Made by a program: the position numbers and the translations under genes. 33,879 bases of DNA, taken from NCBI GenBank assembly GCA_030430675.1, contig JAUIKU010000023.1:1-33879 (forward strand). The letters run 5' to 3'. The notes under the pieces were generated by a model. It ran no database searches. It had not been told where the DNA came from and saw only the letters and a program-made list of their open reading frames with translations. Positions 1 through 33,879 of this stretch are shown piece after piece. How positions within the stretch are numbered: position 1 is the stretch's first letter; every line of letters begins with the position of its first letter. Source of the stretch: Bacteroidia bacterium. Its GTDB lineage: Bacteria; Bacteroidota; Bacteroidia; Cytophagales; Cyclobacteriaceae.

Positions 1-156
1 ACCATATGGGGTTGAAGGTCCACTGCCACCTATCGGACTGGATTCATCGATCTCGGATTGAACTTTAAAGGTATGTTCCGATCCGCTATCCAAATAAACT
101 ATGAAAGCATCTCTAAAGTCCAGCCAGATACCAGCTGGTTTTTGACTCGTTTTCAT
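1..156 (-). CDS. N-terminal part of a small conserved Bacteroidota-type protein (partial)
   Basis: An open frame on the minus strand starts at an ATG (154-156) and runs off the left edge, giving 52 residues. The start reads MKTSQKPAGIWLDFRDAFIV, followed by a short acidic stretch and a Gly/Ser/Pro-rich piece ending in TPYG. The pattern GIWLDxRxAxIVxL followed by an E-rich segment and a Gly-rich turn resembles the N-terminus of small conserved Bacteroidota proteins that look like domain 1 of eRF1/Pelota-type proteins; that link is from memory and is weak. It has no signal peptide, so it is probably cytosolic. It lies 28 bases downstream of the aldo/keto reductase on the same strand and may be co-transcribed with it. 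Its frame is clean over all 52 codons, which is the main reason to call it. Confidence 0.55.
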   Translation of the reverse strand, partial: MKTSQKPAGIWLDFRDAFIVYLDSGSEHTFKVQSEIDESSPIGGSGPSTPYG

Positions 157-184
157 GGGTTAACAATTGAAATTAGAAATATCT

Positions 185-1132
185 CTAATTTACCAAATTT
201 TGTATTGTAGCGATAACGTCCTGGGATAGCTCTACGGACCCCGCTGCCACTGTTTCCTGTAGCTGATTGGCATTTCTGGCACCTACTATAGCTGAGGTAA
301 CTGCTGGCCATCGCAGGGTCCAGGCGATGGATAACTGAGCCAGAGTAATTCCCAGATCAGCGGCAATTGGTTTTAAGTTTTCTACCAGTTCCAGGTTCTG
401 AGATAGCTTTGGCTCGTTAAAATTCGGGTCATTCCTGCGATGGTCACTGTGGGCAAGGCCCTCCAGGCGTTCCCGGGTAATTTTTCCCGTAAGCAGCCCC
501 TTGTACATGGGACTATAACAAACCACACCTATATTGTGCTTGTCACAGTAGGGCAGCAAATCTTTTTCAAAATCAGGTTTGATCATGCTGTACGGAGGTT
601 GCAATGACGCGGGCTTCTGTATAGGACTAATCCTTTCCAGTTGCTCCACGCTGTAATTGGAAACTCCTATGTACCGGACTTTGCCCTCTTTGACCAGTTC
701 GGTCATGGTCTCCCAACCTTCTTCAATTTGCTCTTCGGGTTCAGGCCAATGCACCTGGTACAAGTCGATAATTTCTATATTAAGACGCTTTAGACTGTTC
801 TCTACTTCCTGACGAATACTGTCCCTGGTTTGAACCTTGACAATATTTCCATCCTCATCCCAGTTCCTGGCACATTTCGTGGCAATAATGGGCTTTTCCG
901 ACATACCTTTTAGCGCCTTACCCAGAACTTCTTCCGCATGCCCCAATCCGTAGACCGCAGCAGTGTCAATCCAGTTGATGCCGCTGTCAAGGGCCTGGTG
1001 AATAGCGGCAATGGATTGCTCATCATCCTGGGGGCCCCATCCAAACTTCCACCCGGCACCACCCTGCGCCCAGGTACCCAGTCCAATTACCGTTAAATTA
1101 AGATCGGAGTTTCCAAGTCTTCTGGTTTTCAT
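185..1132 (-). CDS. aldo/keto reductase
   Basis: A 315-residue protein, the usual length for aldo/keto reductases, which reduce aldehydes and ketones (often sugar-derived) with NAD(P)H in the cytosol. The catalytic tetrad is visible: Asp56 and Tyr61 in WIDTAAVYG, Lys86 in ATKC and His128 in YQVHWPEP. The N-terminus (TRRLGNSDLNLTVIGLGTW) is typical of the family, and the C-terminal third carries the cofactor-binding segment around AIVGARNANQLQE. There is no signal peptide. The start is the ATG at 1130-1132. Its neighbours are a YdjC-type deacetylase upstream on the same strand (77-base gap) and the partial gene downstream, so a small minus-strand operon is likely. The exact substrate cannot be told from the sequence. 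Confidence 0.93.
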   Translation of the reverse strand: MKTRRLGNSDLNLTVIGLGTWAQGGAGWKFGWGPQDDEQSIAAIHQALDSGINWIDTAAVYGLGHAEEVLGKALKGMSEKPIIATKCARNWDEDGNIVKVQTRDSIRQEVENSLKRLNIEIIDLYQVHWPEPEEQIEEGWETMTELVKEGKVRYIGVSNYSVEQLERISPIQKPASLQPPYSMIKPDFEKDLLPYCDKHNIGVVCYSPMYKGLLTGKITRERLEGLAHSDHRRNDPNFNEPKLSQNLELVENLKPIAADLGITLAQLSIAWTLRWPAVTSAIVGARNANQLQETVAAGSVELSQDVIATIQNLVN

Positions 1133-1189
1133 AAGAATCAGTGAGTTATGAATTAAAGATGTTCTGGTTGTTGGCTTAAACTTATAATT

Positions 1190-1210
1190 TATAACTCATA
1201 ACTTATAACT
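1190..1210. repeat. three tandem heptamers (TATAACT type)
   Basis: Three adjoining 7-base units read TATAACT, CATAACT, TATAACT. They sit between the aldo/keto reductase and the YdjC-type gene and overlap the last two bases of the latter's stop codon. A related word in inverse orientation (GTGAGTTATG) lies about 45 bases away at 1141-1150, so a weak hairpin could form. This is one of several 7-base-period spacer repeats in the window. Confidence 0.6.
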
Positions 1211-2045
1211 ATCTGACGTCATCGTATCCGATCACTTCAATTCCCAGTTCTTTGATCAGTGCGGTGATTTCGGGATTGGTCAGTGCTTTGGTTTCAGCGT
1301 CCCGGTCCGCACCCACATTTTCATAACCGACGTGGTGCACGCTCCTGGTCTCTTCGTTTTCATAAGCGGGATGACTGACGGTGTAATATTTACCTGGTGG
1401 TAGTTCCTTAAGCACTTTTTTTAAGCGTTCCAGTTTTTGCTGTTCCGTGAATTCATTGCCGGTCCAGGAGGGCAGACGCTCAAATCCATGATCTTGAAGA
1501 GATATTTCCAACTGGTACTCCTTGGCCAGCTTTTTGGCAATTTCCGCCACCTGGTCGTCCATATTGGTGCAACCCATGTGACCGGTAAAATGAGTTACCT
1601 GGGGAATTCGTTTCAAGGCCATCTCAATTTGAGCCCTTAGCTCATCTTCTACCTCTTCCAGCTTCCAATTGTGATCTTTAAGTGCATTACCCGGATAATT
1701 TTCATTGGGCCAGATCATAGGATAGAAGTAGCCATTCTCATCGACCAGGGAAGGTGCATAGGTCAAAGGCTTCCATTTGAGGTAGCTCCATTCACTGGTC
1801 AATGCCAGGTGGACACCCACATCCAGTCCCGGGTTTTCATTTAGCATTTTTACAGCTTCCTCAAACCACGGCCCCGGGACAATCACTTCCACCGAGCGAA
1901 CCACTCCTTTTTTATAGGCATCAATATGTGCAATATTGGCTGAATGGGAAAACCCCATATCATCCCCTCTGAAAATAATTTGTGTTTGAGCATGCATTGC
2001 ACTAAACAATAATAAGCTGCTTATTATCAGGTAGAAACCTTTCAT
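1209..2045 (-). CDS. exported YdjC/ChbG-family carbohydrate deacetylase
   Basis: A 278-residue protein with an N-terminal signal peptide (MKGFYLIISSLLLFSAMHAQ, cleavage likely after residue 19). The mature part matches the YdjC family, metal-dependent deacetylases that remove acetyl groups from N-acetylated sugars such as chitobiose. The expected metal and catalytic residues are present: Asp28/Asp29 in FRGDDMGF, His79 in GVHLALTSEW, and His152/His156 in HFTGHMG. The best-known members are cytosolic. Here the signal peptide puts the enzyme in the periplasm or outside, which fits processing of exported glycans. The start is the ATG at 2043-2045. It is divergent from the PQQ dehydrogenase gene across a 380-base spacer. 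Confidence 0.88.
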   Translation of the reverse strand: MKGFYLIISSLLLFSAMHAQTQIIFRGDDMGFSHSANIAHIDAYKKGVVRSVEVIVPGPWFEEAVKMLNENPGLDVGVHLALTSEWSYLKWKPLTYAPSLVDENGYFYPMIWPNENYPGNALKDHNWKLEEVEDELRAQIEMALKRIPQVTHFTGHMGCTNMDDQVAEIAKKLAKEYQLEISLQDHGFERLPSWTGNEFTEQQKLERLKKVLKELPPGKYYTVSHPAYENEETRSVHHVGYENVGADRDAETKALTNPEITALIKELGIEVIGYDDVR

Positions 2046-2425
2046 AGTTTTAATATTATTCGATAAGTCTGGTCTGCTCCAGCTGGCTGCTGTCGTTTCA
2101 TTGCCACCAGTCAGAACCTGTTAGGAAAAACCGGAATAAGTTCATCATTATTGGCAATCACCACAAATCTTTCGACGCTTTTATTTTTGATTATTGCTCA
2201 CTGGAGCCACCGAGGCACACAGCTGGTTGCTCGTTGAATCCCAAACAAGAAATACAAATGATTAAAGCGGATTTAGGCGGTTTTATTAGCATGTTCAAAT
2301 ATTATAAATATATTGCAACACACCATCCTGTGCTTTATTGGACATATCACATCCAAACCGGGGCCTGAATAACTTGCAGGAAGCTCAGGCAAGTATGCAG
2401 TACCGGTTTTTATTATTTTATCACT
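2046..2425. other. 380-base divergent intergenic region
   Basis: This spacer separates the divergent deacetylase and PQQ dehydrogenase genes, so promoters for both should lie here. On the plus strand TATTTTTG at 2182-2189 fits the Bacteroidota -7 consensus TAnnTTTG, but the nearest TTG upstream (2151-2153) is spaced too far for comfort, so I do not call a promoter. A 36-codon frame at 2258-2368 starts with ATG but shows no sign of being real. No tandem repeat or RNA gene was recognised. Confidence 0.4.
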
Positions 2426-4570
2426 ATGAATTTCCTGAAGCTTACTTTACATCCCTTAGGAGCACTTCTAGGTTTGTCTCTAATATTCAGTTGCTCGGAC
2501 AAATCTGATGTTAACTGGCCGGTTTACCTGGGTGACTACGGTTTTTTTAATGATACGGCGGGCACCGAGATCAACAAAGACAACGTATCCGACCTGCAGG
2601 TGGCATGGACCTACCAGGGGGGAAAAGCCGACCCCGAAAATCGTTCTCAAATTCAATGTAATCCACTGATCGTTGACGGTGTGCTTTACGGGAGTACCGC
2701 CAGTCTTAGGTTCATTGCTTTGAATGCAGCCACCGGGGAACTGATTTGGACCTATAACCCTTTTGATTCGGATTTTCAGAATTTTGGTATGGGAGTGAAT
2801 CGGGGGCTGATTTTCTGGGAGAGCCCCGACAAACAGGAACGCCGGTTGTATTTTGCTGCCGGACCTTATTTGCATTGTGTTAATGCAGACGACGGTAAGC
2901 TGGTCAGCAGTTTTGCCGAAGGAGGCAAGCTGAGTCTCAATACCGGACTTGACCGTGACGTGGAGGATCGGTTTGTACTATCAAATACCCCGGGGGTAAT
3001 CTTTGAAGATAAGATCATAATCGGTACCCGGGTAGATGAAACCAGCGGTGCCGCTCCCGGCCATATCAGGGCTTTCAACATCCATACCGGTGAGAGAGCC
3101 TGGATCTTTCATACCATTCCTCATCCCGGTGAATACGGACATGATACCTGGCCTGAAGAGGCCTGGAAGGAAATTGGTGGAGCCAATGCCTGGACAGGAA
3201 TGGCGTTGGACCCCAAGCGGGGATATGTGTTTGTGCCCACCGGCTCCGCCTCTTACGATTTTTATGGGGCAGATCGCCACGGACAAAACCTGTTTGCCAA
3301 TAGTGTGTTGGCACTGAATGCCCGTACCGGGGAAAGAATATGGCACTTTCAAACCATACATCACGATATCTGGGACCGCGATTTACCGGCGCCCCCCAAT
3401 CTGGGAACCATAACCATCGATGGCCAGCAGCGGGATGTGGTAATCCAGATCACCAAAATGGGATTTATTTATGTCTTTGACCGTGATACCGGTGAACCGG
3501 TGTTTCCGGTAGAAGAGGTACCGGCTCCCGAATCGGATATGCCAGGTGAAATGGCCTGGAAGACTCAGCCGGTTCCGGCAGTAATGCCCCCATTTATACG
3601 TCAGCAGTACCACCGGGACCAGGTTACGGATATTTCAGGTGAAGCCCAGGAGTATGTGTTGGATGTGTTATCAAGGACCCGCTATGGAGATCGCTTTTTA
3701 CCTCCCACCGAACAGGGGGGGATCGTCTTTCCCGGTTTCGACGGCGGTGGTGAATGGGGAGGAGCAGCCTTTAATCCCAAGACCCGGACGCTGTTTGTCA
3801 ATGCCAATGAGATCCCCTGGATCATGACCATGGTGGAGGTAAAGGACGATGCTACCACCAATGTTGGCCGGGGAGCAGGCTTGTATACTCAATTTTGCGC
3901 AGGTTGTCACGGTGCCGACCGGCAGGGAGGGGATTTTATGGGCAAAGTGCCCTCTTTGGTGGGACTCAAAGACCGTTATGACCAGGATGGATTTGCCAGT
4001 ACTATAAAGAATGGCAGGGGCGCTATGCCCGCGTTTGCCTGGTTGAGGGACTACCAGGTGGAAGACCTGGCCGCCTATTTGCTGGAACTGGAAGAAAAAA
4101 CCACCACTGCCGCCAGGGACCAGGGACATAATTACGATAATCCAAAAAAATATACCACCACCGGCTACATCAAGTTTAAGGATCATGAAGGTTATCCCGC
4201 CATAAAACCGCCCTGGGGTACATTGTCTGCGATTGATATCGAAAATGCTGAAATTAAGTGGCAGGTGCCATTTGGAGAACACGAAGAGCTATCCAGGCGT
4301 GGTTTACCCGTTACCGGCACTGAAAACTACGGTGGTCCTGCCATCACTTCCAATGGGTTGCTGTTTATCGCAGCCAGTCAGGATGAGAAATTCCGGGTGT
4401 TTGACCAGGAAAATGGCAAGATACTATTTGAAACGGAGCTTCCGGCAGCAGGATATGCCACTCCCAGTATCTATACAGTGGATGGCAGGCAGTTTGTGGT
4501 GATTGCCTGTGGGGGTGGGAAGCTGGGGACGAAATCCGGTGACTCCTATGTGGCGTTTGCATTGCCTTGA
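2426..4570 (+). CDS. PQQ-dependent dehydrogenase with inserted cytochrome c domain (lipoprotein)
   Basis: A 714-residue quinoprotein of the membrane glucose/alcohol dehydrogenase type, which oxidises sugars or alcohols outside the cytoplasm using pyrroloquinoline quinone. The N-terminus has a hydrophobic segment ending in a lipobox (LIFSC, Cys near residue 23), so it is probably a lipoprotein. Propeller repeats follow (ALNAATGELIW, AFNIHTGERAW, ALNARTGERIW). A class I cytochrome c domain with heme motif CAGCH (residues 491-495) and distal ligand candidate Met534 in GAMPAF is inserted before the last propeller blades, which resume after about residue 575 and end in the typical GGGKLGTKSGDSYVAFALP. 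The inserted heme would take electrons from PQQH2 within the same chain. Substrate unknown. It converges with the carboxylase gene across 79 bases. Confidence 0.92.
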   Translation: MNFLKLTLHPLGALLGLSLIFSCSDKSDVNWPVYLGDYGFFNDTAGTEINKDNVSDLQVAWTYQGGKADPENRSQIQCNPLIVDGVLYGSTASLRFIALNAATGELIWTYNPFDSDFQNFGMGVNRGLIFWESPDKQERRLYFAAGPYLHCVNADDGKLVSSFAEGGKLSLNTGLDRDVEDRFVLSNTPGVIFEDKIIIGTRVDETSGAAPGHIRAFNIHTGERAWIFHTIPHPGEYGHDTWPEEAWKEIGGANAWTGMALDPKRGYVFVPTGSASYDFYGADRHGQNLFANSVLALNARTGERIWHFQTIHHDIWDRDLPAPPNLGTITIDGQQRDVVIQITKMGFIYVFDRDTGEPVFPVEEVPAPESDMPGEMAWKTQPVPAVMPPFIRQQYHRDQVTDISGEAQEYVLDVLSRTRYGDRFLPPTEQGGIVFPGFDGGGEWGGAAFNPKTRTLFVNANEIPWIMTMVEVKDDATTNVGRGAGLYTQFCAGCHGADRQGGDFMGKVPSLVGLKDRYDQDGFASTIKNGRGAMPAFAWLRDYQVEDLAAYLLELEEKTTTAARDQGHNYDNPKKYTTTGYIKFKDHEGYPAIKPPWGTLSAIDIENAEIKWQVPFGEHEELSRRGLPVTGTENYGGPAITSNGLLFIAASQDEKFRVFDQENGKILFETELPAAGYATPSIYTVDGRQFVVIACGGGKLGTKSGDSYVAFALP

Positions 4571-4576
4571 TGGCCG

Positions 4577-4648
4577 GTTTGCAGTTTGCAGCAGGCAGTA
4601 TTTAGCTTTCTGGCAATGGACCAGTAAATCTAAGATCTAAGATCTTTA
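4577..4648. repeat. two short heptamer arrays in a convergent spacer
   Basis: The 79-base gap between the stop codons of the PQQ dehydrogenase and the carboxylase holds two separate 7-base-period runs. At 4577-4597 there are two copies of GTTTGCA and one GCAGGCA. At 4628-4648 there are two copies of ATCTAAG and one ATCTTTA. The second run contains the palindrome AGATCT twice and could fold weakly. No clear GC-rich terminator is seen, so these repeats are the only notable structure in the convergent spacer. Confidence 0.6.
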
Positions 4649-4649
4649 A

Positions 4650-7430
4650 CTATCCCGTGTTTCTGTTAGCGCCTGCTATGGCATTGATGGTAAGCAGCAG
4701 ATCCAGCTGTATTTCTTCCGAATGACCATTTAACTTTTCACTGCGCCATTTTTTAAGCAATGCCACCTGCTTCCGGTGGAGAGTATCCATCAGACCGGCC
4801 CTCAACCTGGTAGAATAGAAATGGTTCTTGCGCCTTTCCTTAAAACTTTTCCCCAGCAGGTCTTCCATGTACTTGCGCACCAGGCCGAGTTCCTTCAGGA
4901 AATTTTTGAGAAAGTTATCTCTAAGAGATTCATCTTCAACGAGTTCTGCATAAAGTTGCATAATTGATTCGTCAGTAGCAGCCAGACTGGTATCTACATT
5001 GGTAAACACGTACCTCAGAAAAGCATCGCTTTTTAGCGCCTCCTTTAGCTCACCATAGTATTCAGGCTGTTCCAGCTTCATTTTCTCCAATGCCGATCCC
5101 AATCCGTACCAACTGGTCATATGGTAGCGTGACTGGCTCCAGGAGAATACCCAGGGAATGGCTCTTAACTCCTCCAGGGTACTGGCACCGGTTCGCTTGG
5201 CGGGACGAGATCCGATCTTGCTGGTCTCGATGGCGTCAATAGGAGTTGCCATTCTGAAAAAAGAGACAAATCCATCGGACTTAATCAAAGCTTCATACCT
5301 TTTTTTGCTCTCTCTGGCCAGCCATTCAATAAGCTCTGCCTGTGCATGAAATTTTCTTCCGTTTTTTCTGTCCAGTAAGGTTTTAGATAGTGTATTGGCC
5401 GCCAGCAGCTCTAAATTATAGGCGGCATTGACCTTGTTGGCATATTTCTGGGCAATGGTTTCACCCTGTTCGGTTAAACGAATGTTGCCGTTGGGTGACC
5501 CATCTGGCAGGGCCTTGATAAAGTAGTGAGTGGGCCCGGCACCCCGGCTTATGGAACCTCCCTTGCCGTGAAAAAACCGGATGTCGATACCGTAACGTTC
5601 GCCGAGTTCTATCAGTTTGAACTGGGCTTTGTACAGGTGCCACTGACTGGCAATGATACCGCCGTCTTTGTTGCTGTCGCTATATCCCACCATGATCTGT
5701 TGCAGAGGACGCTTAAGACCCAGGGTTTCCTGTTGATATTTTAACGAACGAATCACCAGAGGAGAGGCAAAATATTCTTCCATGATCTCCGGCCCGTTTT
5801 CCAGGTCTTCAATGGTTTCCAGCAGGGGCACCACATGCACCTTGGATACCAATCCGTTTTCACTCATAAAAGTCAGTCCTGCTTCCCTGGCCAAAAGATA
5901 CACTACCATCAGGTCAGAAAAAGAACGGGTCATGCTTACGATAAAGGAGCCCAAACAGTTAAAACCGTATTTGGAACTGTGCCTTTCTACCGTGCGATAG
6001 CACTCCATAACCGTACGAGCCTGATCGTCCAACTCTGCCAATGGATGCACAAAAGGTCTGGCAAACTCCAGTTCCTGTAATAAAAATGCAGTGCGTTTTT
6101 GCTCACTCCAGCTGTCGAAGGCTGTTTCTTTTAGATGTGCTGCCTTAAGCAATTGGGTCACCGCTTGTTCATGAAAAGCGCTGTTTTGTCGAATGTCCAG
6201 GGCTGCCAAATGAAAACCAAACACCTCTACGATTCTAATGGCCTCTTTTACATCGTCATAAGCCACGGATTTAGCCCCGTAGTCCAGTAATTCTTTTTGC
6301 AATAATCTCAGGTCTTCAATTAAATGGGAGGAATGACGGTAACTGCCCGGTTGCTCTGATAGTCTGGTTGCATGTCCACGTTCAGTATCCACTGGTAATT
6401 TGCTGATCATCAAATGAATAAGCTGCCTAAATGCTTCTCCTTTATTGCGTCGCAAGGTGCCTGTGCCATCCTCTCCCAGTTCTTCACGCAGGGTAGCCAC
6501 CCGCTTTTGGTAGACCTCCGAACAATGGTGTAGTTCACGGCTGAAACTGAGTCTGCGGACCAATACCATCAGCTTTCTGCGAATGACCACAAAGGCGTTA
6601 AGTCTCAGCGACAACAGGGTTTCCTGGGTAACCTGGGCGGTTACCAGGGGGTGCCCGTCGCGGTCACCTCCCACCCAGTTTCCAAAAGTGATTCTGGGGT
6701 AGGCGTGTTCTTTTTTAATAGTTTCCCCTTGTCCTGCCAATACTTCGGCAGCTTGTTCCAGGCGTCTGTCCAGAATTGGGATCACTTCCGGGAATACATT
6801 TACCAGGTAGTGCAGTGCGTTGCGAAACTCGGCGGATATATCCGGTTTTTCCAGGTAGATCTCACCGGTTTTCCACAGCCGGTACAGGGAAAGCTTGATG
6901 TTGTTGCGAATGTCTTGTTGCTCCTGGTGGGAATACATGGAGTTTTCCAGGAGTACCAGCAGGAGGTAAAGTTCCCGGTGGTGCTCCAGTACCGTAGCCC
7001 GTTTGGCCTCGGTGGGATGGGCCGTTAATACCGGTTCAACTGAGATGTGCTTCAGTTCCTCCCATATGTCGTCCATGGATACATCCTGGGATTTGAGATC
7101 TTTCAAATTCCGGGCCCACAGGCCTTTTACCCCGGAAAGATCTCGGTTCTCCTCGGACCTTCGCGCCTGGACCGCATTGTTGATCTCTACCATATTGATC
7201 AGTTGAAAGATCAGAGAGTAAAGCTGTACCAACTTGGAAACCACCGGCTGGTCTTTGGAATCAGCGCCATTGATCCAGGGAATGGCATCGGCCATTTCAG
7301 GTTCACCATTCTCGCGTAATACCTCCGCCAGCGCCTCAAGCAAGAATCGCAAGTCGCGGTAGGGTTTTCCAATTTCCCGCTCCATTATTTCTAAAGTGAT
7401 CTTACTTGATTCCTCTCCCATAGTTGTCAT
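4650..7430 (-). CDS. ppc: phosphoenolpyruvate carboxylase
   Basis: This enzyme adds bicarbonate to phosphoenolpyruvate to make oxaloacetate, refilling the citric acid cycle in the cytosol. I chose the ATG at 7428-7430 (926 residues); an upstream TTG at 7448 would add six residues. With this start the catalytic histidine in LTAHPTE is His138. Other hallmarks are SDSNKDGG, QWHLYKAQ, the glycine loop FHGKGGSISRGAG and the C-terminal GANRNTG. The loop differs from the textbook FHGRGGxxGRGG form: Lys623 stands where Arg is usual and Ser replaces a Gly. Full length and otherwise intact motifs argue that it is active. It is a housekeeping gene, convergent with the PQQ dehydrogenase and divergent from the gene at 7655. 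Confidence 0.97.
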   Translation of the reverse strand: MTTMGEESSKITLEIMEREIGKPYRDLRFLLEALAEVLRENGEPEMADAIPWINGADSKDQPVVSKLVQLYSLIFQLINMVEINNAVQARRSEENRDLSGVKGLWARNLKDLKSQDVSMDDIWEELKHISVEPVLTAHPTEAKRATVLEHHRELYLLLVLLENSMYSHQEQQDIRNNIKLSLYRLWKTGEIYLEKPDISAEFRNALHYLVNVFPEVIPILDRRLEQAAEVLAGQGETIKKEHAYPRITFGNWVGGDRDGHPLVTAQVTQETLLSLRLNAFVVIRRKLMVLVRRLSFSRELHHCSEVYQKRVATLREELGEDGTGTLRRNKGEAFRQLIHLMISKLPVDTERGHATRLSEQPGSYRHSSHLIEDLRLLQKELLDYGAKSVAYDDVKEAIRIVEVFGFHLAALDIRQNSAFHEQAVTQLLKAAHLKETAFDSWSEQKRTAFLLQELEFARPFVHPLAELDDQARTVMECYRTVERHSSKYGFNCLGSFIVSMTRSFSDLMVVYLLAREAGLTFMSENGLVSKVHVVPLLETIEDLENGPEIMEEYFASPLVIRSLKYQQETLGLKRPLQQIMVGYSDSNKDGGIIASQWHLYKAQFKLIELGERYGIDIRFFHGKGGSISRGAGPTHYFIKALPDGSPNGNIRLTEQGETIAQKYANKVNAAYNLELLAANTLSKTLLDRKNGRKFHAQAELIEWLARESKKRYEALIKSDGFVSFFRMATPIDAIETSKIGSRPAKRTGASTLEELRAIPWVFSWSQSRYHMTSWYGLGSALEKMKLEQPEYYGELKEALKSDAFLRYVFTNVDTSLAATDESIMQLYAELVEDESLRDNFLKNFLKELGLVRKYMEDLLGKSFKERRKNHFYSTRLRAGLMDTLHRKQVALLKKWRSEKLNGHSEEIQLDLLLTINAIAGANRNTG

Positions 7431-7654
7431 ATTTGAGTTACTCAACAAAGTGTTGAAATTAAATCATATTCCTTTTTCCGTGAAGTTATCTGGTGATTTT
7501 TGTGGGAACTATCGCGCTGAAACAGGCTCACATTTCACACTTCAGCACAAACGAGGTGAGAATAATGCTAACATTTCGTAATTTATAGAAGACTAACCCA
7601 TCATAGCGGTCTGATGCTGGTATACATTTCCCTTGAAACCAAATCCTATTTTTT

Positions 7655-8329
7655 ATGAAGTGGTATTTATACATAATATGTCAGACGAACGCTCTAGTGC
7701 TTTTATCCCAGGCAGAAATTCCGGACACCTTTAATCAGGCCATGATGCTCGCCGCGGGAGATGATCTGGAAAATGTCGCCGGCAGTCCCTATTTATACCA
7801 GGAGTTTAAACCCGGAGATATTTACTATGGAGGAAAGAATAAAATTGAGCAGATACCTTTGCGACTGGATATTTACCGGGACCGGCTGGAATACCGGGAT
7901 AAAAAAGGTACGGTTATGGCTTTTAGTAACCCCGACAGGATGGACCGGATTGTTATCGGAGATGAGGTCTTTGTTTATCTTCCCAAAGGACAGGCTTACA
8001 GGGTCTCGGGATTTTTGAAACAATGGAATGCCAACTTGCCATCCCTATTGACAAAAATGCATATCAGTTTCAAGCGGGGGGAAGAGAAAAAACCTTTTGA
8101 TCTGCACGATCCCAAACCGGACCGACTGGAACGTGTGGCGGATAATCATTTCATATTGAAAAGCAATGATGAAATTGAAAAGGTTACCTCCGTTAAAAAG
8201 TTGATCAGATACCTGGGATCACATACTGAAGAACTAACCGAATATGCCAAAAAAGAAGCCATCTCCGCCAAGGAGCCTAATGAACTGGCAAAACTGGTCA
8301 ACTATTACTTACAATTGGAATCACAGTGA
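7655..8329 (+). CDS. secreted protein of unknown function
   Basis: A 224-residue protein I cannot assign to a named family. Its first 20 residues are hydrophobic with little charge (MKWYLYIICQTNALVLLSQA), giving a plausible signal peptide. The mature part contains GSPYLYQEFKPGDIYY, then alternating short strands with many charged residues (LRLDIYRDRLEYRDK, RIVIGDEVFVYLP), suggesting a small beta-rich fold, and ends in a Lys/Glu-rich helical tail. Similar secreted beta proteins with a GSPYL-like start are common as hypothetical proteins in Bacteroidota. The stop codon overlaps the alternative GTG start of the following sulfatase, so the two are probably translated from one message. Confidence 0.75.
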   Translation: MKWYLYIICQTNALVLLSQAEIPDTFNQAMMLAAGDDLENVAGSPYLYQEFKPGDIYYGGKNKIEQIPLRLDIYRDRLEYRDKKGTVMAFSNPDRMDRIVIGDEVFVYLPKGQAYRVSGFLKQWNANLPSLLTKMHISFKRGEEKKPFDLHDPKPDRLERVADNHFILKSNDEIEKVTSVKKLIRYLGSHTEELTEYAKKEAISAKEPNELAKLVNYYLQLESQ

Positions 8330-8343
8330 ATAGGCAGGATTAT

Positions 8344-9762
8344 ATGAGACGTTTGGTTATGCTGGCTTTGTCTTCATGGTTGGTTTTTTGTTCATCTCCT
8401 GAACAAACCCGGGAGCAGCCGTTCAGGCCTAATATCATTTATATCTATACGGATCAGCAGCATGCCAATATGATGAGTTGTGCCGGCAACAGCTGGCTCA
8501 GTACTCCAGCCATGGATTACATTGCTGAAAACGGTATTCGGTTTACCAGGGCCTATACCACCAATCCGGTGTGTTCACCGGCCAGGGTGAGTTTGATCAC
8601 CGGACGGTTTGCCAGTGACTTCAGAGACAATGATGGAAATGTGGTGCGTGAAAACCGCGGCAGTATGCGTATTCCGGTGATACCCCAGGAAGTCAGAGAA
8701 ACTACCATTGCCGCTTTTTTAAAACAGGTGGGCTATGACCTGGTTTACGGAGGAAAAGAGCATTTGCCGAAAGGACTGACTCCAACCGAACTGGGCTTTT
8801 ACGACATCACCGATAATGAGCGCTCCGAGTTGGCAGCTAAGACAGTGGAGTATATTGGTCAGCAACATGACCGTCCCTATTTCATGGTGGTTTCTCTGAT
8901 CAATCCGCACGACATCTGTTATATGGCTATCAGGGATCATTCTGACCCGGAAAATCCGCTATTACTTCGCGGCAAAACGGAACTAGAGACGCTTGACTGG
9001 GCACTACAGTACCCTGACAGTGTGACTGAGGAGGTGTTTTATGCCAGGTATTGTCCCCCGGTGCCTCCAAACCTCGAACCCCAGGAAGATGAGCCCCAGG
9101 CCATAAAGAGTATGCTGAATCTTCGTGATTTCAGGGTAAATGCCAGGGAGAATTACACCGACCAGGATTGGCGAAGACACCGGTGGGCCTATTGCCGGCT
9201 CACCGAACGGGTCGATGGTCAGATCCAATTGATTCTTGATGCCTTGAAACAAAGTGGCCAGGAAGAGAATACATTAGTACTGTTCTCCAGCGATCACGGT
9301 GACCTGGACGGTGCCCATCGTATGGAACACAAAACCGCCTTTTATGAAGAGTCCACCAATGTACCCTTCATGGCCATGTGGAAGGGAAGGATTCCTGCTG
9401 GACAGGTAGATTCGGTACACCTGGTATCCAACGGGCTGGATCTATTACCTACTTTATGCGACTATGCAGGGATAGCCGGAGCATCCGACCCCAGGGGCAG
9501 GAGCTTGCGGCCACTGTTTGAGGGCCAACCGGTGGAATGGAGGACCACCCTGGGAGTAGAAAGCGAAATAGGATGGATGGTAGTAGGGCCTGATAAGTTG
9601 AAATATATAAGATACGATATTACCGGCACGGAAGAACGACTCCATGATCTCAGCCGGGACCCTTATGAGAAAACGCATTTTACAGATCACCCCGATTACC
9701 AGGAAAAGATGGATCTGTTGAGGAAAGACCTGGAAGAAACCTGGTTCCGATCTAAGATCTGA
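8344..9762 (+). CDS. sulfatase 1 (formylglycine-dependent, lipoprotein)
   Basis: A type I sulfatase, which removes sulfate esters from sugars after a cysteine is converted to formylglycine. With the ATG at 8344 the protein has 472 residues and begins MRRLVMLALSSWLVFCSS, a lipoprotein signal with Cys at about residue 16. A GTG at 8326, overlapping the previous stop, is an alternative start. The signature CSPAR with Cys77 lies in NPVCSPARVSLITGR. The metal-binding segment near the start is IYTDQQHANM, where one of the usual paired Asp residues is replaced by the DQQH form common in one sulfatase subgroup. SSDHGDLDG holds the second metal ligands. The last codons (RSKI) are encoded inside a heptamer repeat. 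The substrate is not predictable, but the surroundings suggest a sulfated glycan. Confidence 0.93.
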   Translation: MRRLVMLALSSWLVFCSSPEQTREQPFRPNIIYIYTDQQHANMMSCAGNSWLSTPAMDYIAENGIRFTRAYTTNPVCSPARVSLITGRFASDFRDNDGNVVRENRGSMRIPVIPQEVRETTIAAFLKQVGYDLVYGGKEHLPKGLTPTELGFYDITDNERSELAAKTVEYIGQQHDRPYFMVVSLINPHDICYMAIRDHSDPENPLLLRGKTELETLDWALQYPDSVTEEVFYARYCPPVPPNLEPQEDEPQAIKSMLNLRDFRVNARENYTDQDWRRHRWAYCRLTERVDGQIQLILDALKQSGQEENTLVLFSSDHGDLDGAHRMEHKTAFYEESTNVPFMAMWKGRIPAGQVDSVHLVSNGLDLLPTLCDYAGIAGASDPRGRSLRPLFEGQPVEWRTTLGVESEIGWMVVGPDKLKYIRYDITGTEERLHDLSRDPYEKTHFTDHPDYQEKMDLLRKDLEETWFRSKI

Positions 9763-9763
9763 T
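9750..9763. repeat. two heptamers spanning the sulfatase 1 stop codon
   Basis: ATCTAAG followed by ATCTGAT covers the last codons and stop of sulfatase 1. The ATCTAAG unit is the same as in the spacers at 4628 and 28778, so this word recurs at three gene ends in the window. Confidence 0.5.
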
Positions 9764-9769
9764 ATTTCT

Positions 9770-9835
9770 CACACCCACACCCACACCCACACTCACACTC
9801 AAACTCAAACTCACACTCCACCTCACACTCCACCT
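9770..9835. repeat. eleven degenerate tandem hexamers (CACACC/CACACT type)
   Basis: Eleven consecutive 6-base units run without a break: three CACACC, two CACACT, two CAAACT, one CACACT, one CCACCT, one CACACT and one CCACCT. The drift from one unit form to the next suggests growth by copying of neighbouring units. It is just downstream of sulfatase 1 and non-coding. Confidence 0.8.
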
Positions 9836-9941
9836 CAGGACAGTGCATGACACTTTTGGCTCATATTCCAGGTACTTTTAACAACGTACCAGTTCCATAA
9901 ATGTGGTTCAGATTAATCAGTACGGATTAAAACCAAATATT

Positions 9942-10034
9942 ATGTCGGGGTTTTTACTGTTAATTCGGTCGATTTTCGCACTGATCAGTCAGCTTGCTCA
10001 TGTACAGCAATCGGTACAGAATACCGGATATTAG
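9942..10034 (+). CDS. possible 30-residue small protein before a terminator
   Basis: A short frame starts with ATG and encodes MSGFLLLIRSIFALISQLA followed by a polar tail ending NTGY. The first half is hydrophobic enough for a membrane segment. Its stop lies 33 bases before a very strong terminator, the arrangement expected for a small independent gene. Against it: no ribosome-binding signal or promoter is clear, and 30 codons can be open by chance. Confidence 0.2.
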   Translation: MSGFLLLIRSIFALISQLAHVQQSVQNTGY

Positions 10035-10067
10035 AATCTTCGTTAATGGATTAGTTTAGTATAACTC

Positions 10068-10102
10068 GAAAAGCCACTGATGACTCAGTGGCTTTTCTTT
10101 TT
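10068..10102 (+). terminator. rho-independent terminator, perfect 13-bp stem
   Basis: The stem 10068-10080 (GAAAAGCCACTGA) pairs perfectly with 10085-10097 around the 4-base loop TGAC, followed by five T residues. On the plus strand this is a textbook intrinsic terminator. The next start codon is only 36 bases away, so it could also act as an attenuator for the GH-A gene. It also argues against the GTG at 10088 as that gene's start, since this GTG lies inside the stem. Confidence 0.85.
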
Positions 10103-10138
10103 GTTGTCAAAGTTTCATGTGATGCAAATGTACAGGTA

Positions 10139-12640
10139 ATGCGTAAGGCAATCTTTTACCTATTTTATATACTCAGCGTACTGAGCGTGAGCGCTCAAAA
10201 CCTGTGGACCCTTGAATATCCTGAAGATCCGTTCAATGAGGAAGCTATGCTGGATCTGCGCGATCTGAATGAATCGGAAGCCGGTGAGAACGGATTTATC
10301 AGACTTTCTATGAATGGCAGTGGATTTGTGAATGGAAATGGACAGGAGGTTCGTTTCTGGGCGGTAAACGGAGGCGACAATGCCAGTCGCAGGGCCTTCA
10401 GGGCTATGGATGATGAAGAGCTGGCCCGGTTTGCCAGATTTCTGGCCAAAAAAGGGGTAAATATGATACGTTATCACGGTCGTCTTTTTTCAGTATCTGC
10501 GGATATAAATCAAACCAATCGCACCGAAATCGAAGATATTTGGCGGGTGGTAGCAGCCATGAAGGCTGAGGGAATTTATACCACGATCAGTCCTTACTGG
10601 CCGGGTCATGTGGAGAACATTCCACCCTCATGGGACCTGGGAGATTACAGTGGTGAAGTGCAACCATGGGCTTTGATGTATTTTGAACCCAAACTGCAGC
10701 AGGCCTATAAACAGTGGGTGGAAGACCTGTATACTGAAGTTAACCCCCATACCGGACTGGCACTAAAAGATGATCCGGCGGTTGCGCTGATACAAATTAA
10801 AAACGAAGATGGTGTATTCTTCTGGACCATACAGGGCGTAAGACCCTCGCTTCTAAAATTAGTGGAGGAAGGTTTTTACCAATGGCTGATCGATAAATAT
10901 GGCAGCATATCCCAGGCTTATTCCACCTGGAACCAGGTTGTGCTGGATGGAGACGATCCCGACAACGGGCGAATGGGACTGTATATCATTTGGGAGGCCA
11001 CCCAGCAGCAGACTGGGGGCAAGAACCACCGGATAAATGATCAGATGGCCTATTACGCCCATGCACAACGCAGCTTTTATCAGGAGATGTATGATCATTA
11101 CCGGGATATGGGGTGTCAACAATTGATCAACACAGTTAATTGGAAGACAGCGGACCCGGTTAAGCTTTTCGATATTGAACGCTGGACAAATACTGTAGGT
11201 GAAGTTATGGCAGTCAACCGCTATTATGATCCGCAGCATATCGGACCGAACAATGGCTGGCGCATTGAACCCGGACACCAGTACGTCGGTAGTTCGGTAT
11301 TATACAATCCCGATCAGCTGCCCATCAATGTAAAACAGGTAATGGGAAAACCATTCCTGGTAACAGAAAGTGGTTGGAATCTGCCCCATAAGTACCAGGC
11401 GGAAGGCCCTTTTTTGATCGCCGCTTATATGTCATTGACCGGGTTTGATAGTTATTACTGGTTTTCACCGTCGTCAGCTGGTATTGATCCCGAACCATAC
11501 TGGGATTTTGCCAATGTCGACGGTCAGACGCCCATGTTCCGGTGGACAGTATCCACTCCGGGTCAAATGGACATGTTCCCCGCCAATGCGTTGATGTTTA
11601 GAAAAGGCTATATCCAACAGGGAGATGTAATAATTCACGAGGAGCGTACCCTGCAATCGGTTACTAACAGGGAACCCCCTATAATAAGTGAGGAGAATGG
11701 TTTCGATCCAAACCGGGATGACCCGGGATTGGGAGGCGGAGGGGCTGAGACGCTAATATCGTCGTTGGCCTACCTAACCGGACCGGTGGAAGTGGATTAC
11801 CAGGGAAACCCGGGGTCCACTGAAATCTCATCGGCATTGGACCAGCTTATAGACACAGAAAATGGACTGGTCACCAGTGTAACCGGAGAACTGAGCTGGG
11901 ACTATAAAAATGGCATTTGCCTGCTCGACGCACCTGCGGCCCAGGGGGTTTGCGGATTTCCGGGAGATATCGAAAGTTTTGAACTGTCGGATGTAACTAT
12001 TACCTCCGACAATGACTACCTGGTGGTGAATGTAGTTTCTATGGATGAACAACCCATAAAAGAATCGGAGCAAATACTGGTTCAGGTAGGGACTGTCTAC
12101 CGTCCCACCGGTTGGCGAGAGGAGCCCGCCACCTTCGACTATGGGGATCAGACAGTTGAAGGGTATCGCATTACCAACGTCGGCAAAATGCCCTGGCTGG
12201 GAGAAAGATCGTCGGTAACCATTACCTTGAAAAATTCCAAAATTCGCTCCGCCCATGTGCTGGATCAGGCTGGTTATAAGAAGCAGGAGGTTCAAGTTCA
12301 GGAATTGCCTGATGATGCAGTTCGGATTTCTTTACCCGGAGATGCGACCTACCTGATATTAAATACTGACGATCCGGGGATAATAACGTCGGTTACAGCA
12401 GTTGAATGGGAAGAAATTACTGTTTACCCCAATCCCAGCAATGGCTATATTACCTTGATGGTACCGGATTCCATAACTTTTACCCATTTGGAAGTTATCG
12501 ACCCGTCGGGCAGGCTGCTGAAAAAGTGGAAAACACCACAAAGCCAGTATCGGCTGGAGCTGAAAGACGGAGTATACTTCTTAAAAATAAACAATGGGAC
12601 AGCAGTAGTGAAAGTTACCAGAGTGGTAGTCAGAAATTGA
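10139..12640 (+). CDS. large secreted clan GH-A glycoside hydrolase with type IX sorting domain
   Basis: An 833-residue protein from the ATG at 10139 (an in-frame GTG at 10088 lies inside a terminator). It starts with the signal peptide MRKAIFYLFYILSVLSVSAQ. A TIM-barrel hydrolase domain covers about residues 20-520. Glu223 in IQIKNEDG fits the acid/base at the end of strand 4 and Glu410 in LVTESGW fits the nucleophile at strand 7, the clan GH-A pattern of retaining enzymes. Beta-rich accessory regions follow. The C-terminus from about residue 760 (VYPNPSNG, then GVYFLKI and a basic end) is a type A sorting domain for type IX secretion. The product is therefore surface-attached or released. 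I cannot name the GH family; GH42- or GH5-like arrangements are closest. It precedes the hybrid regulator by 71 bases. Confidence 0.85.
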   Translation: MRKAIFYLFYILSVLSVSAQNLWTLEYPEDPFNEEAMLDLRDLNESEAGENGFIRLSMNGSGFVNGNGQEVRFWAVNGGDNASRRAFRAMDDEELARFARFLAKKGVNMIRYHGRLFSVSADINQTNRTEIEDIWRVVAAMKAEGIYTTISPYWPGHVENIPPSWDLGDYSGEVQPWALMYFEPKLQQAYKQWVEDLYTEVNPHTGLALKDDPAVALIQIKNEDGVFFWTIQGVRPSLLKLVEEGFYQWLIDKYGSISQAYSTWNQVVLDGDDPDNGRMGLYIIWEATQQQTGGKNHRINDQMAYYAHAQRSFYQEMYDHYRDMGCQQLINTVNWKTADPVKLFDIERWTNTVGEVMAVNRYYDPQHIGPNNGWRIEPGHQYVGSSVLYNPDQLPINVKQVMGKPFLVTESGWNLPHKYQAEGPFLIAAYMSLTGFDSYYWFSPSSAGIDPEPYWDFANVDGQTPMFRWTVSTPGQMDMFPANALMFRKGYIQQGDVIIHEERTLQSVTNREPPIISEENGFDPNRDDPGLGGGGAETLISSLAYLTGPVEVDYQGNPGSTEISSALDQLIDTENGLVTSVTGELSWDYKNGICLLDAPAAQGVCGFPGDIESFELSDVTITSDNDYLVVNVVSMDEQPIKESEQILVQVGTVYRPTGWREEPATFDYGDQTVEGYRITNVGKMPWLGERSSVTITLKNSKIRSAHVLDQAGYKKQEVQVQELPDDAVRISLPGDATYLILNTDDPGIITSVTAVEWEEITVYPNPSNGYITLMVPDSITFTHLEVIDPSGRLLKKWKTPQSQYRLELKDGVYFLKINNGTAVVKVTRVVVRN

Positions 12641-12654
12641 GTGAGATCTCTTAA

Positions 12655-12674
12655 GTGAGTATGTAAATACTCAC
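12655..12674. other. perfect 8-bp inverted repeat between GH-A gene and regulator
   Basis: GTGAGTAT (12655-12662) pairs exactly with ATACTCAC (12667-12674) around the loop GTAA. No T run follows, so it is a weak terminator at best. Lying 37 bases before the regulator start it could equally be an operator. Nearby words (GTGAG at 12641, TCTCATCAC at 12680) extend the symmetry imperfectly. Confidence 0.4.
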
Positions 12675-12711
12675 AATCTATCTCATCACTTATCAAATTT
12701 TAGTAGATTAT

Positions 12712-15700
12712 ATGTTGAAACAAGCCTGGAAACCGTTGAAATTCGTTCTGCTTTTAATACTTTTTTTATCAACTCTTGCGGTTGGGGCACAGGATGAGCG
12801 ACTAAGAGCAGAGCAGTTTACCACGGAAGACGGACTTACCTCCAATATCATCAGTTCGGTGGTCCAGGATAACCTGGGCTATCTGTGGATGCGCACTGAA
12901 TTTGGTGTTGCTCGTTTCGATGGCTATCAGTTTGAGTCATTTGATTACGATCCCAATAATCCTCAGCGGCCCTTTCAGAAGGTATATGTGAATAATGGAC
13001 TTTTCATGGACCAGCGGGGAAATATATGGCTGAATTATGAAGGCATGGGACTGAGCTTTTACGACTATTCCATAGGACAATTCAGGCATTTCAAACCCGA
13101 CCCGCAGCTGTTGGAATATATCGGAAACTACGATGTGAATTGCTTCTACTCATTATCGGAGGACGAATTGTTAATTGGAACCGACAGGGGCTTATTTAAA
13201 TACAATTACCCGGATGGCCAATTTACCAAGTACCCATTTGAAATCGAGTTACCGGTTAGGAGAATATTTCCCGACAATGTGGGAAACATCTGGATCGGTA
13301 CTGGTTTTTTGAGAAACTATCTCAACGGGTTTGGGGCGTTTCTCTATGAAACTAAATCTGGAGTATTGCATAAAATTGGCAAGGGCGGTGAAAGAATAAA
13401 CGATATATACCAGGATACCAGCGGCAGGATCTGGTTAGCAACCAACCAGGGGATAGGCAGGGTACATGAATATAGTCCGGGCATAACCGATCTTTCGAAT
13501 GCCTACTATTCCATTAAAAGGTATGAACTGAATGACGGGCTTGATGCACAAAGAAACAATTTCGACGCCATTTATGAGTTCAATGATCAGGTTTGGGTTT
13601 CGGGTAACCTGGGAATAGCAAGGATTATGCAAACCGACGGTAAAGATTTTGCCTATAAAATGTATTTGGCGTCAGGTGCAATCGACAATAATTCCAGCAT
13701 TTCTTTTCAAAGGATGATGCATGATAACTCCGGAAATCTATGGGCGATAAGTAATAATGCCAACTATGGATTGATCCGTTACTACCCTGAGACGGATCGA
13801 TTCGATACCAACATTGAGAAGGGGCGGGATTTTGAGATGAATGAAGGCAGGCTTCTTTCCGGTTTTATGGGAAAAGACAATATACTGTGGCTGGGCACTG
13901 AGAGATACGGATTACTTAAGATGGACCTCGAGCAGAAAAGGTTTAAAACCCTGAAAGCTGTAGCAGGTGTGGAGCAACCAAAAGTATCGAATAATATTTT
14001 TTCCATAACTCCGGGGAGGGGGGATGAACTATGGTTGGGAACCGCCGGTGGTGTGGTTCACTACCGCAAAGAACAGGAGCGGTTTCAGGTATTTAACCAA
14101 TCCAACACTCCTATGAACGGGAATGTTATTTATTGTTCACTGGTGGATAGCAAAGGGAATTTGTGGCTGGGACACAATCCGGACCAGGTATCCAAGATCA
14201 ACACTAACACCTGGGAAAACTACCCATTCAAATATGTGATAGATGATGACACCACCGGATTTTATGCCTGGGCAATTTCCGCCATAAAGGAAGATCAGCA
14301 AGGTGATGTTTGGATTGCTTCTCACAGTGGAGGCATTTACCTATGTAGCCAGGGCACTCGTGATTGTGTCAATTACAAATTTATCAGAGACGGTCAGGAC
14401 CTTAGGCTGACTACCAATACTATCGATTTTGACAGTCAACAAAGGTTGTGGATCGGAACTACCTTTGGGTTGTATTATTTGGAGCGGGAATCAGACCAGC
14501 TGGTAGAGTTTGAAGCTTATGAGGGCGAAAAAAAATTCCGGGAGGCGATTACGGTGATATCGGAAAGTTCCTCTGGGTTTTGGCTGGGTACGCAATCCGG
14601 TGGACTGGTTAATCTTAATCTTGAGGAAGGCAGTATTGTGCGTTATACCCTGAAAGATGGATTGCCGGGGAATACTATCAATGGCATTCTCAAGGAAACC
14701 GATAATGTGCTTTGGTTAAGTACTAATCACGGGATAAGCAGGTTCGACATTGTCAATCATAGTTTTACCAACTATTCCATCGATGACGGTCTGCCTACCA
14801 ATAATTTTAACATGAACAGTGCCTATAAAGATCAAAATGGCATCATGTATTTTGGCAGCCTGGATGGAGTAGTTTATTTCAACCCGGAAGACATCCGGCC
14901 AAATCCTTTTCCGGCAATACCAATTATAACCGGAATTCAATTGTTTAACCGCGAGATAAGTGTAGGTGACACCATCAACAAGCAAGTAGTTCTGGAGCAG
15001 CCGGTGCCACTACTGGATAAAATTACCCTGAACCATAAAAACAACATCATCTCTTTTTCATTCGCCAGTATGCACTTTGCTTCACCCGCCAATAACCAAT
15101 ATGCCTATAAACTGGAAAACCTGGAGGAAGACTGGAACTATGTTGATGCCCAGCGTCGGGTGGCCTCCTATACTTCGTTGCCCCACGGAGAATACCTGTT
15201 CAGGTTAAAGGCATCCAATAGTGATGGGGCCTGGAGTGATGAGGCTTCGATGGTCATTATAGTAAATCCTCCGTTTTGGAATACCAACTGGTTCAGGGCA
15301 ATCCTGCTGTTGCTATTGATCTTGCTAACCTACGCATTGTTCCGCATTCGCATACGAACCATTAAAGCCAGGAATATTACCCTGAAGAAATTAGTGGCAG
15401 AAAAAACTGCGGGACTGGCCAGGCAAAATAATAAGATTCAAAAGATGGCGGATCGGTTGCACGAAGCAGACCAATCAAAGCTTAAGTTTTTCATGAATGT
15501 TTCACATGAATTCAGAACACCGCTAACCCTAATACTGGGCCCGGTTTCAAATCTGCTAAAATCTCCCCGGTTAACCAGTACCGAGAAGGAGGACGTACGG
15601 TTAATCGAACGGAACGGATATCGGCTTTTACGGCTTACTAATCAGTTGCTGGATTCAACTGACCTGGACAGGGACACCCTGAAGTTACAGGTTGCCAAAA

Positions 15701-17049
15701 GTGATATTGTGGCCTTCATAAGAGAGATCGCCCGGGCTTTTGAATTCAGGGCGGACAACATGGATATTGATTACCGGTTTGAAGCTAACGTACCCACGGC
15801 ATTAGGATGGTTTGACGGAGATAAGATTGAAAAGATATTGTATAATCTGATATCAAATGCCCTGAAGTTTACCAGGGTCAGGGGAAAGATCCGGGTAAAA
15901 CTAGCTATTGAAAACCATCAGTTGCGCTTGGAGGTGGTGGATAACGGTATTGGTATTGACCAGGCCAAGCTAGACCGCGTTTTTGAACGGTTCTACCAGG
16001 TGGAAGAGACCGATAGGAGACGTATGGGTACCGGTATTGGATTAAACCTGGCCAAGAAGCTGGCAGAAAAACATAAGGGCACCTTAAATGCTACCAGTGT
16101 GGTCGATCAGGGTACAACTTTTATACTGACTATTCCCATAGGCCAGGAAGCTTATGGACCGGATGAGAAAGCAGCAGAGCAGGTGAACGTAACCGACAGA
16201 GCATGGCAAATACAAAAGTTATTTGCCTCGGAATCCAGGACGGATACAGAACCGGTAATTCGTCAGGCTGAAATGGGAATAGTCCTTTTGGTAGAAGACA
16301 GTGTGGATATGAGGGCCTACTTAAAAAACGGCCTAAAATCACACTTTTCGGTAATTGAAGCCACCAATGGAAAGGAAGGGCTCAAGCTTGCCGAAGAGAT
16401 GGTGCCTGATATTATTGTAAGTGATGTAATGATGCCCAAGATGGATGGCATGGAGTTCTGCATGCGTATTAAGGAAAATGACTTATTGAACCATATTCCA
16501 TTGATCTTACTGACGGCAAAGGTAGGGGAACAGAATCAAATGGATGGATATCAGATAGGTGCCGACGATTACTTAACCAAGCCCATCGACTTAAACCTGT
16601 TGAGAGTTAGGATTTATAACCTGATCAAGTCCAGACATGAATTACGAAGTTACTTTACTTCCAGTGCGGAGCTGGTTCCGGATAAACTGGTAAATGATCG
16701 CAAGGATGAGATCTTTCTGGAAAAAGTAGTAAAAATTGTTGAAGCAAACCTGTCGGACCCCAGCCTGAACTACCAGCAGTTTGTCGATGAGCTGGGTATC
16801 AGCAAAACCAGGTTGTATGACAAAATAAATAAACTTAGCGGGTTATCCATCAATTTGTTTATTCGCAGCATCCGATTAAAAATTGCCGCCCGTATGATCA
16901 GGGACGGAGCATATAATATTTCAGAAATTGCCTACAAGGTCGGATTTTCTGATCCGGGTTACTTTTCCAAATGTTTTAAGCAACAATTTAAAGTACCACC
17001 AAAGGAATATTCGGACCAGCAGACCTCGCAGCTGACCATAAAGAGCTAA
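12712..17049 (+). CDS. hybrid two-component system regulator (sensor kinase-receiver-AraC)
   Basis: A 1445-residue one-chain two-component system of the kind that controls glycan-use genes in Bacteroidota. In order: signal peptide or first membrane segment (1-26); a periplasmic sensor of two seven-bladed propellers with repeated NLWLGT/GIARF-type motifs (about 27-770); a Y_Y_Y domain (about 785-855); a membrane helix (860-882); a histidine kinase with His932 in NVSHEFRTPLTLI; an ATPase domain with NLISNALKFT, DNGIGI and GTGIGLNLAKKL; a receiver with phospho-acceptor Asp1238 in VSDVMMPKMDG and Lys in LTKPID; and a C-terminal AraC-type DNA-binding domain (about 1330-1440). All catalytic residues are present. 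It probably senses an oligosaccharide released by neighbouring enzymes and activates their genes; this target is inferred from position only. Confidence 0.97.
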   Translation: MLKQAWKPLKFVLLLILFLSTLAVGAQDERLRAEQFTTEDGLTSNIISSVVQDNLGYLWMRTEFGVARFDGYQFESFDYDPNNPQRPFQKVYVNNGLFMDQRGNIWLNYEGMGLSFYDYSIGQFRHFKPDPQLLEYIGNYDVNCFYSLSEDELLIGTDRGLFKYNYPDGQFTKYPFEIELPVRRIFPDNVGNIWIGTGFLRNYLNGFGAFLYETKSGVLHKIGKGGERINDIYQDTSGRIWLATNQGIGRVHEYSPGITDLSNAYYSIKRYELNDGLDAQRNNFDAIYEFNDQVWVSGNLGIARIMQTDGKDFAYKMYLASGAIDNNSSISFQRMMHDNSGNLWAISNNANYGLIRYYPETDRFDTNIEKGRDFEMNEGRLLSGFMGKDNILWLGTERYGLLKMDLEQKRFKTLKAVAGVEQPKVSNNIFSITPGRGDELWLGTAGGVVHYRKEQERFQVFNQSNTPMNGNVIYCSLVDSKGNLWLGHNPDQVSKINTNTWENYPFKYVIDDDTTGFYAWAISAIKEDQQGDVWIASHSGGIYLCSQGTRDCVNYKFIRDGQDLRLTTNTIDFDSQQRLWIGTTFGLYYLERESDQLVEFEAYEGEKKFREAITVISESSSGFWLGTQSGGLVNLNLEEGSIVRYTLKDGLPGNTINGILKETDNVLWLSTNHGISRFDIVNHSFTNYSIDDGLPTNNFNMNSAYKDQNGIMYFGSLDGVVYFNPEDIRPNPFPAIPIITGIQLFNREISVGDTINKQVVLEQPVPLLDKITLNHKNNIISFSFASMHFASPANNQYAYKLENLEEDWNYVDAQRRVASYTSLPHGEYLFRLKASNSDGAWSDEASMVIIVNPPFWNTNWFRAILLLLLILLTYALFRIRIRTIKARNITLKKLVAEKTAGLARQNNKIQKMADRLHEADQSKLKFFMNVSHEFRTPLTLILGPVSNLLKSPRLTSTEKEDVRLIERNGYRLLRLTNQLLDSTDLDRDTLKLQVAKSDIVAFIREIARAFEFRADNMDIDYRFEANVPTALGWFDGDKIEKILYNLISNALKFTRVRGKIRVKLAIENHQLRLEVVDNGIGIDQAKLDRVFERFYQVEETDRRRMGTGIGLNLAKKLAEKHKGTLNATSVVDQGTTFILTIPIGQEAYGPDEKAAEQVNVTDRAWQIQKLFASESRTDTEPVIRQAEMGIVLLVEDSVDMRAYLKNGLKSHFSVIEATNGKEGLKLAEEMVPDIIVSDVMMPKMDGMEFCMRIKENDLLNHIPLILLTAKVGEQNQMDGYQIGADDYLTKPIDLNLLRVRIYNLIKSRHELRSYFTSSAELVPDKLVNDRKDEIFLEKVVKIVEANLSDPSLNYQQFVDELGISKTRLYDKINKLSGLSINLFIRSIRLKIAARMIRDGAYNISEIAYKVGFSDPGYFSKCFKQQFKVPPKEYSDQQTSQLTIKS

Positions 17050-17061
17050 TGGTTTAGTACA

Positions 17062-17082
17062 ATTATTAAGATTCTTAGTAAT
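17062..17082 (+). terminator. possible AT-rich hairpin after the hybrid regulator
   Basis: ATTATTAAG (17062-17070) can pair with CTTAGTAAT (17074-17082) with one wobble pair and a 3-base loop, 13 bases after the regulator stop. It is AT-rich and followed by mixed T-containing sequence, so termination would be weak. Confidence 0.3.
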
Positions 17083-17101
17083 TAATCTTTAATCCTTAAT
17101 T
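17081..17101. repeat. three tandem heptamers (ATTAATC type)
   Basis: The 7-base units ATTAATC, TTTAATC and CTTAATT follow each other directly downstream of the hybrid regulator gene. They share the core TTAAT and are another member of the 7-base-period spacer repeats. Confidence 0.55.
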
Positions 17102-17219
17102 ACAAGGACCCTCACTTCAACAGGTATACTTGTACCTGGTTCCCAAATCCTGGTATTATTTTCCCAATTCACCCTCCATGGAAATTATTACTACTGGTTA
17201 GTAACCGGTTCTCCGGCAA

Positions 17220-17246
17220 TTGCAATCGATTGAATAGCTTCATTTG
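17220..17246 (+). promoter_or_regulatory. possible Bacteroidota-type promoter
   Basis: TTCATTTG at 17239-17246 differs at one position from the -7 consensus TAnnTTTG, and a TTG at 17220-17222 lies 16 bases upstream, near the expected -33 spacing. It would start transcription just ahead of the 39-residue membrane peptide at 17285. One mismatch and slightly short spacing keep confidence low. Confidence 0.2.
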
Positions 17247-17284
17247 GAATAAGTTAAAGCGGCCTACCAAAACCGAGACTCATA

Positions 17285-17404
17285 ATGGAAAACGGCAAAC
17301 AGGTTGATTCTGAGAAAACCGATAGCGGTAATAAGCTTAAGTGGATTCAACTTTTAATTGTAGTGCTGATACTAACCATACTAATAATCCAATTTTTTAC
17401 CTAA
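17285..17404 (+). CDS. 39-residue single-pass membrane peptide
   Basis: A short frame starts with ATG and encodes 39 residues. The first 19 are polar and charged (MENGKQVDSEKTDSGNKLK). They are followed by one strongly hydrophobic helix, WIQLLIVVLILTILIIQFF, and the stop. This is the classic layout of a small single-pass membrane protein with the N-terminus in the cytoplasm (Lys-rich just before the helix). The stop lies 17 bases before the preferred start of the GntR-type regulator, so the two are probably on one message. I do not recognise a family. The sharp split between polar and hydrophobic halves makes chance less likely than for an average short frame, but there is no strong ribosome-binding site. 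Confidence 0.5.
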   Translation: MENGKQVDSEKTDSGNKLKWIQLLIVVLILTILIIQFFT

Positions 17405-17421
17405 ACCAACGAAGCCAGAAT

Positions 17422-18477
17422 ATGAATACATCCTCTACGCTAACTACTACTGCAGACAGGTTTTCGGACTTAAACCTGCTAACAGTTGATGAGTCTTCCA
17501 AAGTCCCAAAGTATTTACAAATAGTTGAGATCATCAAATCCGATATCGACAATGGGATCTTTGGAATTGGCGAGCAGGTACCCTCTATCAATGAGACCAG
17601 CGCGGAGTTCTACTTAGCCCGTGATACCGTAGAAAAGGCTTACAGAGTGCTTAAGGAAAAGGGAATATTGAGTGCGGTGAAAGGAAAAGGGTACTATGTA
17701 GCTTCCACCGGAAAGCTGTGCAACAAACGCTGCCTGTTATTTCTGAACAACTTCAACGATGACAAAATGGCGTTTTATCAGTCGTTTAAAAGCAATATTC
17801 CGGAAAGCTGTGAAGTAGATGTACATCTGTTCAACGGTGATCCCGACCAGTTGGAGCGGGATATTATCGCTAACCTGGGCAGCTACGATAACTTTATCAT
17901 ATTTCCCCACCTGGACGCTATTACCGATGGCCTTCGCCGGGCCATAGCCAAGATACCCAAGCACAAGCTGGTATTCGTGCATCGTGAGTTTGAATCCTGT
18001 ATGGAATGTTCGGCGGTGATTACCAACAACCGCGATGAGTTGTACCAAACCTTGAAACAGATCACCGATAAATGTCAGAAGTACCGGCATTTCCGATTGG
18101 TGTTTCCCGATAATATTTATCATAAGGAGATTTGGGAGGGTTTTGCCGATTATTGCCTGGACCATTCCATAAAATTTGATATTAAACCCGATCTTACCGG
18201 TGTGCAAATATCCACCGGTCAATTATTGATAATCAAGAACGATCAGGACCTGGCCTATGTGGTTAAATACTGCCAGGCGCATGATTTAACATTGGGGCGG
18301 GATGTAGGAGTAATTTGTTACAACGACAATTCACTGAAGGAAGTGCTGGCCGGTGGGATATCAGTGATTACTCCGGATTTTCATCAAATCGGGCAACAGG
18401 TGGCGGACATTGTTATGAGCAATGATTTTGGTAAATCAAAAGGCAATTATAAATTTATCCGCAGAGGCTCAGTTTAG
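17422..18477 (+). CDS. GntR-type transcription regulator with LacI-like sugar-binding domain
   Basis: I chose the ATG at 17422 (351 residues); a GTG at 17341 would add 27 residues but overlaps the small membrane peptide. Residues about 20-95 form a GntR winged helix (YLQIVEIIKSDIDNGIFGIG, then EQVPSINE, the recognition-helix region LARDTVEKAYRVLKEKGIL, and GKGYYV). The rest is a periplasmic-binding-protein-like effector domain (FIIFPHLD, LVFVHREFE, DVGVICYND, ISVITPDFHQIGQQVADIV), as in LacI-type repressors. Such GntR/LacI hybrids in Bacteroidota bind a cytosolic sugar or sugar phosphate and control catabolic genes. It lies 65 bases before the sulfatase-led run of genes, its likely target. 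A small imperfect hairpin at 18503-18524 between them could be an operator. Confidence 0.92.
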   Translation: MNTSSTLTTTADRFSDLNLLTVDESSKVPKYLQIVEIIKSDIDNGIFGIGEQVPSINETSAEFYLARDTVEKAYRVLKEKGILSAVKGKGYYVASTGKLCNKRCLLFLNNFNDDKMAFYQSFKSNIPESCEVDVHLFNGDPDQLERDIIANLGSYDNFIIFPHLDAITDGLRRAIAKIPKHKLVFVHREFESCMECSAVITNNRDELYQTLKQITDKCQKYRHFRLVFPDNIYHKEIWEGFADYCLDHSIKFDIKPDLTGVQISTGQLLIIKNDQDLAYVVKYCQAHDLTLGRDVGVICYNDNSLKEVLAGGISVITPDFHQIGQQVADIVMSNDFGKSKGNYKFIRRGSV

Positions 18478-18542
18478 CTAAGCCAATGACACTAATCGTT
18501 CTCACGGGGTGCAACCCTGTCGTGGATCACTGATTTTAAGAA

Positions 18543-19982
18543 ATGCGGAATCACCTGACCAAGATGGCAGGCATTGGCCTCTGTGGATGCCTGCTTTTTT
18601 CCTGCAACCAGCCAACTGACCAGGACATAACCCTGCCCAATGTTATCTTCATCATGGCGGATGATTTGGGCTATGCCGACGTTGGTGCCTATGGACAGGA
18701 ATTAATCCAAACCCCCAATATCGATCGACTGGCACTCGAGGGGATCAGATTTACCCAGTTCTATGCAGGTACTTCGGTTTGCGCTCCGTCACGCTCGGTA
18801 CTGATGACAGGGCTACACAACGGCCATACACCGGTACGGGGCAATAAGCAATATGGCTACCAAAATGGCCAGCTTCCACTTCCGGATTCCACCAGGACGG
18901 TAGCAGAGTATCTGAAAGCAGCGGGGTATGTCACCGGAATGATCGGCAAATGGGGCCTGGGTAATCCGGGAACCAGCGGCGACCCGTTAAAGCAAGGGTG
19001 GGACTATTATTTTGGCTACACAGACCAGGTTTTGGCGCACAATTACTTCCCGGAATACCTTTGGAGGAATGGCCGAAAGGTGATATTGGAAAATACCGTT
19101 CAGTACCTGGATACCGCCCTATGGCATGATGGCCTTGGCAGTTACTCCACTGAACAAAAACAGTATAGTCACGATCTGTTTGTCGATGATGCCATCAATT
19201 TTCTGCAGAAGCACCAGCAACATCATTTCTTTCTATACCTGCCTTTAACCATCCCCCACGACAATGGAGAGCAGGCAGACTCTTTGAGGTTTGAAGTGCC
19301 ATCACAAGGCATCTATAAAGAAGAATCCTGGAGTCGCAAGGAGAAGGATTATGCCGCTATGATCACCAGGATGGATGAAGGTATTGGCAGAATTGTTGAT
19401 TATATTGACCAATCCGGCCTGGGAGAAAACACCTTGATATTCTTTACCTCAGACAACGGACCTATGAGAAATATGCAAACCACCGAATTTTTCAATTCCA
19501 ATGGCGTGCTGCGAGGGGCAAAGAGGGATTTGTATGAAGGTGGGATCAGAGAACCTTTTATAGTGAGATGGACCGGCCAGATAGCTGCCGGCAGTGTCTC
19601 AGAGCATCTAGGTGGTTTTTGGGATGTGTTGCCAACCCTGTTGGATCTGGCCGGTCAGCCGGTGCCCGATGATACTGATGGCATATCTATCAAGCCTACC
19701 TTGCTGGGGTCCGGAACTCAGCCTGTCCACTCTTTCCTGTACTGGGAGTTTCATGAAGGTACAGGTTCACAGGCAATACGACAGGGTGATTGGAAAGGAG
19801 TAAAGCTGAATGTGAAGCAGGACGCCCAGGCTGCCTGGGAAATATATAATCTGTCCTCTGACCCGGGTGAGGAAAAGAATATTGCCGGAGACCATCCCGA
19901 TAAAGCCGATGCGTTTGAGGAACTAATGAAAAAGAGCCGTACGCCGTCAGCTACATTTCCACTGGCCATTGATACCCTTTAA
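18543..19982 (+). CDS. sulfatase 2 (arylsulfatase A-like, lipoprotein)
   Basis: A 479-residue type I sulfatase. The N-terminus MRNHLTKMAGIGLCGCLLFSC is a lipoprotein signal with the lipobox LLFSC. The core begins NVIFIMADDLGYADVGAYG with the paired metal-binding Asp residues. The formylglycine motif is CAPSR with Cys80, followed by SVLMTG. The segment FFTSDNGPM carries the second Asp/Asn metal pair, and GMIGKWGLG the usual Lys. Length and order match arylsulfatase A-like enzymes acting on sugar sulfates. It opens the co-directional run 18543-26667 and is followed by sulfatase 3 after only three bases, so the two are surely co-translated. Substrate position cannot be read from the sequence. 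Confidence 0.95.
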   Translation: MRNHLTKMAGIGLCGCLLFSCNQPTDQDITLPNVIFIMADDLGYADVGAYGQELIQTPNIDRLALEGIRFTQFYAGTSVCAPSRSVLMTGLHNGHTPVRGNKQYGYQNGQLPLPDSTRTVAEYLKAAGYVTGMIGKWGLGNPGTSGDPLKQGWDYYFGYTDQVLAHNYFPEYLWRNGRKVILENTVQYLDTALWHDGLGSYSTEQKQYSHDLFVDDAINFLQKHQQHHFFLYLPLTIPHDNGEQADSLRFEVPSQGIYKEESWSRKEKDYAAMITRMDEGIGRIVDYIDQSGLGENTLIFFTSDNGPMRNMQTTEFFNSNGVLRGAKRDLYEGGIREPFIVRWTGQIAAGSVSEHLGGFWDVLPTLLDLAGQPVPDDTDGISIKPTLLGSGTQPVHSFLYWEFHEGTGSQAIRQGDWKGVKLNVKQDAQAAWEIYNLSSDPGEEKNIAGDHPDKADAFEELMKKSRTPSATFPLAIDTL

Positions 19983-19985
19983 TAT

Positions 19986-21908
19986 ATGAGACCACTACTA
20001 ATAATTGCAGTTTTCACTTCCCTGGTGGTATGTTTTTCCTGCAACAATCATGCTCCCCCGGATACCCAATTGCGCCCACCCAATATTGTTTGGTTAGTGG
20101 CGGAAGACATAGGGCCGGACCTGTTGGGGTGTTATGGTGATCCCTTGTCTAAAACCCCCAATATTGACCGGATAGCGGCTGAAGGTATAACCTACCACAA
20201 GGCATATGCTACTGCCCCCATTTGTGCCCCGTCACGGTCCTGCCTGATGTCAGGACTCTACGCCACCTCTTTGGGTACTCAGCACCTGCGCTGCGAAATT
20301 CCATTTCCTGACCAACTGAAAACGTTACCGGAACAACTGAGTGCTGCCGGGTATTTTACCAGCAATCGCAATAAGACGGATTATAACTTTGATCCGGAAG
20401 GAAGGTGGGACCACTGGTCCGGAAGTTATGCACCATGGAGACAGAGAGAGTCCCCGGAGCAACCGTTCTTTAGTTTTATCAATGTCGGTCCTTCGCACGA
20501 AGGAAGTGTAAATCACGATCAGCGGTATATGGAATCCATAGCAGATATTCCCCCTGAAAACCTGGTTGATCCGGCCCTGGTGAAAGTGCCCCCATACTAT
20601 CCGGATAATGATAATGGCAGGGAAGTTTGGGCCAGATACTATAATGTATTGCAGGCATTAGACCGAAATGTGGGTAAGGTTTTGGATTCCCTGGAAAATG
20701 ATGGACTGGACGATGAAACTATCGTTTTCTTTTTTGGTGACCACGGGTTTGGTTTGCCCCGCTATAAACGATGGTTGTATCATACCGGGCTTCATGTTCC
20801 CCTGTTGGTGAGTATTCCTGAAAAATATGCGCACCTATTTAACGACCAGCCCGGAAGCAGCAGCGATCAGATGGTCAGTTTTGTGGATTTTCCGGCAACG
20901 GCACTCAATCTGGCGGGGGCCAGGATACCTGAAACCATGGAAGGACAGCCTTTTTTAGGTGAGTCATTGCCGGCGCCGCGTCAGTATGTATTTGGTGCCA
21001 GGGATCGTGCGGATGACATGTACGAAATGTCTCGGGCTGTTCTAAATGACCGTTACATTTATATCAGGCACTATATGCCCCATCTTCCCTATATACAATC
21101 AGGTTATATTTATTCGGATATTAAGTTTGGATTCAGAACATTGAGGGAAGCCAGAGACGGTGGCTTGTTGAGTAACCAACAGCAACAACTATGGGAACCA
21201 AAGCCGGTAGAAGAACTATACGACCTGCAAGCAGATCCCCAGGAACTGAACAATGTGGCAGATAATGCCGATTATACCGGAATTAAAGACCAGCTGCGGC
21301 AACGGTTGGACACTTGGATGATCGATCATAAGGACCTGGGCTTGTTACCAGAAGCCGGGTACATGCTGCGGTCATCTGGTTCGACGCCTTATGATTTTGC
21401 CCGCAACAGTGAAAATTTTGAAGCAGAAAAAGTATTGAAGGCGGCCAAACTGGTAGGCACAGGTGATCAAGCACAGTGCCTGGAACTGCTGGCAGACCCG
21501 GATCCGGGGGTGAGGTACTGGGCTACCATGGCTTTGATGCAATTCAATCAATTGGAACAACCTTCGGTCCGGGCACTTCAGGAAAGTCTTCATGATCCTT
21601 CTCCCAGTGTGCAAATCAATGCCGCAGAAGCACTTTGCCGGTCAGGGACCTACCCTGAGGCGGTTACAACCCTGGGGAAGTGGGTGAAAGATGAACACCC
21701 ATGGCTTGCCATGCAGGCGGCCCGAAGTATTCAACTGGTAGGAGAAGATGCCAGGCCTTTGGTCCCGGTGATGTATGAAGTACTGGAACAGAATCTGGGT
21801 GAGCCGGGACAAAGATTGAAATATAAGGATTTTAACTATGCCGCATTTACCAGCTGGGCGTTGGAATGGGCGTTACAGGAGCTGGGGGAGGAGGTTGAGG
21901 TTAATTAG
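19986..21908 (+). CDS. sulfatase 3 fused to C-terminal HEAT repeats (lipoprotein)
   Basis: A 640-residue protein. The first 26 residues form a lipoprotein signal with Cys near residue 19 in VVCFSCNN. The sulfatase domain covers about residues 35-480. NIVWLVAEDIGPDLLGCYG holds the first metal ligands, Cys80 in CAPSR is the formylglycine site, and FFFGDHGFG the second metal pair. Residues about 484-625 are alpha-helical pairs with the HEAT-like pattern LLADPDPGVRYWATMAL and LHDPSPSVQINAAEAL, making it some 150 residues longer than ordinary sulfatases. HEAT tails on sulfatases are known mainly from Bacteroidota and Planctomycetes, where their role is unclear; binding of a partner or substrate is my guess. 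It differs enough from sulfatase 2 to suggest a different sulfate position. Confidence 0.94.
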   Translation: MRPLLIIAVFTSLVVCFSCNNHAPPDTQLRPPNIVWLVAEDIGPDLLGCYGDPLSKTPNIDRIAAEGITYHKAYATAPICAPSRSCLMSGLYATSLGTQHLRCEIPFPDQLKTLPEQLSAAGYFTSNRNKTDYNFDPEGRWDHWSGSYAPWRQRESPEQPFFSFINVGPSHEGSVNHDQRYMESIADIPPENLVDPALVKVPPYYPDNDNGREVWARYYNVLQALDRNVGKVLDSLENDGLDDETIVFFFGDHGFGLPRYKRWLYHTGLHVPLLVSIPEKYAHLFNDQPGSSSDQMVSFVDFPATALNLAGARIPETMEGQPFLGESLPAPRQYVFGARDRADDMYEMSRAVLNDRYIYIRHYMPHLPYIQSGYIYSDIKFGFRTLREARDGGLLSNQQQQLWEPKPVEELYDLQADPQELNNVADNADYTGIKDQLRQRLDTWMIDHKDLGLLPEAGYMLRSSGSTPYDFARNSENFEAEKVLKAAKLVGTGDQAQCLELLADPDPGVRYWATMALMQFNQLEQPSVRALQESLHDPSPSVQINAAEALCRSGTYPEAVTTLGKWVKDEHPWLAMQAARSIQLVGEDARPLVPVMYEVLEQNLGEPGQRLKYKDFNYAAFTSWALEWALQELGEEVEVN

Positions 21909-21909
21909 C

Positions 21910-22007
21910 AGGGCGTAGGGTGTAAGGAGCTGGAATAGGGACGAAGGACGAGGTCATGCCTTCAAGCTTTAAGACAACGCTTATGGCTCAGAGCTCAAAG
22001 TTCAAAA
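21910..22007. repeat. degenerate heptamer tracts between sulfatase 3 and the GH78-like gene
   Basis: Right after the sulfatase 3 stop, six 7-base units run from 21910 to 21951: AGGGCGT, AGGGTGT, AAGGAGC, TGGAATA, GGGACGA and AGGACGA. Further units with the same period but another word follow: CTTCAAG and CTTTAAG (21960-21973), and CTCAGAG, CTCAAAG and TTCAAAA (21987-22007). The whole spacer before the next start codon is thus mostly 7-base-period sequence. This also argues that the ATG at 21956, which lies inside it, is not the true start of the next gene. Confidence 0.65.
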
Positions 22008-22015
22008 CAAAGACC

Positions 22016-24352
22016 ATGAAAAGTAGTATCACATTAGCTGTCATTTTTGTACTGTTTATTGCTCAGTCGTTGGCGCAGGACCAGCTTCCGGAACCATGGA
22101 TATCCTATCCATCTGCCAATAACCAAACCTACGGTGTTTATCATTTTCGCAAGACATTGGAGTTGGCTGAAGTACCGGAAAAGCTGGTGGTTCATATTTC
22201 CGCGGACAACCGGTATCATCTGCTGGTAAATGGCCAAAGGGTGTGCTACGGTCCCGCCAAGGGAGACCTCATAACCTATAAATACGATGTGATCGACTTA
22301 GCTCCGTACCTCAAAAAAGGGAAAAATATATTAGCAGCCCTGGTATACAATGCCGGCAAGGACATGCCCATGTCCTTGTTTTCGGTACAAACCGCCTTCC
22401 TGCTGAGGTCCGAAGACCCGGACTGGGAACACCTTAATTCAAGCCAGACCTGGAAGGTGTATAAGAATCCGGCCTATCAGCCGGTTTCGTATTACGAAAT
22501 GTTGTTTAAGGAGCGCTGGTTCTATGGTTATTACGCCTGTGGTCCCGGCGACAATATGCAGGCTAAAGCGCATCCCTGGGGCTGGGAATTGTCGGAGTTC
22601 GATGATTCACACTGGAAACGGCCCGAACCCCTTCAATTTGAAGGGAAACCACCCTGGAACCTGGTGCCACGAAATATTCCTTTTATGGACAACTTTCGTG
22701 AAAGTCCCCAATCAATACGGTTGGTTGAGGGAATTGATATGCCTTCAGGACCAAAAGAAACAATAACCATCCCTGCCAACTCCAGCACCAGCATCCTTTA
22801 TGATTACGCCATGTTGACCATGGGTTACCCCGAATTGAAGGTACAGGGTGGCGCAGGAAGTTCCATTCAGGTAAAATATGCCGAGGCCTTATATGAGGAA
22901 GTCAATCTAAAGGCCCACCGGGATTCGGTGAACAACCTTACCATGTATGGCGTTTGGGATGTCTTTCATCCCGACGGACCACAGAGAACTTTCCGGCCCT
23001 TATGGAAACGGGCATTCAGATATCAGCAACTGGTGATTGAGACGGCTGACCAGCCACTTGAGATCCTGTCACTGGAATCGGAATACTCCGGATATCCCTA
23101 TCGTGACATGGCTTCTTTTAAAAGCAGCGACGCCAAACTGAATAGGATATTTGAGATGTCTCAGCGTACCCTGAAAATGTGCTCTGGCGAAACTTATTAC
23201 GATACACCCTTTTACGAGCAATTGAGCTATGGTGGCGACAATCGACCCATAGGAAATATTTCCTTTTATCACAGTACCGATGACCGGTTGTTTAAAGAAG
23301 CCATGAGGCTGTATCCCCAATCGGAAAACCGGGAAACCGGATTATTCAAATCCGCCTATCCTTCCAGATTCGATTTTGACATGGGGTCGTGGTCGTTGGC
23401 CTGGATACAGGGGTTATATGATTACTACATGGTCCGGGGTGACGGTGAGTTCGTTTCGGCTTTCATTCCGAATATCGAAAAGGTACTGGGGTTTTATGAA
23501 AGGCATATGGACGAATCTCTGGGTATTCTGGGTACGGTAAAAAATCAGAATTTTATGGATTGGAGTATTACCAAGGGCAGTATTCCCAGAAGTAATGAGA
23601 ACCGGGAAATGACCCATTCTACCATGCTTACCCTGTTTTATTTGCACACATTGGATTTAACGGTTAAGCTGTACCGCGAATTGGGAGAGGAAGCAAAGGC
23701 CAGCTACTGGGAAATAAAGGCGGAAGGCATAAATCAAGCGGTAAAAAAGCACTGTTATGATGAATCGGTAGGTCTATTTGTGGATGTCCCCGGACAGCAG
23801 GTTTATTCGCAGCACAGCAATATCCTGGCAATTTTATGTAATGTTGTACCAGAGCAAGAGCAAGAAGAGCTGCTTAACAGAATTTTGAGCTTCGATCAGT
23901 TCGACGAATATGCCAGTTCGTATTTTTCGTTCTTTTTGTACAAGGCCATGGAAAAAACTGGTCAGCAAGCCCTTTACCTGGACCATCTTGACCATTGGTA
24001 TAAGTTTATAGATATGGGTTTAACTACTACCGGAGAAACGGGGTTTGCGTCCCATGATCGATCGGATTGTCACGCCTGGAGCGCTCATCCCGCTTACTAT
24101 TTGTTAAGTATGGTCTGTGGCATTAAACCCGGAGATATAGGGTTTGACCAGGTTATTTTTGAACCCAGTTTGGGGGGGCTATCATCAATACAGGCATCCA
24201 TGCCGCATAAAAATGGTCGGATTTCCGTAGATTACCGGCAAAAGGGAAAAAAATTGAGAGCGACCATAACACTGCCACCGGGTACTTCCGGCACCTGGCA
24301 ATTCCAGGGGAATACGGTATCGCTAACAGAAGGAGAGAATAGGATAAGATAG
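22016..24352 (+). CDS. GH78-like (alpha-L-rhamnosidase-type) glycoside hydrolase
   Basis: From the ATG at 22016 the protein has 778 residues and a clear signal peptide (MKSSITLAVIFVLFIAQSLAQ); the in-frame ATG at 21956 lies in repeat sequence. The N-terminal part (about 30-300) holds beta-sandwich domains, with HISADNRYHLLVNGQRVCYG and KGKNILAALVYNAG typical of the rhamnosidase N-terminal domain. The C-terminal half is an (alpha/alpha)6 barrel. Glu401 in DTPFYEQLSYGGDNR occupies the place of the usual acid motif of GH78, and Glu674 in TTTGETGF with SDCHAWSAHP is near the usual base region. The family hydrolyses terminal rhamnose or related sugars. The changed motif makes the exact sugar uncertain. 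It is 26 bases before the esterase gene. Confidence 0.88.
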   Translation: MKSSITLAVIFVLFIAQSLAQDQLPEPWISYPSANNQTYGVYHFRKTLELAEVPEKLVVHISADNRYHLLVNGQRVCYGPAKGDLITYKYDVIDLAPYLKKGKNILAALVYNAGKDMPMSLFSVQTAFLLRSEDPDWEHLNSSQTWKVYKNPAYQPVSYYEMLFKERWFYGYYACGPGDNMQAKAHPWGWELSEFDDSHWKRPEPLQFEGKPPWNLVPRNIPFMDNFRESPQSIRLVEGIDMPSGPKETITIPANSSTSILYDYAMLTMGYPELKVQGGAGSSIQVKYAEALYEEVNLKAHRDSVNNLTMYGVWDVFHPDGPQRTFRPLWKRAFRYQQLVIETADQPLEILSLESEYSGYPYRDMASFKSSDAKLNRIFEMSQRTLKMCSGETYYDTPFYEQLSYGGDNRPIGNISFYHSTDDRLFKEAMRLYPQSENRETGLFKSAYPSRFDFDMGSWSLAWIQGLYDYYMVRGDGEFVSAFIPNIEKVLGFYERHMDESLGILGTVKNQNFMDWSITKGSIPRSNENREMTHSTMLTLFYLHTLDLTVKLYRELGEEAKASYWEIKAEGINQAVKKHCYDESVGLFVDVPGQQVYSQHSNILAILCNVVPEQEQEELLNRILSFDQFDEYASSYFSFFLYKAMEKTGQQALYLDHLDHWYKFIDMGLTTTGETGFASHDRSDCHAWSAHPAYYLLSMVCGIKPGDIGFDQVIFEPSLGGLSSIQASMPHKNGRISVDYRQKGKKLRATITLPPGTSGTWQFQGNTVSLTEGENRIR

Positions 24353-24378
24353 ATTGCAATATTTCATATTTAATAAAC

Positions 24379-25689
24379 ATGACTAAAACTTTTATAAGTG
24401 TGCTGCTATTCTACCTGGTAATTGGCTGGGAGGTAGCGGCCCAGCCGCAGAAGAAGATGGTGGAGGTACAGGTGGCTCCTACCAGGGAGGGGTGGATCTA
24501 TGAGACCGGGGACCGGGTGGAGTTTGAGGTGCGCATTTTGAAGAATGGACAGCCATTATCCAACACTGAGATCCGGTATCAGACAGGGCTGGAAAAGATG
24601 CCTCCGGAGAAAGAAGGAACAATGAACCTAAAGAATGGAATTGGCACTATAAAGGGAGGTACACTGGATGAGCCGGGATTTCTTAGGTGTGAGGTATGGG
24701 TGGAATACCAGGGAGTAACCTACCACGACTGGGGTACTGCTGGCTTTGATCCGGAAGAAATCGACCCTACCGTGGAAATGCCGGCCGATTTTGACGAATT
24801 CTGGAGGTCAGCCAAGGAAGAACTGGCCACATGGCCTATTGATGCGAAATTGACCTTACAACCAGATCTTTCTACCGGCGAAATCAATGTATATCATGTG
24901 GATCTTCAAAATGTTAGGACTTCCTGGAGAGGCAACAGCAGATTCTATGGTATGTTATCAGTACCCAAAGCCCCGGGTAAGTATCCGGCAATCTTAAACG
25001 TTCCCGGCGCGGGAGTCAGGAGCTACGGCCGGGATGACCGGGCAGCCAGGGGAGTAATAGTATTCAAGATCGGCATTCACGGGGTTCCGGTAAACCTGCC
25101 TGATGAGGTATACCGGTCACTGGGGGCAGGCGCCTTGTCGGGTTATCAGAACTTTAACCTGAATGACCGTGATCTTTACTACTACAAGCGGGTTTACATG
25201 GGTTGCGTTCGGGCTATTGATTTTATTTTTTCATTGCCTGAATTCGACGGAGAAACGCTGGCGGTAACTGGCGGCAGTCAGGGAGGGGCATTGTCAATCA
25301 TTACTGCAGGCCTGGATGACAGGGTGAAGTATCTGGCTGCTTATTACCCGGCACTGAGTGATGTAACCGGCTACCTGGCTGGCAGGGCAGGGGGGTGGCC
25401 TCACATGTTTATGGAATACGACCGGAAAAAATACCCGGATTGGGTAGAAACCGTTGGATACTATGATGTGGTCAACTTTGCCAAAAAGCTAACCGCTACC
25501 GGTTGGTATTCCTGGGGGTTCAATGATCATGTATGCCCTCCAACCTCCATGTATGCAGCCTATAACGCTATAACTGCACCTAAGGAATTACATAAGTTTT
25601 TGGAAACCGAGCACTGGACCTTCCCCGAGCAACGGGTACAGGGAGACGATTGGTTGTTTGAGAAGCTGGGTGTAAAGAGCAGCAAGTGA
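24379..25689 (+). CDS. secreted acetyl-xylan-esterase-like (CE7-type) hydrolase
   Basis: A 436-residue protein with signal peptide MTKTFISVLLFYLVIGWEVAAQ. Residues about 25-130 form an extra beta-sandwich N-terminal domain (EFEVRILKNGQPL, GFLRCEVWVEYQG). The C-terminal alpha/beta hydrolase domain matches acetyl xylan esterases of the AXE1/CE7 type, which remove acetyl groups from sugars. The catalytic triad is visible: Ser300 in TGGSQGGAL, Asp383 in GFNDHVCPP and His412 in TEHWTF. Deacetylation would open a substituted glycan to the neighbouring hydrolases. The gap to the upstream gene is 26 bases and to the downstream one 45, on the same strand. Confidence 0.92.
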   Translation: MTKTFISVLLFYLVIGWEVAAQPQKKMVEVQVAPTREGWIYETGDRVEFEVRILKNGQPLSNTEIRYQTGLEKMPPEKEGTMNLKNGIGTIKGGTLDEPGFLRCEVWVEYQGVTYHDWGTAGFDPEEIDPTVEMPADFDEFWRSAKEELATWPIDAKLTLQPDLSTGEINVYHVDLQNVRTSWRGNSRFYGMLSVPKAPGKYPAILNVPGAGVRSYGRDDRAARGVIVFKIGIHGVPVNLPDEVYRSLGAGALSGYQNFNLNDRDLYYYKRVYMGCVRAIDFIFSLPEFDGETLAVTGGSQGGALSIITAGLDDRVKYLAAYYPALSDVTGYLAGRAGGWPHMFMEYDRKKYPDWVETVGYYDVVNFAKKLTATGWYSWGFNDHVCPPTSMYAAYNAITAPKELHKFLETEHWTFPEQRVQGDDWLFEKLGVKSSK

Positions 25690-25734
25690 GATGAATAATA
25701 TAAATAGTCAAAAAACTAACTATTAGCGGTAAAT

Positions 25735-26667
25735 ATGAAAACCAGAAGAGAAGCCCTCGCAGCAATTGGAATAACCGGTGCCAGTGCTGTATTGCCGAGC
25801 AACGCATATGGCAGTACTACAAGAAAAAAAGATTCGAGCTTTCGTTATTGCCTGAATACCAGTACCATCAGTGGAAAGAGGTTGGGAATCCAGCGATATG
25901 TGGAAATTGCCGGTGAGGCAGGCTACAATGGAATTGAGGTTTGGATCAGGGATTTGAAAGCATACGTTGAGGCGGGCAATTCATTGTCCACCCTGGCAAA
26001 GCTTATTGAGGACCAGGGGTTAAAGGTAGAGGATGCCATCGGGTTTGCTCCCTGGCTGACCGAGGGAGACGAGGGAAAAAAAGTTGGCTTTAAACAGATG
26101 CGGGAAGAGATGCTTATACTTAAAGAAATAGGAGGCACCCGGATTGCAGCACCTCCTGCGGGACTACCCGGTGACAAGCCCCTGGATTTGTTCAAGGCCG
26201 GTGAGCGATACAGGGAATTGCTGGATTTGGGCAGGGAAACGGGAGTGATGCCTCAATTGGAATTTTGGGGTTCTTCTCCTGTGTTGAACCAAATGGGACA
26301 GGTATTATTGATAGCCGCCGTGGCCAATGATCCGGATGCCCGAATTTTACCGGATGTCTACCACCTGTTCCGTGGTGGCTCAGGCTTTGAGAGTCTGAAA
26401 ATGCTCAGTGGCAATTTCATAGAGATTTTCCATATGAACGATTACCCGGGTTCCAAGCCCCGTGAGGAACAAAACGATGGGGACCGGTTATATCCCGGGG
26501 ACGGAGTGGCCCCATTAAAGCAAATTCTTACCGACCTGAAGTCAGGAGGAGGTACCACAGTGCTCTCACTGGAGTTATTCAACCGCGACTACTGGGAAGA
26601 GAACCCCCTGGTGGTGGCACAAACAGGTTTGCAGAAGATGAAGCAGGCAGTGGCACTGGTGAATTAG
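25735..26667 (+). CDS. Tat-exported sugar isomerase/epimerase-like TIM-barrel protein
   Basis: A 310-residue protein of the xylose-isomerase-like TIM-barrel superfamily. The N-terminus MKTRREALAAIGITGASAVL is a twin-arginine signal (TRREAL), so the folded protein is exported. The metal site of isomerases/epimerases is intact: Glu176 in PQLEFWG, Asp207 in LPDVYHLF, His233 in IFHMNDYPG and Glu280 in LSLELF. These enzymes move carbonyl groups or invert carbons of keto sugars, and export to the periplasm is unusual compared with the textbook cytosolic forms. It ends the run that starts with sulfatase 2 and is followed by a hairpin terminator. Dehydratases of the same fold are an alternative function. 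Confidence 0.9.
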   Translation: MKTRREALAAIGITGASAVLPSNAYGSTTRKKDSSFRYCLNTSTISGKRLGIQRYVEIAGEAGYNGIEVWIRDLKAYVEAGNSLSTLAKLIEDQGLKVEDAIGFAPWLTEGDEGKKVGFKQMREEMLILKEIGGTRIAAPPAGLPGDKPLDLFKAGERYRELLDLGRETGVMPQLEFWGSSPVLNQMGQVLLIAAVANDPDARILPDVYHLFRGGSGFESLKMLSGNFIEIFHMNDYPGSKPREEQNDGDRLYPGDGVAPLKQILTDLKSGGGTTVLSLELFNRDYWEENPLVVAQTGLQKMKQAVALVN

Positions 26668-26709
26668 TTGCAGTTGCAAGTGTTAGCAGTACACCACCTG
26701 ATCGAACTG

Positions 26710-26741
26710 TGAAATAGTTAACCCTCCACTATTTCAATTTT
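26710..26741 (+). terminator. hairpin terminator at the end of the sulfatase-led run
   Basis: TGAAATAGT (26710-26718) pairs perfectly with ACTATTTCA (26728-26736) around a 9-base loop, followed by a short T run. It lies 42 bases after the isomerase stop and overlaps the stop codon of the convergent cyclophilin gene. The stem is AT-rich, so efficiency may be moderate. Confidence 0.45.
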
Positions 26742-27155
26742 CTCAATGGCATCTCCCTGACGAATATCATCAATCACTTCCACTCCTTTTACCACTTTGC
26801 CGAACGCAGTATGATTGCGGTCCAGGTGGGCGGTGTTATTGCGGCTGTGACAGATAAAGAATTGAGAGCCTCCGGTATTGCGGCCGGCATGAGCCATTGA
26901 TAAGACACCCCGGTCATGATACTGGTTATCCCCCTCAAGTTCACAATCGATATAATAACCGGGTCCACCGGCCCCGGTACCCTGAGGACAGCCTCCCTGG
27001 ATAACGAAGTCCGGGATCACCCGGTGCCAGGTAAGGCCATCGTAAAATCCTTCTTTTGAAAGTTTCTTGAAATTAGCTACTGTATTGGGAGCATCAGAAT
27101 CGTAGAATTCAACTTCCATGGTGCCCCGGTTGGTGGTAATGATCGCTTTTTCCAT
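26718..27155 (-). CDS. cytosolic cyclophilin-type peptidyl-prolyl isomerase
   Basis: A 145-residue single-domain cyclophilin that speeds cis-trans change at proline bonds. It has no signal peptide and begins [18 protein letters not shown]. The active-site residues are present: Arg45, Phe50 and Gln53 in [13 protein letters not shown], and the family motif [10 protein letters not shown] with NHTAFGKV. Length is short but normal for bacterial cytosolic members. It is a housekeeping gene on the opposite strand to the glycan genes on both sides and has no obvious role in them. The 233 bases upstream of its ATG are filled largely by tandem repeats, so its promoter is not obvious. Confidence 0.96.
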
Positions 27156-27210
27156 TTGTTCCTTGTTTTGCCGGCAAATATAGTGAAATCTTTGGCTATT
27201 GTGCAGCGGG

Positions 27211-27265
27211 TCTGCAGTCTGCAGCCTTCAGCCTTCAGTTGCATTATGCAGTCTTCAGTCTGCAG
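27211..27265. repeat. heptamer array (TCTGCAG/CCTTCAG type)
   Basis: Seven-base units read TCTGCAG twice, CCTTCAG twice, an irregular 13-base piece, then TCTTCAG and TCTGCAG. All share the ending CAG. The array lies between the cyclophilin start and the next gene and contains several PstI-like CTGCAG palindromes. Confidence 0.75.
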
Positions 27266-27292
27266 TGATTTGACCTTACCGCATACAGCACG

Positions 27293-27356
27293 CCACTGCC
27301 CAACTGCCCACTGCCCACCCCCACCGCCCACCACCCACTCTGCCCACCGCCCATTG
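27293..27356. repeat. second heptamer array (CCCACTG/CCCACCG type)
   Basis: A C-rich run built around CCCACTG, CCCACCC, CCCACCA and CCCACCG, mostly in a 7-base period with an occasional inserted base or two. It follows the CAG-type array after 27 bases, so two unrelated repeat words stand side by side in one spacer. It ends 32 bases before the next start codon. Confidence 0.7.
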
Positions 27357-27388
27357 CGGGTTGCAAAACTATTTTTAACTTGTACCAC

Positions 27389-28777
27389 ATGAACAAATTA
27401 TCACGACGATCTTTTATTACCTCTTCCGGTGCAGCATTAGCCACCGGACTGCTCTCATCATGTGCAGCCGATTCAACCAATCAGGGCTTGGCGGCAGAAA
27501 ATCCGGAGTCAGGGCCTGCTGATATCGATCGCCAGAATCGCTCCCATCCGTCACAGGGATTGAGCCGAGAGAACATCACCATTACCGATATAAAGGTTAC
27601 CCCACTTTCCTATGTACACGATGGCGAATATCTGTGGCGCTGCGGTGGACTTTATGTATGGAAAGCCGATGCGGCTCTGGTGCAGGTTTTTACAAATCAG
27701 GGCATTGTGGGCATTGCTGAAGGTAGCCCTTACCGGGGCCCTGACAAATTAAAGGCCTATACCGACCAGTATATTACTCCCATGCTAAAAGGGGCCAATG
27801 TATTTGACGTTGACTTTCTTACCAATAATCAAGGTCACAATCATCTGGCTCAGGGGGCCTGGGCCGGGATCAATAATGCCATTTGGGATATTATAGGAAA
27901 AGCCAAAGGGCAGCCGGTGTACAAGCTGCTCTCCAATGATCCCAACCCCTCCAATAAGGTAAAGATCTATGCCAGTGGAGGGGTGAGTCATGCCTGGTAT
28001 GATCATGGAGATGAGGACCTGATAGCGGAAGCTCTCAGGTACAAAGAAGCTGGATACGACACCTTTAAGTTTCGCAACGGTACCAGCTGGAAATACAGCG
28101 AGTTGACTATGGATCAGTACATTCCTATACTGGAAAGATTGCGGGCTGCGGTGGGACCTGATTTTAAACTGGTAATTGAAAAATTTCCCTGGGAGTATGA
28201 GACCATACTGAATGAATTGTGTCCGGTGTTGGAGGAACTAGGATTCTACTGGTACGAGGAACCAGTACCCTGGAATGATCCTCATGCCCTGGAAAAGCAC
28301 CTGGCCATCAATGAAGCCATGCCTTCGGTGATGGTCTCGGGTGGTGAGAGCTGGTGGAACCGTTACCAGGTTAAACCCTTTGTTGATGCCGGTGCCATGA
28401 ACATAATCCAAACCGATGCCAATCTCAGCGGCATCACTGAAGGCTGGTACATTGGTCAGACCATCCAGGAAGCCGGTCAGCTGTATTGTCCGCACAACTG
28501 GGTAGGAGGGCTCACCACCATTGCCAACATTCACCTGGTGGCAGGGGTGCCCTGCGGTCATATGTGTGAACTGAACCAGACTTACAACCCGCTGAAATGG
28601 GAGATCTTTAAGGAGCCTTATATGATAGAAAATGGGTTATTGACCATTCCCGACCGGCCTGGGTATGGGGTTGAGTTGATCGATGATCTTGAGCAGCGAT
28701 TTCCCTTCGAGCCAGGGCCATATTACAAAACAAACCCGGTATTTGAAGGCCTGGACCTGCCCATCTGGTGGTCCTAG
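27389..28777 (+). CDS. Tat-exported enolase-superfamily sugar acid dehydratase/racemase
   Basis: From the ATG at 27389 (462 residues; a TTG nine bases upstream is the alternative) it starts MNKLSRRSFITSSGAALATG, a clear twin-arginine signal, followed by LLSSC, a lipobox, so it may be a Tat-exported lipoprotein. The rest fits the mandelate racemase/muconate lactonizing group of the enolase superfamily. An N-terminal capping domain is followed by a barrel with Lys in TFKFRNG, metal ligand candidates Glu264 (LVIEKF), Glu290 (WYEEP) and Glu320 (SGGES), and His369 in YCPHNWVGG as catalytic base. Family members dehydrate or epimerise sugar acids. An exported position fits with sugar acids made outside the cytoplasm, for example by the PQQ dehydrogenase at 2426. 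Specific substrate unknown. Confidence 0.9.
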   Translation: MNKLSRRSFITSSGAALATGLLSSCAADSTNQGLAAENPESGPADIDRQNRSHPSQGLSRENITITDIKVTPLSYVHDGEYLWRCGGLYVWKADAALVQVFTNQGIVGIAEGSPYRGPDKLKAYTDQYITPMLKGANVFDVDFLTNNQGHNHLAQGAWAGINNAIWDIIGKAKGQPVYKLLSNDPNPSNKVKIYASGGVSHAWYDHGDEDLIAEALRYKEAGYDTFKFRNGTSWKYSELTMDQYIPILERLRAAVGPDFKLVIEKFPWEYETILNELCPVLEELGFYWYEEPVPWNDPHALEKHLAINEAMPSVMVSGGESWWNRYQVKPFVDAGAMNIIQTDANLSGITEGWYIGQTIQEAGQLYCPHNWVGGLTTIANIHLVAGVPCGHMCELNQTYNPLKWEIFKEPYMIENGLLTIPDRPGYGVELIDDLEQRFPFEPGPYYKTNPVFEGLDLPIWWS

Positions 28778-28805
28778 ATCTAAGGTATTAAATCAAATAT
28801 TTAAG
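28778..28805. repeat. degenerate heptamers in a convergent spacer
   Basis: Units of seven bases starting directly after the enolase-family stop read ATCTAAG, GTATTAA, ATCAAAT and ATTTAAG, followed by ATCT. The stretch fills the 15-base gap to the convergent PIG-L gene and enters its last codons. AGATCT occurs near both ends, so a loose hairpin is possible. Confidence 0.45.
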
Positions 28806-29536
28806 ATCTGTGGGCTGCTGTCCAGGTGAACAAATGCTTCTGCATACTGGCAATTGTTTTCCCGTCCCCGGAAATCCTCCATTTTTCCATGATGCGGAGG
28901 GTAAAAATCCCTCATTTTTTGGCTTTCATGTGCGAAGCAGGCATTGTGTTTATCCGTTCTAACCGATGTAATATCCACATAATTCGTGGGCCTGAAATTC
29001 ATGCTCTGATATCCGGAAACAACTTCATAGTAGTAAAAGGCCGCCTTTCGTTCAGAACCTAACCAGGCATCGTAGGTGAGTAACGAACAATGACGATGAT
29101 CGCGATGGGTATCAACCGGCCAGTGGGTAAATATGGCCTGAGGTTGTACTTCCCTTATAATATCAAGCATCTGCTGATACCAGTGATTATCAACGAGTGT
29201 GGCCCCATCAATCTGGCCCAGAAACAGCGGTGTTGCCTCTAAAATCCTACAGGCCTCTCTTGCTTCCTTTTCCCTGATCTCCGCTGCTTCCTGGTGAGAG
29301 GTACCGGATATTCCCGCCTCTCCTTTGGTCAGATATAGTACAAAAACCTGGTGCCCTTCAAGACTCAGCTTGCGAATGGTACCCCCGGCACCGGTCTCCG
29401 GATCGTCCGGATGACCCCCGGTAACCAGTATTTTCATGGCATCCTGACTTTTATTTTGTCCCTGTAATACACCAGGGGCTATGGCAGCGGTGCCCACTAC
29501 CGCGGATTTTCTTATAAAGGATCTTCGATCAAACAT
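28793..29536 (-). CDS. Tat-exported PIG-L/LmbE-family deacetylase
   Basis: A 247-residue protein starting MFDRRSFIRKSAVVGTAAIA, a twin-arginine signal. The mature part is a PIG-L (LmbE-like) zinc deacetylase, the family that removes acetyl groups from N-acetylglucosamine-containing molecules. The zinc and catalytic motif HPDD is at residues 42-45 (TGGHPDDPETGAGG) and the second motif HRDH at 144-147. It is convergent with the enolase-family gene and divergent from the GH-A-like gene at 29594, with 57 bases between start codons. Exported PIG-L proteins with Tat signals are frequent near sulfatase and glycosidase genes in Bacteroidota (family knowledge). The acyl substrate here is unknown. Confidence 0.93.
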   Translation of the reverse strand: MFDRRSFIRKSAVVGTAAIAPGVLQGQNKSQDAMKILVTGGHPDDPETGAGGTIRKLSLEGHQVFVLYLTKGEAGISGTSHQEAAEIREKEAREACRILEATPLFLGQIDGATLVDNHWYQQMLDIIREVQPQAIFTHWPVDTHRDHRHCSLLTYDAWLGSERKAAFYYYEVVSGYQSMNFRPTNYVDITSVRTDKHNACFAHESQKMRDFYPPHHGKMEDFRGRENNCQYAEAFVHLDSSPQILNI

Positions 29537-29593
29537 ATTTGCATACTTGGTTTATGATGCTAAAGTTGTTTATTTTCAACAAATTATAAAAGA

Positions 29594-31015
29594 TTGAATC
29601 TGCCGATACTTCCAGAGTTATTGATTTCACTGTTCCGATTTAAATTTTTACTAGTGGTTTGGTGGTTTTCCGCTGCTTACAGTTGGGGACAACAGATAGA
29701 AATCACTATCAGTGCCGGTTATCCGCAGTACTGGGCCGTCAACGGAGCGCCCACATTGTTGCTGGGTGGATCGGTTGAAGATAATTTGTTCCAAATACCA
29801 GATCTGGAAAACCATCTGGACTTATTGGTTAGGTCAGGAGGTAACTATGTGCGCAACACCATGTCATCCCGGGATGAGGGCAATGTGTGGCCATTTTATA
29901 TTGATGACAGTACCAGACGCTATGACCTGAACCGTTGGAACGACAGCTACTGGCTTCGTTTTGAAAAATTCCTTATTGAAACCTCCAGAAGGAACATAAT
30001 AGTGCAATTGGAATTATGGGCCACTTTTGATTTTTACCGGGAGAACTGGGAGAAAAATCCCTTTAACCCTGTTAACAATACCAACTACGATAGTAACCGG
30101 GTGGACCTTCCCACCAAAGTTCCCACCCATCCGGTATTTACCGATAATCCGTTTTTCTGGAGTATCCCCGATCAGAAGAACAACATGCGATTATTGTGGT
30201 ACCAGCAACAATATGTAGACAAGGTTTTGTCGTATGCCTTGAAATATGGCAATGTGCTCTATTGTATCGATAATGAGACTTCGGTAACCGCCGCCTGGGG
30301 CAGTTTCTGGGCGGAATACATAAAGAAGAAAGCTGCCGAACAGGGAAAGAAAGCGTACGTTACGGAAATGTGGGACCCGCATGACCTCGATCATATTAGT
30401 CACCGGGAGACTTTCGATCATCCCGAAACCTATGAATTTGTGGAAATTTCACAGAACAATCACCAAAAGGGCCAAAATCACTGGGATAATGGTTTAAAGC
30501 AGCTTCAACGCCTGCAACAACGCGACAACCTGCGCCCGGTAAACAATGTTAAAACCTATGGCAATGACCAGGGACGCCACGGCCATGGCACCCGGAACGG
30601 GATGGAAAGTTTTGTTCGCAGTGTATTCTTTGGATCAGCTGCGGTGCGATTTCACCGGCCTACTTCGGGGTTGGGACTGGGTCCGGAAGCACAGGCGGTG
30701 ATAAAATCTATGCGGGAGCTATCTGATAGGATGGATTTTTTTGAGGCTGTTCCTGAAAACAGCTTGTTGCTGCAACGCGAACCCAATGAAGCTTATTGCC
30801 GGGCGGTATCAGGGGAACAGTATGCAATTTACTTCACCGACGGAGGAGGGATAACCCTGGACGTTTCAGCATTGACCGGGAAAGCCCAAATTCAGTGGCT
30901 GGATGTCATGAACAGTACCTGGTCCAAGCCCGAAGAAATAGAAATAAACGAAGAACCTGAAATTATCCCCCCTGGTAAAGGGCAATTTGTGGCATTGATA
31001 AGTATCAGAAACTAA
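29594..31015 (+). CDS. secreted clan GH-A-like putative glycoside hydrolase
   Basis: A 473-residue protein. The only usable start is the TTG at 29594; upstream the frame is closed at 29561, and no ATG precedes the conserved region. The first 33 residues form a signal peptide (FKFLLVVWWFSAAYSWGQ). A TIM barrel follows, with NGAPTLLLGGSVEDNLFQ at the start. Glu228 in YCIDNETS fits the acid/base on strand 4. No Glu stands in the expected strand-7 segment NNVKTYG; Glu284 in YEFVEIS is the nearest alternative nucleophile. The C-terminal about 90 residues form a small beta domain like the one that follows DUF4038-type barrels. It resembles GH140/DUF4038-type proteins in layout. It precedes the next GH gene by five bases. 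Confidence 0.8.
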   Translation: MNLPILPELLISLFRFKFLLVVWWFSAAYSWGQQIEITISAGYPQYWAVNGAPTLLLGGSVEDNLFQIPDLENHLDLLVRSGGNYVRNTMSSRDEGNVWPFYIDDSTRRYDLNRWNDSYWLRFEKFLIETSRRNIIVQLELWATFDFYRENWEKNPFNPVNNTNYDSNRVDLPTKVPTHPVFTDNPFFWSIPDQKNNMRLLWYQQQYVDKVLSYALKYGNVLYCIDNETSVTAAWGSFWAEYIKKKAAEQGKKAYVTEMWDPHDLDHISHRETFDHPETYEFVEISQNNHQKGQNHWDNGLKQLQRLQQRDNLRPVNNVKTYGNDQGRHGHGTRNGMESFVRSVFFGSAAVRFHRPTSGLGLGPEAQAVIKSMRELSDRMDFFEAVPENSLLLQREPNEAYCRAVSGEQYAIYFTDGGGITLDVSALTGKAQIQWLDVMNSTWSKPEEIEINEEPEIIPPGKGQFVALISIRN

Positions 31016-31020
31016 AATTT

Positions 31021-32103
31021 ATGAGACTCACATTTTCAGTTGTATTAACTGTTGCTATTTGTTTTGAAGGTTTTTGTCAGGAACCTAAAACCATTGTGTC
31101 GATTAAGGAGGACCAGTTTTATATCAATGGAGAGCTTACCTACTCAGGCAGGTATTGGGATGGCAATAAAATAGAGGGTCTGTTGTTCAACTCGCGCATG
31201 GTACAGGGAATTTTTGATGATGCCAATCCGGAAACTGTGGAGCGATTTAAATATCCCGATACCGGAGAATGGGATCCCGATAGAAATACCGATGAATTCG
31301 TGGCGGCCATGAAATCCTGGAGGGACCACGGCATGCTGGCTTTTACTATCAATCTCCAGGGAGGAAGTCCCATGGGTTATGGAAATGAAGGCTGGAGGAA
31401 TTCAGCCTTTAATGAAAAAGGTAAGCTTCAGGGCCCCTACCTGAAAAGGCTCAAGCAGATTCTGGATAAGGCGGATGAGTTGGGAATGGTGGTGATCCTG
31501 GGCTATTTCTACTTTGGACAGGATGAATACTTTGAGGATGAAGCGGCAGTAAAAAGGGCAGCAACTGAAGCTACGGAATGGATATTGAAAAAAGGTTATT
31601 TCAATGTACTTGTTGAGGTTGCCAACGAATGTGACAATAGCGGATATCAACAGGATATTATTAAAGCAGATCGCATTGACGCACTGATAAGACATATTAA
31701 GGGGACACATTACTACAGGAGGCGTCTTTTTGTGGGAGCGAGTTTTAATGGCAACAGTATTCCTACTTCCAATGTGGTCAGGGATTCAGATTTTATCCTG
31801 ATTCACGGCAATGGTGTGAAGGATCCTGCGCGTATAGCCGAAATGGTGGAGCAGACACGCAATGTAGAAGGCTATCGCACCATGCCTATATTGTTTAACG
31901 AAGACGACCATTACGATTTTGATAAGGAGAATTACAACATGAAGGCTGCGATAGAGTCCTATGCATCGTGGGGGTTCTTCGATTTCCGAAGAGAGGGAGA
32001 AGAATTCAAAGAGGGTTTCCAAAGTGTACCTGTGGATTGGACCATTAGTTCGGACAGGAAAAAGGCATTTTTCGGCAAAGTGAAGGAGATTGTTGGCTAT
32101 TAG
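31021..32103 (+). CDS. secreted clan GH-A-like glycoside hydrolase
   Basis: A 360-residue single-domain protein with signal peptide MRLTFSVVLTVAICFEGFCQ. It has a compact TIM barrel. Glu203 in VEVANECDNSG is the likely acid/base at strand 4, and Glu294 in PILFNEDDHYDF the likely nucleophile at strand 7, spaced by 91 residues as in clan GH-A. The start QFYINGELTYSGRYWDG resembles substrate-facing N-terminal strands of cellulase-like proteins. I cannot name the GH family. It starts five bases after the previous stop and is 52 bases ahead of the GH92-like gene, so all three probably share one message. Confidence 0.85.
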   Translation: MRLTFSVVLTVAICFEGFCQEPKTIVSIKEDQFYINGELTYSGRYWDGNKIEGLLFNSRMVQGIFDDANPETVERFKYPDTGEWDPDRNTDEFVAAMKSWRDHGMLAFTINLQGGSPMGYGNEGWRNSAFNEKGKLQGPYLKRLKQILDKADELGMVVILGYFYFGQDEYFEDEAAVKRAATEATEWILKKGYFNVLVEVANECDNSGYQQDIIKADRIDALIRHIKGTHYYRRRLFVGASFNGNSIPTSNVVRDSDFILIHGNGVKDPARIAEMVEQTRNVEGYRTMPILFNEDDHYDFDKENYNMKAAIESYASWGFFDFRREGEEFKEGFQSVPVDWTISSDRKKAFFGKVKEIVGY

Positions 32104-32155
32104 TTTAATCAAAGATTCTAGCGGTCGGCCTTAGGCAGCACCTGATCCAATTCTG

Positions 32156-33879
32156 ATGGGCAGAAATAACATCCTCTACATCCTGGGCGGGCTATTGATC
32201 CTGGTAGCCTGTAGTTCACCGAAGGTGGAAAAGACAGCTGTCGTTCAGGAACCGGTTGATTTGGTGTATCCCCACCTCGATGCTGCCAACTCCAGGTGGT
32301 TCTATTTCTCTTCCGCATGCAGGCCATTTGGCATGGTGAATCTGAGTCCGGATATGTCAATAGGAGGGGCCTGGCAATCCGGATATGTTTACTCCATGGA
32401 CAGCATTAAATTTTTCAGTCATATCCATGCCTGGCAGCTGTCGGCCTTGCCAATGATGCCCACTACCGGTCCATTTAGAGGGCACCTGGGACCCTCAAAC
32501 TACCAGTCATTCTATGTTCATGAAAAAGAAGAAGTGTTTCCCGGATACCACAAAATTTATCTCGAGGATTACCGGGTTCAGGTGGAACTGACTTCCACTA
32601 CCAGGGTGGGATTTCACCGGTATGAATTCCCAGCTTCTGAAACCGCCAATATTTTACTGGATCTGTCCACCATGCTTGGCCCTTCCGGCACTCAGGAGGG
32701 CAAGGTGAGGAAAGTCAACCAGCGCAAAGTGGAAGGTTACGCACTGATGTCTCCTACCCGCAGACGGCCAAAACCCACCTATGTATTCTTCGCCATTGAA
32801 CTGGATACTCCGTTCAATTCATTGAATGCCTGGCAGGATGGAGAATTAGCCGGTGAGGTTGATTTGTTTGAAGGAGAAAACGGAGGAGTGTACTTTAATT
32901 ATCACACTACCCAGCACCAGGCCATCCAGATGAAGGTGGCCATTTCCTATGTAAGTGAGGAGCAAGCCTGGAAGAATATGGAAGCAGAACTGCCGCATTG
33001 GGATTTCGACAGGGTGGTCCGGGAATCCAGAAACCAGTGGAATGGTATGTTGTCCAGAATAAAAGTGGAAAGCAAAGATTCCATTCGAGTGAGGCGGTTC
33101 TATACCGACTTGTGGAAAGCCCTGCAGGGAAGGCGGATCATAAGCGATGCGGATGGTAAGTACTGCGATATGACCGGTGCGGAACCGAGAACCGGCCAGA
33201 TTCCCCTGGATGATCAGGGTAAGCCCTTATTTAATCACCATAACTCCGATTCATTTTGGGGGGCTCAATGGACTATCACCACTTTATGGCAGCTGGTTTA
33301 TCCTGAAGTAGCGGAGGACTTCGTCAATTCCATGTTACTGATGTACCGCGATGGAGGATTGGTCCCTCGTGGCCCATCCGGAGGTAATTATACTTACGTT
33401 ATGACCGGGGCTTCTTCAACACCATTTATTGTTGGCACCTACATGAAAGGTATCAGGGGGTTTGACGCAGAGGCAGCCTATCAGGGTCTGAAGAAAAACG
33501 CGCTACCCGGTGGCATGATGTCAAAGGCAGGTTATGAACACCATACTAGTAAGGGTGGAGGTTTGGAGGAATATATTGATCTCGGTTACGTACCCTATCC
33601 TTTATCGGGCCAAAACTGGGGATTTCATATGGATGGTGCGGGACAAACTATGGAGTATGCCTACCAGGACTGGTGTCTGGCTCAATTTGCCAGGTCTCTT
33701 GGTAAGTTGGAAGATTATCAACATTTCGAGCACCGCTCGGGTAACTGGAAACATGTTATTGACACTGCATCCGGGTGGGCCCGTCCTAAGGATGCTGCAG
33801 GCAGATGGCGTGATCCCTATGATCCCTATGAGTACAGGAACGGATTCGTGGAATCAAACGGCGCACAGCATACCTGGTA
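32156..33879 (+). CDS. GH92-type alpha-mannosidase-like lipoprotein (partial, runs off right edge)
   Basis: An open frame starts with the ATG at 32156 and continues to the window end with no stop (574 complete codons). The N-terminus has a lipoprotein signal (ILYILGGLLILVACSS). The body matches GH92 calcium-dependent exo-alpha-mannosidases. It has the N-terminal beta-sandwich (DLVYPHLDAANSRWFYFSSA, then FGMVNLSPD), the middle region with KALQGRRIISDADGKYCDM and FNHHNSDSFWGAQWT, and GLVPRGPSGGNYTYVMTG in the (alpha/alpha)6 part. The motif FVESNGAQHTW at the end places Glu566 at the usual catalytic acid position; the family consensus there is closer to EGN. Substrate would be a mannose-containing glycan or glycoprotein branch. 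The C-terminus is outside the window. Confidence 0.9.
   Translation, partial: MGRNNILYILGGLLILVACSSPKVEKTAVVQEPVDLVYPHLDAANSRWFYFSSACRPFGMVNLSPDMSIGGAWQSGYVYSMDSIKFFSHIHAWQLSALPMMPTTGPFRGHLGPSNYQSFYVHEKEEVFPGYHKIYLEDYRVQVELTSTTRVGFHRYEFPASETANILLDLSTMLGPSGTQEGKVRKVNQRKVEGYALMSPTRRRPKPTYVFFAIELDTPFNSLNAWQDGELAGEVDLFEGENGGVYFNYHTTQHQAIQMKVAISYVSEEQAWKNMEAELPHWDFDRVVRESRNQWNGMLSRIKVESKDSIRVRRFYTDLWKALQGRRIISDADGKYCDMTGAEPRTGQIPLDDQGKPLFNHHNSDSFWGAQWTITTLWQLVYPEVAEDFVNSMLLMYRDGGLVPRGPSGGNYTYVMTGASSTPFIVGTYMKGIRGFDAEAAYQGLKKNALPGGMMSKAGYEHHTSKGGGLEEYIDLGYVPYPLSGQNWGFHMDGAGQTMEYAYQDWCLAQFARSLGKLEDYQHFEHRSGNWKHVIDTASGWARPKDAAGRWRDPYDPYEYRNGFVESNGAQHTW

Follow-up and report, generated by a model that had tools for sequence, protein, structure and literature searches.

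A probable membrane microprotein gene between an HTCS and a GntR-type regulator in Cyclobacteriaceae, with a possible role as regulator partner

Introduction

To our knowledge, most of the small membrane proteins described in regulatory circuits belong to enteric bacteria. KdpF and AcrZ are examples of small subunits or stabilisers of a membrane enzyme or transporter, and the AraR architecture of regulators joins a GntR DNA-binding domain to a LacI-like ligand domain. The closest described regulatory case is MgrB, which acts on the sensor kinase PhoQ via its helix and its N-terminal lysines, a periplasmic two-cysteine part also being needed (PMC8404706). In Bacteroides, the motifs of hybrid two-component systems (HTCS) are direct repeats with, on average, 21 bp between sites (PMC3878776).

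We analyzed a stretch of 33,879 nucleotides of Cyclobacteriaceae DNA, called the window here, in which a short frame at 17285-17404 separates an HTCS gene from a GntR-type regulator gene. We interpret its product as a regulator-linked microprotein, narrowly distributed among the genomes sampled, which may work together with either GntR or the HTCS. Small membrane proteins linked to regulators are already known; as far as our searches show, the lineage of this peptide and its setting are new. The open-licence literature gave nothing related for small membrane proteins or small ORFs combined with GntR, and only transcriptome work for HTCS combined with small proteins or polysaccharide-utilization loci (PUL). 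Among the matches listed there for membrane sequestration of GntR, and for small membrane proteins with repressors, none was to the point, judging by title and the start of the abstract.

Results

A head-plus-helix frame with the substitution pattern of a gene

Two features define the core of the locus:
17285 to 17404, plus strand: membrane microprotein, 39 residues (basis: translation, orthologue in genome G002, substitution pattern, counterpart in genome G011)
17422 to 18477, plus strand: GntR-type regulator with LacI-like ligand domain, 351 residues (PF00392, PF13377)

Translation of the first feature gives MENGKQVDSEKTDSGNKLKWIQLLIVVLILTILIIQFFT (39 residues) followed by a stop codon that ends at 17404, leaving 17 bases before the GntR ATG at 17422. 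The coordinates and the translation confirm the description in an earlier note on this DNA, made from the letters and frames alone, of a 39-residue peptide with a polar head and one helix, 17 bases before a GntR/LacI-type regulator. The polar and charged head spans residues 1-19 and the one hydrophobic stretch approximately residues 20-38 at the C-terminal side (best 17-residue Kyte-Doolittle mean, 2.98); the peptide ends with this helix, with no periplasmic part and no cysteine. Because there is nothing to speak of after the helix, any action of the peptide must go through the helix or a cytosolic head. Basic residues adjoin the helix in the peptides of the window, of G002, and of G011 (a genome from another genus), the heads containing 4, 3, and 6 lysines plus arginines and 4, 3, and 2 acidic residues, respectively. 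An N-in topology is clearly suggested in G011 and faintly in the window and G002, where the head charges are balanced (4/4 and 3/3). We searched 20,000 dinucleotide shuffles of the 372-bp gap between HTCS and GntR for a comparable frame (ATG-started, 35-60 residues, hydrophobic segment with a mean of at least 2.9, ending at most 60 bp from the regulator) and found none.

The peptide falls short of the cut-off in Pfam (best E 0.017), has no match in NCBIfam at 0.001, and reaches a best E of 0.051 in PHROGs, so that the initial impression of no known family holds within these three collections. The operon position argues against a type I toxin peptide.

Evidence for a gene comes from G002, which belongs to the same genus as the window genome and carries a syntenic orthologue at C447:9880-10002 (40 residues, 55% identity, E 9.3e-7), placed, as in the window, between the orthologous HTCS and GntR genes; none of 5000 head- and helix-wise shuffles scores as high in this comparison. 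Over 38 codons the two frames differ at 36 of 114 nucleotides (9, 8, and 19 changes at the three codon positions), with pS 0.55 and pN 0.25 for the whole frame and pS 0.51 and pN 0.13 for its helix part, the synonymous excess in the frame having a Fisher p of about 0.006 on rounded counts. When the G002 changes were placed at random 5000 times, 73% of the placements broke the frame and 0.9% left it both intact and at least as similar. The two other forward frames, over the first 108 nucleotides, contain stops and have pS against pN of 0.30 v 0.34 and 0.31 v 0.34, although a synonymous excess does appear in frame +1 when the helix part is taken alone (pS 0.37 v pN 0.21). Identity between the window and G002 amounts to 83/123 in the peptide frame and to 115/243 alignment columns in the spacer upstream of it. 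The proposal of a real small membrane protein has thus come through the comparison that the earlier note itself had named: the frame is kept in G002 and synonymous changes exceed nonsynonymous ones. We regard 17285-17404 as a real gene with high confidence.

The other way to read this stretch is that there is no separate gene and that GntR starts upstream, at GTG 17341, overlapping the peptide frame. The GntR frame is indeed open for 27-37 codons upstream of its ATG in the window, G002, and G011, but across the helix it accumulates relatively fewer synonymous than nonsynonymous changes (pS 0.14 v pN 0.27, on small counts of 1.5 and 11.5 changes), whereas the peptide frame in the same overlap has pS 0.55 and pN 0.12; moreover, the upstream extension has a different reading in G011. 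The upstream start is therefore unsupported by the substitution pattern, and we rejected it as highly improbable.

A candidate HTCS operator upstream of the peptide

Three features precede the peptide:
12712 to 17049, plus strand: hybrid two-component sensor/regulator (HTCS), 1445 residues (Reg_prop, Y_Y_Y, HisKA, HATPase_c, Response_reg, HTH_18)
17140 to 17167, plus strand: direct repeat TTCCCAA-N14-TTCCCAA at a period of 21 bp, a candidate operator for the HTCS; 117 nt separate it from the peptide ATG
17180 to 17183, plus strand: GGAA in inverted orientation after the repeat, found by alignment in all three loci (four bases, may be chance)

The window HTCS holds sensor, kinase, receiver, and AraC-type domains all in one protein. 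The exact repeat occurs once in the window and in none of 100 shuffles, and across five genomes of the genus it has two matches, in the window and in G002, each upstream of the peptide. When up to three mismatches are allowed, the number of matches in the window (7) is close to the 6.87 expected, and none of them is conspicuous as a second site. In the corresponding stretch of G011, a list of the 7-base direct repeats with periods of 20-22 revealed an exact 10-bp direct repeat, CTATATTCCC, again with a 21-bp period and extending as TTCCCTAA and TTCCCAAA. The distance from the second half-site to the peptide ATG is 117 nt in the window, 114 in G002, and 113 in G011, and a looser pattern derived from the G011 repeat, scanned against 22 loci, matched two, the G002 and the G011 locus. 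In G034, where HTCS, GntR, and a rhamnosidase-like gene stand in the same order, we found neither such a frame in the 400 bp before GntR nor such a repeat. The AraC domain of the window HTCS is identical to that of G011 at 57 of 95 positions and to that of G034 at 37 of 95, with the other domains hardly closer at 41 v 40% (kinase), 46 v 43% (receiver), and 28 v 26% (propeller) in the same two comparisons; the DNA-binding domains of the window and G011 HTCSs thus resemble each other more than their remaining domains do. On the simplest reading, the HTCS would use the repeat at 17140-17167 as its operator and the target operon would begin with the peptide gene, and we consider it likely that the operon is under HTCS control.

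Each of the three loci has an HTCS gene. In G011 it comes two genes further along, while the peptide keeps its adjacency to GntR. An MgrB-like feedback could be imagined on this basis, in which the peptide, induced by the HTCS, packs on the sensor's transmembrane helix and lowers or raises its kinase activity, GntR being a mere operon mate. The candidate HTCS site upstream of the peptide fits such a role, as does the precedent of MgrB, a small N-in membrane protein that modulates the very system inducing it (PMC8404706). MgrB, however, needs its periplasmic two-cysteine part, for which our peptide has no equivalent, and in G011 the peptide and HTCS genes are not neighbors. We also scanned 19 further genes of HTCS size in G000, G002, and G011, picked from 46 Y_Y_Y matches irrespective of their AraC domain, and a same-strand hydrophobic frame was found nearby in just one case, which speaks against feedback of this kind and shows that the peptide is not a standard HTCS companion, an idea that we dropped. 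Overall, we judge the MgrB-like account unlikely, though it is the strongest of the rivals. The single frame in that scan (L152:7274-7432, minus strand; G011:C2:380273-380431) is of 52 residues with a head-plus-helix design, and its end lies 50 bp upstream of another HTCS-sized gene; the five remaining genomes of G011's genus contain no convincing relative of it.

The genes downstream

Five genes follow GntR, co-directional and with gaps of at most 65 bases, and all are probable operon mates identified by Pfam:
18543 to 19982, plus strand: sulfatase
19986 to 21908, plus strand: sulfatase with HEAT repeats
21956 to 24352, plus strand: alpha-L-rhamnosidase-like protein
24379 to 25689, plus strand: acetyl xylan esterase-like protein
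25735 to 26667, plus strand: xylose isomerase-like TIM barrel protein

We found no terminator-like site on the plus strand in 17000-18700, and promoter-like sites are at chance level (3 v 3.9 expected). Peptide and GntR are probably co-transcribed. The size of the peptide and its single helix would also suit a KdpF- or AcrZ-like role, as subunit or stabiliser of one of the cluster's membrane enzymes or transporters, but Pfam recognized no inner-membrane transporter among these five genes, and we think such a role quite improbable. Elsewhere in the window, a 224-residue frame at 7655-8329 overlaps the start of a sulfatase at 8326 and has no Pfam match above the cut-off.

The peptide accompanies one clade of GntR regulators

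Both domains of the window GntR exceed the curated cut-offs (PF00392, 43.5 bits; PF13377, 34.8 bits), and its residues 27-94 have a PDB match to an arabinose repressor. The G002 regulator is 83% identical to it, and the nearest ones beyond G002 are 41-44% identical. We searched for further GntR relatives in 295 and later 390 genomes of the family, 390 of the order, and 395 of the class (overlapping samples), and read the upstream stretches of 31 genes, 30 of them from loci of the 295-genome family search and one from the class search. These stretches extend up to 400 bp (326 and 269 bp at two loci near contig ends), and many weaker matches of the family search, given without a locus, lie outside the 31. 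A head-plus-helix frame near the start is present in 3 of the 31, namely in the window, G002, and G011, and none of the other 28 has a frame of the peptide's design. Weaker hydrophobic frames occur upstream of six of these 28: the most hydrophobic (L035; mean 2.69, 27 residues) is headless and ends 117 bp away, and the nearest look-alike (L054; 35 residues, mean 1.99) ends 16 bp before a start that was assigned without an ATG.

In the GntR tree, the three peptide-bearing regulators form one clade with a support of 100/100, G011 being on a long branch. No members beyond those known were found at 1e-72 in the 390 genomes of the order, at 1e-66 in the 395 of the class, or at 1e-78 in the 390 of the family, and the other five genomes of G011's genus have no clade GntR at 1e-60. 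With three loci in all, the linkage of peptide and clade counts as one evolutionary event. The clade is uniform, with less than 15% of the other GntRs agreeing, at 36 positions; the changes include S66A in the helix-turn-helix (HTH) region and S112N and T318P in the ligand domain, at positions nearly constant elsewhere, and they may reflect altered DNA and effector specificity. A GntR structure model built from two sequences (mean pLDDT 42.6) was too poor for mapping the clade residues.

Outside the clade, the GntR of G308 has a rhamnulose-phosphate aldolase fusion (above the NCBIfam cut-off) in its vicinity, and isomerase- or kinase-like genes matching rhamnose models below the cut-offs occur close to the GntRs of G036, G128, and G308; given these neighbors, the relatives are plausibly rhamnose regulators. 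The peptide-bearing clade sits with polysaccharide genes, including a GH9 match in G011 and a lambda-carrageenase-like protein in G002. The latter (L058:2528-5323; PF25290-PF25292) stands just before the HTCS, and its counterpart position in the window is occupied by an 850-residue protein with a secretion sorting domain.

The G011 counterpart and the distribution of the peptide

The G011 counterpart is a 44-residue ORF of head-plus-helix design, 26 bp before that genome's closest GntR, and 20,000 shuffles yielded no such ORF. Its sequence similarity to the other two is weak (in the two comparisons, 106 and 300 of 5000 shuffles made separately for head and helix reach the observed score), and a search with the peptide in 59 genomes (that of the window plus 58 relatives, G011 included) missed it, the G011 matches lying elsewhere in the genome. 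The case for G011 is therefore one of position, size, design, and a DNA site in common, which together suggest homology to the window and G002 peptides.

Between-genus similarity that is weak while the design is kept, and a spacing of 17-26 bp to GntR, would also be expected of a translated leader, in which translation itself matters, by coupling or by bringing the message to the membrane, and the product has no partner. A leader accounts poorly for the constraint on individual residues of the helix (pN 0.13 v pS 0.51), and an Rfam scan of 17000-18500 at the gathering threshold gave no match. We consider a mere leader improbable.

At E ≤ 10, the peptide search gave matches in 21 of the 59 genomes: the window genome itself, G002 (9.3e-7), and 19 others with E of 0.0167 or worse, which we did not accept as relatives. 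A profile of the three peptides has matches in 192 of 295 family genomes at E ≤ 1, of which five loci were read; the best beyond its own three members (1.9e-4) lies inside a 543-residue frame, and the high score of G011 is circular, its peptide being part of the profile. A wide distribution is thus rejected, and the generality across Bacteroidota that had been envisaged at the outset shrinks to three loci of one family among the genomes sampled. One profile match (L088:1501-1632 in G072, E about 0.025, with similar matches in G211 and G276) is a small head-plus-helix frame after a 500-residue frame, ending 11 bp before a 176-residue protein; it is probably an unrelated microprotein.

Discussion

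The earlier idea of a peptide that might tether the regulator or the nearby sensor, report to it, or modulate it can now be narrowed: the peptide goes with a single GntR clade, downstream of a likely HTCS site, and GntR is the presumed partner. We propose that the HTCS detects a periplasmic sugar signal and switches on a polysaccharide-utilization operon whose first gene encodes a bitopic membrane microprotein, co-made with the GntR encoded next. The peptide would insert N-in by its one helix, its charged head of about 19 residues facing the cytoplasm, and would bind GntR, holding or altering some of the regulator at the inner membrane; the pair would form a second, local check on the HTCS-switched operon. 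As a full reading, from the HTCS-switched operon with the peptide first to an N-in peptide binding co-made GntR at the membrane, this is tentative. Its least certain part, the action on GntR, rests on strict adjacency and is, taken by itself, somewhat short of an even chance. We place GntR first and HTCS feedback second since the adjacency to GntR is kept across genera and the HTCS is two genes off in G011; with an HTCS in all three loci, however, locus linkage cannot separate the two as partner.

A two-layer circuit, in which the HTCS induces the operon and the operon's microprotein recruits or gates the cytosolic GntR from the next gene, is a bolder version that we hold to be rather unlikely, and for which we found no description in the open-licence literature. 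If true, a sugar-responsive regulator would have acquired a membrane co-regulator, either in addition to its small-molecule input or instead of it. If the peptide is real, its sulfatase- and rhamnosidase-bearing cluster would offer a testable Bacteroidota case of a microprotein in HTCS/GntR glycan control, with a named operator, peptide, and candidate partners.

Of the systems described, MgrB of Escherichia coli, a 47-residue inhibitor of the sensor kinase PhoQ, resembles the peptide in being a short single-helix membrane protein, and the peptide, too, is probably made under the control of a neighboring sensor system. Unlike MgrB, the peptide is without a periplasmic part or cysteines and adjoins a GntR gene, the phosphorelay partner here would be a hybrid sensor, and no sequence relation is seen. 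The Bacteroides HTCS regulons resemble the locus in having the HTCS beside its target cluster and a direct-repeat operator with about 21 bp between sites, whereas here the first target gene would encode a membrane microprotein, followed by a second regulator, an arrangement not mentioned in the parts of that study cited here (PMC3878776). AraR-type GntR regulators share with the window GntR both the GntR DNA-binding domain and the LacI-like ligand domain, and the window clade differs from them in its altered HTH-region and ligand-domain residues and in the membrane peptide encoded upstream.
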